Of a stretch of 64,000 nt of DNA, positions 1 through 64,000 are shown one piece after another. The position numbers were made by a program, and so were the translations under genes. Position 1 is the stretch's first letter. Every line of letters begins with the position of its first letter. Source of the stretch: Ensifer canadensis (lineage in GTDB: Bacteria; Pseudomonadota; Alphaproteobacteria; Rhizobiales; Rhizobiaceae); assembly GCF_017488845.2 (NCBI RefSeq), contig NZ_CP083370.1, forward strand, positions 558,001 to 622,000, in the 5' to 3' direction. The notes beneath the pieces are model-generated. The model saw only the letters and a list, made by a program, of their open reading frames with translations. It was not told the DNA's origin and did not search any database.

Positions 1-1089
1 GAGGGCGAACTTGTCGAGCCCGGTGCCGGATGGCATGGCGGCGGTGACCGCAACGATCTTGTCGTCGAAACCGGCTTCCTGCGTCAGGGCTTCGGCGAAG
101 ACCGAGGTGTAGGCGGGCGCGTTCGGCTTTGCCTTGGCCTGCGCGCCGGTGATGACGTCGAACTTGTTGACGCCGTGATACTTGTCGGCAGCGGCTTCGG
201 CGGGCGGATAGCCCTTGCCCTTCTGCGTCACCACATGGATCAGCACCGGCCCCTTGGCGTTGTCGCGAACGTTGCGCAGTACCGGCAGCAGGTGCTCGAA
301 CGAGTGACCGTCGATCGGGCCGATATGATAGAAGCCCATTTCCTCGAACAGCGTGCCGCCGGTGACGTAGCCGCGGGCATGCTCGACCGCGCGGGTGATC
401 GCCCGGTCGACCGTCTTGCCGAGATAGGCCGTCAGTTTCTTGCCGACTTCGCGGATGCCCATGTAGGTGCGGCCGGAAGCGAGGCGCGCCAGATAGGCGC
501 TCATCGCGCCGGTCGGTGGCGCGATCGACATGTCGTTGTCGTTGAGGATGACGATCAGGCGGGCATCGAGCGCGCCCGCATTGTTGAGCGCTTCATAGGC
601 CATGCCGGCCGAAAGCGCACCGTCGCCGATGATGGCGATGACATTGCGGTTCTTGCCGTCGAGGTCGGCGGCGACAGCCATGCCGAGGCCGGCGGAAATC
701 GACGTCGAGGAGTGCGCGGCACCGAAGGGGTCGTATTCGCTTTCGGCGCGACGGGTGAAGCCGGACAGGCCGCCTTCCTGGCGCAAGGTGCGGATGCGAT
801 CGCGACGGCCGGTCAGAATCTTGTGCGGGTAGCACTGATGGCCGACGTCGAAGATCAGCCGGTCATGCGGCGTGTTGAATATCTTGTGGATGGCGATCGT
901 CAGCTCGACGACGCCGAGGCCCGCGCCGAGATGGCCACCGGTACGCGAGACCGCATCGATCATCTCTGCACGAACTTCGCCGGCAAGCTGCGGCAGATCC
1001 TTGTCGTCGATCTTCTTCAGATCGTCGGGAAAGGTCACCTTGTCGAGCAAGGGGGTTGCCGGCATCGGGTTCGTTGGCAGTTGTGTCAC
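1..1089 (-). CDS. dxs: 1-deoxy-D-xylulose-5-phosphate synthase, N-terminal 363 residues (runs off window edge)
   Basis: Thiamin-diphosphate enzyme that condenses pyruvate and glyceraldehyde 3-phosphate, the first committed step of the MEP isoprenoid pathway, which also feeds thiamin and pyridoxal synthesis. The reverse strand is open from a GTG at 1089 (product begins [18 protein letters not shown]) to base 1. Visible DXS hallmarks are the [15 protein letters not shown] segment and the ThDP motif [18 protein letters not shown] followed by NDNDMSI. The N-terminal half of a protein that is normally about 640 residues is present. The nearby ATG at 1096 is in another frame, so GTG is taken as the start. 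It lies downstream of the histone-deacetylase and xseB genes, with a pirin gene between. ispH, the last enzyme of the same pathway, is at 34.3 kb. Confidence 0.95.
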
Positions 1090-1218
1090 GCTGCATGCCT
1101 CATGCGCACCGCACGGATCGGGTGCGCGATAGTTGGTGGTACCGTTAAAGCGGCTCTTTAGACGCAATTGTTGCTGAATGCAAAATTAGGCTTTCCTGCG
1201 TCGTTGTCCTAGACACTA

Positions 1219-1272
1219 CCGTATGATTCCCTGAATCGAAATCGATTTAAGGAAGCATGCGGCAACTGGAAG
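1219..1272. repeat. Partial RIME-like mosaic repeat (distal palindrome only)
   Basis: The stretch contains ATCGATTTAAGGAAGCATGC followed by a GCAACT tail. This is the same palindrome and flank seen in fuller form at 24504, 33807, 46489 and 62420. Only one arm and part of the other are conserved. It lies between dxs and the pirin gene. Confidence 0.6.
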
Positions 1273-1301
1273 CGGCAAGCGGTCGCGGTTGTTCGATGCC
1301 C

Positions 1302-2225
1302 TCAACCGGTGGGAAGGGGCACGAATTCCTCCTCGTCGCCGGGCACGATGTCGAAGCGGCCGGTGCGCCATTCTTCCTTGGCCTTCTCGATGCGGTCCTT
1401 TGACGATGACACGAAATTCCACCAGATGTGGCGGGCCGAGCCGAGTGCTGCGCCGCCGAACAGCATGACATGACAGCCGAGCGGACCGGCGGTGACGGTG
1501 ATTTCGTCGCCAGGCCGGAAGACCAGCAGCTGATTGTCGGCGAAGTGGTCGCCGGCGATGATCGCTTCGCCTGAGAGGATATAGATCGCACGCTCTTCCC
1601 AATTGGCGGCAAACGGCGCGCTTTTGCCGGGCGCGATGTTGAGGTCGACATAGATCGTGTCGGTAAAGACCGAGACCGGCGACTTCTGCCCTTCGAAGCT
1701 GCCGATCACCACCCGGGCATCTATGCCGCCGTCATTGAGCTGCGGCAGCATGTGCCGTTCGGTATGGTCGAAGATCGGGTCGATCTCTTCCTTGTGGTCG
1801 GGGAGCGCCAGCCAGGTCTGCAACCCGGAAACCGAGCGTTCATGCCCGCGCTGGTTTTCCGGTGAACGCTCGGAGTGAACGATGCCGCGGCCGGCGGTCA
1901 TCAGGTTCACGTCGCCGGGGCGGATGACCATTTCGGTGCCGAGGCTGTCGCGATGCTTGATTTCGCCGTCGAACAGATAGGTCACGGTCGAAAGGCCGAT
2001 ATGCGGATGCGGCCGAACGTCGATCGCCTCGCCGGCACGCAACAGCGCCGGTCCCATCCGGTCGAAGAAGATGAACGGCCCGACAAGCCGCCGCTTCGCT
2101 GTCGGTAGTGCGCGGCGAACCTGCAATCCGCCGATGTCGCTGGTGCGCGGGATGATCAGGTGTTCGATGGCGTCGCAGGCGGGCTTGTCGCCGGCGAGCG
2201 GGTCGGGGCCTGGAAAGAAGGACAT
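1302..2225 (-). CDS. Pirin family protein
   Basis: Bicupin protein of 307 residues, the usual pirin length. The N-terminal half carries the pirin signature region RPHPHIGLSTVTYLFDGE followed by HRDSLG and the GRGIVHSER segment. These supply the His/Glu metal ligands of the first cupin barrel (two His in HPHIG, His in IVHSE). The C-terminal cupin (about 190-290) is less conserved, as usual. Family members are nonheme-iron proteins; some have quercetin 2,3-dioxygenase activity and others act as redox-sensitive cofactors, so the substrate is unknown. It is inserted between xseB and dxs on the same strand, preceded by a strong inverted repeat at 2257-2294 that suggests its own transcription unit. 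Confidence 0.9.
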   Translation of the reverse strand: MSFFPGPDPLAGDKPACDAIEHLIIPRTSDIGGLQVRRALPTAKRRLVGPFIFFDRMGPALLRAGEAIDVRPHPHIGLSTVTYLFDGEIKHRDSLGTEMVIRPGDVNLMTAGRGIVHSERSPENQRGHERSVSGLQTWLALPDHKEEIDPIFDHTERHMLPQLNDGGIDARVVIGSFEGQKSPVSVFTDTIYVDLNIAPGKSAPFAANWEERAIYILSGEAIIAGDHFADNQLLVFRPGDEITVTAGPLGCHVMLFGGAALGSARHIWWNFVSSSKDRIEKAKEEWRTGRFDIVPGDEEEFVPLPTG

Positions 2226-2256
2226 GGTGCACGCTCCCGTTGTTCGTATGGTCTGA

Positions 2257-2294
2257 GCCTAGCGCCTAACGCACGTTGCGGGTAGGCGCTAGGC
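2257..2294. repeat. 12-bp perfect inverted repeat upstream of pirin gene
   Basis: Arms GCCTAGCGCCTA (2257-2268) and TAGGCGCTAGGC (2283-2294) are perfectly complementary around a 14-nt loop. No T-run follows on either strand, so it is not a typical intrinsic terminator. It sits 32 bp before the pirin start codon and after the xseB stop, so it may be a terminator-like hairpin for xseB or an operator. Confidence 0.7.
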
Positions 2295-2335
2295 GAAGAC
2301 GCAGCGTTTCCGGACGTTGACCAATCCCCCGTCGT

Positions 2336-2587
2336 TTACTCCGCGTCGAGCGGTTCCACGCCCTGCGGCTTGCCGGCACGGTCGAGCCTGATTTTTTCGA
2401 TCCGGTCTTCGGCAGCCTTCAACAGCGCCTCGCAGTGCTTCTTCAGCGCTTCGCCGCGCTCATAGATCTCGATCGACTTGTCGAGCGCGACGTCGCCGCG
2501 TTCCAGTGCCGAGACGATGCGCTCCAGCTCTTCGACGGCTTGCTCGAAGGAGAGGGCCGAAACGTCCGGTTGCGTGGTGGTGGTCAT
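2336..2587 (-). CDS. xseB: Exodeoxyribonuclease VII small subunit
   Basis: Small subunit (83 residues) of the nuclease that degrades single-stranded DNA into acid-insoluble oligonucleotides together with XseA. XseA is not in this window. The conserved XseB helical core is plain: [21 protein letters not shown], then [19 protein letters not shown] and a short A-rich helix. It starts 2 bp after the stop of the histone-deacetylase-family gene and so is translationally linked to it. This pairing upstream of dxs is typical of rhizobia. In other lineages xseB is usually next to ispA and dxs. Confidence 0.95.
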
Positions 2588-2589
2588 GG

Positions 2590-3519
2590 TTACCCTCTCA
2601 TCAATCTCAAAATATGCATGCCGGCCGACTCGGCCAGTCCCTGCAGGTCATAGCCGCCCTCGAGCAGGCTGACCATGCGGTTGCCGGCGCTGCGGTCGGC
2701 GATCTCGTGCAGGCGGCCCGTCGCCCAGTCGAAGTCCTCGGCGACAAGGTTGATCTGCGCCAGCGGATCGCGGTAGTGGGCATCGAAGCCGGCCGAGATC
2801 AGGATGAAATCCGGCCGGAAGTTCGTCAGCGCCGACAGCACACGAGAGCGGAACGCCTCGCGAAAATGCTCGCTGCCGGCATTGGGCGAGAGCGGCGCGT
2901 TGACGATGTTGCCTTTCACGCCGGTTTCGTCCTTGGCCCCGGTGCCGGGATAAAGCGGCATCTGATGAGTGGAGCAGAAAAGCACCGACGGATCGTCCCA
3001 GAAGATGTCCTGAGTGCCGTTGCCGTGGTGCACGTCCCAGTCGACGATCGCCACGCGCTCTGCCCCATGCGCCACCTGTGCGTGGCGGGCGGCAATCGCG
3101 ACGGTGTTGAAGAAGCAGAAGCCCATGGCCTTGTTCTTCTCGGCGTGGTGGCCGGGCGGACGCGCCGCGACGAAAGCGTTGTCGGCCTTGCCCGTGAAAA
3201 CTGCATCGACCGCCTCAACCGCACCGCCGATGCCGGTCAATGCCGCCTCGAGGCTGAACGGGCTGGCATAGGTGTCAGCTTCCAGATTGGCGATGCCCTC
3301 TTCGGGGATGGCGCGCTTGACGGTGCGCAGATGCTCCTCCGGATGGGCGAGCAGCACCAGGTCTTCGCTCGCCTTCGTCGCCTTTATGCGCTTGAGGTCG
3401 GCGAAATTCGGGTGCTCGAGCGCAAGGTTCAGCGCTTTCAGCCGGTCCGGCCTTTCAGGGTGACCTTCCGGAACCTCGTGTTCCAGGAAGATCGGATTTT
3501 CATAGAGCAGCGTGGTCAT
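2590..3519 (-). CDS. Histone deacetylase family protein (acetylpolyamine amidohydrolase-like)
   Basis: Zinc-dependent deacetylase of the class II HDAC/acetoin-utilisation fold, 309 residues. Catalytic motifs are intact: the general-base His pair in [10 protein letters not shown] (H124, H125), zinc ligands in [13 protein letters not shown] (D162, H164), the third ligand in SAGFDAH (near residue 248), and SLLEGGYD near the C-terminus. Bacterial members remove acetyl or larger acyl groups from polyamines or other small amides; the substrate here cannot be read from sequence. First gene of an apparent unit with xseB, which starts 2 bp after its stop. Confidence 0.9.
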
Positions 3520-3582
3520 GCGCCGAAACTAGTGCTCCAACCTGCCAACGTCCATGGCGCGCCCAAGCGAAAGCACTGATTT

Positions 3583-4557
3583 TCAACAGCGCGTATCAAG
3601 CAGCAGCTTGCCGTCGCGGCGAGGATCCGCCTGATGCGCCAAGGCCTCATCCAGGCAACTGAGCGGGTAGGTTTGCGCAATCCGGCTTGAGAAAAGCCCG
3701 GTGCGCAGACCGGCAAAACTCTGCGCAAAAGCCGCTTCGATCGCTGGCCGACCGGCGGCGTGCACCCAGGTTCTCAGCCACAGAAAGGAGAAGCGTACAT
3801 CCGGCCGAGCCTGGATTGCCGGTATCGGCACGGGCACACCGCTAAGCGCGCCATACTGGATGAATGCGGCGCCGAGCTGGAGCGTCTGGCCGATGAGCTC
3901 GCCGGCAAACGGGCCGCCGACCGCGTCGACAATGGCGTCGAAGGCAAGGCCCGAAGGGATATGCCCTTTATCGGCGATGACGATTTTGCCGGGTGTGTCG
4001 GACGCAAGCCGCTCGGCGCTGCGTTGGCTGCGCACGATCCCTATCGGTTTTGCGCCTTCGCCCGACATGAGCTTCAGCAGCATGCCGCCGATGGCCGAAC
4101 CCGCTGCGGTCACGCCGATTCTCTGGCCGTTCACCGATCCGAAATGGGACTTGAGCGCTTCGATGAGCCGGATCGTCGTCAGCGGGTTGACGTAGCTGGT
4201 GGCCGCCTGGCGGTCGTCGATATCGTCAGGCACGGCAAAGCACCATTCGGCCGGCCGTACCAGATATTGCTGCCAAAGGCCGCTTGCGCCGATCGGGATC
4301 ACGCGATCGCCGGGCTTCAAGGTCGTAACGCCAGCGCCGATGCGGTTGACGGTGCCGACGCCCTCGAAGCCGGGCACGAAGGGCAGGGTCGTCCGGGCAC
4401 TATAGGCGCCGGTGACGGGAATGAGGTCGGAGGGATTGATGGCCGACAGGGAGAGCGCGATCTCGACCCCGCCGTGCCCCGGCGGGATTCGCTCGGCATC
4501 GACGAGCGCAATCACTTGTCGCGGATCGCCGAACTGGCTAACGAGGGTGGAGCGCAT
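3583..4557 (-). CDS. MDR-family zinc-type alcohol dehydrogenase / quinone or enoyl reductase-like
   Basis: Medium-chain NADPH-dependent reductase of 324 residues. The GroES-like N-terminal half (INPSDLIPVTGAY, FVPGFEGVGTV) is followed by a Rossmann half starting near GVTAAGSAIG. The catalytic-zinc Cys/His pair of true alcohol dehydrogenases is absent, which places it with the zinc-free quinone-oxidoreductase/MECR-like branch. ATG 4557 (MRSTLVSQFGD) was chosen because longer versions would run into the divergent thioesterase. The two starts are only 16 bp apart, so promoters and ribosome sites overlap the neighbouring gene. Substrate unknown. Confidence 0.85.
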   Translation of the reverse strand: MRSTLVSQFGDPRQVIALVDAERIPPGHGGVEIALSLSAINPSDLIPVTGAYSARTTLPFVPGFEGVGTVNRIGAGVTTLKPGDRVIPIGASGLWQQYLVRPAEWCFAVPDDIDDRQAATSYVNPLTTIRLIEALKSHFGSVNGQRIGVTAAGSAIGGMLLKLMSGEGAKPIGIVRSQRSAERLASDTPGKIVIADKGHIPSGLAFDAIVDAVGGPFAGELIGQTLQLGAAFIQYGALSGVPVPIPAIQARPDVRFSFLWLRTWVHAAGRPAIEAAFAQSFAGLRTGLFSSRIAQTYPLSCLDEALAHQADPRRDGKLLLDTRC

Positions 4558-4573
4558 TCTAAGAGGACCTCGC

Positions 4574-4975
4574 ATGGACGGCAGGGAGCGGGAAAACGTC
4601 ACGGAAATCCGCATTCCGTTTCGCGATATAGACATGCATGGCCACATGCACAATGCCGCCTACTATGCCCATGCCGAAGCGGCACTTTCCCAACTCTGGC
4701 GGCACCGGCCGTCGGTCGTCCATGAGCCTGCCTATCTCGTTCGCCGCTCGGCCTGTGTCTTCCATCGCGGCCTGCGCTATGACGAGCCGGCGCGCTTCAT
4801 CGTTACTGTCGCCAAGATCGGCGGAAGCTCGGTGAGCTTTGCCGTGCGCGTCGAGGCGGCCGGCCAGCTTGCGGCAGAACTCGAGATTGTCTGGGTTGCC
4901 GTCGATCGCGAACGGCACACGCCGCTGCCGGTGCCGGCCGCAACGCGCGAATGGCTCGGCAGCTACATTCTCTGA
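4574..4975 (+). CDS. Acyl-CoA thioesterase, hotdog fold (4-hydroxybenzoyl-CoA thioesterase/FadM type)
   Basis: Single hotdog domain of 133 residues, the usual size. It begins IRIPFRDIDMHGHMHNAAYY, matching the YRDTDxxGHVNNxxY consensus in which the second Asp is catalytic. The start is the ATG at 4574, close to a GAGGACC stretch. It is transcribed divergently from the MDR reductase and runs convergently into the thiolase gene with 12 bp between stops. Expected to hydrolyse acyl-CoA esters in the cytoplasm. Its place beside an acyl-CoA ligase/thiolase operon may be functional, but it is on the opposite strand. Confidence 0.88.
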   Translation: MDGRERENVTEIRIPFRDIDMHGHMHNAAYYAHAEAALSQLWRHRPSVVHEPAYLVRRSACVFHRGLRYDEPARFIVTVAKIGGSSVSFAVRVEAAGQLAAELEIVWVAVDRERHTPLPVPAATREWLGSYIL

Positions 4976-4987
4976 ACCATCACGAAC

Positions 4988-6184
4988 CTATTCGGTAGGC
5001 CGCAGGCTGCGGAACAGCGCGACGCCGCCCATGCCGCCGCCGATGCCCATCATCGCCAGTGCCTGCGTTTCGCGCGGGACTGCCAGCATCTGCGTGAACA
5101 GCCGCACCACGAGGATCGCGCCGGATGCGCCATAGGGATGGCCGAGGGCGATGGCACCGCCGTCGAGATTGACCCGTTCCGGCGAAATATCGAGTTGATC
5201 TAGGCTGCCGAGCACCTGCGAGGCGAAGGCCTCGTTGAATTCGATGAAATCAATCGCATCGACATCAAGCGCCGGATTGCGCGCTTTCAGTTTTTCCATC
5301 GCCGGCACCGGGCCGAGCCCGAGCAGATCGGGATGCACACCGGCGGTCGTCGCATCGATGAATTCGAGCGCAAAGGAAAGCCCCAGGCGTCGCGCTTCGG
5401 CAAGGCTGGTCACCAGAACCATCGCTGCGCCGTCGTTGATCGGGCAGGCATTTCCGGCGGTCACCGTGCCGTCCTGGACGAAGACGGGTTTCAGCCGCTG
5501 CAGGGTTTCGAGCGATGCATTGGCGCGCGGGCATTCGTCGGCCTCGACGATCCCCGCAGTCGTTTCGATCGGTACGATCTCGCGCGTAAACCGGCCCGCG
5601 CCCTGGGCGGCGACGGCGCGTCGCTGGCTTTCGAGCGCAAACGCATCCTGTCTTTCGCGGGAAATGCTGCAGGCTGTGGCGACGTTTTCGGCGGCAACGC
5701 CCATGTCAGGGTCACCGATCTCGTCCGGTGCCATGCGCGAACGCTTGATCGGTTGAGGCTCTTCGCCAGGGGTCGTCGGCGGCCTCAGGCGAATATGGGC
5801 GCGACTGGCGCTTTCGGTGCCGCCGGCAAGGTAGAAGCGACCGGCGCCCGACTGGATGAGACGGGCGGCAAGGGTGATGGCCTCGAGCCCGGCGCCGCAC
5901 TGCCGGTCAATGGTCAGGCCGGGTGTCGATACCGGAAGTCCGGCCTCAAGTGCCGCCAGCCGTCCAAGGTTGCCGGCGCAGTTGGCGGCATTGCCGAGGA
6001 TGACGTCATCGAGCGCCTCCGCCGCCAGGCCGACATCGGCGAGGATGCGGGTGATCAACGGCGCAGCGAGCCGTGCCGGCTCGACCTCCGCGAGCACGCC
6101 GCGCACGCGCCCAACAGGCGTACGCAGGGCCGCCACGATCACCGGTGTGCGCGATGGGTCAGACGAAGGGCTCAAGGGCGTCAT
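4988..6184 (-). CDS. Thiolase family protein with the second catalytic Cys replaced by Gly
   Basis: 398-residue thiolase fold. The acyl-accepting Cys is present in IDRQCGAGLEA (C96), as are the NEAFA motif and the GHPYGASG histidine (H349). The C-terminal motif normally read as CIGGGMG is GIGGGMG here (G380, codon GGC), so the cysteine that activates the second acetyl-CoA is missing. ATG 6184 is preferred over TTG 6196; either overlaps the upstream ligase gene by 26 nt or more. Last gene of the bioM-bioN-bioY-ligase-thiolase operon. It may keep partial thiolysis activity or use a different second substrate; true acetoacetyl-CoA synthesis is doubtful. Confidence 0.9.
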   Translation of the reverse strand: MTPLSPSSDPSRTPVIVAALRTPVGRVRGVLAEVEPARLAAPLITRILADVGLAAEALDDVILGNAANCAGNLGRLAALEAGLPVSTPGLTIDRQCGAGLEAITLAARLIQSGAGRFYLAGGTESASRAHIRLRPPTTPGEEPQPIKRSRMAPDEIGDPDMGVAAENVATACSISRERQDAFALESQRRAVAAQGAGRFTREIVPIETTAGIVEADECPRANASLETLQRLKPVFVQDGTVTAGNACPINDGAAMVLVTSLAEARRLGLSFALEFIDATTAGVHPDLLGLGPVPAMEKLKARNPALDVDAIDFIEFNEAFASQVLGSLDQLDISPERVNLDGGAIALGHPYGASGAILVVRLFTQMLAVPRETQALAMMGIGGGMGGVALFRSLRPTE

Positions 6185-7661
6185 GTCCGTCCACAATCCA
6201 TTGCTTGAGAGTCCCGGCGGCCACCTTACCAGATTGCGTCATCGGTAAGGTATGGCAAAGCCAGATCCGTCGTGGATGTTTATAGCGCGGCAGATGGCTG
6301 TCGAGATGACGGTCGAGCGCCGCTCGGTCGATTGTTGCACCATTCGGCTCGATGACGGCGACGAGTTCGCTGCCGAGATCGGGATGGTCCAGTCCGAGAA
6401 CGAACGCCGCATGCACATCGGCATGCCCGACAAGCGTCGCCTCGACCTCCTGCGGATAGATGTTGTTGCCGCCGGAAAGCACCATGCCGCCGGAGCGCCC
6501 GACGAGATGCAGCGTGCCGTCGGCACTAAGGAATCCGAGGTCGCCGACGGTTGCGAGCCTGCCGACACGCCTGAGGCCCGCACCATCTCCGGTGCCGATA
6601 TAGCCGCTCGAAATCAGGTCGCTGTTGACGAAGATCGTGCCGGCTTCGCCTGACGGTAGCGGCTTTTCGCTCTCGTCGAGCACGATTAGGCCGACACCGG
6701 GAAAGGCGCGTCCGACGGCGGTCGCCGATGCTGTGTCGCCGGGACCGGCAACGCTGATGAAGCCGAGTTCGGATGCTCCGTAATACTCGACGATGTCAGC
6801 TTGCGAAAACGGTGTCGCAGCGGCTGCGCGATCGGCGGGTGTCAGCTTGGCGCCGGCAACGGTGATCTTCTGCACCGACGCCAATGCCGCATGGGAAGGC
6901 GATGCGCAGAGCCGCCTCAGCATCGTCGGTACCAGCACGAGCCGTCTGACATCCTGCGAGGCGATGGTCTCGGACGCACGCGCCGCATCGAAATGCGCCA
7001 TGCCGACGAATTCGGCGCCGGCAACAAGCGTTTCGGCGAACGCATAGAGCGTCAGCCCATGGGCGAGCGGGCCGGGGGCGAAGGTGCGCGTGTCGCTGTT
7101 AATGCCAAAAAAATCCTGGCCCATCTTCAGGCTGCGCCGCCAGGACCCGCGATCGCGCACGATCGCTTTCGGCATGCCCGTGGTACCGGAAGTGAAGACG
7201 ACGAGAAACGGCTCGTCATCGGCGCCGATGGCGATCGGCGTCATGTCTTCGTCTGAACCGGCGGCGAAAAGCAGGCTTTGACCGGAAGCGGTCGCATCGA
7301 GCCGCAGCCCCTCGCCGTCGGCGCGAACCGTGATGTCGGGGCGCAATTGCTCACGCATTGCCGCCCGCGTTGTCTCCGGCAGATGTGGGTCGATCAAAAC
7401 AACGCAATGCCCGCCTGATGTTGCGGCGACGAATGCGGCAGCGAAAAGGGGATGGTTGCCGATCTCCAGTGCGATCAGCTTTGTGGTGGCGGGCAGGACG
7501 TTTTTATTCCCGGTGTCTGCCGTCAATCTCCCGAACGCGGAAACGAGCTGGCCGGCGCAAAGCGCAAGCTCCCGGAATGTGAAAACCCGGCCTTCCATGC
7601 GGAAGGCCGGGACTTGCGGGATTTGTTCCGCGTGGCGCGCAATGGCGGCGGCAAACGGCAT
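6159..7661 (-). CDS. Acyl-CoA ligase (AMP-dependent synthetase, ANL superfamily) linked to biotin transporter
   Basis: 500-residue adenylate-forming enzyme. Visible motifs are the P-loop VVFTSGTTGMPKAIV, the adenine-binding VEYYGASELG, the hinge-region aspartate in ATVGDLGFL, and the A10-like lysine in LPMTQSGKVAAGTL. It activates a carboxylic acid as acyl-AMP and then acyl-CoA; the acid is not identifiable from sequence. ATG 7661 lies 4 bp after the bioY stop, so it is almost certainly co-transcribed and coupled with the biotin importer. The context suggests a biotin-related acid (biotin, dethiobiotin, pimelate) or a fatty acid. This is inference only. Confidence 0.88.
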   Translation of the reverse strand: MPFAAAIARHAEQIPQVPAFRMEGRVFTFRELALCAGQLVSAFGRLTADTGNKNVLPATTKLIALEIGNHPLFAAAFVAATSGGHCVVLIDPHLPETTRAAMREQLRPDITVRADGEGLRLDATASGQSLLFAAGSDEDMTPIAIGADDEPFLVVFTSGTTGMPKAIVRDRGSWRRSLKMGQDFFGINSDTRTFAPGPLAHGLTLYAFAETLVAGAEFVGMAHFDAARASETIASQDVRRLVLVPTMLRRLCASPSHAALASVQKITVAGAKLTPADRAAAATPFSQADIVEYYGASELGFISVAGPGDTASATAVGRAFPGVGLIVLDESEKPLPSGEAGTIFVNSDLISSGYIGTGDGAGLRRVGRLATVGDLGFLSADGTLHLVGRSGGMVLSGGNNIYPQEVEATLVGHADVHAAFVLGLDHPDLGSELVAVIEPNGATIDRAALDRHLDSHLPRYKHPRRIWLCHTLPMTQSGKVAAGTLKQWIVDGHDALEPFV

Positions 7662-7665
7662 CGGT

Positions 7666-8229
7666 TCAGGCGCGAACCGGCAGCAGCGGATAGCCGGCGA
7701 AGACGGCGCGTGCGGCAAGCGTCGCGATGGCGGCCTTCAGCAGGTCGCCGGGAAGGAATGCGAGCGAACCGGTGGCAACCGCGAGCAGCGGCGTGCCGGT
7801 GACGGCCGATACCCAGGGCATGCCGATCGCATAGAGCACGACGATGCCGCCGATTACCGAGGCGAGGAAGAAGCCGACGAACTGGTGCAGTTCAGCCTGG
7901 CCTTCCCGGACGAAGCGCTGCGCGATCAGGCCGGTGACGAAGGTGGCAACGACCCAGCCGAGAATGAAGCCGCCAGACGGGCCGGCAAAGACGGCGAGAC
8001 CGCCACGACCGCCTGATAGCACCGGCAGACCAATGGCGACGAGCAGAATGAAGAGCAGGAAGGCGAAAGCGCCGCGCTTGGCGCCGAGAATGCAGCCGGC
8101 GAGCATCACGCCCATGGACTGCGCGGTGATCGGCACGGGAATGAAGCCGAGCGTGATCGGCGGAATGAGGCCGAGCACGACGACGATCGCGGCAAAGAGG
8201 GCGATAAGGACGAGATCTCTGGTGTTCAT
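7666..8229 (-). CDS. bioY: Biotin transporter substrate-binding component BioY
   Basis: S-component of an energy-coupling-factor importer, 187 residues with about six membrane helices. BioY signatures seen are VPITAQSMGVMLAGCILG, GRGGLAVFAGPSGGFILGW and the C-terminal FLPGDLLKAAIA. It binds biotin in the cytoplasmic membrane. It follows bioM and bioN (36 bp after the bioN stop) and precedes an acyl-CoA ligase by 4 bp. A second bioY is at 49754. No TTATCTATAA-type BioR box was seen in front of this operon, unlike the second copy. Confidence 0.95.
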   Translation of the reverse strand: MNTRDLVLIALFAAIVVVLGLIPPITLGFIPVPITAQSMGVMLAGCILGAKRGAFAFLLFILLVAIGLPVLSGGRGGLAVFAGPSGGFILGWVVATFVTGLIAQRFVREGQAELHQFVGFFLASVIGGIVVLYAIGMPWVSAVTGTPLLAVATGSLAFLPGDLLKAAIATLAARAVFAGYPLLPVRA

Positions 8230-8265
8230 GCTGTTCCGGTTCCTTGCTTATTAGGATGCGCGAAT

Positions 8266-8871
8266 TTATTGACGGCGAAAACCACGCGCGTCAATCGCCG
8301 CGGCGATCGTATCCGCATCTTTGAGCGTCAGGATGATCAGTGGTCCGATGATCGTCAACGGTCGCACCGGCAGCCCACGCGCCCGGTGTGCTTCGCGAAT
8401 GGCCTGATAGCGCGTGAAAATGTCTGGCACAAAGCGCAGGACGAGCCCAAGCGCCAGGCTGACATCGGCAGCGCGCACCCAGCCCAGGCGTTCGAAGGGC
8501 GTCAGCAGCACCGTGATCTCGTCCATGAAGCCGCCGATCGTCGTCGTTGCGGTCACGGCAGCGGCGAAAAGCACCAGGGCCATCAGGCGCAGGGTCAAGA
8601 CGGCGACTTCGTTCAAGGGGAGAAGGAAGAGGTTCACGGCCGCGAGAAAGAAGATCGTGAAGAAGACGAAGCCGACGCGTTTCAGCGCTTCGCGCCAGGA
8701 AAGGCCGACCGAGAGATAGAGCCCGCCGGAAATCACAAAGGCGATCAGCTGCACGACGAGCGAGCTGGTGAGGAAAAGCAGGATGCTGAGCGCCACCAGT
8801 GCCAAAAGCTTCGCACGCACCGGCAGCCGGTGCAGCCAGCTGTTGCCCTCGATGTGCAGGCTCGTCAGCAT
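8266..8871 (-). CDS. bioN: ECF transporter transmembrane component BioN (EcfT)
   Basis: 201-residue integral membrane protein that couples the ATPase to BioY. Hydrophobic helices are seen at about 25-75 and 80-105. The two Ala-Arg-Gly coupling motifs typical of EcfT are present: AHRARGL (about 165) and AIDARGFRR at the extreme C-terminus. Its start overlaps the bioM coding end by 7 bp. At 201 residues it is shorter than classical EcfT proteins, as is usual for rhizobial BioN. Confidence 0.93.
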   Translation of the reverse strand: MLTSLHIEGNSWLHRLPVRAKLLALVALSILLFLTSSLVVQLIAFVISGGLYLSVGLSWREALKRVGFVFFTIFFLAAVNLFLLPLNEVAVLTLRLMALVLFAAAVTATTTIGGFMDEITVLLTPFERLGWVRAADVSLALGLVLRFVPDIFTRYQAIREAHRARGLPVRPLTIIGPLIILTLKDADTIAAAIDARGFRRQ

Positions 8872-9545
8872 CCGGCGATCTCGTGGTAGTGGCGGATCGT
8901 TTCCTGCGGCGCGCCATCGGCGGCAAGCCGTCCTTCGTGGAAGAGCAGCAGGCGCTCGACATTTTCGACCAGCGGCAGGTCGTGGGTGATGACCAGCGTG
9001 TCTTCGTCAAGTGTCGCGATCGTGTCGGCGACGCGCCGCCGGTTGCGTAGGTCGAGCTGGTTGGTCGGCTCGTCGAGGATCAGGATTTTGGGATCGGTGA
9101 CGACGACGCTGGCCATGGCGATCAGCTGGGTCTCGCCGCCGGAGAGTTCGTGAACCCGGCGCCGCGCCAGGTGCTCGACGCCGAAGCGCGACAGCACCGC
9201 TTGCGTCCGCTTGTCGATTTCCTCGCCTTTGAGGCCGCGGTTCTTCAGGCCGAAGCCGATGTCATCGGCAACGACGGGCATGATCAGCTGGTGCTGCGGA
9301 TTCTGGAAGATGAAGCCGGCTTCGGAAAGCACGGCGCGCTCGTCCTTGACCGTATCGAGGCCATTGACGGTGACGCTGCCGGCAGAAGGTTTGACTAGAC
9401 CGTTGATCAGCCGCGCGAAGGTTGTCTTACCGGAGCCATTGAGGCCGATAATGCCGACACGCCTTTCGGTGATCGTCAGCGTCAGCGGCTGCAGCGCCAC
9501 CCGTTCGCCGAAGCGGACCGAGCAATCGGTAAAGCGGATGTCCAT
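8865..9545 (-). CDS. bioM: Biotin ECF transporter ATPase BioM (EcfA)
   Basis: 226-residue ABC ATPase. Walker A GLNGSGKTT (residues 34-42), Q-loop region FQNPQHQLIMP, signature LSGGETQ, Walker B LILDEPT and switch His in VITHDLP are all intact. It hydrolyses ATP to drive biotin import with BioN and BioY. First gene of the five-gene minus-strand operon. About 110 bp separate it from the divergent glycosylase-like gene, and this gap should hold the promoter of both. Confidence 0.95.
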   Translation of the reverse strand: MDIRFTDCSVRFGERVALQPLTLTITERRVGIIGLNGSGKTTFARLINGLVKPSAGSVTVNGLDTVKDERAVLSEAGFIFQNPQHQLIMPVVADDIGFGLKNRGLKGEEIDKRTQAVLSRFGVEHLARRRVHELSGGETQLIAMASVVVTDPKILILDEPTNQLDLRNRRRVADTIATLDEDTLVITHDLPLVENVERLLLFHEGRLAADGAPQETIRHYHEIAGC

Positions 9546-9658
9546 CCCGTCCCTCGCGGTTTGCGGTTGCTCTATAGGCCAAGTCGGCGGACAAGGGCAA
9601 TGCGCTTTGCGCCAAGGTTCCGTTTGAAATATGGGAATAAAAGCCTACTCTTTCTCCC

Positions 9659-10858
9659 ATGACGATTCGGCTCTCCAATAGCGATGCCCGGCGCATCTTC
9701 CTCGCAAAGCAGGGCCTTTCCGGCGCGCCGCACCGCGCGCTCGGCAAGGATGGCCTACTGAAGCTGATCCATGACATCGGCTTCGTTCAGGTTGACAGCA
9801 TCGCGACGGTGGAACGCGCCCATCATCAGATCCTGTTCTCGCGCAACCAGACCTATCGCCGCGAACATTTGACATCGCTGCTTGAAGACGACCGCGAACT
9901 GTTCGAGCACTGGACCCATGACGCTTCGATCATCCCCAGCAGCTTCTACCGCTACTGGAAGCACCGCTTCAAATGGGAAGGCGAGACCATCGTCGACCGT
10001 TGGAGCAAGTGGCGCGGCGAGGGATTTGAAAAAGGCTGCGACGAAACCTACGAGCGCATCGCCAAGGGCGGTCCCGTGCTTGCCCGCGACCTCAAGGAGG
10101 CCGAACACGAGTCCGGCGGCTGGTGGAACTGGCATCCGTCGAAGACTGCGCTTGAGGTGCTGTGGCGCACCGGCAAGCTGGCGATCGCCAGGCGCGAGAA
10201 TTTCCAGAAGGTCTACGACCTGACAGAGCGGGTGATCCCGCCGCACCACCAGGATGGCGAGGTGGAGCATCACGAGTTCATAGACTGGGCCTGCCGCAGC
10301 GCCCTTGAACGCTTGGGCTTTGCCACCCACGGCGAAATCGCCGCGTTCTGGGATCTGGTCTCTCCGGACGAAGCGAAGGCCTGGGTGGCGGAACATCGCG
10401 ACGAACTGATCGACGTGTCGATCGAGCCGATCGACGGCGGCAAGCCACGGTCGTCCTATGCGCTTGCGGGTTTTCCTGACGAGCTTGGCGATATTCCCGA
10501 CCCGCCGGGCCGCGTGCGCGTGCTGAGCCCGTTCGATCCGTTGCTGCGCGACCGCAATCGCACCGAGCGGCTGTTCGGCTTCTTCTATCGCATCGAGATC
10601 TTCGTGCCTGAGCCGAAGCGGGAATACGGCTACTATGTCTTCCCGCTGATCGAAGGCGATCGCCTGATCGGCCGCATCGACATGAAGGCCGACCGCAAGC
10701 GCGGCAGTCTCGATGTGCGCCGGCTCTGGCTGGAGCGTGGCGTCAAGCCGTCCTCTGGGCGCATGGAGCGCATAGATGCAGAACTCGAACGCGTCGCCCG
10801 CTTCGCCGGGGTCGAGCGCATCGAACGCCTCGATGGCTGGAACGCTTCGCTCTCCTGA
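9659..10858 (+). CDS. AlkX/YcaQ-family winged-helix DNA glycosylase-like protein
   Basis: 399 residues of the HTH_42/YcaQ family. These proteins form three tandem winged helices and include DNA glycosylases that unhook interstrand crosslinks (E. coli YcaQ, now AlkX) and AlkZ for azinomycin damage. The catalytic Gln-x-Asp type motif is seen as FVQVDSIATVERAHH near residue 40, matching the YcaQ branch (QxD) rather than AlkZ (QxQ). The FDPLLRDRNRTERLFGF segment near 290-305 is another family signature. Single gene, divergent from bioM. Confidence 0.85.
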   Translation: MTIRLSNSDARRIFLAKQGLSGAPHRALGKDGLLKLIHDIGFVQVDSIATVERAHHQILFSRNQTYRREHLTSLLEDDRELFEHWTHDASIIPSSFYRYWKHRFKWEGETIVDRWSKWRGEGFEKGCDETYERIAKGGPVLARDLKEAEHESGGWWNWHPSKTALEVLWRTGKLAIARRENFQKVYDLTERVIPPHHQDGEVEHHEFIDWACRSALERLGFATHGEIAAFWDLVSPDEAKAWVAEHRDELIDVSIEPIDGGKPRSSYALAGFPDELGDIPDPPGRVRVLSPFDPLLRDRNRTERLFGFFYRIEIFVPEPKREYGYYVFPLIEGDRLIGRIDMKADRKRGSLDVRRLWLERGVKPSSGRMERIDAELERVARFAGVERIERLDGWNASLS

Positions 10859-10935
10859 TCGATATTTTTCTTGGCTTGAACCGCTCGCCTTCCTAAATGG
10901 AGGCCATCGAACTTATGACGCGGGAGCGCACGACT

Positions 10936-12351
10936 ATGAACACCGATCTGATGAGCCTCTTCGATGCCGACGAGGCAGCGATCCGCAAGGTTCTGTCGGA
11001 GACGCTTGCCGGCGCCGACGATGGTGAGCTGTTTCTCGAACATGCCCAGGCCGAAGTGCTCTCCTTCGACAACGGCCGGCTGAAGGGCGGCAGCTTCAAC
11101 ACCGACCAGGGTTTTGGTCTGCGTGCGGTCGCCGGCGAATCGGTCGGCTATGCCCATGCCGGTGAGCTGTCGCTGGCAGCACTTCGCCGTGCCGCCGATG
11201 CAGTCGGCCAGGTGACGCGCGGTTATGCCGGCTCCTATGCCGCAGCGCCGCAACGCACCAACACGAAGCTCTATGGCGACGAAAACCCGATCGGCGAGCC
11301 GAGCTTTGAGGCGAAGGTCGCGCTTCTGCAGGAAATCGACGCCTATCTGCGTGCACGCGATCCCAAGGTCAGGCAGGTGACGGCCTCGATCGCCGCAAGC
11401 TGGCAGCTGGTCGATATCCTGCGCGCCGATGGCCACCGGGTTCAGGACATCAGGCCGATGACGCGCATCAACATCTCCGTGGTTGCCGGCGATGGCGACC
11501 GTCAGGAAAGCGGCTCCTACGGCATCGGCGGACGCCGCGGCTTCGGCGACTTCATCACCGAGGAGAACTGGAAGAAGGGTGCCGACGAGGCACTACGCCA
11601 GGCGCTCGTCAATCTCGACGCGATCGATGCGCCGGCCGGTACCCTGGACGTGGTGTTGGCCTCGGGTTGGCCGGGTGTGATGCTGCACGAAGCCGTCGGC
11701 CACGGCCTTGAAGGCGACTTCAACCGCAAGAAGACCTCCGCTTTTGCCGGCCTGCTCGGCGAGCAGGTTGCTGCCAAGGGTGTGACAGTCGTCGATGACG
11801 GTACGATCGAGGCCCGGCGTGGCTCGATCTCGATCGATGATGAGGGCACGCCATCGGGCTACAACGTGTTGATCGAGGACGGCAAGCTCGTTGGCTACAT
11901 GCAGGACCGGCAGAACGCCCGGCTGATGGGCATGCAGCCGACCGGCAACGGCCGGCGCCAGGGTTATGCCCATGTGCCGATGCCGCGCATGACCAACACC
12001 TACATGCTGTCCGGCGACCGGACGCCCGAGGAAATCATCGCCTCGGTGAAGAAGGGCATCTATGCCGTCTCCTTCGGTGGTGGCCAGGTGGACATCACCT
12101 CCGGCAAGTTCGTCTTCGGCTGCACCGAGGCCTACATGATCGAGAACGGCAAGATCGGCGCGCCGGTCAAGGGCGCGATGCTGATCGGCAATGGCCCCGA
12201 CGCGATGAAGCGCGTGACGATGGTTGGCAACGACACCAAGCTCGACACCGGCATCGGCAACTGCGGCAAGGCCGGGCAATGGTTGCCGGTCGGCGTCGGC
12301 CAGCCGCATCTGCGCATGGACCAGATCACCGTCGGCGGCACGCAGGCCTAA
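10936..12351 (+). CDS. tldD: Metalloprotease TldD
   Basis: Zinc protease of the TldD/PmbA family, 471 residues. It normally works with TldE/PmbA to degrade unfolded peptides and to process modified peptides such as microcin B17. The TldE partner is not in the window. The metal site is the HEAVGH motif at 251-256, and the family Cys segment FGCTEAYMIENG is near the C-terminus. The start at ATG 10936 (MNTDLMSLFDADE) has a GGGAG ribosome site 10 nt upstream; in-frame ATGs at 10897 and 10915 lack one. Convergent with the downstream carboxypeptidase gene. Confidence 0.95.
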   Translation: MNTDLMSLFDADEAAIRKVLSETLAGADDGELFLEHAQAEVLSFDNGRLKGGSFNTDQGFGLRAVAGESVGYAHAGELSLAALRRAADAVGQVTRGYAGSYAAAPQRTNTKLYGDENPIGEPSFEAKVALLQEIDAYLRARDPKVRQVTASIAASWQLVDILRADGHRVQDIRPMTRINISVVAGDGDRQESGSYGIGGRRGFGDFITEENWKKGADEALRQALVNLDAIDAPAGTLDVVLASGWPGVMLHEAVGHGLEGDFNRKKTSAFAGLLGEQVAAKGVTVVDDGTIEARRGSISIDDEGTPSGYNVLIEDGKLVGYMQDRQNARLMGMQPTGNGRRQGYAHVPMPRMTNTYMLSGDRTPEEIIASVKKGIYAVSFGGGQVDITSGKFVFGCTEAYMIENGKIGAPVKGAMLIGNGPDAMKRVTMVGNDTKLDTGIGNCGKAGQWLPVGVGQPHLRMDQITVGGTQA

Positions 12352-12365
12352 GGCCGATGGCTCCC

Positions 12366-13640
12366 TTAGCCTCGCGAGGGCAGCAGCACGCAGTCGTAGG
12401 AGCGCTTCTTCAGCGCGCTGCAGGCGGAAGCGGCAGCATCACGGCTGCTGAAGCCGACGAAGCGGGCGCGATAGATGGTGCCGGCGCCTTCGCCCACCGC
12501 TTCCGTATAGGGAGACGCCTCCGCCAGCATGTCGCCTCCGGCTGCTTGCGCCTGTGCCAGAAGCGCGCGGGCCGCTTCAGCCGAAGGTGCCGCCGAGATC
12601 TGGATCTGCCAGCGGCCGGCGGCTGGAACGACAGCGGCGTTTTCCTCTTCGACCATGGCCGTCGGCCGTTCGGCCGGCACGACCGTCGTGGATGACGCGG
12701 CGATCAATGCCGCAACGCTGTCGCCCTTGGCACGATGGGCTGCCGTGAAGGGCAGCGGCACGTCCGACATCGTGGCGGCAGATGCGACCTCGACCTCAGC
12801 TGCAGCAGCACTCCGCGTCTTGGCAGCGGCCACCAACTGGCGGCCATTGGAGGCTTTGCCGACATGGCGGTTGAGCAATGCCGCCATCTTGTCGTCGCGG
12901 CTGCGCGCCGTGCGCCCGCCCATCACCACGCCGATGACGCGGCGGTTGCCGTCCCTGACGGCACTGACGAGATTGAAGCCGGAGGCATTGGTGTAGCCGG
13001 TCTTGATGCCGTCCATGCCGTCATAGCGGTACATCAGGTTGTTATGGCCGCGAATCTTGCGACCGCGAAACGTGAAGCTCGGCGTGGCAAACAGCCGGTA
13101 TTCCCTGGGGTAATCGCGTATCAGCGCCACCGCGAGCGTCGACATATCGCGTGCGGTGGTCACCTGCCTGCTTGCGGGCAGGCCGGATGCGTTGATGAAG
13201 ACGGTGCGGCTCATGCCCAGTTGGCGCGCCTTAGCCGTCATTTTCCTGGCGAAGTTCTGCTCCGAACCGCCGAGCCTTTCGCTCATCGCGGCGGCTGCGT
13301 CGTTCGCCGAGCGGACGATCATGGCATAGACTGCTTCGCGCACGGTGATCGTGCTACCCGGCTTCAGGCCCAGTTTCATCGGCGGCTGGGCCGCCGCCGC
13401 CCTCGATACCTTGATCTTGCTGTCCCAGTTCATGTCGCCGCGCCGGAGCGCCTCGAAGGTGAGGTACAGCGTCATCATCTTGGTGAGCGATGCCGGGTGG
13501 TTCAGCGTGTCCGCATTCTCCGACGACAGGACTTTGCCCGTGCGCGCATCGAGCACCAACGAAGCGCTGCCGGCAAACGCCGTCGCAGACCCCAGAGCGA
13601 GAGCGCACATCGCCAAAAGGAGGCGGCGGATAGCTTTCAT
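12366..13640 (-). CDS. D-alanyl-D-alanine carboxypeptidase with C-terminal SPOR domain
   Basis: Periplasmic penicillin-binding protein of the S11 family (DacA-like), 424 residues from ATG 13640, which has GGGGA upstream. The signal peptide covers residues 1-23. The catalytic triad motifs are SLTK (S51-K54), SAN (111-113) and KTGY (213-216). After an Ala-rich linker, the last 80 residues (RWQIQISAAPSAEAARALL to SYDCVLLPS) form a SPOR domain that binds denuded glycan at division sites. The enzyme trims the terminal D-Ala of peptidoglycan pentapeptides, probably at the septum. Confidence 0.93.
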   Translation of the reverse strand: MKAIRRLLLAMCALALGSATAFAGSASLVLDARTGKVLSSENADTLNHPASLTKMMTLYLTFEALRRGDMNWDSKIKVSRAAAAQPPMKLGLKPGSTITVREAVYAMIVRSANDAAAAMSERLGGSEQNFARKMTAKARQLGMSRTVFINASGLPASRQVTTARDMSTLAVALIRDYPREYRLFATPSFTFRGRKIRGHNNLMYRYDGMDGIKTGYTNASGFNLVSAVRDGNRRVIGVVMGGRTARSRDDKMAALLNRHVGKASNGRQLVAAAKTRSAAAAEVEVASAATMSDVPLPFTAAHRAKGDSVAALIAASSTTVVPAERPTAMVEEENAAVVPAAGRWQIQISAAPSAEAARALLAQAQAAGGDMLAEASPYTEAVGEGAGTIYRARFVGFSSRDAAASACSALKKRSYDCVLLPSRG

Positions 13641-13955
13641 GTCAGTCCCCATCGAAATGCGCCGTCGGACAGGCGCGCTGTGCCTTTTTGTGACAAGGCC
13701 GTGTCTTTGCTGCAACTTTGAGGCAGAATGCGATTTCTTCCTGCGACTTTCGTCGGGGTGGTAAACCAGAAATTAACGCCGACGTCCTTCAGCAAGGTTT
13801 AACGCTCCCGCCATTAACCTCCATGGTGGTGCACCAGGTCTGGCGCGCCAGGGACACTGTAACGCTTGAAACCCTCCAGACGATCTTCTCCGTAAATCGA
13901 CCGAGGCGCAAGGAGTTCTGCAGTGATCGATACAGGCTGATTTGAATGGACTGAT
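13641..13955. other. Intergenic region between carboxypeptidase and deacetylase genes
   Basis: These 315 bp separate divergent genes and should contain both promoters. It is less GC-rich than its surroundings, with several TTAA-containing stretches (for example AAATTAACG near 13768 and CATTAACC near 13812). I see no convincing ORF, hairpin or RNA gene. Confidence 0.6.
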
Positions 13956-15005
13956 ATGGCGGGTGGGATCACGGCAAGCATCAGGACGAGGGCGCGGCGC
14001 GCGGCAATCGCCGGTGGGCTTGAGTTGGCGCACGGTCTAAGCCGCGCTGGCCTGATGCCTGATGCCCGTCGGCGCGGCGCTATTTTCACCCTGCATCACG
14101 TCCGCCCGCGGGTTGCCCGGGCCTTTGATCCGAACGCCCATCTCGAAATCACCCCGGAGTTTCTCGATAGGGCCATCACCCGGCTGAAGCGGGACGGCTA
14201 TCGCTTCATTGCGCTCGACGATTTGCCGACGGCGCTTGCCGACGAGGGTGCAGCGCCCTTCGCCTGCTTCACCCTCGACGACGGGTATCGCAACAATCTC
14301 GACCATGCCCAGCCGGTCTTTACGCGGCACGGCGTGCCGTTCACCGTTTTCGTGACCGGCGGGTTCGTCGACCGCACCCATACGCTCTGGTGGGAAACGC
14401 TGGCCGATCTGCTCTCGGCAACCACGCAGTTCCGGTTTGATTTCGGTAGCGGCGTGGAGGTACTCAAGGCTGAAAGTAGCGCCGACAAGCACGCGATATT
14501 TGGCCGTATGGCCGCCTACATCCACAGTCGCGAGGAAATTGTTTCGGTTGCCGAGCTCGACGCGGCGGCGCTGGAACATGGGATCGATGCGTTGGCTATC
14601 ACCAAAACGCTGACGCTCGACGAAGCCGGTCTCCGTCTCCTGATTGAAAACCCGCTCGCCAGCCTCGGGGCGCACGCCATAAGCCACCGCGCCGTCGCGC
14701 GGCTCGGTGATGAACAGGCAAGCCAGGAGATCGAGGCATCCGCCGCCCGCGTCGAAGCCATTGTCGGCCAAAGGCCGCGCAGCTTTGCCTATCCCTATGG
14801 GGATCGCCCGGCTGTCTCGCCGCGCGATCAAAGGCTTGCAGCCGATCTCGGCTTTACGGTTGCGGTCACCACCATGCCGGGCACGGTCGCGGCGGCGACG
14901 CCGCTAGACGCCTTGCCGCGCATTTCACTTAACGGCCATTTCCAGCGTGCCCGTTACGTTTCGGCGCTCGCCTCGGGCATTCCATTTCGGCTCGGTCGAA
15001 GCTAG
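13956..15005 (+). CDS. Polysaccharide deacetylase (NodB homology, CE4 family)
   Basis: 349-residue carbohydrate esterase. The NodB-homology domain shows motif 1 TLDDGYRNN (catalytic and metal Asp, residues about 108-116), motif 2 LGAHAISHRAV (the two metal His) and the later FAYPYGDRPA motif. It should remove N-acetyl groups from a polysaccharide or oligosaccharide. No signal peptide is obvious, though the N-terminus is basic and Ala-rich. It stands alone, so the substrate is unknown. It is not next to nod genes and is longer than NodB. Confidence 0.87.
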   Translation: MAGGITASIRTRARRAAIAGGLELAHGLSRAGLMPDARRRGAIFTLHHVRPRVARAFDPNAHLEITPEFLDRAITRLKRDGYRFIALDDLPTALADEGAAPFACFTLDDGYRNNLDHAQPVFTRHGVPFTVFVTGGFVDRTHTLWWETLADLLSATTQFRFDFGSGVEVLKAESSADKHAIFGRMAAYIHSREEIVSVAELDAAALEHGIDALAITKTLTLDEAGLRLLIENPLASLGAHAISHRAVARLGDEQASQEIEASAARVEAIVGQRPRSFAYPYGDRPAVSPRDQRLAADLGFTVAVTTMPGTVAAATPLDALPRISLNGHFQRARYVSALASGIPFRLGRS

Positions 15006-15048
15006 AATCTTTCCGCTTTAGACGAAACGGAAGCGCTCAAGCTTCTCA

Positions 15049-15102
15049 CTTTTGCGCATTTCCGGGCGGAAAACCGCTGCACACTTTTCCTGGAAATGCT
15101 CC
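15049..15102 (+). repeat. Intergenic repeat, family 2 copy A
   Basis: The segment carries GCGCATTTCC, then CGGAAAACCGCT and TTTTCCTGGAAATGCTC. A near-identical element lies at 19304-19364. It occupies the space between the convergent deacetylase and pdxH genes and contains short complementary segments. It resembles a dispersed intergenic repeat common in Rhizobiaceae. Confidence 0.65.
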
Positions 15103-15123
15103 AGCCGCCGCCTACCGCGTCCA

Positions 15124-15744
15124 TCATGGGTACATCCGCACCTTTTCCCAGCCACCTTCCGGTGTCTCGCGACGGAACTCCAGGCGGTCGTGCAGTCGGA
15201 ATGGCCGGTCGTGCCAGAACTCGATCGAGGTCGGGCGGATGCGAAAGCCGGACCAGTATTCCGGACGGGGGATTTCGCCAAGCGCATGGCGGGCCGTGTA
15301 TTCGGCAACCGCTTTTTCCAACGCGAAGCGGCTTTCGAGCGGACGGGACTGTTTCGAAGCCCAGGCGCCGATGCGGCTGCCGCGCGGTCGCGACTTGAAA
15401 TATTCGTCCGCCTCGGCCTCCGAGACGATTTCGACAGGCCCGCGCAGCCGTACCTGGCGCCGGAGCGATTTCCAGTGGAAACACATGGCGGCCTTGCGGG
15501 CGCCGAGAATTTCGCGGCCCTTCTGGCTTTCGAAATTGGTGTAGAAGACGAAGCCGCGCTCGTCGAAATCCTTGAGCAGAACCATGCGCACATTCGGCAA
15601 CCCGTCGGGGTCGACGGTCGCCAGCGCCACGGCATTCGGGTCGTTGATCTCGCTGCCTTCCGCGTCTTTCAGCCATGTGCCGAAAAGGGAAAAGGGCTCA
15701 TTTGCTTCCGTGAAGTCACCGCTTGTTAACTCATTCACCGCCAT
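15124..15744 (-). CDS. pdxH: Pyridoxamine 5'-phosphate oxidase
   Basis: FMN-dependent oxidase that converts pyridoxine or pyridoxamine phosphate to pyridoxal 5'-phosphate. 206 residues from ATG 15744 ([11 protein letters not shown]), which has a GAAGG ribosome site; a longer upstream frame is rejected as non-homologous in character. Signature stretches are [34 protein letters not shown] and [13 protein letters not shown]. The C-terminus ends KVRMYP rather than the RLAP of enterobacterial enzymes. Divergent from the surface antigen gene with 140 bp between. Confidence 0.95.
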
Positions 15745-15884
15745 ATTGCCTTCTAACGCCGTGATGTCTGGCGCGGAAACGCTTCGGGATGAGCCCGAGC
15801 GGTGTTTCCGCATCGAAAATGTCAGAGCCTGCTTGTTGACTTCCTCGGGAAACGTGCGGCTCTTGCGAGTCTGACAGGATTGCC

Positions 15885-16337
15885 GTGCAAGACATAGCAA
15901 AGTGGATCGATGGCAAGAAGGGGTATTCCTTCTCGGTGATGCGTGGCGCGGCAATTTGCCTGCCCGTGCTCATTATGTCCGGTTGCATGGGAGCCGGCCT
16001 CGACATGTTCGGCAGTGGTGTCGATCGCACCGTTTCAACCGGTACCGTTCCCGTTGCCAAAACCTCCGACGGCCTTTCCGATGCGGTCCTGATTCGCAAC
16101 GCCGTGACCTCAGCCGAACTCGGGCAGGGGTCGCTCAACCCTATTCCCTGGGCAAACGCCACGTCCGGCAGCGCCGGCGTCATCAGCAGCATTCAGGAAG
16201 ACAACGCCAGCGGCATGCTTTGCCGTCGTTTCACCACGACCCGCCATTCCTATGAGGGCATTGCCAAGTTCGACGGCAGCACCTGCAAGCTCAGCGATGG
16301 CGAGTGGTATCTCACCAGCTTCGGTCCGCGCTCCTGA
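15885..16337 (+). CDS. RT0821/Lpp0805 family surface lipoprotein
   Basis: 150-residue exported protein starting at GTG 15885. The hydrophobic segment [13 protein letters not shown] ends in a lipobox-like Cys, so it is probably a lipoprotein. The C-terminal half has the family pattern of conserved Cys and aromatics ([20 protein letters not shown], then [10 protein letters not shown]). Function is unknown in all members. It sits immediately upstream of a J-domain protein and fabI on the same strand. Confidence 0.8.
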
Positions 16338-16549
16338 AATCCTGCGTTAACCACGTTTCGGCAAACCGCGGCAGGAACGGTTCGATCGTCGTTTTGACCT
16401 GCTCCGTCGTCGCCCCGGCTAACCGATATTTAGCAAGTTCTGCCCATCCTCGCCGCTGAACGGGACGTGCCACAGCACTTGATCCCCGGTTTGAGGCATA
16501 AGGCGGGCATCCGGGAGAGGCCGCCGATCAGAGAAGATGGTAGCAAGCC

Positions 16550-17608
16550 ATGCGTGATCCCTATGCAATTCTCGGCGTCCGGCGCACCGCCGGTCAGGAC
16601 GAAATCAAGGCGGCGTGGCGCTCGGTCGCCAAGGCCATCCATCCCGACCACAATCAGGACGACCCGACTGCCGCCGAGCGCTTTGCCGAAGCAGGCAAGG
16701 CCTACGAGCTGCTGCGCGACCCGAAGCTGAGAAGCCGCTACGACTATGCCCGGCGCGAAGCCGAGCTGCGCCGCATGGAGGCGATGAAGGCGAAGATGCG
16801 CGGCCCCGAGCCGGAGGAGCAGCCGGTCGATGCGGAAACCGCCGAAGAGGCGGTCTCGCGGATCTTCGGCACAGAGAGCCGTACCAGCGCCGCCAGGCCC
16901 GCGCCGAAGCCGGCAGCGGCCAAAGCACCCGAAAGGCCAGCCGCTGCCCCCGAGCCGAAACCCGAGCCTGTCACTGAGCCGAAGCAGGAGGCGGTCGCCA
17001 AGACGGAGCCGCCGCTGATGCAGCGTGCCGCAGCACCCGCCGCCGAGCTGGTGGCCGCCATCGTCAGACGCATTCGCGGCCGGGCGGCCAAACCCGCCGA
17101 CAAGGTTCCAGATCTCGCTGTCGATCTGACCGTCACCATCCAGGACTTGATCGATCGTCAACGCCTGTCCTTGGAATTGCCCGACGGTGAAACCTTCAAG
17201 GTCCAGATACCGCCGGGTGCCGTCGACGGACAGACGATCCGCCTGGCGGAGCAGGGCTATCGCGTCACCCGCATGACACGCGGCGACGTCGTCGTCACCC
17301 TGCGCGTCGACCAGAGCGGCGATTTCCGAACCAGTGGACTCGATCTGTTCACGACACTGTCCGTCGATCTGCAGAGCGCCGTGCTGGGCTGCGAGCATGT
17401 CATCGCTACGCCGATCGGTGAGGCGACCGTTGTCGTTCCGGCCTGGTCCGGGTCGGACAAGGTCATTCGCGTCGACGGCTTCGGGCTGCCGGGTGCCTAT
17501 GGCGCGCGCGGCGATCTGCTGGTCGAGTTGCGGCTCATTTTGCGCGACACGCCTGATGACAAGGTCACCGACCTCATGAAATCGCTGCGCGACGGCTTTT
17601 ATTTGTGA
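16550..17608 (+). CDS. DnaJ-like co-chaperone (type II, CbpA-like, no zinc finger)
   Basis: 352 residues. The N-terminal J domain (1-66) has the Hsp70-stimulating HPD motif at 31-33 (AKAIHPDHNQ). Residues about 85-170 are a charged and Pro/Ala-rich linker in place of the G/F and zinc-finger regions of DnaJ. Residues about 185-345 form the DnaJ C-terminal substrate-binding barrels (PDLAVDLTVTIQDLI, VQIPPGAVDGQTIRLAEQG). It should deliver substrates to DnaK. The canonical dnaKJ operon is not here, so this is an accessory J protein. It lies upstream of fabI, as in other rhizobia. Confidence 0.9.
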   Translation: MRDPYAILGVRRTAGQDEIKAAWRSVAKAIHPDHNQDDPTAAERFAEAGKAYELLRDPKLRSRYDYARREAELRRMEAMKAKMRGPEPEEQPVDAETAEEAVSRIFGTESRTSAARPAPKPAAAKAPERPAAAPEPKPEPVTEPKQEAVAKTEPPLMQRAAAPAAELVAAIVRRIRGRAAKPADKVPDLAVDLTVTIQDLIDRQRLSLELPDGETFKVQIPPGAVDGQTIRLAEQGYRVTRMTRGDVVVTLRVDQSGDFRTSGLDLFTTLSVDLQSAVLGCEHVIATPIGEATVVVPAWSGSDKVIRVDGFGLPGAYGARGDLLVELRLILRDTPDDKVTDLMKSLRDGFYL

Positions 17609-17813
17609 CGGTTTGCTGACACACTGAACCAATATTACGGGGACTAACAGTTCCTGATCCCGGCCGCGCTTGAACCACCGGAGCGGCTATGCCATAGGCA
17701 ATTCTCGACAATTTGCCGCACGCGCGCTGACAGCGCAGATCTGGCGTTTTTGAATTTTGTGAAGTCTGGCGTCGGCCATCGTCGATGCCGGCAGATAGTA
17801 TTGGGGACAATGC

Positions 17814-18632
17814 ATGGCTCAGGCATCGGGTTTGATGAAGGGCAAGCGTGGCGTCATCATGGGCGTCGCGAACAACCGTTCGATTGCATGGGGGATCGCG
17901 AAGTCCATCCATGGCCAGGGCGGCGAAGTTGCTCTGACCTATCAGGGTGATGCACTGAAGAAGCGCGTCGAGCCGCTCTTGGCGGAAATCGACGGTTTCA
18001 TGGCCGGCCACTGCGATGTCAGCGACGAAGCCACCATCGACGAGGTTTTCTCGACGCTTGAAAAGCACTGGGGCAAGATCGACTTCGTCGTTCACGCGAT
18101 CGGTTTCTCCGACAAGGACGAACTGACCGGGCGCTACGTCGACACGTCGCCGGAAAACTTCGCCAAGACGATGCAGATCTCGGTCTATTCCTTCACCTCG
18201 GTCGCCCGGCGCGCTGAAAAGCTGATGACGGACGGCGGCTCGATGCTGACGCTGACGTACTACGGCGCCGAAAAGGTCATGCCGAACTACAACGTCATGG
18301 GTGTCGCCAAGGCCGCGCTCGAAGCGAGCGTCAAATACCTGGCGGTCGACCTTGGCCCGAAGAACATCCGCGTCAATGCGATCTCTGCCGGCCCGATCAA
18401 GACACTGGCCGCCTCCGGTATCGGCGACTTCCGCTACATCCTGAAGTGGAACGAGTACAACGCACCGCTGCGTCGCACCGTCACCATCGAGGAAGTCGGC
18501 GATGTCGGCCTCTACATGCTGTCCGACCTGTCGCGCTCGGTCACGGGTGAGGTTCACCACGCCGACAGCGGCTACCATGTCGTCGGCATGAAGGCGGTAG
18601 ACGCTCCGGATATCTCCGTCATCAAGGATTGA
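17814..18632 (+). CDS. fabI: Enoyl-[acyl-carrier-protein] reductase (NADH) FabI
   Basis: Catalyses the last reduction of each fatty-acid elongation cycle. 272 residues with the Rossmann-like start KGKRGVIMGVANNRSIAWGI and the FabI catalytic Tyr-x6-Tyr-x6-Lys signature in YYGAEKVMPNYNVMGVAKAA. NAISAGPIKTLAASGI follows. Start ATG 17814 follows GGGGACA 5 nt upstream. About 205 bp separate it from the J-domain gene, enough for its own promoter. It is followed 49 bp later by a histidine phosphatase gene. Confidence 0.96.
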   Translation: MAQASGLMKGKRGVIMGVANNRSIAWGIAKSIHGQGGEVALTYQGDALKKRVEPLLAEIDGFMAGHCDVSDEATIDEVFSTLEKHWGKIDFVVHAIGFSDKDELTGRYVDTSPENFAKTMQISVYSFTSVARRAEKLMTDGGSMLTLTYYGAEKVMPNYNVMGVAKAALEASVKYLAVDLGPKNIRVNAISAGPIKTLAASGIGDFRYILKWNEYNAPLRRTVTIEEVGDVGLYMLSDLSRSVTGEVHHADSGYHVVGMKAVDAPDISVIKD

Positions 18633-18681
18633 TCGGCGCCGCCGACCGGCCCGAACAGCCTCCTGCCCGGAGCGAAATGTT

Positions 18682-19266
18682 GTGCTGATCTATGTGATCC
18701 GTCACGGACAAACGGACTGGAATGCGGAAAGCCGCCTCCAGGGGCAGAAGGACATCCCTCTCAACGATACCGGCCGCCAGCAGGCGACCGGAAACGGGCT
18801 TGCGCTTGGTGCCATCCTCGGCGCCGACGCCGCGCAGTTCGACTTCGTCGCGAGCCCCCTCGGTCGCACCCGCGAAACGATGGAGCGCCTTCGCCGGGCC
18901 ATGGGTCTTGATCCCACCGCTTACCGCACCGACGACCGGCTGAAGGAAGTCTCCTTCGGCGATTGGGAAGGTTTTACGCTACCGGAGCTGAAACGGTCCG
19001 TGCCGGAGCGCATCGCCGAGCGACGCAAAGTGAAATGGGATTTCATCCCGCCCGGCAATGATGCCGAAAGCTACGAGATCCTGTCCTGGCGGATTGCCGC
19101 ATGGCTCAAGGACGTGAGCAAGCCGACGGTCTGCGTCAGCCATGGCGGCGTCATCCGTGCGCTGTTCAAGCTTTTTGGTGAGATGGACGAAGATGAGGCG
19201 GCTTCTGCTGCCATCCCGCAGGATCGTCTGTTGCGGATTGCCGGAAATTCCATCGGCTGGATCTGA
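18682..19266 (+). CDS. Histidine phosphatase family protein (phosphoglycerate mutase-like)
   Basis: 194 residues starting at GTG 18682 with GGAG about 10 nt upstream. The phosphoacceptor motif is VIRHGQTDWN (H8) and the second catalytic His is in VSHGGVIRAL. The branch is the cofactor-dependent mutase/phosphatase fold, like GpmB or CobC, and the real substrate is not evident; annotated phosphoglycerate mutases of this size are often phosphatases. Same strand as fabI and probably co-transcribed. Confidence 0.87.
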   Translation: MLIYVIRHGQTDWNAESRLQGQKDIPLNDTGRQQATGNGLALGAILGADAAQFDFVASPLGRTRETMERLRRAMGLDPTAYRTDDRLKEVSFGDWEGFTLPELKRSVPERIAERRKVKWDFIPPGNDAESYEILSWRIAAWLKDVSKPTVCVSHGGVIRALFKLFGEMDEDEAASAAIPQDRLLRIAGNSIGWI

Positions 19267-19303
19267 GGCTTCCGTCCTGAACGGACCGGTAGAAATGCTC
19301 TAC

Positions 19304-19364
19304 CTTTTTGTTTCCACGCATTTCCTGACGGAAAACCGCTTCGCACCTTTCCTGGAAAGCTCTG
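19304..19364 (+). repeat. Intergenic repeat, family 2 copy B
   Basis: The second copy of the element at 15049, in the same orientation: CACGCATTTCC, GACGGAAAACCGCTTCGCAC and TTTCCTGGAAAGCTCTGA. It lies after the histidine phosphatase gene, between convergent genes. The family therefore favours gene ends. Confidence 0.65.
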
Positions 19365-19423
19365 ACGAAGCCGGGTCAGCACACCCGCCCCTCAAGGGGC
19401 GGGACTTGGGTTCTTAAATAGTC

Positions 19424-19684
19424 TTACTGAACGATTTCCAGATCGTTGATCACGCGCTTGCCGTCGACCTCAGTGTAGAACACGAGAACTTTGACGCCGG
19501 CGGTGAGACCTTCAAAATTGAATTCTTCAGGCGCCTGATAGCTTTTGCCGTCGTCGAGCTGAAGGCTGAGGCGATCGGTATCGACCCCGGTAATAACGGC
19601 CTCTACATCGGCACTTTCGGCAACGGCCGACAAAGGCGCAAGCAAGCCGGCGGTAGCCATGAGCGCGGCAATGACAAAACGCAT
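19424..19684 (-). CDS. DUF1344 small periplasmic protein
   Basis: 86 residues from ATG 19684 (MRFVIAALMATAGLL). A cleavable signal peptide of about 22 residues ends at AVAES. The mature part is a small beta-rich domain (VEAVITGVDTDRLSLQLDDG, FNFEGLTAGVKVLVFYTE). Members are common in rhizobia and have no known function. A longer frame reading back to 19849 lacks character and was not used. Divergent from the large GGDEF-EAL gene. Confidence 0.8.
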   Translation of the reverse strand: MRFVIAALMATAGLLAPLSAVAESADVEAVITGVDTDRLSLQLDDGKSYQAPEEFNFEGLTAGVKVLVFYTEVDGKRVINDLEIVQ

Positions 19685-19854
19685 CTTTCTTGCCCTTTTC
19701 AATGTATCTGCGATTATTCTTGTCATCACCCTTTGATCCCCGATTGTGGCAAAAATTGCCTTGCACCGTAGCTTTTGACAGGCTTTCCCTCCATTTCGGG
19801 GATGCCCGGCCGGTTGATGGAGACTGAACGCCAAACGTGCAGTTTTCAAGCATT

Positions 19855-19873
19855 CCGCCGGCTGAGCCGGCGG
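19855..19873. other. GC-rich hairpin in divergent promoter region
   Basis: CCGCCGGC, a 3-nt loop TGA and GCCGGCGG form a perfect 8-bp stem. No T-run follows. It lies in the roughly 300-bp region between DUF1344 and the GGDEF-EAL gene and could influence either leader. Confidence 0.5.
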
Positions 19874-19981
19874 TGCATCAGCACTGTATCCCCATGAATT
19901 GTAGGGTTTTCCAAAGAAATGTGACGAAAGCCAATCTTAAGACTCGATCGCTACCTTCGGTTGGGGATCGAGGGGAATAGA

Positions 19982-22900
19982 GTGAAGATTGTTGACGTTC
20001 TGCGCCAACGCATTCGGGCGGCAGCCAGATTTGCGAAACCGTCGCTGATACCGGCCGCCATCGCGGGCATCGTCGTCTTTAGCGGCGGCCATGTCTATGA
20101 GCGCCAAAACCGCGAAAACGCCCGCAGTGATCTCAGGATCGACGTCGAGAATGAACTGAACCTCATTGCCAATCGCCTCCAGTCGGAGGTCAATACCAAT
20201 ATTGCGGCCCTCAACGGTTTCGCCAACAGCATTGGTGTCCATCCCGAGATGACCGCCGATGATTTCACCATCATGTCGACCAAATTGCTGCTGCAGAATC
20301 CGCAAATGGTGCGTGCGTCGGCGGCCCCGGGCGGCGTTGTTCGCATCGCCTTTCCGCGCGAAAGCCAGCAATGGTTCGTCGGCACCGACTTCAACAAATT
20401 CGGGGCGACTCGCCGCGCCGTTGAGCGCGCATCGTCCACGGTAAAACCGGTCATGATCGGGCCGATCCGTTTGCCGAGCGGGCGCAACGGCTTTGAACTC
20501 TTCCTGCCGGTCTTCGCCAAGATCCAGGGGCGCATGGAGCGATGGGGCTACGTTGAAGCAATCCTCGATGAAAGGGCTCTCTACCGATCCGCCCGCCTGC
20601 TTGAGGAAGGTGTCGAAACGCCGGAATTCACCGGCGACCACCGTCATGTCGACGTGCATCTCGCAATCCGCGACGTGTCGGAACCGGAGCGTATCCAGGA
20701 TGCCTTCTTCGGTGACGACAGTGTGTTTCGAATGGCACCGGCCAAACGCCAGCTCACTCTGCCTGGTGGTGTCTGGGAGTTGGCGGCGACACCGATCGGC
20801 GGCTGGGAAAAGTTGCCCCAAAACAGCAGGGACCTGCGCTTGGCGATCGCGGCGGCGGTCGCCGTCGTTGTCATTCCTATTCTGCTGGCCGGCGGGCTGG
20901 TCAACGAGCGCCAGCGCAACATCGCCAAGCTCCGGGCGCGCGAAGGCGAGGTGATGACGCTTTCGCATCGTCTCAACCTGGCGCTCGAAGCTTCCAAGAT
21001 CGGCATATGGGAGATCGACCAGGCCACGCAGGAGCGCTCCTGGGACGATCGCATGTTCCATCTGCATGGGCTTACGGTCCATGATGACGAGCCGACCTAC
21101 GATGAATGGCGCTCGACCGTGCACCCGGATGATGTCGGTATCGCCGCCAACGCGCTCTTCCGCAGCCTTGATGAGGGCCTGGAGTACCGCTCGCAGTATC
21201 GGGTCGTGCTGGCCGACGACAGCATACGCCATATCCGCAATGTCGGCTCCGGCCATCAGGGGGTTGATGGCCGGTCCAAGATCACCGGCATCAGCTGGGA
21301 TGTCACCGATGACGTGCTCAAGAATGAAAGGCTTGGGGCTGCCAAGGCCCAGGTTGACCAGCAGAACCTGGAGCTCGAGCAGGCCCTCATGGGGCTTTAC
21401 GAGCGCGAGCAGGATCTGGAAAAGCTGTCGCGTCGGCTCGATCTGGCGCTCGACAGCTATCGCTGCGGCATGTGGGAAGCGGATCTCGACAGCAACGTCA
21501 CCTATTGGGACGAGCGCATGCACCAGCTCTACGGGTTGGTCTACACCGACGGCGCAACGAACGAAGCGACATGGCTCAACGCGCTGCATCCCGACGATCG
21601 CGGATCCGCGCTATCGGCGGTCAACACGGCGATCGGCGCGCGCGAAACCATCGGCGCGCGCGAAACCTATGTACACCAGGCCCGCGTGGTGCTGACGGAG
21701 GGCGCTGTCCGCCACATTCGTTCGGTCGGCAAATTGCATGTCTCGCCGGAGGGGCGCAGGAAACTGGTCGGCATCGCGCTTGATGTGACCGACGACGTGG
21801 TGATGACCGAGCAATTGCGCGCCGCCAAGGCGATGGCCGACGCCAAGAATGCCGAGCTCGAACAGGCACGCATCCGCATCGAGCACAATTCGCTGCACGA
21901 TCCGCTGACGGGCCTGGGCAATCGCCGGATGCTGGACAAGGCGCTTGAGCGTCTGACCGGCCAGAACACCGATGCGCTCCAGAGCATTGCCATCCTTCAC
22001 ATCGACCTCGACCGTTTCAAGCAGATCAACGACACGCTCGGCCATGCGGCCGGCGATGCGATGCTGGTTCATGCGTCGGAGATCCTGCGTTCCAACATGG
22101 CGCCGGGTGACATGGTGGCGCGCATCGGGGGCGACGAATTCGTCGTCGTCGTCACCGGCGCGCCGGGCGCTGCCGAACTTGCGGCGCTCTGCGATCGGAT
22201 CATCGCGGAAATGCGCCAGCCCGTCGATTACAACGGATTTCCCTGTCGCTTCGGCGTCAGCATCGGCGTCGCCGTGGCCCGCCAGGCGCATGCCGACGCA
22301 CGCAAGCTGCTGGTCAATGCCGACATGGCGCTCTACCGGGCGAAGGAAAACGGCCGCAACCGCTATCAGTTCTTTACCCAGATGCTCCAGGCTGAAGTCG
22401 TCACCGCCAAGCGCGTCGCCGATGAAATCCTCGAAGGCATCGAGCGCGACGAGTTCGTGCCCTGGTACCAGCCGCAGTTCGACGCCTCGACATTGGCACT
22501 CTCCGGTGTGGAAGCGCTCATCCGCTGGCGCCATCCGCGCCAGGGCATTCTGACGCCGGACAAGTTCCTGGCGATCGCCGATGAACTGAACGTCACCGCG
22601 GCGCTTGACCGCCTCGTCCTGGAGAAATCGCTGGCCGACCAGATGCGATGGGCGGCTGCCGGTCTGCGGGTGCCGAAGATCTCCGTCAATGTCTCGGCCA
22701 AGCGCCTGCAGGACGAGCGGCTACTCGCCTCGCTCGAAGGCTTGAGCATCGTGCCGGGGCAGATTTCCTTCGAGCTGGTGGAGTCGATCTTCCTCGATGA
22801 AAGCGACGACATCGTCACCGCCAATATCGAGGGTATCAAGAAGCTCGGTATCGACATCGAGATCGACGATTTCGGCACGGGCCATACGTCTATCGTCAGC

Positions 22901-23179
22901 CTGCTCAAGATCAAGCCGAAGCGGTTGAAGATCGACCGGCAGCTCGTGGTCCCGGTTCTCGGCGCCCGCACCGAACAGGCGATGATCCGGTCGATCATCG
23001 ATATCGCTCGCTCGCTCGGCATCGAGACGGTGGCAGAAGGGGTCGAGACCATGGCACATGCCGAGATGCTCGGCATTCTCGGCTGCGATCTGCTGCAGGG
23101 CTATGCCTTCTCGAAGCCGCTGAGCGCAGAGAACTTCTTGGCATTTGCGACAGATCGGGGGTTGAGACTCGCTTCCTGA
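19982..23179 (+). CDS. CHASE-PAS-PAS-GGDEF-EAL cyclic-di-GMP signalling protein
   Basis: 1065-residue membrane receptor starting at GTG 19982 with GAGGGGAA upstream; a TTG at 19961 is less likely. Order: TM1 near 20-35, periplasmic CHASE-like sensor to about 285, TM2 in LAIAAAVAVVVIPILLAG, two PAS_3 domains (LALEASKIGIWEIDQ and LALDSYRCGMWEADL), GGDEF at 716-720 (RIGGDEFVVVV) and EAL at 844-846 (GVEALIRWRHP). The EAL domain keeps ELVES and IDDFGTG. Both synthase and phosphodiesterase sites look intact. The second PAS contains a perfect 18-bp tandem duplication. No neighbour suggests the ligand. Confidence 0.92.
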   Translation: MKIVDVLRQRIRAAARFAKPSLIPAAIAGIVVFSGGHVYERQNRENARSDLRIDVENELNLIANRLQSEVNTNIAALNGFANSIGVHPEMTADDFTIMSTKLLLQNPQMVRASAAPGGVVRIAFPRESQQWFVGTDFNKFGATRRAVERASSTVKPVMIGPIRLPSGRNGFELFLPVFAKIQGRMERWGYVEAILDERALYRSARLLEEGVETPEFTGDHRHVDVHLAIRDVSEPERIQDAFFGDDSVFRMAPAKRQLTLPGGVWELAATPIGGWEKLPQNSRDLRLAIAAAVAVVVIPILLAGGLVNERQRNIAKLRAREGEVMTLSHRLNLALEASKIGIWEIDQATQERSWDDRMFHLHGLTVHDDEPTYDEWRSTVHPDDVGIAANALFRSLDEGLEYRSQYRVVLADDSIRHIRNVGSGHQGVDGRSKITGISWDVTDDVLKNERLGAAKAQVDQQNLELEQALMGLYEREQDLEKLSRRLDLALDSYRCGMWEADLDSNVTYWDERMHQLYGLVYTDGATNEATWLNALHPDDRGSALSAVNTAIGARETIGARETYVHQARVVLTEGAVRHIRSVGKLHVSPEGRRKLVGIALDVTDDVVMTEQLRAAKAMADAKNAELEQARIRIEHNSLHDPLTGLGNRRMLDKALERLTGQNTDALQSIAILHIDLDRFKQINDTLGHAAGDAMLVHASEILRSNMAPGDMVARIGGDEFVVVVTGAPGAAELAALCDRIIAEMRQPVDYNGFPCRFGVSIGVAVARQAHADARKLLVNADMALYRAKENGRNRYQFFTQMLQAEVVTAKRVADEILEGIERDEFVPWYQPQFDASTLALSGVEALIRWRHPRQGILTPDKFLAIADELNVTAALDRLVLEKSLADQMRWAAAGLRVPKISVNVSAKRLQDERLLASLEGLSIVPGQISFELVESIFLDESDDIVTANIEGIKKLGIDIEIDDFGTGHTSIVSLLKIKPKRLKIDRQLVVPVLGARTEQAMIRSIIDIARSLGIETVAEGVETMAHAEMLGILGCDLLQGYAFSKPLSAENFLAFATDRGLRLAS

Positions 23180-23353
23180 GGCGCTTGCAAATTCCCGATA
23201 TATGTCCCGCAAAATTATGCCGCGGTTTCGCGCGACACGCCCAGGAACAAGAGAACTGAAGCGCAACGGGTTGATCTGAAAGATCGCGACGTGCCTAAGC
23301 GGTGGTCGGAAAGACTTCCCCCTGTCCCGGCTTTGCACTAAGAGAGGGGCGCC

Positions 23354-23372
23354 CGTACATGAAACATGTACG
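23354..23372. promoter_or_regulatory. Perfect 8-3-8 palindrome upstream of aroC
   Basis: CGTACATG-AAA-CATGTACG. It lies 29 bp before the aroC start codon, in a 222-bp intergenic region, so it is well placed as an operator or as a hairpin in the leader. No regulator family can be named from it. Confidence 0.55.
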
Positions 23373-23401
23373 TCCGTTGCTTCTCAGAGTTCGGTTGCCT
23401 T

Positions 23402-24502
23402 ATGTCGCACAATACCTTCGGTCACCTCTTCCGCGTCACCACCTGGGGCGAAAGCCACGGCCCGGCGCTTGGCTGTGTGGTGGACGGCTGCCCCCCCGGC
23501 ATTCGTTTCACGCTCGGCGAACTTCAGGCCTGGCTCGACAAGCGCAAACCCGGCCAGTCACGCTTCGTCACGCAGCGCCGTGAGGACGATCTCGTCAAGG
23601 TTCTCTCCGGTGTGATGCTGGATGAGGACGGTGAGACGATGATTTCCACCGGCACACCGATCTCGATGCTGATCGAAAACACCGACCAGCGTTCGAAGGA
23701 TTATTCGGAGATCTCCAAGCGTTATCGCCCGGGGCATGCCGACTACACCTACGACGTCAAATACGGTATTCGCGATTACCGCGGTGGCGGCCGTTCGTCG
23801 GCGCGCGAAACGGCGGCGCGCGTTGCTGCCGGCGGCATCGCCCGCAAGGTGGTGCCGGGGCTGGTCGTGCGCGCTGCACTCGTCCAGATCGGCAAGCACA
23901 AGATCGACCGCGCCAACTGGGATTGGGCCGAGGTCAACAACAATCCGTTCTTTGCGCCGGACCCGGCGATCGTGCCCGTCTGGGAGGCATATCTGGATGG
24001 CATCCGCAAGTCCGGCTCGTCCATCGGCGCCGTCGTCGAAGTGGTGGCCGAGGGCGTGCCGGCCGGCATCGGTGCGCCGATCTACGCCAAGCTCGACCAG
24101 GACATCGCTGCAAACCTGATGTCGATCAACGCCGTCAAGGGTGTCGAGATCGGCAACGGCTTTGGCGCCGCCGAAATTACCGGCGAGGAAAATGCCGACG
24201 AGATGCGCATCGGCGAAGACGGCAAGCCGGTCTTCCTGTCCAACAATGCCGGCGGCATCCTTGGCGGCATTTCGACCGGCCAGCCGGTCATCGCCCGCTT
24301 TGCGATCAAGCCGACTTCTTCTATCCTCACCGAGCGTCGTTCGATCGACAGTGACGGTAACGAGGTGGATGTGCGCACCAAGGGACGTCATGACCCCTGT
24401 GTCGGCATCCGCGCCGTGCCGATCGGCGAGGCAATGGTTGCCTGCACGATTGCGGATCACTACCTGCGTGACCGCGGCCAGACCGGCCGGCTTACTGCAT
24501 AA
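23402..24502 (+). CDS. aroC: Chorismate synthase
   Basis: Converts 5-enolpyruvylshikimate 3-phosphate to chorismate with reduced FMN, the last shared step of aromatic synthesis. 366 residues from ATG 23402 ([18 protein letters not shown]). Family signatures: [18 protein letters not shown], the [20 protein letters not shown] segment and [16 protein letters not shown]. An upstream in-frame ATG at 23366 gives unconserved residues and lies inside the palindrome. It precedes ribB by 113 bp, with a repeat element between. Confidence 0.97.
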
Positions 24503-24503
24503 C

Positions 24504-24597
24504 TCCTTAAATCGGGATCGATTTAAGGGCAAAATTATGCAGCAACTCAAAGTGTTACGGCGACCCTTGCGCTCCTAGACAGGCGCGCCGCTGTAAG
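24504..24597. repeat. RIME-like mosaic repeat between aroC and ribB
   Basis: The first palindrome is CCTTAAATC...GATTTAAGG, followed by ATGCAGCAACTCAAAGTG and a second, degenerate GCGCTCC/GGCGCG hairpin ending CGCTGTAA. It matches the copies at 46489 (same orientation) and 33807 and 62420 (inverted). Confidence 0.75.
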
Positions 24598-24615
24598 TAA
24601 TTCGGGAAGAACAAG

Positions 24616-25716
24616 ATGTCCTATGACCAGAAGCGTGTCGTTGATGCCATCCGTGCCTTCGAAGCCGGCGAGATTGTCGTCGTCACCGACGATGGCGGCC
24701 GTGAGAACGAAGGCGACCTGATCGTCGCCGCGGTCCATTGCACGCCGGAGAAAATGGCCTTCATCGTGCGCCACACCTCGGGCATCGTCTGCACGCCGAT
24801 GCCGCGCGAAGAGGCAAAGCGCCTCAATCTCAATGCCATGGTGGCAGAGAACGACTCGGCGCACACCACCGCCTTTACCGTCTCGGTCGACTTCAAACAC
24901 GGCACGACAACCGGCATCTCCGCTGACGATCGCACGCTGACGGTGCGCAACCTTGCCAACCCCAATGTCGGCCCGACCGATTTTGTGCGGCCGGGCCACA
25001 TCTTCCCGCTGGTTGCCCGCGAAGGCGGCGTTCTGATGCGCTCGGGCCACACGGAGGCGGCCGTCGATCTCTGCAAGCTCGCAAGCCTGCCGCCGATCGG
25101 CGTCATCTGCGAACTGGTCAATGACGACGGTACCGTCACGCGCGGCCCGCAGGTCAGCGCGTTTGCCGAAAAGCACGGTTTGAAGCAGGTTTCCGTCGCC
25201 GACCTGATCGCCTACCGTCAGCGCAAGGAAACGCTGATCGAGCAGGGCGGTTCGTTCGACATCGAGACACCCTACGGCATGGCCAAGGGACATTCCTACT
25301 CGCTCCCCTGGGATCCGATGCAACACCTCGCCGTCGTCTTCGGCGACATCCGCGACGGCGTCGACATTCCGGTTCGCCTGCACCTTGAAAATGTCGGTGC
25401 CGACGTTTTCGGCAAGGACTGCCAGATCGACCGGATCATGAAGCGCATGGCCGAAGAGGGCAGGGGCGTCATCGTCTATCTGCGCGAAGGCTCGGTCGGC
25501 GTCGGCGTGTCGCAGACCGCCCGCAAGGGCAAGCATGAACGCGAAGCCCATGACGAGGCGCAGGCTCGTGAAAGCGAGTGGCTGGAGATCGGCCTCGGCG
25601 CACAGATTCTGAAGGATCTCGGCATCAGCTCCATCCGGCTCATCGCCTCACGCGAGCGCCACTATGTCGGCCTCGAAGGCTTCGGCATCAAGATCGCCGC
25701 GACAGACATCATCTGA
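24616..25716 (+). CDS. ribB: 3,4-dihydroxy-2-butanone-4-phosphate synthase with degenerate GTP-cyclohydrolase-II domain (RibBX type)
   Basis: 366 residues. The N-terminal 200 residues are a full DHBP synthase (DDGGRENEGDLI, HTSGIVC, GHTEAAVDLC), making the four-carbon riboflavin precursor from ribulose 5-phosphate. The C-terminal 160 residues align with RibA, but the zinc Cys triad is gone: the segment reads HLENVGADVFGKDCQIDRI where active RibA has Cys ligands. The second half is thus probably not a cyclohydrolase. A GGAAG site precedes ATG 24616. No FMN riboswitch was recognised in the leader. Another ribA is expected elsewhere. Confidence 0.93.
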   Translation: MSYDQKRVVDAIRAFEAGEIVVVTDDGGRENEGDLIVAAVHCTPEKMAFIVRHTSGIVCTPMPREEAKRLNLNAMVAENDSAHTTAFTVSVDFKHGTTTGISADDRTLTVRNLANPNVGPTDFVRPGHIFPLVAREGGVLMRSGHTEAAVDLCKLASLPPIGVICELVNDDGTVTRGPQVSAFAEKHGLKQVSVADLIAYRQRKETLIEQGGSFDIETPYGMAKGHSYSLPWDPMQHLAVVFGDIRDGVDIPVRLHLENVGADVFGKDCQIDRIMKRMAEEGRGVIVYLREGSVGVGVSQTARKGKHEREAHDEAQARESEWLEIGLGAQILKDLGISSIRLIASRERHYVGLEGFGIKIAATDII

Positions 25717-25749
25717 CGCTGAGCGATTGCACGTCTGCACACCTCGCAA

Positions 25750-25782
25750 GCCCGGACGAACATCCGGGCTTTTGCTTTTTTT
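25750..25782 (+). terminator. Intrinsic terminator after ribB
   Basis: A GCCCGGA/TCCGGGC stem with a 6-nt loop is followed by TTTTGCTTTTTTT. It is 34 bp after the ribB stop. Confidence 0.85.
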
Positions 25783-25802
25783 GCGCGGTTCTTGGTGTTC
25801 GA

Positions 25803-25834
25803 AACGAAAAAGCCGCGCACGAGGCGCGGCTTTG
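25803..25834 (-). terminator. Intrinsic terminator after the ialB-like gene
   Basis: Read on the minus strand, a GCCGCGC/GCGCGGC stem with a 5-nt loop is followed by TTTTTCG. It lies 25 bp beyond the end of the IalB-like gene and back to back with the ribB terminator. Confidence 0.8.
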
Positions 25835-25858
25835 AAAATCGGTCTGTGGCGAGTGCCA

Positions 25859-26389
25859 TCACGGCAGGGCGTCGTAGCCTTCGCCGAAGCCTTTGAGGTC
25901 GACCGGAATGCCAATGCCTTCTTCCGGCGACTGGAAGACGATGAAGGTTGCCGTCGCGCCGGAACGGAAGGTCTTCAACAGTTCGTCTTCGAGCACGACC
26001 TCGGCATAGCAGCCGTCGGAGAAGCAGCGCACGAAATAGGCGCGGCCGATATCCTTGCCGTCGACGTTGAGGCCAAGGCCGTTCGGCAACAGCACGCCGA
26101 GCGGCGCCAGAACGCGCAGGATCTTCGCCTTGCGGTCGGCGGTCTTCAGCACGACGACCGAGAGGCCGACTTCCGGCCGGTCCTCGGCGATGACGTTCTG
26201 CATCAGGGCGCATTGGTCGGTTGACGCACCTGCCGGCTGATCGCAGACGATCGACCATGCGCCATGGTTGGACTTGACCGTTCCGGGCGCGCCAGCGGGT
26301 TGTTGGGCAGCACTCGCCGTAGGAAGGGCGAGGACGGCAAATCCGAGAGCGGCAAGAGCCGACAGTCGGGAGAAAAGGGGCAGGCCCAT
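25859..26389 (-). CDS. Invasion-associated locus B (IalB) family periplasmic protein
   Basis: About 176 residues from the ATG near 26389, which has TTGAGG upstream; a second ATG 8 codons earlier is possible. A signal peptide covers the first 28 residues (ending PTASA). The mature domain has the IalB pattern: HGAWSIVCDQ, QCALMQNV, then YFVRCFSDGCYAEVVLEDELL. IalB of Bartonella affects red-cell invasion; rhizobial homologues have no known role. Monocistronic, with its own terminator. Confidence 0.85.
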   Translation of the reverse strand: MGLPLFSRLSALAALGFAVLALPTASAAQQPAGAPGTVKSNHGAWSIVCDQPAGASTDQCALMQNVIAEDRPEVGLSVVVLKTADRKAKILRVLAPLGVLLPNGLGLNVDGKDIGRAYFVRCFSDGCYAEVVLEDELLKTFRSGATATFIVFQSPEEGIGIPVDLKGFGEGYDALP

Positions 26390-26744
26390 GTAAACCTCAA
26401 AACGTCGAATCATCAGGGCTATTCTTGAAGCGCGCGGGAGAAAATGAAAAGCCCTGTGGGGTACATTCCAGCGCCATATGGCGGAAATTGGGCTCGCGGA
26501 GCGCCATTGTCGCGCTGATGTGGCGTGATAGCGCCGTCAGTGGCGCAGACCGGGACATATAAGTCGATTCGCTGGGGGTTCCGAGGGGTGCCTGTGAGAA
26601 AAGTCGCATTTGTGCAAAAATGCCGCATGGGGTTGATTGCACAGATGTTGCGGCGTTGGGCAAACTGTGGTTTGAAGCGCTGCAGTATCGCAGGGATTCT
26701 GCGTTCCGGTTTGATCCTGATCAAGCGCATTGGGGAGACATATT
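26390..26744. other. Long leader/promoter region of the cta operon
   Basis: About 355 bp between the ialB-like and ctaC genes, divergently transcribed. No convincing gene: the one short frame (26525-26755) overlaps ctaC and has no ribosome site or recognisable domain. The notable content is the FNR/FixK box at 26711-26724. Confidence 0.6.
26711..26724. promoter_or_regulatory. FNR/FixK-type box (anaerobox) before ctaC
   Basis: TTGATCCTGATCAA is a perfect match to the TTGAT-N4-ATCAA consensus of FNR, FixK and FnrN. Its centre is about 27 bp before the ctaC GTG and only 8 bp from the ribosome site GGGGAGA. This is downstream of where a promoter would usually lie, a position that favours repression under low oxygen. 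Confidence 0.7.
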
Positions 26745-29338
<2,594 letters not shown>

Positions 29339-29436
29339 TGGGAAAGAAACAGAAGCCGCCGATCCCGGCGGCTTCACCCCGCCGGAGAACCGGCAAAAGA
29401 CGGCCCGTATGGGCAAAAGACGATCAAGGACGAGAC

Positions 29437-30393
29437 ATGACGGTCATCGACAATCACGAAGCAGTTGGCAGGGGTGGTGCACCGCGCCTGTCCGAGGCCT
29501 CTGCACGCGATTATTTCGAGCTTCTGAAACCCCGCGTCATGTCGCTCGTTGTGTTCACTGCGCTTGCAGGCCTCGTGCTTGCACCCGGACATATCAATCC
29601 CTTCATTGGTTTCATCGCCATCCTGTGCATCGCTGTTGGCGCCGGCGCCTCAGGCGCGCTCAATATGTGGTATGACGCCGACATCGACGCGGTCATGACC
29701 CGCACGGCCAAGCGCCCGATCCCTGCAGGCAAGATCCTGCCCGAGGAAGCCCTCGCCTTCGGCCTGACGCTCTCCGCCTTTTCCGTGATCATCCTCGGGC
29801 TCGCCGTCAATTGGCTCGCAGCCGGGTTGCTCGCCTTCACCATCTTCTTCTACGCCGTCATCTATACGATGTGGCTCAAGCGCTCGACGCCGCAGAACAT
29901 CGTCATCGGCGGTGCTGCCGGTGCCTTCCCGCCGATGATCGGCTGGGCGTGCGTGACCGGCGGCGTATCGGTGGAAAGCATCGTCCTGTTCCTCATCACC
30001 TTCCTGTGGACGCCAGCGCATTTCTGGGCGCTGGCGCTGTTCAAGATGGGCGACTACGGCGCCGTCGGCGTGCCGATGCTGCCCAACGTCTGCGGCCAGG
30101 CAACCACCAAGAAGCAGATCGTCATCTATGCAGTCCTGACGGCCCTGATCGGCATCTGTCCCACCTTGCTCGGTTTTGCGAGCATCGGGTATGGCGCGGT
30201 TGCAGCGGCACTAGGCCTGGGCTTCGTTTGGTATTCGATCGGCGTGCTGCGCATGCCTGAGGCGGATGAGCGCATGCTGCCCGCCAAGAAGCTTTTCGCC
30301 TTCTCGATCATGTATCTGTTCGTGATCTTCTCCGCCCTGATGGCGGATCACCTGATCGTCAATATCTGGCTGAATGCCGGGAGTGTTGCCTGA
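29437..30393 (+). CDS. ctaB: Protohaem IX farnesyltransferase (haem O synthase)
   Basis: 318-residue membrane prenyltransferase that makes haem O, the precursor of haem A. Prenyl-diphosphate motif [19 protein letters not shown] and second motif [18 protein letters not shown] are present, with about eight membrane helices. ATG 29437 has AAGGA upstream; the same frame extends further up into the ctaD end and was trimmed. The haem A synthase CtaA is not in this window. The stop overlaps the next start (TGATG). Confidence 0.96.
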
Positions 30394-30533
30394 TGGAAAC
30401 CGTCAAGCTGAACGAAGCCCAGAAGAAGTCCCGCCGCGGCCGCAACATTGCGCTCGGTATCGTGCTGGCTGGCCTGGTCGTCCTCTTTTACGTCGTCACG
30501 CTGATCAAGTTCGGCAACGGCATGGTCAACTGA
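30393..30533 (+). CDS. CoxF-like 46-residue membrane protein of the cta operon
   Basis: A small ORF with one membrane helix (residues about 19-38, starting NIALGIVLAGLVVLFYVVTL) preceded by a basic KKSRRGR segment, so the N-terminus should face the cytoplasm. It overlaps the ctaB stop by 1 nt and ends 12 nt before ctaG. Small proteins at this operon position occur in other alphaproteobacteria (CoxF); they are thought to assist oxidase assembly. Function is inferred from position only. Confidence 0.8.
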   Translation: METVKLNEAQKKSRRGRNIALGIVLAGLVVLFYVVTLIKFGNGMVN

Positions 30534-30545
30534 GGGAAGCGCGAT

Positions 30546-31145
30546 ATGACGACCTCTCAGGACCCTCAGCAGAAGCAGCGCTCCAACGGCGCTATCGTCG
30601 GTACTTGCATTGCCTTCGTCGTCGGCATGACCGGCATGGCCTATGCGGCCGTGCCGCTCTATGACATGTTCTGCCGCGTCACCGGCTATAACGGCACGAC
30701 GCAGCGCGTCGAGCAGGCATCGGATGTCATTCTCGACGAAAAGGTCAAGGTGACCTTCGACGCCAATACCTCCGGCGGCCTGCCGTGGGAGTTCAGGCCG
30801 GTTCAACGCGACATCGATGTGCGGATCGGCGAGACGGTACAGGTGATGTACCGCGCCAAGAACCTTTCGTCGAAGCCGACGACCGGGCAGGCGTCGTTCA
30901 ACGTCACGCCGATGCAGGCCGGTGCCTATTTCAACAAGGTTCAATGCTTCTGCTTTACCGAGACAACACTGCAGCCGGGAGAGGAGATGGAGATGCCGGT
31001 GGTATTCTTCGTCGATCCGGACATGGTCAAGGCGGTAGAGACCAAGGACATCAAGACACTGACACTTTCCTACACCTTCTACCCACGCGAGCCGTCGAAG
31101 CCGGTCGCACAGGTGAAGACGGGCGAAACTGAGAACAAACTTTGA
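30546..31145 (+). CDS. ctaG: Cytochrome c oxidase assembly protein CtaG/Cox11
   Basis: 199-residue copper chaperone that inserts CuB into subunit I. One N-terminal membrane helix ([20 protein letters not shown]), then [17 protein letters not shown] and the copper-binding CFCF motif in [22 protein letters not shown] ribosome site precedes ATG 30546. Confidence 0.97.
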
Positions 31146-31209
31146 CTGGAGGCCCGTTTCGGCTATGCCGAAAGGGCGACAAGAGAAAGACCTATCGGGG
31201 ATTACTGAC

Positions 31210-32088
31210 ATGGCCGATGCACATCAGAAGAATCACGACTACCACATCATCGACCCGAGCCCCTGGCCGTTGCTTGCCTCGATCGGCGCATTCGTCATGG
31301 CGTTCGGCGGTGTCGGCTACATGCGCTATCTCTCGGGCGGCTCCTTCAAGCTGTTCGGCGCTGACCTTGCCAATCCGTGGGTCTTCTTCATCGGCCTCAC
31401 AGTCGTTCTCTACACCATGTACGGCTGGTGGTCGGACACGGTGAAGGAAGCGCACGAGGGTCACCACACCCGCGTCGTCTCGCTGCACCTGCGCTACGGC
31501 ATGATCATGTTCATCGCTTCGGAAGTGATGTTCTTCGTCGCCTGGTTCTGGGCCTACTTCGACGCCAGCCTGTTCCCGGGCGAAGCCATTCAGGCAACCC
31601 GCGCCGCCTTCACCGGTGGTGTCTGGCCGCCGAAGGGCATCGAGGTTCTCGACCCCTGGCATCTGCCGCTCTACAACACCGTCATCCTGCTGCTTTCCGG
31701 CACGACGGTCACCTGGGCGCACCACGCACTGCTCCACAACGACCGCAAGGGCCTCGTCTACGGCCTGTCGCTGACGGTCGTGCTCGGCGTGCTGTTTTCC
31801 TACGTCCAGGCCTACGAATACGCTCACGCTCCGTTCGCCTTCAAGGACTCGATCTACGGCGCGACCTTCTTCATGGCGACCGGCTTCCACGGCTTCCACG
31901 TTCTCGTTGGTACGATCTTCCTGCTCGTCTGCCTGCTGCGCGCGCTGCGTGGCGACTTCACGCCGAAGCAGCACTTCGGCTTCGAAGCGGCGGCCTGGTA
32001 CTGGCACTTCGTTGACGTCGTCTGGCTGTTCCTCTTCTTCTCCATCTACATCTGGGGTGGTTGGGGCGCGCCGGTCGCTCACATGTAA
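31210..32088 (+). CDS. ctaE: Cytochrome c oxidase (aa3) subunit III
   Basis: 292 residues and seven helices; stabilises the catalytic core and lipid/O2 access. Signature stretches: [36 protein letters not shown] and [18 protein letters not shown] 31210 ([12 protein letters not shown]) has GGGGA upstream. It is followed by a strong terminator, so the five-gene oxidase core ends here. Confidence 0.96.
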
Positions 32089-32114
32089 GAAGATTTGAGC
32101 GCAAGCTCTTCTCG

Positions 32115-32151
32115 ATAAGGCGGCTGCGACCATGCAGCCGCCTTATTTTTT
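32115..32151 (+). terminator. Strong intrinsic terminator after ctaE
   Basis: An 11-bp core stem AAGGCGGCTGC/GCAGCCGCCTT (extending through ATAAGG/CCTTAT) with a 6-nt loop is followed by ATTTTTTG. It is 27 bp after the ctaE stop. Confidence 0.9.
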
Positions 32152-32187
32152 GTTTGCATTACGGCGGAATCGATGGGGCGAGCCGAC

Positions 32188-32682
32188 ATGAATATTCGCG
32201 TGGCTGCGGTGACGACGGCCTGGCTTCTGGCAGGATGCTTTTCAGCCTCTGCCGGCGATCCGGCCGACCGCGTGGTGGTGCACAAGGAGAAGCGCATCCT
32301 GCAGCTCTACCGGGGTGGAGAGATGCTGCGCCAGTATTCGGTCGCTCTTGGCGGCAATCCCATCGGTCACAAGGAACGCGAAGGTGACCGGCGAACGCCG
32401 GAAGGCCTCTATGTCCTCGATTGGCGCAACGACAAGAGCGGCTATCACCTGTCGATGCACGTCTCCTATCCGAGACCCGAGGATATCAAGGCAGCGGCAG
32501 CTAAGGGCGTCGACCCCGGTGGCATGATCATGATCCACGGCCAGCGCAATTATTTCGGCTGGCTGGCGTTTATGACGCAGATGTTCGATTGGACGGACGG
32601 CTGCATTGCGGTTACGAATGCCGAAATGGATGAAATCTGGGACCTGGTTCCCAACAACACCCCGATCGAGATCAATCCGTGA
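32188..32682 (+). CDS. L,D-transpeptidase family lipoprotein (YkuD domain)
   Basis: 164 residues from ATG 32188. The N-terminus ends in a lipobox (WLLAGC), so it should be a lipoprotein. The YkuD domain runs from VVVHKEKRILQLYRGGE to the catalytic motif HGQRN...DWTDGCIAVTNAEM (catalytic Cys in DGCIAV). Such enzymes make 3-3 peptidoglycan crosslinks or attach proteins to it. It overlaps the DUF983 gene by 4 nt (GTGA), so it belongs to the unit LDT-DUF983-SURF1. Confidence 0.88.
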   Translation: MNIRVAAVTTAWLLAGCFSASAGDPADRVVVHKEKRILQLYRGGEMLRQYSVALGGNPIGHKEREGDRRTPEGLYVLDWRNDKSGYHLSMHVSYPRPEDIKAAAAKGVDPGGMIMIHGQRNYFGWLAFMTQMFDWTDGCIAVTNAEMDEIWDLVPNNTPIEINP

Positions 32683-33062
32683 GTGACGACAAAGCCCTCT
32701 ATCCGCCGGTCGACCCGGTCATGGCAGGTATCAAAGGCCATTGCCCGCGATGCGGCCAGGGAAAGCTGTTCGATGGGTTCCTGACGGTAAAGCCCGCCTG
32801 CGCCAGCTGCGATCTCGACTATCGTTTCGCCGATTCCGGCGATGGTCCTGTCGTCTTCGTCATCCTGATTGTCGGCTTCATCGTCGTCGGTGCGGCACTG
32901 TGGATGGAGGTAAACCTCAATCCACCGCTCTGGCTGCATTTCCTGCTCTGGATACCGCTGGCGATCGTGCTCAGCCTCGGCCTGACGCGCATGCTGAAGG
33001 GCATCCTTATCAACCTGCAGTATCGCAACAACGCGCGGCCCGGCGAGATCGACCGTGGCTGA
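32679..33062 (+). CDS. DUF983 membrane protein with zinc ribbon
   Basis: 127 residues. The N-terminus has two CxxC pairs (CPRCGQGKLFDGFL and CASCD) forming a zinc-ribbon-like site, followed by two membrane helices (VVFVILIVGFIVVGAAL and PPLWLHFLLWIPLAIVLSLG). GTG start overlaps the L,D-transpeptidase stop. DUF983 genes sit in cytochrome oxidase clusters of alphaproteobacteria next to surf1; the role is unknown but probably in oxidase assembly. Confidence 0.88.
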   Translation: MSDDKALYPPVDPVMAGIKGHCPRCGQGKLFDGFLTVKPACASCDLDYRFADSGDGPVVFVILIVGFIVVGAALWMEVNLNPPLWLHFLLWIPLAIVLSLGLTRMLKGILINLQYRNNARPGEIDRG

Positions 33063-33798
33063 GATCGAGACCAGGAAGAAGGGCAGCCTTGTTGCGCGCC
33101 TCGGCGCATTCGCCGTGCTCGCTATCGTCTTCGCCATCCTCATTTCGCTCGGCACCTGGCAGATGCAGCGGCTGCACTGGAAAGAGGGCCTGCTTCAAGC
33201 GATCGCTGAACGGCGGTCGGCGCCGCCGGTGACGCTTGCCGAGGTCGAAAAGATTTCAGCCGAAGGCGGCGATATCGATTATCGCACCGTCAATGTTTCC
33301 GGCACCTTCGACCACAGCAAGGAGCGGCACTTCTTCGCGACCTACAACGGTCGCACCGGCTACTATGTCTTTACGCCGCTGAATATCGAGGACGGCCGTG
33401 CCTTGTTCGTCAACCGCGGTTTCGTTCCCTTCGAACTGAAGGATTCGTCGACCCGTCTCGCGGGCGAGCTTCCGGCGTCCGTGGCCATCCATGGCCTCGC
33501 AAGGCCGAAGCTCGCCGAAAAGCCGTCGTCGCTGGTCCCGGACAATGACCTCGCCAAGAATATCTTTTACTGGAAGGACCTCGACACGATGGCATCTTCG
33601 GTCGGGCTTCCCGCCGAGAAGGTCGTACCGTTCTTCGTCGACGCCGATGCTACGCCCAATCCGGGTGGGCTTCCGATCGGCGGCGTTACCCAGTTCGACC
33701 TGCCGAACAGCCATCTGCAATACGCGCTGACCTGGTACGGTCTTGCCGGAGCCCTGGTCGTCGTCAGCGGCGTTTTTCTGATGCGGCGCAAGCCATAG
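33055..33798 (+). CDS. SURF1 family cytochrome oxidase biogenesis protein
   Basis: 247 residues from GTG 33055, overlapping DUF983 by 8 nt. Two membrane helices flank a periplasmic domain: N-terminal VLAIVFAILISLGTWQMQRL (the GTWQxxR motif) and C-terminal YALTWYGLAGALVVV. FVNRGFVP is the other family signature. It assists haem A insertion into subunit I. Confidence 0.93.
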   Translation: MAEIETRKKGSLVARLGAFAVLAIVFAILISLGTWQMQRLHWKEGLLQAIAERRSAPPVTLAEVEKISAEGGDIDYRTVNVSGTFDHSKERHFFATYNGRTGYYVFTPLNIEDGRALFVNRGFVPFELKDSSTRLAGELPASVAIHGLARPKLAEKPSSLVPDNDLAKNIFYWKDLDTMASSVGLPAEKVVPFFVDADATPNPGGLPIGGVTQFDLPNSHLQYALTWYGLAGALVVVSGVFLMRRKP

Positions 33799-33806
33799 GC
33801 GGGCCT

Positions 33807-33911
33807 CTACAGCGCCGCGCGTCTTATTATCGCAAAGGTCGCTGTAGCACTTTGATTTGCTGCATGTTTTTATCCTTAAATCGAATAGGACTTAAGGAAA
33901 CAGGCTGTAGC
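33807..33911. repeat. RIME-like mosaic repeat after SURF1 gene
   Basis: A nearly full copy of about 105 bp: TACAGCGCCGCGCGTCTTAT, then CGCAAAGGTCGCTGTAGCAC, TTTGCTGCATG and the second palindrome CCTTAAATCG...ACTTAAGG. The first hairpin is degenerate here (TTATTATCGC). It is inverted relative to the copies at 24504 and 46489. Confidence 0.8.
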
Positions 33912-33952
33912 GCCGTGCTATCCCTGACCGACGCAGTTGGGGGACATGTGGA

Positions 33953-34318
33953 ATGGGTTTGATATCGACGATCCTGATCGCGCTGACGGCGCTGTTGCAT
34001 CTCGGTTTTCTCGTGCTGGAGATGTTTCTGTGGACGAGGCCTGAGGGACGTTCGGTGTTCCGCATGACGGTGGAGCAGGCGGAAGCGACCCGGGTGCTCG
34101 CCGCCAACCAGGGGCTTTACAACGGCTTTCTCGCAGCTGGTCTTTTCTGGTCTCTTCTGCAGCCGGAGGCGTCATTTGCCTTCGAGTTGAAGGTGTTCTT
34201 CCTTGTGTGCGTGATCGTTGCCGCTATATATGGCGCGTGGTCCGTCAAGCCGCGCATCCTGTTGATCCAGGGCGGCCCGGCGATTGCAGCCCTTGTTTTC
34301 GTTCTACTGGCATCCTGA
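33953..34318 (+). CDS. DUF1304 membrane protein
   Basis: 121 residues and four predicted helices. Family features: ALLHLGFLVLEMFLWTRPEG and AANQGLYNGFLAAGLFW, then a helix pair at the C-terminus. No function is known. It ends 3 bp before ispH on the same strand and is probably co-transcribed with it. Confidence 0.85.
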   Translation: MGLISTILIALTALLHLGFLVLEMFLWTRPEGRSVFRMTVEQAEATRVLAANQGLYNGFLAAGLFWSLLQPEASFAFELKVFFLVCVIVAAIYGAWSVKPRILLIQGGPAIAALVFVLLAS

Positions 34319-34321
34319 TCC

Positions 34322-35329
34322 ATGGCATCATCCGCGGCAAAATCCCCGATCACCATTCGCATTTGCGGGCCGCGCGGTTTCTGCGCCGGCGTCGACCGGG
34401 CGATCCAGATCGTCGTCCTGGCGCTGAAGGAATTCGGCGCGCCGGTCTATGTTCGCCACGAGATCGTGCATAATCGTTATGTGGTCGAAGGGCTGGAAGC
34501 CAAGGGTGCCATTTTCGTCGAGGAACTCGACGAGATCCCGCCGGAGCATCGCAAGCAGCCGGTGGTGTTTTCCGCCCATGGCGTGCCGAAATCGGTGCCT
34601 GCGGATGCCGATACACGCAATCTCTTCTATCTCGACGCCACATGTCCGCTGGTCTCTAAGGTGCACAAGCAGGCGATGCGCCACAACCGGCTGGGCCGCC
34701 ACGTGGTGCTGATCGGCCATGCCGGTCACCCCGAAGTCATCGGCACCATGGGGCAACTGCCGGAAGGCGCGGTATCGCTCGTCGAGACGATCGAGGATGC
34801 GGACGTCTATATGCCGCCGGATCCGGAAAATCTCGGTTTTGTTACCCAGACCACACTCTCCGTCGACGACACTGCCGGGGTCATCAAGCGGCTGCATGAG
34901 CGCTTCCCCAATCTGACTGCGCCGGCTGCGGACTCGATCTGCTATGCCACCACCAACCGCCAGGAAGCGGTCAAGCAGGCGGCACCCGGCTGCGATCTGT
35001 TCCTGGTTGTCGGTGCGCCGAACTCGTCGAACTCCAAGCGCCTGGTCGAAGTGGCGCTGAAAGCCGGCGCGAAAAAGTCCGTTCTCGTGCAGCGGGCAGC
35101 GGAAATCGACTGGGATTCGATCGGCGAAATCTCGACCGTCGGCCTGTCTGCCGGCGCATCGGCGCCTGAGGTCATCGTCAACGAGATCATCGAGGCGTTC
35201 CGCGAGCGCTACGACGCCGTCGTTGAACTTGCCGACACCGTCGAGGAAAATGAGAACTTCCTCGTCAACCGCGAGATCCGGCACGTGCCGCTGACCGCCG
35301 CCGACATGGCCTTCGTCAACGGCGAATAA
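34322..35329 (+). CDS. ispH: 4-hydroxy-3-methylbut-2-enyl diphosphate reductase
   Basis: [4Fe-4S] enzyme that makes isopentenyl and dimethylallyl diphosphate, the last MEP step. 335 residues. The three cluster Cys are C21 ([11 protein letters not shown]), C108 (LDATCPLV) and C207 ([11 protein letters not shown]). [15 protein letters not shown] and the preceding TNRQ motif complete the active site. Together with dxs at the window start it covers both ends of the pathway. thrB follows 36 bp later. Confidence 0.97.
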
Positions 35330-35365
35330 CCCGCATATCTTGCCCGCATTTGAAAGTGAACGACC

Positions 35366-36346
35366 GTGGCAGTTTACACCGATATCACGGAAGACGACCT
35401 GAGCGCCTTTCTCGAGGCCTATGACGTCGGCCAGCTGACGTCCTACAAGGGCATCGCCGAGGGGGTCGAAAACTCCAACTTCCTGCTGCACACGACAAAG
35501 GGCGCCTATATCCTCACGCTCTACGAGAAGCGGGTGAACGCAGGTGACCTGCCGTTCTTCCTGGGGCTGATGCATCATCTGACCGATCGCGGGCTTTCCT
35601 GTCCGCTGCCCCTGCCGCGCTCCGACGGCGAACTGCTGGGCGAATTGTCCGGCCGTCCGGCCGCCATGATTTCGTTCCTCGAAGGCATGTGGCTTCGCAA
35701 GCCGGAGGCCAAGCATTGCCGCGAGGTCGGCAGGGCGTTGGCTGAGATGCATGTCGCTAGCCAGGGCTTCGACCTGAGGCGCACCAATGCGCTTTCGGTC
35801 GGCGGTTGGCGGCCGCTATGGGTCAATTCCGAGGCGCGCGCCGACGAGGTGCAGACCGGCCTTAAGGACGAGATTTCCGCCGAGCTTGCGCATCTCGAGA
35901 GCCATTGGCCGAAATCGCTGCCGGATGGTGTCATCCATGCCGATCTGTTCCCCGACAATGTCTTCTTCCTCGGCGACCAGCTTTCCGGCCTGATCGACTT
36001 CTATTTCGCCTGCAACGATTATCTCGCCTACGATGTGGCGGTCTGCCTCAACTCGTGGTGCTTCGAAAAGAACGGCTCCTACAATATCACCAAGGGCATG
36101 GCGCTGCTTTCGGGTTATGAGAGCGTGCGCAAGCTGACGGCGGATGAGGTCGAAGCCCTGCCGCTGCTCTGCCGCGGTTCGGCACTGCGCTTCTTCCTGA
36201 CGCGCCTCTACGACTGGCTGATGACGCCGGCCGGCGCCTTGGTGGTGAAGAAGGATCCGCTCGAATATTTGACGAAGATCCGGTTCCACCGGGCGATCGT
36301 TTCCAGCGCCGAATACGGCCTCCGGATCGAAGAGACCTCTGCATGA
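35366..36346 (+). CDS. thrB: Homoserine kinase (type II, aminoglycoside-phosphotransferase fold)
   Basis: Phosphorylates homoserine for threonine synthesis. 326 residues from GTG 35366 ([20 protein letters not shown]). This is the alphaproteobacterial ThrB of the APH/choline-kinase fold, not the GHMP fold. Brenner motif [14 protein letters not shown] gives the catalytic Asp, followed by [12 protein letters not shown]. The product is used by thrC at 44.3 kb. It overlaps rnhA by 4 nt. Confidence 0.95.
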
Positions 36347-36807
36347 AACACGTTGATATTTTTACGGACGGCGCCTGCTCGGGCAACCCCGGGCCGGGCG
36401 GCTGGGGCGCGGTGCTGCGCTACGGCGAGGTGGAAAAGGATATGTGCGGGGGCGAGGCGGAAACGACCAACAACCGCATGGAGCTTCTGGCGGCGATCTC
36501 GGCGCTGGATGCGCTGAAGAACGCCTGCGAGGTCGACCTGCATACCGACAGCAAATATGTGATGGACGGCATCTCCAAGTGGATCCACGGCTGGAAGAAA
36601 AACGGCTGGAAGACCGCGGACAAGAAGCCGGTGAAGAACGGCGAACTCTGGCAGGCGCTGGACGAGGCCAACCGCCGCCATAAAGTCACCTGGCACTGGG
36701 TTAAGGGCCATGCCGGCCATCCGGAAAACGAGCGCGCCGACGAACTCGCCCGCAAGGGCATGGAGCCCTACAAGAAGGGGCGCCGTCCGGATCCTCTCGC
36801 AAAATGA
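36343..36807 (+). CDS. rnhA: Ribonuclease HI
   Basis: 154 residues; cleaves RNA in RNA-DNA hybrids. The DEDD active site is complete: [31 protein letters not shown] and NERADELA. It starts in an ATGA overlap with thrB, so translation is coupled. A bidirectional terminator follows. Confidence 0.97.
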
Positions 36808-36834
36808 AAAACGGGCCGCATGGCCCGTTTTTCA
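36807..36834. terminator. Bidirectional intrinsic terminator between rnhA and peroxiredoxin
   Basis: AAACGGGCC/GGCCCGTTT stem with a 4-nt loop, with an A-run before and a T-run after. It can serve the convergent rnhA and peroxiredoxin genes. Confidence 0.85.
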
Positions 36835-36853
36835 TTCGCAGTGACGTCTAAGC

Positions 36854-37339
36854 CTAGAGCTGCTCCAGCATCGCGGCGGCGCCCGATACGGTCGCCTGGC
36901 CCGGGCTTTCCTCAAGATTGAGCGTCTTCACCACGCCGTCTTCGACAAGCATCGAATAACGCTTGGAGCGGACGCCGAGCGTGCCGGCGGACAGATCGAT
37001 ATCCATGCCGAGTGCCTTGGTGAACGCGGCATTCCAGTCCGAGAGAAAGTGGATCTTGCCCATGCCGCCCGACGATGTCGCCCAGGCACCCATGACATGC
37101 AGGTCGTTGACGGCAACCACGGCGATATCATCGATACCGCGCGACAGGATCGCGTCACGGTTTTCGAGATAGCCGGGCAGATGGTTGAGCGAGCAGGTGG
37201 GGGTAAAGGCGCCCGGCACGGCAAAGAGCACGACGCGCTTGCCCTTGAAAAGCTGTTCGGTCGTCACTTCCACCGGACCATCGGCGGTCTTTTCCTTGAA
37301 GGTAGCAGCGGGCAGCTTGTCTCCGACGGCAATGGTCAC
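36854..37339 (-). CDS. Peroxiredoxin, Prx5 (AhpE/BCP-like, redoxin) type
   Basis: 161-residue thiol peroxidase that reduces H2O2 and alkyl peroxides. The peroxidatic Cys is C49 in PGAFTPTCSLNHLPGY. VNDLHVMGAWA and the C-terminal region are typical of the Prx5 branch. There is no second Cys, so it is a 1-Cys enzyme reduced by another thiol. Single gene. Confidence 0.93.
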   Translation of the reverse strand: MTIAVGDKLPAATFKEKTADGPVEVTTEQLFKGKRVVLFAVPGAFTPTCSLNHLPGYLENRDAILSRGIDDIAVVAVNDLHVMGAWATSSGGMGKIHFLSDWNAAFTKALGMDIDLSAGTLGVRSKRYSMLVEDGVVKTLNLEESPGQATVSGAAAMLEQL

Positions 37340-37478
37340 GGCATTCTCCTTGCGTTGCGCGCATGGCCAGACCGGCGTTCCGGCAGGGCGTTGTCGCGGC
37401 TTGAGTTGTGCGTCCGGGTGTCTCCGGCGATTGTTTTTGGACCCAACCGCCTGAAACCGGCAAGACTATAGAGGCGCA

Positions 37479-38333
37479 TCAATCAAAGGCAAGGGTCGTT
37501 TCCATGCTGCGCCCGCCGGCGCGCACGGTGAGGATGACCGGCTTTCCCTTCAGCGTCTTATCCTTGCCGGAGAGCCGAACGGGGATCTCGGCCTTTAGCT
37601 CCGCACCTTCCGCCTGAGTGATTGCCGGCTTGCCGAAGGAGACGCCTGAGGCGCCGGCAAGAAACAGTTCGCGGTGCTCCTTGCCGGTGTCCGGCGGTAG
37701 CTTCAACGAGAGGCGCACCGCTGCCTTGTGCTCGTCATAAACGGCGGTTGTCACCTTGAAATCCTCGGAGGGCGGTTCCGGCAGGGCGGCGACTGCACCG
37801 TCGATGCGGGCGGCATCGAGCGGGTTGTCGAAGTCGTCATGCTTGAGCGTCAGATTCAGTTCGCCCTGCACCGGGATGCAGATGTCCTCGCAGATCCCGA
37901 GGAACACCGAGGCGCGGATCTTCACGTCTCCCTTGCCGTGCAGGCGCTTCAGCGTCAAGGGGAAGGCGACTGACTTGTCGTAGCCGACATAGCGCACCAC
38001 CCCGTCGTCGAAGGTCTTGGGCACGGGAAAGCCGATCTTTTCAAGAACGACTCCTTCGGCCGGATCAAGCGTGATCTGCGGGGGAATGCCGCTAGCGCCG
38101 GGCTCGCGCCAATAGGTCTTCCAGCCGGGGTTCAGCTTGACCTCGAGCGTCGCCGGGATCGTGCCATCCTTTTGCAATGGCGCGGCAACAATGCGGATCA
38201 TGCCGCCGGTTGATGTCATCCATTCGCTGGTCGCCGCCTGGGCGCTGGCAGGCAGAAAAAATGCGAGGAGAAGGCTTGCCGTGCCGATGCGCTGGACCAT
38301 GTTCTGATATGTGGGACGTTTGATCATGGCCAA
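37479..38333 (-). CDS. Periplasmic protein with DsbD N-terminal-type thiol domain
   Basis: 284 residues. A signal peptide ends near residue 34 (PASAQAA). The domain matches the DsbD alpha-type fold with a CxxxC pair in GICEDICIPVQGEL; the WKTYWREPGASGIPP segment is also typical. No membrane helices or thioredoxin domain are attached, so the protein may receive electrons from a separate CcdA/DsbD. ATG 38333, 38327 and 38300 are possible starts; the exact one is unclear. Confidence 0.82.
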   Translation of the reverse strand: MAMIKRPTYQNMVQRIGTASLLLAFFLPASAQAATSEWMTSTGGMIRIVAAPLQKDGTIPATLEVKLNPGWKTYWREPGASGIPPQITLDPAEGVVLEKIGFPVPKTFDDGVVRYVGYDKSVAFPLTLKRLHGKGDVKIRASVFLGICEDICIPVQGELNLTLKHDDFDNPLDAARIDGAVAALPEPPSEDFKVTTAVYDEHKAAVRLSLKLPPDTGKEHRELFLAGASGVSFGKPAITQAEGAELKAEIPVRLSGKDKTLKGKPVILTVRAGGRSMETTLAFD

Positions 38334-38496
38334 AGCAATATCGCTTTTGCCGGCAACGCTCCAGACGCCCCTTTGGGCGCGGAGATCATAAATGTTTGAT
38401 CAAGCAGAACAGGGTAAACGCGGTACGTGCATTATTTGGCGGTCGCGACGTTGAAGCGCTTTTCATTTCGCGACGAATTGGTAGGCTGTCCGCATT

Positions 38497-39102
38497 ATGG
38501 CGATACCCATGGCACAGAAGAAACGGGAACGCGGTTTCCTTGACGGTCAGTTCCTGATCGCCATGCCTGGGATGTTTGACACGAATTTTGCCCGCACCGT
38601 CATCTTCATCTGCGCCCATTCGGACGACGGCGCCATGGGCTTCATCCTCAACCGGCCGCAGCAGCTGACCTTCCCCGATGTGCTGATGCACCTCGAAATC
38701 CTCGACGAGGACGAGGCAATCCGTCTGCCGGCGATGACCCGCGATTTCCAGATTCAGGCGGGCGGCCCGGTCGAGACCGGGCGTGGTTTCGTGCTGCACT
38801 CTGACGATTATTTAAGCGATTCCAGCATTCCGGTCAGCGACGATATCTGCCTGACCGCCACGCTCGACATCGTCCGTGCGATCTCGCGCGGGGAGGGGCC
38901 GCACCGGGCGACGATGATGCTGGGTTATGCCGGCTGGGGTCCCGGCCAGCTTGAGGCGGAGATCACCCAGAACGGCTGGCTGACCTGCCCGGCGCGCGAA
39001 GAGCTGATCTTCGACAAGGCGCTCGGCGACAAATACGATCGCGCTCTGGCATTGATGGGCGTCAGCCCGGCGATGCTGTCGATCGAGGCCGGCCACGCCT
39101 GA
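38497..39102 (+). CDS. YqgE/AlgH family protein (UPF0301)
   Basis: 201 residues. Family hallmarks: [40 protein letters not shown] and [15 protein letters not shown]. These proteins have a compact alpha/beta fold with unclear function; AlgH affects alginate regulation in Pseudomonas. ATG 38497 is used; ATG 38509 is also possible. It is divergent from the DsbD-type gene, a pairing also found in related genomes as far as I recall. Confidence 0.88.
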
Positions 39103-39221
39103 TACCCGGCGCCGAAGATCCGGCCATGAACTGTAATCCAGATTGCCTCAATCAGATTCGTCCATGAGACATCCGAGGCTGCGTGTATCCGCAGCCTTGC
39201 AGTGGCGCACCCTTGTGGAGC

Positions 39222-42131
39222 TTAAGCCCGTTTCATCAGCGGAAATCGCTCTTTCAACAGCCGCAGGATCGACTCCGAACCGATCGGCGGGCCGAACAGG
39301 AAGCTCTGGCCGTAGTCGCAGCCCATCTGTGAAAGCTGGATAGCGTCTTCCTCGGACTCGATGCCTTCGGCCACAACCTGCATGTCGAGTTCGCGTGCCA
39401 TGGTGATCACCGAGCGCAGCAGAATGCCGCGCTTATCGCTCGGGTCTCGCACCAGCGCCTTGTCGATCTTGATCGTATCGAAGGGGAAGCGGGTGAGATA
39501 GGAGAGCGACGAGTGGCCCGTGCCGAAGTCGTCGAGCGCCAGCTTCAAGCCGGCTTCCTTCAGCTTCTCAAGCACCAACCGCGCCTGCTCCGGATTCTCC
39601 ATGACAAGAGATTCGGTCAGCTCCATCTTCACCTTGGCCGGGTCGCAACGGTTCTTGTTCAGCACGGCACGAACGTCGTCATAGAGCTCGTTGTTGAGCA
39701 GCTGCGCGCTGGAGAGATTGATCGACACGAAGATCGGCAGATCGCCGGTCTGGATCTGCCATTCCGTGAGGTCGCTGGTCGCCTTGTCGAATGCGAACAT
39801 GCCGAGCTGGTTGATCAGGTCGGAATTCTCGGCGATCGGGATGAACTCGGTCGGCGAGACATTGCCGCGCTTGGGGTGATCCCAGCGCATCAGCGCCTCG
39901 AAACCGGCAATCTCGGCGTCGCTGAGCCGCACGATCGGTTGGTAGACCAGCGACAGTTCCTTGCGCTCGATCGCTCGGTTGAGATCGGCTTCGAGCTGCA
40001 TGCGATCCGAGCCGGAGGTTCTAAAGGCTGGACGGAAAGGCTCGACGCGGTTGCCGCCTTCCTTCTTGGCGCGGAACATCGCAAGCTCCGCGTCGTCGAT
40101 CAGGCCGGCAGCGCTCTGCTCCTGGTCGAGCCAGGAGACGAGGCCGATGGACGCGGTGAGGTTGATTTCGCGGTTGCCATAGTTGAGCGGCACCATGATC
40201 GCCTTGCTGACCGCGTCGGCGAAATCGGCGACCTTGGCCGGGTCGCGCTCCGACATCAGGATCAGCCCGAACTGGTCGCCGCCGAGGCGCGCGAGCGTGT
40301 CTTGCGGGCGCAGCAGCCGGCGCAGCCGGCGCGTCAGTGCGATCAGGATGTTGTCACCGGCGGCAATGCCGAGCAGGTCGTTGACCTGCTTGTAGCGATC
40401 GATATCAATCGCCAGAACGGTCGGGCGTGCGGTCGTGGTGTCGGCCATCAGCAGGATGGCCTGCAGGCGGTCGAGGAAGACCTGACGATTGGGAAGGCCG
40501 GTCAGATTGTCATGCAGCGCGTTGTGCAGCAGACGTTCGACCGAGTTGCGCTGCTCGGTGATGTCGATGATCGTGCCGACGCAGCGGATGATCTCGCCAT
40601 TGGCGCCAAGCACCGGGCGGGCGCGGATCGACAGCCAGTGATAATGGCCATCCTCTGCACGTACACGGAATTCGTGGTTGAGCTTGCCGCGGCGGTGTTC
40701 GAGCAGGACGTCGAGCGTGGCACGGAAGCGATCGCGGTCATCGGGGTGCAGGCGCGGCAACCAGTTGCGCAAGGGGCCGTGCATCGAGCCCATGGAGAGA
40801 CCGAGCTGCAGGGAGATATCGGGAATGGTGACGACGCGGTCACGCGCCACATCCCAGTCCCAGACCGTATCGCCGGAACCCGTCAGCGCCAGCGACTGGC
40901 GCTCAAGATCGGAGAACAGGCCCTGCTGGTAGGCGCCGCCGGCAAAGGCGTGCTGCATGACGGTGAAGCCGATCAAGAGCACGATCAGGACGAGGCCGCC
41001 GCCAAGTGCTGGCTGGACGATGTCGTTTGCCAGCTGGCCGGTGACGGTCAGCCACGCGCCGAACAGCCAGACCAGAATGAGCAGCCAGGCGGGGACCAGC
41101 AGGATGGCGCGGTCGTAACGGTTGAAGCCGAGATAGGCGATCAGCACGATCCCGACCGTTGCCGTCAGTGCGAATGAGAGGCGGGCGATACCCGATGCGA
41201 TTGCCGGATCATAGACCGCAACGCCGAAGAGCAGGCCAAGGCCGAGGATCCAGGCGAGTGTCGCATAACCCAGATGCTGGTGCCAGCGATTGAGGTTGAG
41301 ATAGGTGAAGAGAAAGATCACCAGGCCTGCCGCGAGGAACACCTCGGTTCCCGCTCGCCATATTCGCTCGTCGCCGGCCGTGACGCTGATGAGCTTGGAC
41401 AAGAAGCCGAAATCGACGCAGATATAGGCAAGCACCGCCCAGGCGAGTGCTGCCGTTGCCGGCAGCATCGAGGTTCCCTTGACCACGAACAGGATCGTCA
41501 GGAACACCGCGAGCAGGCCGGCGATGCCGAGAACGATGCCGCGATAGAGCGTGAAGGCGTTGACCGTGTCCTTGTAGGCGTCCGGTTGCCAGAGGTAGAT
41601 CTGCGGCAGCTCAGGCGTCGCCAGCTCTGCGACGAAGGTGATGACCGCGCCTGGGTTGAGCGTGATCTGGAAGACGTCCGAATCGTCGCTCGGCAGCCGT
41701 TCGAGCGCAAAGCCCTCGCTCGGCGTGATCGACAGCATGCGTTGCGACCCGAGGTCGGGCCAGAAGAGCTTGGAATTCACCAGGCGAAAATGCGGCGCGA
41801 CGATCACGCGGTCGAGCTGTTCGCCCGAAACGTTGGCGAGCGCGAAAACCGCCCAGTCGCCCTGGTGGTTCTCGGTGCTGGAACGCACTTCGATGCGCCG
41901 GACGATACCGTCAGCGCCTGGCGCCGTCGAAACCTGGAAGGCTTCGCTGCGGCCGCTATAGATCTCGGTCGTCGCGGTCAGGTCGAGTGCGGTGTCTTCG
42001 CGTGAAATCTTGACCGGCTCAAGAGCATGGGCAATGCCGCTAAAGGCGCAGAACAGCGTCGTGAGAGCGATCAGAAACGCTGCCAGCTTCGAGGCTGACC
42101 ATGCGAAGGGCGAGCGGGTTAGAGGCATCAA
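39222..42131 (-). CDS. Membrane GGDEF-EAL protein with inactive GGDQF site (probable c-di-GMP phosphodiesterase)
   Basis: 969 residues. Signal sequence, a periplasmic 7TMR-DISM-like sensor to about 180, seven or so helices to about 400, a PAS_3 domain (WLPRLHPDDRDRFR), then GGDEF and EAL domains. The GGDEF site reads GGDQF (Q620 replaces the metal-binding Glu), so cyclase activity is unlikely. The EAL domain keeps FEALMRWDHP, SINLSS, ELTES, DDFGTGHSSL and KIDK, so it can hydrolyse c-di-GMP. ATGA overlap with the upstream acetyltransferase gene. Confidence 0.92.
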   Translation of the reverse strand: MMPLTRSPFAWSASKLAAFLIALTTLFCAFSGIAHALEPVKISREDTALDLTATTEIYSGRSEAFQVSTAPGADGIVRRIEVRSSTENHQGDWAVFALANVSGEQLDRVIVAPHFRLVNSKLFWPDLGSQRMLSITPSEGFALERLPSDDSDVFQITLNPGAVITFVAELATPELPQIYLWQPDAYKDTVNAFTLYRGIVLGIAGLLAVFLTILFVVKGTSMLPATAALAWAVLAYICVDFGFLSKLISVTAGDERIWRAGTEVFLAAGLVIFLFTYLNLNRWHQHLGYATLAWILGLGLLFGVAVYDPAIASGIARLSFALTATVGIVLIAYLGFNRYDRAILLVPAWLLILVWLFGAWLTVTGQLANDIVQPALGGGLVLIVLLIGFTVMQHAFAGGAYQQGLFSDLERQSLALTGSGDTVWDWDVARDRVVTIPDISLQLGLSMGSMHGPLRNWLPRLHPDDRDRFRATLDVLLEHRRGKLNHEFRVRAEDGHYHWLSIRARPVLGANGEIIRCVGTIIDITEQRNSVERLLHNALHDNLTGLPNRQVFLDRLQAILLMADTTTARPTVLAIDIDRYKQVNDLLGIAAGDNILIALTRRLRRLLRPQDTLARLGGDQFGLILMSERDPAKVADFADAVSKAIMVPLNYGNREINLTASIGLVSWLDQEQSAAGLIDDAELAMFRAKKEGGNRVEPFRPAFRTSGSDRMQLEADLNRAIERKELSLVYQPIVRLSDAEIAGFEALMRWDHPKRGNVSPTEFIPIAENSDLINQLGMFAFDKATSDLTEWQIQTGDLPIFVSINLSSAQLLNNELYDDVRAVLNKNRCDPAKVKMELTESLVMENPEQARLVLEKLKEAGLKLALDDFGTGHSSLSYLTRFPFDTIKIDKALVRDPSDKRGILLRSVITMARELDMQVVAEGIESEEDAIQLSQMGCDYGQSFLFGPPIGSESILRLLKERFPLMKRA

Positions 42132-42739
42132 AGGGGCAATTTCCTGTTCGGTACGGCATCATCGGACAGGAGAGAGAAAAGCACATGGTCACGCCATTGC
42201 CCGTTAATCCTCAAGTACTGTCTTAAGTAGCCTTCACGCTCAAAACCGGCCTTTTCAAGGAGCCGGATGCTTCTTGAGTTCTCCGGAATACAGGCTGCTT
42301 CAATACGGTGCAACTCAAGGCTCGAAAAGATGTAGGGAATCGCAAGCTTGAGGGCGGCAAACATGTGGCCGTGGCCGGCATGACGCTCGCCCATCCAGTA
42401 GCCGATCATGCAGTTTTGCCCGGCACCGCGACGGATGTGGCCGATGGTGATCCCGCCGAGCAGGGTCTCCGCGGGCTTGTGGAAAAGAAAAAGCGGTACG
42501 GCCTGGCCGGATGCGAATTCCTGCTCATTGCGGATGACGCGGCCGCGAAAGGCGCTTTCCGTCATTTCGTCGGCGCGCCAGGTCGGTTCCCACGGTTCCA
42601 GAAAGCCGCGGCTCTCGCTTCGAAGGTGGTACCATTGGCGATAATCGGCGTAACGGGGGAGGCGGAGCAGGTAATCCTGGTTGGCGATCTCGATCGTCTC
42701 GGGCTGTCGCGACAGGAACCGAAAAACCGATCGTGTCAT
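42128..42739 (-). CDS. GNAT acetyltransferase (RimJ/RimL-like)
   Basis: 203 residues from ATG 42739 with GGAGG six nt upstream; a longer reading to 42877 runs into the M16 leader. RimJ/RimL features: LRLPRYADYRQWYHLRSES, acetyl-CoA-binding IGYWMGERHAGHGHMFAALK and NSRSIRLLEKAGFEREG. It should acetylate a protein N-terminus or a small amine; the substrate is unknown. It overlaps the GGDEF-EAL gene by 4 nt (ATGA), so translation is coupled. Confidence 0.9.
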   Translation of the reverse strand: MTRSVFRFLSRQPETIEIANQDYLLRLPRYADYRQWYHLRSESRGFLEPWEPTWRADEMTESAFRGRVIRNEQEFASGQAVPLFLFHKPAETLLGGITIGHIRRGAGQNCMIGYWMGERHAGHGHMFAALKLAIPYIFSSLELHRIEAACIPENSRSIRLLEKAGFEREGYLRQYLRINGQWRDHVLFSLLSDDAVPNRKLPL

Positions 42740-42931
42740 ATGTGCCTCCGAGGCCTTCCAGTTGAACGCGCGGAAGATCCTTAACCGCCCGGCGCACGGC
42801 GCCCTTTGCGCTGTCGCAAATCCGAGCGTTGCACAACTTTGCGCACAAATCGAATCCGATTTTACGAAAAGTCGCAAACACTTCGCCGGCCGGGCGCCAT
42901 GGCAGTCCCGGCCGAGATCCGGTGGTCCGGA

Positions 42932-44233
42932 TCAGCTTGCGACGGCGTGCGCGACGGTGGTTTTTCCTGTCAGTGACGACAGGATGTCGTTCATCGGCGC
43001 CAGCTGTTCGAGTGGTCCGATCGCCGACAGCGTCGGGGCGGTGTCGAAGAACAGGCGACCTGCCAGATCGGTCAGACGCTCGATGGTAATGCCAGACAGG
43101 CGCTCCATCAGTTCGTCGTTCGGGATCGGGCGGCCATAAAGCATCATCTGGCGGGCGATCTGGCCAGCGCGTGCGGCCGGGCTTTCCTGGCCCATCAGCA
43201 GCTGGGCGCGGATCTGGGCGCGGGCGCGCTCGATTTCCTGCTGTTCGATGTTCATCGACGACTTGCGCAGTTCGTCGACAATCACGGGCATCAGCTCCGG
43301 CAGGTTCTCGCCGCCGGTTGCCGCATGCACGCCGAAGATGCCGGTATCGGAGAAGCCCCAATGGAAGGCATAGACCGAGTAACAGAGGCCACGATGCTCG
43401 CGCACTTCTTGGAATAGGCGCGAAGACATGCCGCCACCGAGGATGTTGGCGAGGATCTGCGAACAGTAGAAGTCGCGGGCGTGATAGGCCTTGCCTTCGA
43501 ACCCGAGCAGGATCTGCGCGTCCATCAGGTCGCGGGTCTCGCGGCTTTCGCCGCCAGTATAGATCGCGGTTTCGAGAACCGGCGTTGCCAGCGGCGTGCG
43601 CGGCAGCGTCGAGAAGCGCTCCTCGACCTGGCGCACGAAAGCCTCGTGCTCGACGGCGCCGGCCGCGACGACGAACATCCGGTCGGTGGTGTAGTTGCGG
43701 CCGAGATATTGGCGGATCTGGTTGGCGGAGAACGACATCACCGTCTCCGGCGTGCCGAGGATCGGGCGTCCGACCGTCTGGTTGCGATAGGCAGTTTCGG
43801 CGAAACGATCGAAGACGACATCGTCGGGCGTGTCGTCGGCAGCGCCGATCTCCTGCAGGATCACCTGTTTTTCACGGCGCAGCTCTTCCTCGTCGAAGCT
43901 CGATTCGGTGAGGATGTCGGCAAGGATGTCGACGGCCAGCGGCACGTGATCCTTGAGGACGCGTGCGTAATAGGATGTCGTTTCGGTCGAGGTCGCGGCG
44001 TTGACTTCGCCGCCGACATTCTCGATTTCCTCGGCGATCTGGCGGGCGGTGCGCCGGCCGGTGCCTTTGAAAGCCATGTGCTCAAGCAGATGAGCGATGC
44101 CGTGTTCGCCCACGGTTTCGTTGCGTGAGCCCGATTTGATCCACACGCCGAGCGCCACGCTTTCAAGGTGCGGCATCTGCTCGGTTACCACCGTCAACCC
44201 GGAAGGGAGCCGGGTGCACTCAACTTTCATCAT
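42932..44233 (-). CDS. M16 family zinc metallopeptidase (processing-peptidase-like)
   Basis: 433 residues. Inverted zinc motif HLLEH in GIAHLLEHMAFKGT (near residues 46-50), with a downstream metal Glu in the ENVGGEVNAATS region. The remainder is two related domains as in mitochondrial processing peptidase beta and YmxG. ATG 44233 or 44230. It follows thrC by 16 bp, a common alphaproteobacterial pair, and likely shares its transcript. Confidence 0.93.
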   Translation of the reverse strand: MMKVECTRLPSGLTVVTEQMPHLESVALGVWIKSGSRNETVGEHGIAHLLEHMAFKGTGRRTARQIAEEIENVGGEVNAATSTETTSYYARVLKDHVPLAVDILADILTESSFDEEELRREKQVILQEIGAADDTPDDVVFDRFAETAYRNQTVGRPILGTPETVMSFSANQIRQYLGRNYTTDRMFVVAAGAVEHEAFVRQVEERFSTLPRTPLATPVLETAIYTGGESRETRDLMDAQILLGFEGKAYHARDFYCSQILANILGGGMSSRLFQEVREHRGLCYSVYAFHWGFSDTGIFGVHAATGGENLPELMPVIVDELRKSSMNIEQQEIERARAQIRAQLLMGQESPAARAGQIARQMMLYGRPIPNDELMERLSGITIERLTDLAGRLFFDTAPTLSAIGPLEQLAPMNDILSSLTGKTTVAHAVAS

Positions 44234-44249
44234 ACGTTTCTTCTCGTTC

Positions 44250-45650
44250 TTACCCCTGGAGACGGGTGCGCTCGCCGATAAAGGTCTCGACGCTCTTCAA
44301 ATCCGCATCCAGGATATCGAAACGCTCCTCCCTGTTCATCAGGTCAGCAAGCCACGTCGGAAGCGCCGGGTCAATACCACTTGCCGATTTTACGGCGTCG
44401 GGGAATTTCGCGGGATGGGCGGTTGCAAGCGTCACCATTGGGGCCGACGCCTTCTCGTGCTTGGCCGCCACGAAGACGCCGATGGCGCTGTGCGGGTCGA
44501 GCAGGTAGCCGGTTTTCTCCAAGGTCTTGGCAATGGTCCTGGCGACGTCCTTTTCGGAGGCGCGCCCGGCCTGGAACTCCTTGCGGATCGCCTTCAGCGC
44601 CTTTTCGCGGATGGCAAAGGAGCCTGATTGCTTGAGGCTGTCCATCGCGGATCGGACTTCGGCCGGATCGCGATCGTTGGCTTCGAACAGAAGCCGTTCG
44701 AAATTGGACGAGATCTGGATGTCCATCGACGGAGACGTGGTCGCCTTGACCCCGCGCATTTCGTAGCGGCCGGTCTTCAGCGTGCGGGCGAGAATGTCGT
44801 TTTCATTGGTGGCGACAACAAGCTTGTCGATCGGCAGGCCCATGCGCTTGGCGACGTAGCCGGCGAAGATATCGCCGAAATTGCCTGTTGGCACAGTGAA
44901 GGAAATCTTGCGGTCCGGGCCGCCGAGCGCGATCGCCGTCGTGAAGTAATAGACGATCTGGGCCATGATCCGCGCCCAGTTGATCGAGTTGACGCCCGAA
45001 AGCTTGACGCGATCGCGGAAGGCCGCGTCGTTGAACATGCCTTTGACCAGGTTCTGGCAATCGTCGAAATTGCCTTTCACGGCGATGGCGTGGACGTTGC
45101 CGGCCTTCGATGTCGTCATCTGGCGCTGCTGAACGGCAGAGACCTTGCCATGCGGGAAGAGGATAAAGATGTCAGTACGTTCGCGACCGGCAAAGGCGTC
45201 GATGGCAGCACCTCCGGTATCGCCCGAAGTCGCGCCGACGATGGTCGCCCGTTCACCGCGCTCGGCGAGCACATAGTCCATCAGGCGGGCCAGCAGCTGC
45301 ATCGCCACGTCCTTGAACGCAAGCGTCGAGCCGTGGAACAGCTCAATGACGAAGGCATTGGGGCCGGTCTGGACGAGAGGCGCGATGGCGGGATGACGGA
45401 AGGTCGCGTAAGCCTCGTCGATCATCTCGCGAAACTTCGCTGAGGGGATCTCACCGTGGATGAAGGGCTCGAGCACGGCAAAGGCGATATCCTGATAGGA
45501 CTTGCCGCGCAGCGCCCGGATTTCTTTCTTCGACAGCGTCGGCCATTCCCTGGGAAGGTAGAGACCGCCGTCGCGCGCAAGGCCCGCAAGCAGCGCATCG
45601 CAGAAGCCGAGAGGGGCGGCCTCGCCGCGCGTCGAGATATACTTCACCAT
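44250..45650 (-). CDS. thrC: Threonine synthase
   Basis: PLP enzyme converting O-phosphohomoserine to threonine. 466 residues, the long fungal/proteobacterial type. PLP lysine in FHGSTLAFKDVAMQLLARLM, phosphate loop GATSGDTGGAAIDAF and VPTGNFGDIFAGYVAKRMG. It follows thrB in the pathway but lies 8 kb away on the other strand. Upstream are about 280 bp to a divergent lipoprotein gene. Confidence 0.97.
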   Translation of the reverse strand: MVKYISTRGEAAPLGFCDALLAGLARDGGLYLPREWPTLSKKEIRALRGKSYQDIAFAVLEPFIHGEIPSAKFREMIDEAYATFRHPAIAPLVQTGPNAFVIELFHGSTLAFKDVAMQLLARLMDYVLAERGERATIVGATSGDTGGAAIDAFAGRERTDIFILFPHGKVSAVQQRQMTTSKAGNVHAIAVKGNFDDCQNLVKGMFNDAAFRDRVKLSGVNSINWARIMAQIVYYFTTAIALGGPDRKISFTVPTGNFGDIFAGYVAKRMGLPIDKLVVATNENDILARTLKTGRYEMRGVKATTSPSMDIQISSNFERLLFEANDRDPAEVRSAMDSLKQSGSFAIREKALKAIRKEFQAGRASEKDVARTIAKTLEKTGYLLDPHSAIGVFVAAKHEKASAPMVTLATAHPAKFPDAVKSASGIDPALPTWLADLMNREERFDILDADLKSVETFIGERTRLQG

Positions 45651-45929
45651 CCTAGTCCTTCGTCTTGCCTTCGGATCGCGGCGACCCTATGCGAACCGGC
45701 CGCAGCGCGTCTGTCTTATTGCGTCAGTCCTTGACAAAGTCCCCACGCATTCTTGTCACCAATGCAATTTCCGGCCCGAGCGTCGTTTCGGAAAATTCCG
45801 ATCGAGATGGCTGACCCGATCGATTTTTCAATTCGCCGCTGCTATAGACGATGCCCGAAGGCCATGAAAGGCCTTCCGGCCGAGATTTCGGTCAAGGAGT
45901 TTCAACCGGTTCAGTAGAGGTTGTTCAAC

Positions 45930-46478
45930 GTGTTTGGCAAAGTATCCCGGCCTGTCCTCGCAATATCCTTTCTCGCGATCCTCGCCGGCTGTAACAAGAC
46001 GCAATCCGGCGGAGCGATCGATGCGGGCGGCAGTGCCGCAGCAGCTACGCCGGCCGTTGTCCAGGCTGCATGCCCGCAGGTGGTTTTGAGAGAAGGCACC
46101 TCGTCGTTCCGCACCTACGCCAAGGGCGGCAAGGACGATCCGACCAAGGTCATCTATCAGGCGTCGCTCGCCGATACGACGCGGCAATGCGTGCAGAGCG
46201 AAACCGCGCTCACGGTGACCGTCGTGGTTCAGGGTCGGGTCGTCAGCGGTCCCGCAGGCGGTCCCGGCAAGATCACAATGCCGATCCGCGTCGCAGCGGT
46301 CGACGAAGACAAGACGCTCTATTCCGAGCTGACGCAGCATGTCGTTGAGATCCCGGCAAACGGCTCGACGCAGTTCGTCTTCACCAAGACGGACGTCGCG
46401 CTCCCGGCCGGCGCAGGCTCCAACGCCAAGGTCTTCGTCGGCTTCGACGAAGGTCCGCCGGCAAAGCGCAAGAAGTAA
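45930..46478 (+). CDS. Putative lipoprotein, unknown function
   Basis: 182 residues starting at GTG 45930 with AGAGG 9 nt upstream; a TTG 9 nt earlier would sit directly on that site. A signal peptide ends with lipobox ILAGC (C21). The mature part is Ala/Gly-rich then beta-rich, with Cys residues in VVQAACPQVVLREG and TTRQCVQSE. A basic tail KRKK ends it. No domain recognised with confidence. Divergent from thrC. Confidence 0.75.
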   Translation: MFGKVSRPVLAISFLAILAGCNKTQSGGAIDAGGSAAAATPAVVQAACPQVVLREGTSSFRTYAKGGKDDPTKVIYQASLADTTRQCVQSETALTVTVVVQGRVVSGPAGGPGKITMPIRVAAVDEDKTLYSELTQHVVEIPANGSTQFVFTKTDVALPAGAGSNAKVFVGFDEGPPAKRKK

Positions 46479-46488
46479 GCGGCTCTGC

Positions 46489-46593
46489 CGCATGTTTCCT
46501 TAAATCCTATTCGATTTAAGGATAAAAACATGCAGCAATTCAAAGTGCTACGCAACTTTTGCGCGTCTAATTAAGATGCGCGGCGCTGTAGCA
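46489..46593. repeat. RIME-like mosaic repeat, complete copy
   Basis: About 105 bp. The first palindrome is CCTTAAATC...GATTTAAGG, flanked by CATGTTT and AAACATGCAGCA, followed by AATTCAAAGTGCTACGCAAC and the second hairpin GCGCGTC...GATGCGCGGC, ending CTGTAG. It is the best-preserved copy in the 24504 orientation. Confidence 0.82.
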
Positions 46594-46604
46594 GCTGCCT
46601 GAAA

Positions 46605-46640
46605 CGAAAAACGCCGGGGCAAGCCCCGGCGTTTTCATTT
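46605..46640 (-). terminator. Intrinsic terminator after the binding-protein gene
   Basis: AACGCCGGGGC/GCCCCGGCGTT stem; on the minus strand it is followed by TTTTTCG. It is 16 bp beyond the end of the amino-acid-binding protein gene. Confidence 0.88.
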
Positions 46641-46655
46641 GGTGACTGTACCGGA

Positions 46656-47762
46656 TTACTCGGCAGCGACGCTCTTGCCGCCTTCCCACTTGTAGAGCGA
46701 GAAAGCCTGCGAGGTGAGGTCGCCAGCTTCGCCGTAGGTGAGCTTGCCGAGCACGGTGTCGATGGCTTCGCCGGACTTGATCGCGGTCGCAACGGCGGTC
46801 GCATCCTCGGCGGAGCCGGCCTTTTCGATGCCGGCCTTCAGGACCTGCACTGCCGCATAGGCGTTAAGGGTGAAGGCTTCGGCCGGAATGTTCTTCGCCT
46901 TCAGTGCCTCGACGGCCGGAGCCGACGCCGGGTTGCGGGTCGCGTCGCTTGCGTTGGTGTAGATCGTGCCGGTCGCAGCGTCGCCGCCGATCGCCCAGAA
47001 CTCGGTGTTCGACAGGCCGTCGCCGCCGAAGATCTGCGCTGTCACACCCTGGTCGCGCATCTGGCGTGCGAGCAGGCCGCCTTCCGGATGATAGCCGCCG
47101 AAGTAGACGACATCGACCTTTTCCGCCTTCAGACGGGTGACGATGGCGCTGAAGTCCTTGTCGCCCGGGTTGAGGCCTTCGTAGACGACTTCGGTGATAC
47201 CGCCTGCGTTGATCCCCTTCTTGAAGCCGTCGGCGAGGCCCTTGCCGTAGGGAGCCTTGTCGTGCAGGACGGCGACGCGCTTGTCCTTAAGGTTCTTGAC
47301 CACATAGGCAGCGGCAACCTCAGCCTGCTGGTCGTCGCGACCGCAGGTGCGCAGCACGTTCCACAGACCGCGGGTGGTCAGATCGGGCGTGGTCGCCGTC
47401 GGCGTTATCATCAGGATGCCGTTTTCGGCGAGAACGTCGGACGCCGCCATCGAGGTGCCTGAAAGCACCGGACCGACGACGAAGTGGATGCCTTCACCAG
47501 CAGCCTGGTTTGCTACCGATACGGCCTGCTTCGGGTCGCCGGCATCGTCCATCATCTTCAGCACGATCTTTTCGCCGTTGATGCCGCCGGCTTTGTTGAT
47601 CTCCTCCGCGGCAGCTTCCGCGCCGTTCTTGACCTGCTCGCCATAGGCCGCGACCGGGCCGGTGAGCGGCGTGATGACGCCAACGGTGATATCGGCAAAG
47701 GCGAACGGCCCGAAGGCAACGCTGGCCGCCAGGGTCAGGCCCGTCAACATTGAAAGACGCAT
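46656..47762 (-). CDS. Branched-chain amino-acid-type ABC transporter substrate-binding protein (LivJ/LivK family)
   Basis: 368 residues from ATG 47762 with AGGAGG 7 nt upstream. Signal peptide to about residue 23 (FGPFAFA). Typical leucine-binding fold segments: [38 protein letters not shown] and [16 protein letters not shown] periplasmic receptor for branched-chain or related amino acids. No permease or ATPase genes accompany it and it has its own terminator, so it is an orphan binding protein that shares a transporter encoded elsewhere. Confidence 0.92.
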
Positions 47763-47988
47763 GATGTTTCCTCCTAGAAATACCCCTGAGGGGCTTGGCT
47801 GATATGGCCCTCGTGCGCGGTGCGAAAACCGGGGAGATCTTCGGAGGGACAGCCATGGCACATCAATGTGACATCCTGTCCCTCGGCGCCTAATCGGACG
47901 CCCGCCGTGATGGCCGAGAGCTTTTTCCCGCCCCGGTGAACATCCGGAGCGAAAGGGTCTGTAGCGGCTAGCGCCCGGCTTTGCCGGA

Positions 47989-48684
47989 TCAGGCCGTCAT
48001 CGACTCCGACCACTCGGATAGAGCGGCGATCACGCCCGGCAGCGCCGACATGCGGGAAATCACCGTTTCGGCGCCGGCATCGGTCAGCTGGTCGGCATGC
48101 GAGGGATGGGTGTGCGAGCCGCCGGTAAAGCCGACGACGCGCATGCCCGCTGCGCGCGCTCCATGGATGCCGTGAACGGAGTCCTCGATGACCAGGATGC
48201 GGGAAGGGGCGACGCCCATCTGCTTGGCGCCGTGCAGGAAGATGTCCGGCTTCGGCTTGACGCGGTCCGCTCCAAGGTCGCGGGCGGAATAGATATGGCG
48301 GCCGAAATGATCCTTGATCCCGACCTTGCCGAGCATCATCGCGAGCCGCGCCGAGGTCGAGTTGGAGCAGATGCAGTGCGGCAGCGTCAGCTGCGCCAGC
48401 ATCGGCTTGACGCCTTCGATGATCTTGAGATCGCGCGCGAGGCGTTCGTCGAGGATCGTGTCGACCTTGCTGATGAGCGAGGCCGAAAGCGGGATGCTCG
48501 CTTCCTTTTCGATCTGCAGCAGCGTGTTCTGCCAGGTCATGCCGGCAAAGCGCTCTGCCATCTCCTCGGTGCTGATCGGATAGCCTGCTTCGGTCAAAAG
48601 GGCCGCCTCGACTTCCGAGGCGATGATTTCCGAATCGACGAGAACGCCGTCGCAATCGAAGATGATGAGGTCGATACCGTTCAT
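47989..48684 (-). CDS. HAD-IA hydrolase (beta-phosphoglucomutase/phosphatase-like)
   Basis: 231 residues. HAD motif [12 protein letters not shown] (DxD), motif [10 protein letters not shown], motif III KPKPDIF and motif [14 protein letters not shown] are all intact. The branch also includes sugar-phosphate phosphatases and 2-deoxyglucose-6-phosphatase-like enzymes. Substrate unknown. Divergent from bioR with about 180 bp between. Confidence 0.9.
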
Positions 48685-48863
48685 TTAGGTCAGTTTCCCT
48701 GGGAGAAGGAGGCGCCACAGGCAGGGGGAGATCGCTTTCGCGGCGCGTGCTTTTGTACGCCGAAGGTTTATACGATGGCGGCCGAAATCTCAACCTTTGG
48801 AAATCGTCGAAAGGCCGCAGTCGCTTGCTCGACAGGTCCTGCCGGCACCTCTATCTGTAGCCG

Positions 48864-49532
48864 ATGAACAAGCAACGGGACGATACGATCGCAAGCCGCA
48901 TCAGCCGGGTACTGGCCGAGAGGATCATCTCGGGTGTGCTGACGCCGGGCGAGCGCCTGCGCCAGGATCACATCGCCGAGGAATTCGGCGCCAGCCACGT
49001 GCCGGTGCGCGAAGCGTTCCGGCTTTTGGAGGCGCAGGGGCTTGCCGTCAGCGAGCCACGTCGCGGCGTTCGTGTTGCGGCGTTCGACCTCAAGGAAGTC
49101 CGCGAGGTCGCCGAAATGCGGGCGGTTCTCGAGGTGCTGGCGCTGCGCCATGCGATCCCACATCTGACCGCTGCCATCCTCGATCGTGCCGAGGCGGCAA
49201 CGGTCGCCGCGGACACGTCGCGCGACGTCCGTTCCTGGGAGGCTGCCAACCGCGCTTTCCATCGGCTGATCCTGGAGCCCTGCGGCATGCCGCGACTGCT
49301 CGCCTCGATCGACGACCTGCATGCCGCCAGCGCCCGCTTTCTGTTTTCGGCCTGGAGGAGCAGCTGGGAAGCGCGCACCGACCATGACCACCGCGCGATC
49401 CTTGCCGCCTTGCGGGAAGGGCGGGGCGACGAGGCAGCCAAAATCCTCGCGCGCCATGTCGGCTGGATTGGCAAGACGCCGGTCAAGACAGCTGCCGGCG
49501 AGACGCGAGAGGCGTTTTCCATCGTCGGATAG
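48864..49532 (+). CDS. bioR: BioR, GntR-family repressor of biotin genes
   Basis: 222 residues: N-terminal winged helix (SRVLAERIISGVLTPGERLR, then EEFGASHVPVREAFRLLEAQG) and C-terminal FCD domain with metal-type His in NRAFHRLI and DHDHRAIL. The assignment to BioR rests on context: it precedes a bioY whose leader has two exact or near-exact BioR boxes (TTATCTATAA type), and the size fits the Agrobacterium BioR. Sequence alone would only support an FCD-type GntR protein. No box was seen in front of bioR itself. Confidence 0.8.
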   Translation: MNKQRDDTIASRISRVLAERIISGVLTPGERLRQDHIAEEFGASHVPVREAFRLLEAQGLAVSEPRRGVRVAAFDLKEVREVAEMRAVLEVLALRHAIPHLTAAILDRAEAATVAADTSRDVRSWEAANRAFHRLILEPCGMPRLLASIDDLHAASARFLFSAWRSSWEARTDHDHRAILAALREGRGDEAAKILARHVGWIGKTPVKTAAGETREAFSIVG

Positions 49533-49580
49533 GTCTTTGAGCGCAACCGTTACGCTTGGGTCGCCGCCATGGGCGCAAAA

Positions 49581-49590
49581 TTATAGATAA
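49581..49590. promoter_or_regulatory. BioR box 1
   Basis: TTATAGATAA, a perfect match to the BioR palindrome, within AAAATTATAGATAATTT. It lies 49 bp after the bioR stop and about 165 bp before bioY. Confidence 0.7.
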
Positions 49591-49697
49591 TTTATTTGCC
49601 TTGTTTTTCAGTCTGTTGATGGAATCGACGTGCGATTTTGCGCGCCGTTGTCGGTCTCGGATTGACTGGTACGTCAGTCGGGGCTAGTGCGGCCATC

Positions 49698-49707
49698 TTA
49701 TAGATAG
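49698..49707. promoter_or_regulatory. BioR box 2
   Basis: TTATAGATAG, one mismatch to the consensus. It is 19 bp (start to start) from box 3. Confidence 0.6.
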
Positions 49708-49716
49708 AATAAAAAA

Positions 49717-49726
49717 TTATCTATAA
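49717..49726. promoter_or_regulatory. BioR box 3
   Basis: TTATCTATAA, an exact match, 27 bp before the preferred bioY start. Near two helical turns from box 2, so two dimers could bind on one face. Confidence 0.75.
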
Positions 49727-49753
49727 TCGTGAATGCAACCCACGGAGACCCAG

Positions 49754-50347
49754 ATGTCCAATCTCGCTTCCGCCCACGCGCCCCTCTTCGATCCGCTCCG
49801 CCTCGACGGTAAAGCCTGGCCGGTCAAGGCGCTGTTCGTGCTTCTCGGCACCGGCTTTCTCGCGCTCTCCTCGCAGATCAGCGTGCCGATGGTCCCGGTG
49901 CCGGTGACCATGCAGACCTTTGCCATCACGATGATCGGCGTCATCTATGGTTGGCGGCTTGGCGTTGCCACCGTCCTTACCTGGCTGACTGAGGCCATGC
50001 TCGGGCTTCCGGTTCTTGCCAATGGCGCCGGCGGTCTTGCCCATTTCGCAGGGCCGACGGCCGGTTATCTCGCCGCCTTTCCTTTGGTCGCTGGTATCGC
50101 CGGCTGGCTGGCACAGCGCGGCTGGACCGGCGATCGCGTTGTCCTGAGCTTCTCCGCCCATTTCGCCGCCAACATGCTGTGCCTTGCAGTTGGCGCCGCC
50201 TGGCTTGCGACGTTGATCGGTTTCGAACAGGCAATCGCACTCGGTGCTGCGCCCTTCGTGCTCGGCGCGGTGCTGAAGTCGGCACTTGCGGCGGCCGTGC
50301 TGAAAGCCGTCCAGCGCTATGTGCAGAAGCCGACGGACCTGCTTTGA
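49754..50347 (+). CDS. bioY: Second biotin transporter BioY (solitary, BioR-linked)
   Basis: 197 residues from ATG 49754, which has GGAG 7 nt upstream; ATG 49733 would put the start at the edge of the BioR box. BioY signatures: QISVPMVPVPVTMQTFAITM, LPVLANGAGGLAHFAGPTAG and the late GAAPFVLGAVLKSALAAAVL. About six helices. No EcfA or EcfT genes adjoin it, so it either acts alone, as some BioY can, or borrows BioM/BioN from 8.2-9.5 kb. The downstream DUF1284 gene overlaps its stop. Confidence 0.93.
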   Translation: MSNLASAHAPLFDPLRLDGKAWPVKALFVLLGTGFLALSSQISVPMVPVPVTMQTFAITMIGVIYGWRLGVATVLTWLTEAMLGLPVLANGAGGLAHFAGPTAGYLAAFPLVAGIAGWLAQRGWTGDRVVLSFSAHFAANMLCLAVGAAWLATLIGFEQAIALGAAPFVLGAVLKSALAAAVLKAVQRYVQKPTDLL

Positions 50348-50739
50348 CGGTCCGGCTGCGCGGGCACCATCTGCTGTGCCTGCTGACCTTCGTGGGCGAG
50401 GGCTACACGCCCACGTTCACGCGCAACTATGTCAGGATCGCCGAACGCCTGTCGTCAGGTGAAAGCGTCACGGTTGTCGACGGCCCGGACGATATTTGCG
50501 TGCCGATGTTGTGTGACGCCGGTGCCCATTGCCGGGAAGACAGCATTGCACGGCGAGACAGTCTTGCACTCGCGGCCATCGCGAACATCCTCGACAGATC
50601 AGTCGCCGACGGAAAGGCCGCGGCGGTCTGTGTCGAATGCGAATGGGCCGGCCTCTGTAGCCGCGTTGCCGATAGCGGTTTTAGGGATGTTCTGGTGCGA
50701 GCAGGCACGGACCCGTGTTCACTGCGGGAAGAGGTCTGA
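50344..50739 (+). CDS. DUF1284 cysteine-rich protein
   Basis: 131 residues, start inferred as TTG 50344 inside the bioY stop (TTGA overlap), giving VRLRGHHLLCLL. There are eight Cys (12, 52, 57, 63, 96, 99, 105, 125), several as CxxxxC or CxxC, suggesting an iron-sulfur or zinc site. DUF1284 has no established function. Its coupling to bioY under BioR boxes suggests a role linked to biotin or sulfur supply (inference). Its end overlaps the convergent arsR gene by 21 bp. Confidence 0.8.
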   Translation: MTVRLRGHHLLCLLTFVGEGYTPTFTRNYVRIAERLSSGESVTVVDGPDDICVPMLCDAGAHCREDSIARRDSLALAAIANILDRSVADGKAAAVCVECEWAGLCSRVADSGFRDVLVRAGTDPCSLREEV

Positions 50740-51399
50740 AAAGGCCCTTTCGCCGCTATCGGTGAAGCGGATGGCGCGGCTGTTGTTCTCGCGTTTTGCC
50801 CAGCCCTTGTCGATGAACAGCGTCAGCAGCGCCTCGCCCAGCGAGCCTGCCAGATGCGAGCGTCTCTCGCTCCAGTCGAGGCAAGTTCGGCAGATTGGCC
50901 GGCGGGATTTCTTCAGCGATGCGTAGCTTATGCCGAGCGCCTCGATGCGGATCTGGCCCGTATCGGTCAAGGCGAGATCGTCGCCGGCGACCTCGATCTG
51001 TTTCGCCGCGATCAGGCTGTCGAGCATGCGCACGCCGTAGTCACCGGCTAGGTGGTTGTAGCAGACACGGGCCTTGCGCAGGGCCGGATCCCTGGGCCCG
51101 GGGCGATGCCGGTTCATGCCGCGGCTGGCGGCAAATCCCACGAGGTTCTCTAGCATCAGCCCGACCTCGTCTTCGGCCAGCTGGTAGTAGCGGTGACGGC
51201 CCTGTTTACGCTGGGTCAGCAGGCCCCCGGCCTCGAGCTTGGAAAGATGGGAACTCGCCGTCTGCAGCGTGATGCCGGCATGGGCCGCAAGCTCTGTCGG
51301 CGTCAGTGCGCGCCCGGCCATCAGCGCGGTCAGCATGTTGGCGCGGGCAGGGTCGCCGATCAGCGAGCCGATGAGTGCGATGTCTGGACCTTCCTTCAT
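50719..51399 (-). CDS. ArsR-family regulator with Cys-containing C-terminal domain
   Basis: 226 residues, twice the usual ArsR length. The winged helix is residues 10-75 (LTPTELAAHAGITLQTASSHLSKL). The extra C-terminal domain contains C113 (ARVCYNHLAGDYG), C170 and C173 (PICRTCLDWSERRSH), which could sense metals, electrophiles or oxidants. A perfect 7-4-7 palindrome starts 2 bp before its ATG and separates it from the divergent NIPSNAP and ABM genes, its likely targets. Confidence 0.88.
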   Translation of the reverse strand: MKEGPDIALIGSLIGDPARANMLTALMAGRALTPTELAAHAGITLQTASSHLSKLEAGGLLTQRKQGRHRYYQLAEDEVGLMLENLVGFAASRGMNRHRPGPRDPALRKARVCYNHLAGDYGVRMLDSLIAAKQIEVAGDDLALTDTGQIRIEALGISYASLKKSRRPICRTCLDWSERRSHLAGSLGEALLTLFIDKGWAKRENNSRAIRFTDSGERAFSDLFPQ

Positions 51400-51400
51400 A

Positions 51401-51418
51401 CTTCGATGGTAATCGAAG
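51401..51418. promoter_or_regulatory. Palindromic operator between arsR-type gene and NIPSNAP gene
   Basis: CTTCGAT-GGTA-ATCGAAG, perfect arms of 7 bp. It starts 2 bp before the regulator's start codon, leaving about 60 bp to the NIPSNAP start. A further half-site-like TTCATCGAAAG occurs near 51449. Confidence 0.7.
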
Positions 51419-51479
51419 CATCAAAGGCCGGCAAGCGGGCATAGTGGGTTCATCGAAAGACAAACACGAGGAACTCAAG

Positions 51480-51800
51480 ATGATCACCTGCTTCATCCGC
51501 TACGAAATCGACCCCTTCAAGAAGGAGGAATTCGCCGCCTATTCCCGCAACTGGGGTGAGGCGATCCCGCGCTGCGGCGCCGACCTGATCGGCTATTTCG
51601 GGCCGCACGAAGGTTCGGCGACAACCGCCTATGGCGTCTACAATATCGACAGCCTTGCTGCCTATGAGGCCTATCGCGCCCGGCTTGCCGCCGACCCTCT
51701 GGGCAGCGAGAACTACGCATTCGCGTGCAAAGAGCGTTTTATTCTGAAGGAGGATCGCATCTTCCTGAAAAACGTTTCGTCACCGGCTGGAAGGGACTGA
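51480..51800 (+). CDS. NIPSNAP family protein
   Basis: 106 residues from ATG 51480 (MITCFIRYEIDPFKKEEF) with GAGGA upstream. NIPSNAP fold is a ferredoxin-like dimeric alpha/beta barrel. Features: GADLIGYFGPHEGSATTAYG and the C-terminal RFILKEDRIFLKNV. Bacterial members have no settled function. It is followed 4 bp later by the ABM gene, so the two form one transcript under the ArsR-type regulator. Confidence 0.85.
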   Translation: MITCFIRYEIDPFKKEEFAAYSRNWGEAIPRCGADLIGYFGPHEGSATTAYGVYNIDSLAAYEAYRARLAADPLGSENYAFACKERFILKEDRIFLKNVSSPAGRD

Positions 51801-51804
51801 GCTC

Positions 51805-52152
51805 ATGATCACCGTTATCTTTGAAGTACTGCCGGCCGAGGGTCGTCGCGATACCTATCTCGGCATCGCCGCCGACCTGCGCCCGCTGCTGGACGGCATC
51901 GACGGGTTCATCTCGATCGAGCGCTTTCAAAGCCTTGCCGATCCGAACAAGGTCCTGTCGCTTTCGTTCTGGCGCGATGAGGCCGCCGTTAAGGAATGGC
52001 GCAACGGCGCCGAGCACCGCGCCGCCCAGGAGGCCGGCCGTCACGGCGTCTTTGCCGACTACCGTCTGCGCATCGCGTCAGTCGTTCGCGACTATGGCAT
52101 GAACGAGCGGCATCAGGCGCCGGTCGACAGCCGCGCCTTCCACGAGGCTTGA
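51805..52152 (+). CDS. Antibiotic biosynthesis monooxygenase (ABM) domain protein
   Basis: 115 residues. ABM pattern: MITVIFEVLPAEGRRDTYLG, GFISIERFQSLADPNKVLSL and the buried WRDEAAVKEWRNGAEHRAAQ segment. Members are cofactor-free monooxygenases or haem/quinone-handling proteins. Paired with NIPSNAP, which has the same fold class. Substrate unknown. Confidence 0.85.
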   Translation: MITVIFEVLPAEGRRDTYLGIAADLRPLLDGIDGFISIERFQSLADPNKVLSLSFWRDEAAVKEWRNGAEHRAAQEAGRHGVFADYRLRIASVVRDYGMNERHQAPVDSRAFHEA

Positions 52153-52224
52153 GGGCCATCGGCATGCCAAGCGGTTGGCTATGCATCGCAATTACAAAAT
52201 TTTTCCTGATGACCTTCAGGCTTT

Positions 52225-52246
52225 GGTAACCATCTTCGGTAACCAT
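52225..52246. promoter_or_regulatory. CtrA-like direct repeat upstream of ccrM
   Basis: GGTAACCAT occurs twice, 13 bp apart start to start, about 45 bp before the ccrM start codon. TAACCAT resembles the CtrA half-site TTAACCAT of alphaproteobacteria, though spacing differs from the canonical TTAA-N7-TTAA. Confidence 0.5.
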
Positions 52247-52257
52247 ACGCTCCATAG

Positions 52258-53421
<1,164 letters not shown>

Positions 53422-53496
53422 TCAACCAGTTCCGCCAGGTCCTTCGAAAAGCCCTCTGCCCGGTTTTTGTACCTTCAGTCCCGGAAGGAGAGCTTT

Positions 53497-53536
53497 AAAC
53501 GCCCGGAATCCGCAAGGTTTCCGGGCGTTTGTATGT
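53497..53536. terminator. Hairpin terminator after ccrM
   Basis: AAACGCCCGGAA/TTCCGGGCGTTT, a 12-bp perfect stem with a 10-nt loop, then GTATGTTTCC. The T-run is weak. It lies between the convergent ccrM and HAD genes and could serve both. Confidence 0.8.
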
Positions 53537-53580
53537 TTCCCTCAACCTCGGGGACTTCCAGCTATTGGCGCGCTGCCATG

Positions 53581-54198
53581 TCAGCGCTGGATGCCATAGG
53601 CCGCGAGATCGGCCTTCAGCTTCTCCGGGTCGGTGAAATGCACCGCGTACCAGCCGGCGAGGCGCGCGCCCTCGACATTGGGCATGCTGTCGTCGATGAA
53701 CAGTGTCGCTGGCGGATCGAGGTCGAAGTTGCGGGCATGAGTCTCGTAGATCGCCACATCCGGCTTGATCAGGCCGACATCGCCCGACACGGTGACGCCG
53801 CGCGGCAGGGTGAGGAACGGATAGAGCTGCAGCGCCTCGCGGAACGTATCGGAGGCGAAGTTGGTCAGCATCGTCACGTCGCGCCCCTCGGCGATCAGGT
53901 TCTCCATCAGGGAAACCGTTTCGACATAGGCGTGCGGGACCATCTCCTGCCAGTGCTTGCGGAAGGCGCGGATATGCTCTTCCCGTTCAGGGTGATCCTT
54001 GATCAGCAGAGCCTCGGCTTCTTCCCAGGAGCGGCCGCGGTCCTGCTCGATGTTCCAGTCGTGGGAGCAGACATTGGCGAAGAACCACTGCCGCTCGGCC
54101 TCGTCGGGAATGATGCGGCTGAAAGGCAGATTCGGGTCGTAGTGGATCAGCACCCTGCCGATGTCGAAGACGATGTGGCGGATTTCGATGCTGCTCAT
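53581..54198 (-). CDS. HAD superfamily hydrolase (YihX-like)
   Basis: 205 residues. Motif I is VFDIGRVLIHYD, matching the DxG(N/R)V type seen in YihX phosphatases rather than DxD; motif III GLIKPDVAIYE and motif IV LFIDDSMPNVEGA are intact. Cap helices are short. YihX acts on alpha-glucose-1-phosphate; the substrate here is unknown. It lies 45 bp beyond the mutY stop. Confidence 0.87.
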   Translation of the reverse strand: MSSIEIRHIVFDIGRVLIHYDPNLPFSRIIPDEAERQWFFANVCSHDWNIEQDRGRSWEEAEALLIKDHPEREEHIRAFRKHWQEMVPHAYVETVSLMENLIAEGRDVTMLTNFASDTFREALQLYPFLTLPRGVTVSGDVGLIKPDVAIYETHARNFDLDPPATLFIDDSMPNVEGARLAGWYAVHFTDPEKLKADLAAYGIQR

Positions 54199-54225
54199 GA
54201 ACCTGTTCCTCTTTACGAACTTTTA

Positions 54226-54252
54226 CAGCGCCGCGCGTCTACGCTAGACGCG
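54226..54252. repeat. Partial RIME-like repeat overlapping the mutY end
   Basis: TACAGCGCCGCGCGTCTACG, then CTAGACGCGC. This is the first hairpin of the mosaic repeat, without the second palindrome. The mutY stop codon lies inside it. Confidence 0.7.
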
Positions 54253-55335
54253 CTCGGCCTTGAAGGCATCTGGTATCGCCTGGGCGATCGCCTTCTTCAT
54301 AACCGTCGGCAACGCCTGGGTTTTCAGCGAAGCGACCGGCTCCCACCAGCCGTCGTTTCCGGTCTCGGCGCGCGCGACATTGGCCCGGTAGACCGACAGG
54401 CGCAACTCGAAATGCGTAAACACATGGGTGATCGTGCCGCAGTCTTCCCAGGCCGCCGCAAAGGGCTGGGCCTCGACTGAAGTCTCGCCGTCTTGCCGCG
54501 CCGTCCACGCCGTGCCGGGCACTTCGGTCATGCCACCGAGTAGGCCGGTTTCGCTGCGCTTGCGCAGATAGACCGTGTCGCGGGCATCGATCGCCACGAA
54601 GGCGGCGCCGAGCCTCAGCGGCTTGTCCTTCTTCTTTGCCTTGCGCGGAAAAGTCTCGGGGTCGGAGACGGAAAGCGCCAGACAGTGTGGCCGGAAGGGA
54701 CAGAGCGAACAGGCGGGGCGCTTCGGCGTGCAGATCGTCGCGCCGAGATCCATCATCGCCTGGGCGAAATCGCCGGGCCGGTCGGTGGGCGTCAAGGCCG
54801 CGACTTGGCTACGCATTTCCGGCTTGGCCGCCGGCAGCGGCGTTTCGATGGCATAGAGCCGCGAGATCACCCGCTCGACATTGCCGTCAAGTACGGCGCT
54901 CTGGCGGTTGAAGGCGATGGCGGCGACGGCGGCGGCCGTATAGTCGCCGATGCCGGGCAGGGCCTTCAGCCCTTCTTCCGTGTCCGGGAAACGGCCGCCA
55001 TGATCGCGGGCGACGGCCTCGGCGCATTTCTTCAGGTTGCGCGCCCGTGCGTAGTAGCCGAGGCCGGCCCAGGCCTTCATCACGTCTTCATTGTCGGCGG
55101 CGGCGAGATTTTCGACCGCCGGCCACAAGGTCAGGAACTTCTCGAAATAGGCCTTCACCGCCTGCACGGTCGTCTGCTGCAGCATGACCTCCGACATCCA
55201 GATATGGTATGGGTTCGCGACCACGCCTTGCCGCGCCATCGACGGCGAGACCCGCCACGGAAGCTCGCGGTGGTGCCGGTCGTACCATTCAAGAAGAAGC
55301 GGAGCGGCCTTCGCCGCCGTGATCGTATTTGCCAT
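54244..55335 (-). CDS. mutY: Adenine DNA glycosylase
   Basis: Removes adenine mispaired with 8-oxoguanine. 363 residues. Catalytic E49 in WMSEVMLQQTTV, helix-hairpin-helix ALPGIGDYTAAA (125-136), catalytic D150 in VLDGNVERV, [4Fe-4S] ligands C202, C209, C212 and C218, and a C-terminal NUDIX-like 8-oxoG domain (about 240-355). The final ERV-stop codons come from a mosaic repeat hairpin. Divergent from the DUF721 gene. Confidence 0.97.
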   Translation of the reverse strand: MANTITAAKAAPLLLEWYDRHHRELPWRVSPSMARQGVVANPYHIWMSEVMLQQTTVQAVKAYFEKFLTLWPAVENLAAADNEDVMKAWAGLGYYARARNLKKCAEAVARDHGGRFPDTEEGLKALPGIGDYTAAAVAAIAFNRQSAVLDGNVERVISRLYAIETPLPAAKPEMRSQVAALTPTDRPGDFAQAMMDLGATICTPKRPACSLCPFRPHCLALSVSDPETFPRKAKKKDKPLRLGAAFVAIDARDTVYLRKRSETGLLGGMTEVPGTAWTARQDGETSVEAQPFAAAWEDCGTITHVFTHFELRLSVYRANVARAETGNDGWWEPVASLKTQALPTVMKKAIAQAIPDAFKAERV

Positions 55336-55428
55336 GATTTGCCGGAAGTTCCTTTTCCGGCCTATACTTGGAGAAGGCGAGCCGGCGCATCAAGGCTCAA
55401 TCGACATTGCATACAGAAAGTCGCGTTC

Positions 55429-55935
55429 GTGAGTGAACAGAAGTCCCGCAGGGGTGTGGTCCAGATCAGCGAGGTCGCCAACGGCCTGATCGATCCGGTG
55501 CTCGCCAAGCGCGCCGGCATCAACACCATGCTGCTCGGCTCCTGGGACGAGATCGCCGGCGCGGACTTTGCCGACTGCACCCGGCCGGAAAAGATCGCCT
55601 GGCCGCGACGCGCCTCGGAGATTGCCGGCGAGGGCGGCCATCAGCCCGGCGTGCTCACCGTTGCCTGCGAGGGCGCGCGTGCGCTTTTCCTCACCCATGC
55701 ACAGGGCGAGCTGATCCAGCGTATCAACGGCTTCTTCGGCTTTTATGCCATCGGCCAGCTGCGGATCGTGCAAAAGCCGGTATCGCCGCCGCCAAAACGC
55801 AATCGCAAGCCAAGCCCGCTTTCCGGCGAACCGGCCCGCAAACTCGAAACCATGGTCGAGGGTATCGAGAGCGAAGAGCTGAAGGCGGCGCTGCGACGGC
55901 TCGGGACCGCAGTCATGTCTCCACGCCGGCGTTAG
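55429..55935 (+). CDS. DUF721 (DciA-like) protein
   Basis: 168 residues; start taken as GTG 55429 (MSEQKSRRGVVQISEVANGL), since longer frames run antisense through mutY. The DUF721/DciA core includes RAGINTMLLGSWDEIAGADF and GVLTVACEGARALFLTHAQG. In many bacteria DciA loads the replicative helicase DnaB; rhizobial members of this family are candidate DciA proteins. Basic, Pro-rich middle then a short helix. Upstream of the DsbA-like gene. Confidence 0.87.
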   Translation: MSEQKSRRGVVQISEVANGLIDPVLAKRAGINTMLLGSWDEIAGADFADCTRPEKIAWPRRASEIAGEGGHQPGVLTVACEGARALFLTHAQGELIQRINGFFGFYAIGQLRIVQKPVSPPPKRNRKPSPLSGEPARKLETMVEGIESEELKAALRRLGTAVMSPRRR

Positions 55936-56055
55936 GCCAGCACCATCAGGCGGTCACAATTCTTTGAATTCTGTTGAAACGCTGCCCCTTGCCGCCCCGC
56001 GCGCGGCAAGATATCGAATCCGCACTGCAATTCCCTCCGAACACGGGTAAAATTC

Positions 56056-56892
56056 ATGTCCGCTTCCGCAATGAACCTTTCGAAACGCCTGCTCAGCGGT
56101 GTTGCCATCGCGACCGTCGCTCTTGTGCTTGCCGCCTGCAGCGACGAGAAGAAGGAGCAGGCTTCGGCGACCCCGACCGAAACCACGGAAACGGCCGCCA
56201 AGGCCGACGCCAAGCCGGCCGACGCGATGACGACCGCTTCGACGACGGCTGCTCCGACAACGACCGCGCAAGCCAAGCCCGCCGGCACCGAAGTTGCCCA
56301 GTCGACCGCCGCTCCGGCAAAGGTCGAGCTGCCGAGCTCGGAAGGCTCCGTCGACATGGCCAAGCTGCTCGAGCCCGGAGCGCTGCCGGAAATGGCGGTC
56401 GGCGATGCCAACGCCCCGGTAACGATCGTCGAATACATGTCGATGACCTGCCCGCATTGCGCCGCCTTCCACAACAACACCTTCGAAGCGATCAAGACGA
56501 AGTACATCGACAGCGGCAAGGTTCGTTTCGTCCTGCGCGAATTCCCGTTCGATCCGCGCGCTGCTGCCGCCTTCATGCTGGCGCGCTGCGCCCCAGAGGG
56601 CCAGTATTTCCCGATGATCTCGATGCTGTTCAAGCAGCAGCAGCAGTGGGCTGCCGCTCAGAATGGTCGCGACGCATTGCTGCAGATGTCCAAACTTGCC
56701 GGTTTTACACAGGAGAGCTTCGAGTCCTGCTTGACGAACCAAAAACTTCTGGATGATGTGAACGCAGTTATGCAGCGGGGCGCAAAGGACTTTGGCGTAC
56801 AATCGACGCCGACCTTCTTCGTCAATGGAGAGCACTATTCTGGGGATATGTCGGTTGACGTCATGTCGGCCCTCATCGACAGCAAGCTCTGA
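56056..56892 (+). CDS. DsbA-family thiol-disulfide oxidoreductase, lipoprotein
   Basis: 278 residues. Lipobox LVLAAC (C28) anchors it to the membrane. A 75-residue Thr/Ala-rich linker leads to a thioredoxin-fold domain with CPHC (132-135, YMSMTCPHCAAFHN) and the cis-Pro loop QSTPTFFVNG. Probably oxidises or isomerises exported thiols (BdbD/ScsC-like). It lies just upstream of smc, and a terminator separates them. Confidence 0.92.
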   Translation: MSASAMNLSKRLLSGVAIATVALVLAACSDEKKEQASATPTETTETAAKADAKPADAMTTASTTAAPTTTAQAKPAGTEVAQSTAAPAKVELPSSEGSVDMAKLLEPGALPEMAVGDANAPVTIVEYMSMTCPHCAAFHNNTFEAIKTKYIDSGKVRFVLREFPFDPRAAAAFMLARCAPEGQYFPMISMLFKQQQQWAAAQNGRDALLQMSKLAGFTQESFESCLTNQKLLDDVNAVMQRGAKDFGVQSTPTFFVNGEHYSGDMSVDVMSALIDSKL

Positions 56893-56907
56893 TCCTTCGC
56901 TTTTCCT

Positions 56908-56945
56908 GAAAACGGGCGACGGCAGCAGCCGTGCGCCCGTTTTTC
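56908..56945 (+). terminator. Intrinsic terminator between the dsbA-like gene and smc
   Basis: AAACGGGCG/GCGCCCGTTT-type stem enclosing an inner ACGGC/GCCGT stem, followed by TTTTTC. It is 16 bp after the stop of the DsbA-like gene. Confidence 0.85.
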
Positions 56946-56994
56946 ATGCCCTGGGGCCGGGTGAAGAGGGGCGTTCCGCGCCAGCGTTTGCCGC

Positions 56995-59900
56995 ATGAAG
57001 TTCAACAAGCTTCGCCTGCTTGGCTTCAAATCCTTCGTCGAACCCAGCGAATTCATCATCGAGCGCGGTCTGACCGGCATCGTCGGCCCGAACGGCTGCG
57101 GCAAGTCGAACCTTGTCGAGGCATTGCGCTGGGTTATGGGGGAGAACTCCTACAAGAACATGCGCGCGTCCGGTATGGACGATGTGATCTTCTCGGGCTC
57201 CGGCAATCGCCCGGCGCGCAACACCGCCGAAGTCGGCCTCTACCTCGACAACAGCGATCGCACCGCGCCTGCCGCCTTCAACGACAGCGACGAAATCCAG
57301 GTGACGCGCCGCATCGAGCGCGAACAGGGCTCGGTCTACAGGATCAACGGCAAGGAAGCGCGCGCCAAGGATGTGCAGCTGCTGTTTGCCGACGCGTCCA
57401 CCGGCGCTCGCTCGCCGTCGATGGTCGGCCAGGGCCGCATCGGCGAGCTGATTGCGGCAAAGCCGCAGGCCAGGCGCCAGCTTCTGGAAGAGGCGGCCGG
57501 TATTTCCGGCCTGCACTCGCGCCGGCATGAGGCCGAGCTGCGGCTGAAAGCCGCCGAAACCAACCTCGAGCGCCTTGATGACGTCACCTCTCAGCTCGAA
57601 AGCCAGATCGAGAGCCTGAAACGGCAGGCGCGCCAGGCCAGTCGCTTCAAGATGCTCTCTGCCGATATCCGCAAGCACGAGGCGATCCTGTTCCACATCC
57701 GCTGGGTTCAGGCCAAGGAAGCCGAAGCCGAGGCGACCAGCCAACTCAACCAGGTGACGGCACTCGTCGCCGAAAAGGCGCAGGCCCAGATGCAGGCCGC
57801 CAAGGATCAGGCGATTTCCAGCCTGAAACTGCCGGAGCTGCGCGAGAGCGAGGCGAAATTGGCGGCCGCACTGCAGCGGCTGCAGATCGCCCGTTCGCAG
57901 CTTGAGGAGGATGCTGGCCGTATCCTGCGCCGTCGCGACGAGCTGCAGCGTCGCCTGGCCCAGCTTGCCGAGGATATCGCCCGCGAGGAGCGCCTGGTTG
58001 CCGACAATGCCGGTATTCTCGCTCGCCTCGACGAAGAAGATGAAGAACTGCGCGAACTGCTCGCCGAGGCGGACGACCGGGCAAGCGAAGCCCGGGAACG
58101 GCTCGAGGAAGCGAACGAAAAGCTCTCCATGAGCGAAGCAGATCTCAGCCGGCTGACGGCCGAGCGTGCCGAGGCACAGGCCGGTCGCAACCAGCTTGAG
58201 CGGGCGCTGCGCGATCTCTCGGAGCGGCAGGCTCGGTTGGCGCGCCAGCTCTCCGACCAGGCCCGCGATCTTGACGAACTCGACCGGCAGATGTCGACGC
58301 TGCCCGACCCGCACGAAAAACAGGGCCAGGTCGAAGTGGCCGAGGCCGCCCTAGAAGAGGCCGAGGCGACTGTCGCAGCCATCGAAGAGACCCTCGCCGA
58401 AACCCGCCGCGCCGAGGCCGACGCCCGCCCGCCAGTCGATCGGGCGCGGGCCATCCTGAACGGCATCGAGACCGAGGCGCGCACGATCCGTCGCATGCTC
58501 GAAGCGGCCGGTGGTGGCGACTATCCGGCTGTTGTCGAGGAGATGAAGGTCGACCGCGGCTTCGAGACGGCGCTTGGCGCAGCGCTTGGCGATGATCTCG
58601 ATTCGCCGCTCGATAGCGCAGCACCGGCCCATTGGCGTACACCGGGCGATCATTCCGGCGATGCCGCCTTGCCGCAAGGGGCGCGCTCACTCATCGAGCA
58701 CGTTCGCGCGCCACAGGCATTGACGCGTGCCTTGAGCCAGGTCGGCATTGTCGACAGCGAGGCAGAGGCCGAGCGGCTGATGCCGCTGTTGAAACCCGGC
58801 CAGAGCCTGGTGACGAAGCAGGGCTCGGTTTGGCGGTGGGATGGCCACGTGACCGGTTCCGAAGCGCCAAGTGCTGCAGCACTAAGGCTGGCCCAGAAGA
58901 ACCGCCTTGCTGAACTCGATACTGAGGCGGACGACGCCGGCGAGTCGCTCCGCCGTGCCGAGGCTGATCTTGCCGCTGCCGGCTCGCGCATCCGCGCCGA
59001 GGATGAACGGCTGAGGCTTGCGCGCGACGCCCAGCGCATGATCACGCGCCAGCTCGGCGAAGCGCGCGATGCGCTGGCCGCTGCCGAGCGCGCATCCGGC
59101 GATCTCTCGCGTCGCCGCGCGGTTGTTGCCGAAACCAAGAGCCAGCTTGAAAGCCAGCTTGAAGAGGTCGCCGAGCAGATCGAGACCGCCAACGACGCGC
59201 TTGCCGATGCGCCCGACCTTTCAGAACTTGAGCTGAAATTGCGCACGCAAACGGCAGATGTCGCCGCCGACCGGGCAGCGGTTGCCGAAAGGCGTGCGGC
59301 CCATGACGGACTTGCGCGCGAAAACGATGCGCGCCAGCGCCGGATCACTGCGATATCAGGCGAACGCCAGACCTGGAAAGCACGGGCGGCAAGCGCCGAA
59401 GAACATATAGCCACCCTCAGGGATCGCGAGGCGGAAGCGCGCGACGAGGTCGAGGAGCTGATGGATGCGCCCGACGAGTTCGAGGACAAGCGGCGCGCGC
59501 TGATGAACGAATTGCAGAAGGCCGAGGCTTCACGTCGCGAGGCCGCCGATATCCTGGCCGAGGCCGAGGGTCGCCAGCGCGAGGCAGACCGCATGGCCGC
59601 AACCGCGCTTTCGGAGTTGGCAGAATCGCGCGAAAAGCGCGGCCGCGCCGAGGAGCGGCTGGTATCCGGCCGCGAGCGCCGGGTCGAGATCGAGGCACGC
59701 ATCCAGGAGGCGCTCTCCTGTGCTCCGCATGAGGTTATGCGGCTGACCGGGCTTGCCGTCGACGAGGCGCTGCCGGACATGCGCAATGTCGAGCGCGAGC
59801 TGGAACGGCTGAAGATCGAGCGGGAGCGTCTTGGCGCCGTCAACCTTCGGGCCGAAGAAGAACAGAAGGAGCTCTCCGAGCGGCTCGCTCTGCTTCTGAA

Positions 59901-60456
59901 GGAACGCGACGACGTCATCGAAGCGATCCGCAAGCTGCGCAGCGCCATCCAGAACCTCAACCGTGAGGGTCGCGAGCGGCTGATCGTCGCCTTCGACGTG
60001 GTCAACGCCCAGTTCCAACGGCTTTTCACCCATCTCTTCGGTGGCGGCACGGCCGAGCTGCAATTGATCGAGAGCGACGACCCGCTTGAAGCCGGCCTTG
60101 AAATCCTTGCCCGTCCGCCGGGCAAGAAGCCGCAGACCATGACGCTGCTGTCGGGCGGTGAACAGGCGCTGACGGCAATGGCGTTGATCTTCGCCGTCTT
60201 CCTCACCAATCCGGCGCCGATCTGCGTTCTTGACGAAGTCGACGCGCCGCTCGACGACCACAATGTCGAGCGCTACTGCAACCTGATGGACGAGATGGCG
60301 GCATCGACCGAAACCCGCTTCGTCATCATCACCCACAACCCGATCACCATGGCCCGCATGAACCGCCTGTTCGGCGTCACCATGGCGGAGCAGGGCGTGT
60401 CGCAGCTTGTTTCCGTCGACCTGCAGACGGCAGAGCGGCTGAGGGAAGTGGTGTAA
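56995..60456 (+). CDS. smc: Chromosome segregation protein SMC
   Basis: 1153-residue condensin ATPase. Walker A GPNGCGKS (31-38), long coiled coils about 165-500 and 640-1000, hinge about 500-640, signature LSGGEQALTAMAL (1052 onwards) and Walker B VLDEVDAPLDDHN (D1080, E1081). With ScpA/ScpB it compacts and aligns replicated chromosomes. Those partners are not in the window. It is convergent with the caspase gene, with only 2 bp between stops. Confidence 0.97.
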   Translation: MKFNKLRLLGFKSFVEPSEFIIERGLTGIVGPNGCGKSNLVEALRWVMGENSYKNMRASGMDDVIFSGSGNRPARNTAEVGLYLDNSDRTAPAAFNDSDEIQVTRRIEREQGSVYRINGKEARAKDVQLLFADASTGARSPSMVGQGRIGELIAAKPQARRQLLEEAAGISGLHSRRHEAELRLKAAETNLERLDDVTSQLESQIESLKRQARQASRFKMLSADIRKHEAILFHIRWVQAKEAEAEATSQLNQVTALVAEKAQAQMQAAKDQAISSLKLPELRESEAKLAAALQRLQIARSQLEEDAGRILRRRDELQRRLAQLAEDIAREERLVADNAGILARLDEEDEELRELLAEADDRASEARERLEEANEKLSMSEADLSRLTAERAEAQAGRNQLERALRDLSERQARLARQLSDQARDLDELDRQMSTLPDPHEKQGQVEVAEAALEEAEATVAAIEETLAETRRAEADARPPVDRARAILNGIETEARTIRRMLEAAGGGDYPAVVEEMKVDRGFETALGAALGDDLDSPLDSAAPAHWRTPGDHSGDAALPQGARSLIEHVRAPQALTRALSQVGIVDSEAEAERLMPLLKPGQSLVTKQGSVWRWDGHVTGSEAPSAAALRLAQKNRLAELDTEADDAGESLRRAEADLAAAGSRIRAEDERLRLARDAQRMITRQLGEARDALAAAERASGDLSRRRAVVAETKSQLESQLEEVAEQIETANDALADAPDLSELELKLRTQTADVAADRAAVAERRAAHDGLARENDARQRRITAISGERQTWKARAASAEEHIATLRDREAEARDEVEELMDAPDEFEDKRRALMNELQKAEASRREAADILAEAEGRQREADRMAATALSELAESREKRGRAEERLVSGRERRVEIEARIQEALSCAPHEVMRLTGLAVDEALPDMRNVERELERLKIERERLGAVNLRAEEEQKELSERLALLLKERDDVIEAIRKLRSAIQNLNREGRERLIVAFDVVNAQFQRLFTHLFGGGTAELQLIESDDPLEAGLEILARPPGKKPQTMTLLSGGEQALTAMALIFAVFLTNPAPICVLDEVDAPLDDHNVERYCNLMDEMAASTETRFVIITHNPITMARMNRLFGVTMAEQGVSQLVSVDLQTAERLREVV

Positions 60457-60458
60457 CT

Positions 60459-62270
60459 CTACTCGAACTCAAGCAGGAAGCTCCCGGTCGCGTCTTGCGG
60501 ACCCATGTCGTCCCAAGTCGTTACCCGCAGCGATTTAAGATCGGCTCTGCCTTCGCGGTGAGCATAATACATGCCAACATCGTCGCCCTTCTTGTGCTCG
60601 TTCGGCATGTTGGCAAACCATTTCGAGTACGTCAGCGGCTCGCCGTCGTCCCAGCCCCATCCGCCGCGCGGCTCTCTGCCCTGGGACGCTTGAACGAGAC
60701 CGATCCACGGACCCATCTTGTAGCTGACGCCGCCATTCGGATCGTATCCGGTGTTGAAGAAGTTCTCGTCGCTGTTGAAGAGTGAGGCGACGAACTCGTT
60801 CTCTGCGTCCGAAGTGATTGTAGCGAGATGTGCGCCGCAACTCTTGGCCCAATATTGTGCGACTGAGGCAGGGACATAGAGGTATCGCACGACGACGTAG
60901 AGATGCCCCTGGAAGGCACCATAGACAGTGTCGTAGCGAGGTAGGCATTCAACTGCCCTCAGAACCCGCCCGTCGGTCTCCAGCCCTCTCAAATCATCGA
61001 TCTTGTATTCGCGGGCCTTGGTGGCGCTGTAGACGCCGTCGATATCCTGCGAAACGGCGATGCCAAGTGCCTTGGCGGTGCGTTCGCTGATAAAGCCGTT
61101 GCTCGGCTGCTGGTTCCGGCTTTGGTACTGCCGGATGGCAGTGCGGGTCTGCTCGCCGAAGACGCCGTCGGCCGTGCCGATCTCAAGCCCCGTCGCCGCG
61201 AGCGCCAGCTGCACGCTCCTCCGCGCTTCCTTGCTCGGAAGCAACCGGCTCTCGATCGTCTGCGGCGTTGAATTTTGACCCCGCGCTGTCGCCGGGTCGA
61301 TCTGCGCCAATGCCTGCCTACCAAGTTCGGCATATTCGCCTGTGCGATGCTTGGCGACGAAGAAGCGCCAGATGCGCGGCGTACCGACACGAAGCGCCTT
61401 TTTGAAATCGGCTTCGGCTTCAAGCTCTGCCGGATCGACGGCAGTCGAGGGGGCCGTCTGCGTCGATGCCGCCGTCGGTGTTTCCGGCCCGAAGTAGAAT
61501 TCCAGCGACAGGGACGAAAGGATCTGCGGTGATTGTTTGCCGCCCGTGTCCTTGCGCACATCGCGAACCACGCGCTTGAAGGCGGTGCCAACCTCAAGCC
61601 CGGGGCCGGAGAGGTTGGCGATCAGGGCGCGGGTAAAGGGTGAATGCCCGTCGGTGCCGTCGGCAGCGACCTGTCCCGGGGCGGCCGCAAAGGCGACCAG
61701 TGTACCGGCACCTTGCGTTTCGATCGGTGCAAGTCCGCGGGTGGCGCCGCCACGCGTGGCGCCATCGACGTCGACATTCAGTTTGTTGGCGAGCGGATTG
61801 TTGCGACAGGCGTCGAGGAACACCAGGGATATCCGGGCGCGTTTTTCGAGTGCATTGATGATCTCGGACAGCGCCACGGTTTCCGCCGGCACGTCGAACT
61901 CGCTTTCGAGCCTGGCATCCGTGCCGATCAGAAAATTCTCGCCATGGAGCTGCATGCCGTGGCCGGCAAAATAGAACAGTGCAATATCCTGCGGCCCGAT
62001 CTTGCGGGCGAAGCGCGAGAGCGCCTCGGCAAAGCTCTTGCGGTCTGCATTCAGCACGAGGTCCGCTTCAAAGCCTTTGCTCTGCAGGAAGCCGCTGAAG
62101 GCTTCGGCGTCGCGGGTCGCGTTCGGCAAGCTTCCGGCGATCGCGTAGTTACTCATGCCAACGATCAGAGCCAGCCGCTTGCCGCCATTGTCGCCGAACA
62201 CTGGGCTCGCAGCAAACAACAAAAGCAGAAATGACAGCATCGAAAAGCGCAGTTTCGCACGACATTTCAT
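60459..62270 (-). CDS. Secreted caspase-fold protease with peptidoglycan-binding and C-type-lectin domains
   Basis: 603 residues from ATG 62270 with GGAGG 7 nt upstream. Signal peptide 1-26. Peptidase C14 domain about 30-262: KRLALIVGMSNYA, catalytic His H104 (YFAGHGMQ) and catalytic Cys C155 (FLDACRNNP). A linker follows, then a peptidoglycan-binding-like domain about 350-405 (LQLA-like repeat, DGVFGEQTRTAIRQYQ). The last 150 residues resemble a C-type lectin domain: GAHLATITSDAENEFV, WIGL (522-525), GWGWDDGEPLTYSKW and WDDM (586-589). Function is unknown; exported bacterial caspases are not well studied. Single gene. Confidence 0.87.
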   Translation of the reverse strand: MKCRAKLRFSMLSFLLLLFAASPVFGDNGGKRLALIVGMSNYAIAGSLPNATRDAEAFSGFLQSKGFEADLVLNADRKSFAEALSRFARKIGPQDIALFYFAGHGMQLHGENFLIGTDARLESEFDVPAETVALSEIINALEKRARISLVFLDACRNNPLANKLNVDVDGATRGGATRGLAPIETQGAGTLVAFAAAPGQVAADGTDGHSPFTRALIANLSGPGLEVGTAFKRVVRDVRKDTGGKQSPQILSSLSLEFYFGPETPTAASTQTAPSTAVDPAELEAEADFKKALRVGTPRIWRFFVAKHRTGEYAELGRQALAQIDPATARGQNSTPQTIESRLLPSKEARRSVQLALAATGLEIGTADGVFGEQTRTAIRQYQSRNQQPSNGFISERTAKALGIAVSQDIDGVYSATKAREYKIDDLRGLETDGRVLRAVECLPRYDTVYGAFQGHLYVVVRYLYVPASVAQYWAKSCGAHLATITSDAENEFVASLFNSDENFFNTGYDPNGGVSYKMGPWIGLVQASQGREPRGGWGWDDGEPLTYSKWFANMPNEHKKGDDVGMYYAHREGRADLKSLRVTTWDDMGPQDATGSFLLEFE

Positions 62271-62419
62271 GACCTGCCTCCAAGCCCACAGGACTGAAAC
62301 GGATCGCCATGACGGGATATTCGCCGATGTGCCCCTCATCGCTTCGTAATATTAGATATTTATGATGGATGCTGCAATGTGCAGTCCTGGGCCGATTGCG
62401 TCAGCGCCACGCGGTAAAC

Positions 62420-62518
62420 TACAGCGCCGCGCGTCTTGTTAGACGCGCAAAGGTCGCTGCAGCACCTTGGATTGCTGCATGTTTTGAATCGAATACGATT
62501 TAAGGAAACGTGCAGTAG
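62420..62518. repeat. RIME-like mosaic repeat, near-complete copy
   Basis: TACAGCGCCGCGCGTCTTGT, TAGACGCGCAAAGGTCGCTG, then TTGCTGCATGTTTTGAATCG and GATTTAAGGAAACGTGCAGT. The first hairpin is perfect here (GCGCGTCT...AGACGCGC). It ends 4 bp before the AraC gene stop. Confidence 0.82.
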
Positions 62519-62521
62519 GCT

Positions 62522-63571
62522 CTATGCCGCTTCGCGAAATTCGGGCACGCGCTGCTCTTCGCGCCACGAAGAAGGGCTCTGGCCGGTGACGCGCAGGAAC
62601 TCGCGGTTGAAGTTCGATTTCGTCAGGAAGCCGGCCTCGAAGGCGATCTGCGTGATTGCCTCGTCGGTCGCCGAAAGCAGCCGGCAGGCTTCCTCCACCC
62701 GGTAGTTGTTGACATATTGCGAGACGCTGATGCCGTGGATCCGGTTGATGGCATTGGAAATCCGCCGGGCCGGCACGCCGAGCTTGCGGGCGATCCGCGA
62801 GAGGTTGAGCTCGAGATCCTTGTAGAGCGCTTTCCTGCGCATCAGGTCGTCGATGCTTCGCACGATCTCGGCATCTTCTTCAGTCGCAGTGCGCTCTTGC
62901 GGCAAAGGCGCTGCGTCCCCCCGTCCGCTGTCTGTCGATGTGTCGAAGCTGGCGATCGAGGCGGCGGTGCCGAGAATGAGCAGGGCGAGTACGTTGCCTG
63001 CCGCAACGATCGCGCCGGAATAGGCACCTCCATTGCGCAGCTGGTCGAAGCCGATGGCGACGTCGCTAAGCGCTGAGGCGATCAGCGCCCACCCGGTGAA
63101 CTTGAGCGATCGGTATGAGCGAAGCACGCCGTCGAGCCGCGAGGCGACCAGTGCGTTCGGGCCCCGCCGCGCAAGCCAGAGCAAGGCAAACCCGTAGCCG
63201 AGAAAGAACAGGGTGATCGCCGTGCCGACCGCATCGCGCCAGGCAAACATCATGACCCCGACGATGAGCGGGGGCAGGAGGTGCCAGGCGATTTGCCCCA
63301 GGCGTGGCGGACCATCGCTCGCAAGGCTGCTGAAGCAAACCCATGCCAGCGCCGCGTTGAACGTCGCAAGCATCGCCTGTGCCAAGAGGATGGTACGGAT
63401 TTCGTAGCCCCATCGGATGCCGATCAGCACGGATTGCAGTGCATAAGCGCACACGAGCAGCAGGAACAGGCGTTGCTCGAAGGTCATGGCCTCGCCGCGC
63501 TGCCAAAACATCCGGACAATCACGATCATCAGCAGCAGGGAAACGACGAAGGGGAGCGGTACAAACAGCAT
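62522..63571 (-). CDS. Membrane-bound AraC-family transcriptional regulator
   Basis: 349 residues from ATG 63571. The N-terminal half has about seven hydrophobic helices (LPFVVSLLLMIVIVRMFW, then six more to about 225). The C-terminal 110 residues form a double HTH of AraC type: LSRIARKLGVPARRISNAIN and EACRLLSATDEAITQIAFEA, ending with SQYVNNYR and the FNREFLRVTGQSP signature. Such proteins sense membrane or extracellular cues while bound to DNA. Divergent from the exported protein gene. Confidence 0.88.
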   Translation of the reverse strand: MLFVPLPFVVSLLLMIVIVRMFWQRGEAMTFEQRLFLLLVCAYALQSVLIGIRWGYEIRTILLAQAMLATFNAALAWVCFSSLASDGPPRLGQIAWHLLPPLIVGVMMFAWRDAVGTAITLFFLGYGFALLWLARRGPNALVASRLDGVLRSYRSLKFTGWALIASALSDVAIGFDQLRNGGAYSGAIVAAGNVLALLILGTAASIASFDTSTDSGRGDAAPLPQERTATEEDAEIVRSIDDLMRRKALYKDLELNLSRIARKLGVPARRISNAINRIHGISVSQYVNNYRVEEACRLLSATDEAITQIAFEAGFLTKSNFNREFLRVTGQSPSSWREEQRVPEFREAA

Positions 63572-63734
63572 GAGCGGAAGAATTCTTCGGGAGGGAGGTG
63601 GGCGGATGGCAGGATGATGCCCTTGATTGCGTTCAGGGTCGACCCGAAACGCGATCAAGGTCGCGACTGCGTTCGATTTCAGGCGAGCTATTCCGGTCCG
63701 GCGATGGTGCCAGACCGCACGAATGGAGCGTCAA

Positions 63735-64000
63735 ATGTTGATCGGACCGCCAGCAATGGTTCTCGCCCCCATCCTTCTCCTCGCCCTGGCGAGCAATGCC
63801 GAGACATCGGCGAGGGACATCGATATCACCGGCGTCACGGCGATCGTCGCCACCGGCGACGCAAGCGCAATCGAACTCACCAGCGATGAGACTTTGCCCT
63901 TCAGCGCCTCGGTCGAGAGCAGGCGGTCCGGCTGGTTTGCCCCCTTCTATTCCAGCTGGTTCTACAGCGATTGCGTATCGGAGACCCGTATGCGCGTCGA
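63735..64000 (+). CDS. Exported protein of unknown function (cut by window end)
   Basis: First 88 residues only, open to the end of the window. ATG 63735 starts MLIGPPAMVLAPILLLALAS, a signal peptide ending near NAETSA; ATG 63756 is an alternative. The mature part starts RDIDITGVTAIVATGDASAI, resembling small beta-repeat exported proteins, but no family can be assigned. Divergent from the membrane AraC gene and a candidate target. Confidence 0.65.
   Translation, partial: MLIGPPAMVLAPILLLALASNAETSARDIDITGVTAIVATGDASAIELTSDETLPFSASVESRRSGWFAPFYSSWFYSDCVSETRMRV

Follow-up and report, generated by a model that had tools for sequence, protein, structure and literature searches.

To our knowledge, only a minority of bacterial caspase homologues have an established natural role, and a gene of Ensifer canadensis raises the question of where such a protease acts and what directs it. 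The gene lies in a 64,000-nucleotide stretch of contig NZ_CP083370.1 (positions 558,001 to 622,000, referred to here as the window) and joins a caspase domain to a signal peptide, a peptidoglycan-binding-like domain, and a C-type lectin domain (Table 1). This anatomy suggests a narrow, testable placing as a periplasmic, wall-anchored, lectin-directed protease. We propose that the protein would be exported by Sec to the periplasm, that its wall-binding domain would anchor it to peptidoglycan, that its caspase half would cleave after Arg or Lys, and that its C-type lectin half would recognize a ligand of the envelope or of foreign origin, thereby positioning or triggering the cut. The gene would belong to a recombining locus, in which copies share a near-identical protease half and carry different, stably kept wall/lectin halves, while single-copy genomes would retain one or the other of these; several ligands might in this way be answered with one output. 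Taken as a whole, we give a wall-anchored, lectin-directed, Arg/Lys-cutting periplasmic protease in a recombining family an even chance of being the right reading.

Table 1. Features of the caspase-PGB-lectin locus, in window coordinates
Feature	Positions	Strand	Basis or remark
Caspase-PGB-lectin gene, 603 residues, predicted to be exported	60459..62270, stop codon included	-	Open frame and full-length relatives
Possible sigma-70-type promoter, TTGCAG, 17 nt, TAATAT	62349..62377	-	Reading by eye
Conserved leader with RBS-like GGAGG	62271..62348	-	About 75 nt, contains GAAT...CGTTTCA
Putative signal peptide, residues ~1-26, without lipobox	62193..62270	-	Pattern by eye
Caspase domain, residues 31-259	61494..62180	-	
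Catalytic His104 codon	61959..61961	-	Alignment conservation
Catalytic Cys155 codon	61806..61808	-	Alignment conservation
PG_binding_1 domain, residues 347-402	61065..61232	-	Pfam
C-type lectin domain, residues 434-603	60462..60971	-	
Cys442, predicted disulfide partner	60945..60947	-	Co-occurrence with Cys478
Cys478, predicted disulfide partner	60837..60839	-	Co-occurrence with Cys442
smc, convergent neighbor, marks the syntenic locus in relatives	56995..60456	+	Pfam SMC_N, SMC_hinge

Full-length relatives, for example P0003-P0017, are 70 to 77% identical to the window protein. Among the matches listed, the named relatives are proteins of Ensifer, Sinorhizobium, Rhizobium, Pararhizobium, and Mesorhizobium, mostly annotated as "caspase family protein." The Peptidase C14 profile matches at 126.4 bits against a curated cut-off of 21.4, and fold searches with the whole model listed caspase-fold matches only. 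The preliminary description had proposed an intact His/Cys caspase domain, and the alignment bears this out: D54, H104, D153, and C155 are each present in every one of the 58 proteins. Across 121 aligned rows, made up of the query and 120 listed of the 444 relatives found, His104 is kept in 118 and Cys155 in 120, the remainder being gaps. Some relatives are broken copies.

Human MALT1 is a scaffold protease that is located inside the cell and has Ig domains. With MALT1 C464 taken as the numbering anchor for C155, D54 and D153 align with the residues numbered D365 and D462, which presumably have a role in its Arg pocket. Both aspartates stand at pocket-type positions of a putative acidic S1 pocket, as judged from these two positions, and their invariance there makes a preference of the caspase half for basic residues (Arg/Lys) likely. 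Arg173, C-terminal of the catalytic Cys and kept in 55 of 58 proteins, is a possible self-cleavage site. Unlike the window protein, the MALT1 paracaspase (PDB 3uo8 and others) has no wall-binding or lectin part.

The peptidoglycan-binding-like domain noted earlier was recovered as PG_binding_1, at 42.1 bits against a curated cut-off of 23. The profile matches in all 58 proteins of the alignment (A1), and binding to peptidoglycan is predicted from it. Because the whole-model fold searches had listed only caspase-fold matches, the lectin domain was modeled separately. The PDB matches listed for this model are C-type lectin domains; this supplies the fold prediction that had been suggested for residues 440-603, and it agrees with profile searches in assigning the C-terminal segment around WIGL and WDDM to the C-type lectins, as had been read from the sequence. 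An FGE-type fold is not favored over it by these matches. The Lectin_C profile matches in 55 of 58 proteins, the core tryptophans W538, W540, W551, and W586 are kept in 57 (with one gap), and W522 of WIGL is kept in 49. A viral origin of the domain was also considered, and a search of BFVD returned one match at E = 9e-6 and the next at 1.8e-3.

Besides the catalytic residue, C442 and C478 are the only cysteines of the mature protein. Both are present in 55 proteins and neither in the other 3, and this joint presence or absence makes a C442-C478 disulfide likely, and hence an oxidizing compartment. The export signal, as read by eye, has a basic start, a hydrophobic stretch, and small residues at the likely cut, and relatives are alike. 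Together with the wall-binding and lectin domains and the cysteine pair, it makes action outside the cytoplasm, as first supposed, probable.

The usual sugar site of the lectin half holds MPN, and neither an EPN nor a QPD motif is present. The residue before PN is Glu in 7 of 58 proteins and Gln in 3. With Met at this position and Glu so infrequent, there is no ground to assume that sugar is bound through calcium; the lectin half may recognize something other than a sugar, or bind its ligand without calcium. The animal C-type lectins (CD23, CEL-I, mannose receptor) differ in this respect, since the query lacks Glu or Gln before PN, and they differ also in their cysteines: the query has the C442-C478 pair and no last-strand cysteine.

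A stretch resembling the promoter candidate recurs in relatives, ahead of their single or distal copies; a strict consensus scan did not call the candidate. The leader is kept genus-wide ahead of distal or single copies. It is missing from G006_A, G009_C, and G001_D, all of them internal copies, and the internal copies in G010 retain part of it. The leader has no second copy in its own genome. Neither a consensus RNA structure nor consensus pairs were found for it among relatives, and an RNA element was rejected, the single Rfam match being far below the gathering score.

The gene had been placed in the core genome, and its distribution speaks against this. The caspase-lectin form is present in 11 of 16 genus genomes. 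The lectin half is present in 11 of 297 family genomes, joined to a caspase in 8 (with the caspase part frameshifted in G072) and part of other proteins in 3 (G036, G044, and G286), and in 2 of 385 class genomes; both samples were even draws from larger groups, with the window's own genome among them. It also occurs in 8 of the 26 genomes of the genus of G298. All 11 positive genus genomes have a copy or its remains beside smc. The 8 positive genomes of the other genus likewise have copies beside smc, of which two lie at a distance of about 0.8 kb. No smc was found in the stretches fetched from G027, G158, G221, and G461. The smc-side site is old, and the gene is often missing. In G044, a related lectin half follows a class III nucleotide cyclase (profile E = 6.9e-30); Lectin_C scores just under its cut-off in this protein. 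G461, which belongs to another family, has at least six caspase-domain genes with differing C termini within about 25 kb (L046 and L047); three of them carry a PGB+lectin-like half and others carry bacterial SH3 or F5/8-type modules.

Two or three copies stand in tandem at the smc site in G006, G009, G010, and G001. From matches of the C-terminal half, and before trees were built, four types (A to D) were named; type A is that of the window gene, G006, G003, and G004. The caspase halves of the A/B pair in G006 and the B/C pairs in G009 and G014 are 97.6, 97.3, and 97.6% identical in DNA, versus 65.1, 69.1, and 63.5% for the PGB+lectin parts. Identity drops in all three pairs at the interval starting near residue 264 (20-residue resolution), and in the tandem pairs of G006 and G009 it drops a second time at the signal peptide. 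For the same pairs, caspase dS is 0.08, 0.11, and 0.09 versus C-terminal dS of 1.58, 1.12, and 3.67, the last being near saturation, and caspase dS of eight same-type pairs from different genomes is 0.32 to 1.15. These values come from a chosen set of 15 pairs, of which six are within-genome pairs. The low caspase dS beside the high C-terminal dS indicates that the pattern is not one of selection on the protein.

Trees of the two halves conflict. In the caspase tree, the pairs of G006, G009, and G014 group by genome, whereas the C-terminal tree places each type in a clade of its own. AU tests on the caspase tree rejected types A, B, and C as clades (P = 2e-5, 1e-7, and 7e-5; 0.013 for D). On the C-terminal tree, the groupings they rejected were the three same-genome pairs tested (P = 2e-4 to 3e-40) together with the sister pair G000/G002 (P = 3e-59). 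The frameshifted middle copy of G010 entered the identity tables and was excluded from dS and trees; the G001 copy on contig C3 entered the tables, was excluded from dS, and served with L018 as the tree outgroup; and the truncated G004 copy (L032) was excluded from all three. Proteins P0009/P0021 and P0015/P0027, each pair probably on a shared contig, show the same division, with 96.2 and 99.1% identity in the caspase part and 59.1 and 59.6% in the lectin part.

The G014 copies lie on two contigs of a three-contig assembly, probably two replicons. Their similarity extends upstream of the coding start, so duplication followed by fusion explains this pair as well as gene conversion does. A related case is G002, the nearest genus genome by SMC (98%) among the loci fetched. 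It matches the window locus at 92 to 95% just upstream of the gene and at 90.2% in the caspase half, and it has a type B C terminus at 63.8%. This is most simply explained by a swap, or by an array member having been lost through recombination between caspase halves.

Homogenization of caspase halves is not general. In G010, G001, and G015, the pairs that involve type D have caspase dS of 1.08, 0.61, and 0.98, and the caspase tree does not unite them by genome. Homogenization is also lacking in the frameshifted copy of G010 (84.5% in the caspase half, 78.8% in the C-terminal half), in the third copy of G001, which is more distant (68.1 and 65.8%), in the G707 pair from another genus (about 72 to 98% by interval), and in the protein pairs P0009/P0029, P0015/P0080, and P0017/P0082 (caspase 81 to 85%), whose members probably lie on shared contigs as well.

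The evolutionary pattern suggests that the protease is kept uniform and the recognition half exchanged, and a common protease with differing binding halves suggests one output with several inputs. We tentatively propose, at somewhat less than an even chance, a recombination-driven receptor-protease family of Gram-negative bacteria, in which copies at one chromosomal site, and on different replicons, change by gene conversion and by contraction of arrays. If this is true, the periplasmic caspase half would be kept uniform within a genome while wall/lectin recognition halves are swapped, an outward-facing, DNA-recombination counterpart of the retroelement-diversified caspase-lectin sensors found elsewhere. 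If borne out, it would be an outward-facing bacterial protease family that varies its recognition through ordinary recombination, and the swapped pairs would serve as natural experiments for finding ligands and substrates. Rhs/CDI-type polymorphic toxins likewise have a conserved N-terminal part, an exchangeable C-terminal part, and orphan C-terminal relics; in the Ensifer family, in contrast, it is the enzyme that is conserved and a binding module that varies.

A housekeeping envelope protease would process its substrates constantly, with the wall and lectin parts only holding the enzyme in place, and lectin-half differences would follow species-specific envelope polysaccharides without any sensing. 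Consistent with this, the gene stands singly, with no partner gene noticed in the loci read, its likely promoter and leader are conserved, and purifying selection acts on the lectin half among members of one type (G006_B/G009_B, dN 0.077, dS 1.03). Patchy presence and decayed copies would, however, be unusual for such an enzyme, as would one cell with tandem copies of differing lectin halves, and we regard this account as unlikely. The purifying selection also indicates that the lectin half is not hypervariable; each type looks like a kept specificity. A lectin-directed periplasmic protease is favored by the cyclase-lectin protein of G044, the caspase cluster of G461, and the sharing of one protease among different binding halves.

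The protein could instead be a weapon or interaction factor, released or displayed at the surface and aimed at other bacteria or the plant host. The export signal, the lectin domain, and the diversified binding halves would suit this, as would the tabulation of Peptidase_C14 among domains over-represented in plant-associated proteobacteria (PMC554113, in the part of that study available). We nevertheless consider it improbable: the wall-binding domain suggests retention at the cell's own wall, relatives are spread over several genera, and neither an outer-membrane export signal nor a secretion partner was noticed on reading.

Cell-death or anti-phage caspases occur beside gasdermins or SAVED proteins. 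A cytoplasmic cell-death or anti-phage caspase akin to these would have the intact dyad and the caspase fold, and the PADLOC caspase model does match (E = 3.5e-14); the match covers only positions 5-130 of 453 and was not counted as membership. At 61.9 bits against a curated cut-off of 140, the protein does not score as an EACC1-associated caspase (NF047832). A place outside the cytoplasm is indicated by the signal peptide, the wall-binding domain, and the cysteine pair, and none of the neighbors identified by Pfam (smc, a DsbA-like thioredoxin-fold protein, a MutY-like glycosylase, and an AraC-type regulator) is a defense gene, which makes a cytoplasmic role very improbable.

That the lectin half is the variable target of mutagenic reverse transcription by a diversity-generating retroelement (DGR) is barely credible and was rejected, although DGRs often target C-type lectin folds and some of their targets in cyanobacteria include orthocaspase domains (PMC7517822, in the portion consulted): the own genome has no template repeat (the last 400 bases lack a second copy beyond 18- to 30-base matches) and no DGR-type reverse transcriptase (the only RVT_1 match is a retron-type RT-protease), and type B lectin halves hold 78 to 88% DNA identity between genomes.

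The preliminary description held that this combination differs from the usual view of bacterial orthocaspases. The export, wall, and lectin anatomy upholds this claim of a difference in part, and precedents for its components restrict the claim. A 2012 survey (PMC3501461) lists 11 metacaspase sequences (1.6%) with a putative peptidoglycan-binding domain and describes some metacaspases with an N-terminal helix, perhaps a signal peptide; like the window protein, the former join a caspase to a wall-binding domain. The word "lectin" does not occur in the survey's main text, whereas the window protein has a lectin half, and the accessible text gives no account of tandem copies or half exchange, both found in the Ensifer family. 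Cyanobacterial DGR variable proteins have an N-terminal orthocaspase and a C-terminal C-type lectin domain (PMC7517822, as excerpted), the same order as in the window protein; their diversity arises by mutagenic retrohoming, whereas the Ensifer-type family has a few stable types moved by recombination. The accessible portions of two further papers propose that C-type lectin folds in conflict systems act next to proteases, either as effectors or as sensors (PMC7159879, PMC10907252), and those of a Rhizobiales study report putative ExoR homologues with Peptidase_C14 or PG_binding_1 (PMC4550343). Among the matches listed, literature searches returned no description of the three-part architecture with recombining halves and no title on a caspase-PGB-lectin gene for Ensifer adhaerens and predation; a search on gene conversion in bacterial peptidase paralogues gave nothing relevant. 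Wall-binding metacaspases and orthocaspase-lectin fusions were already known.

The window's own genome (8.09 Mb, 6 contigs) has four further caspase-domain genes. An adjacent caspase-domain gene pair of another subfamily lies on C1 at 1249605-1251850 (L009 and L010). A frameshifted type D wall/lectin relic without a caspase part lies on C2 at 403134-403884 (L033:5102-5897, plus strand). Near position 2157720 of C1, a gene on the minus strand (L035:4869-6479) encodes a retron-type reverse transcriptase fused to a trypsin-like protease and matches PADLOC RT-Protease_XI at E = 2e-180. Elsewhere, L043:6811-8007 (minus strand) encodes a class III nucleotide cyclase with a C-type-lectin-like domain behind it, related to that of the window gene, and L044:7069-15129 (minus strand) encodes a protein of 2686 residues in which residues 2184-2300 form a C-type lectin domain.
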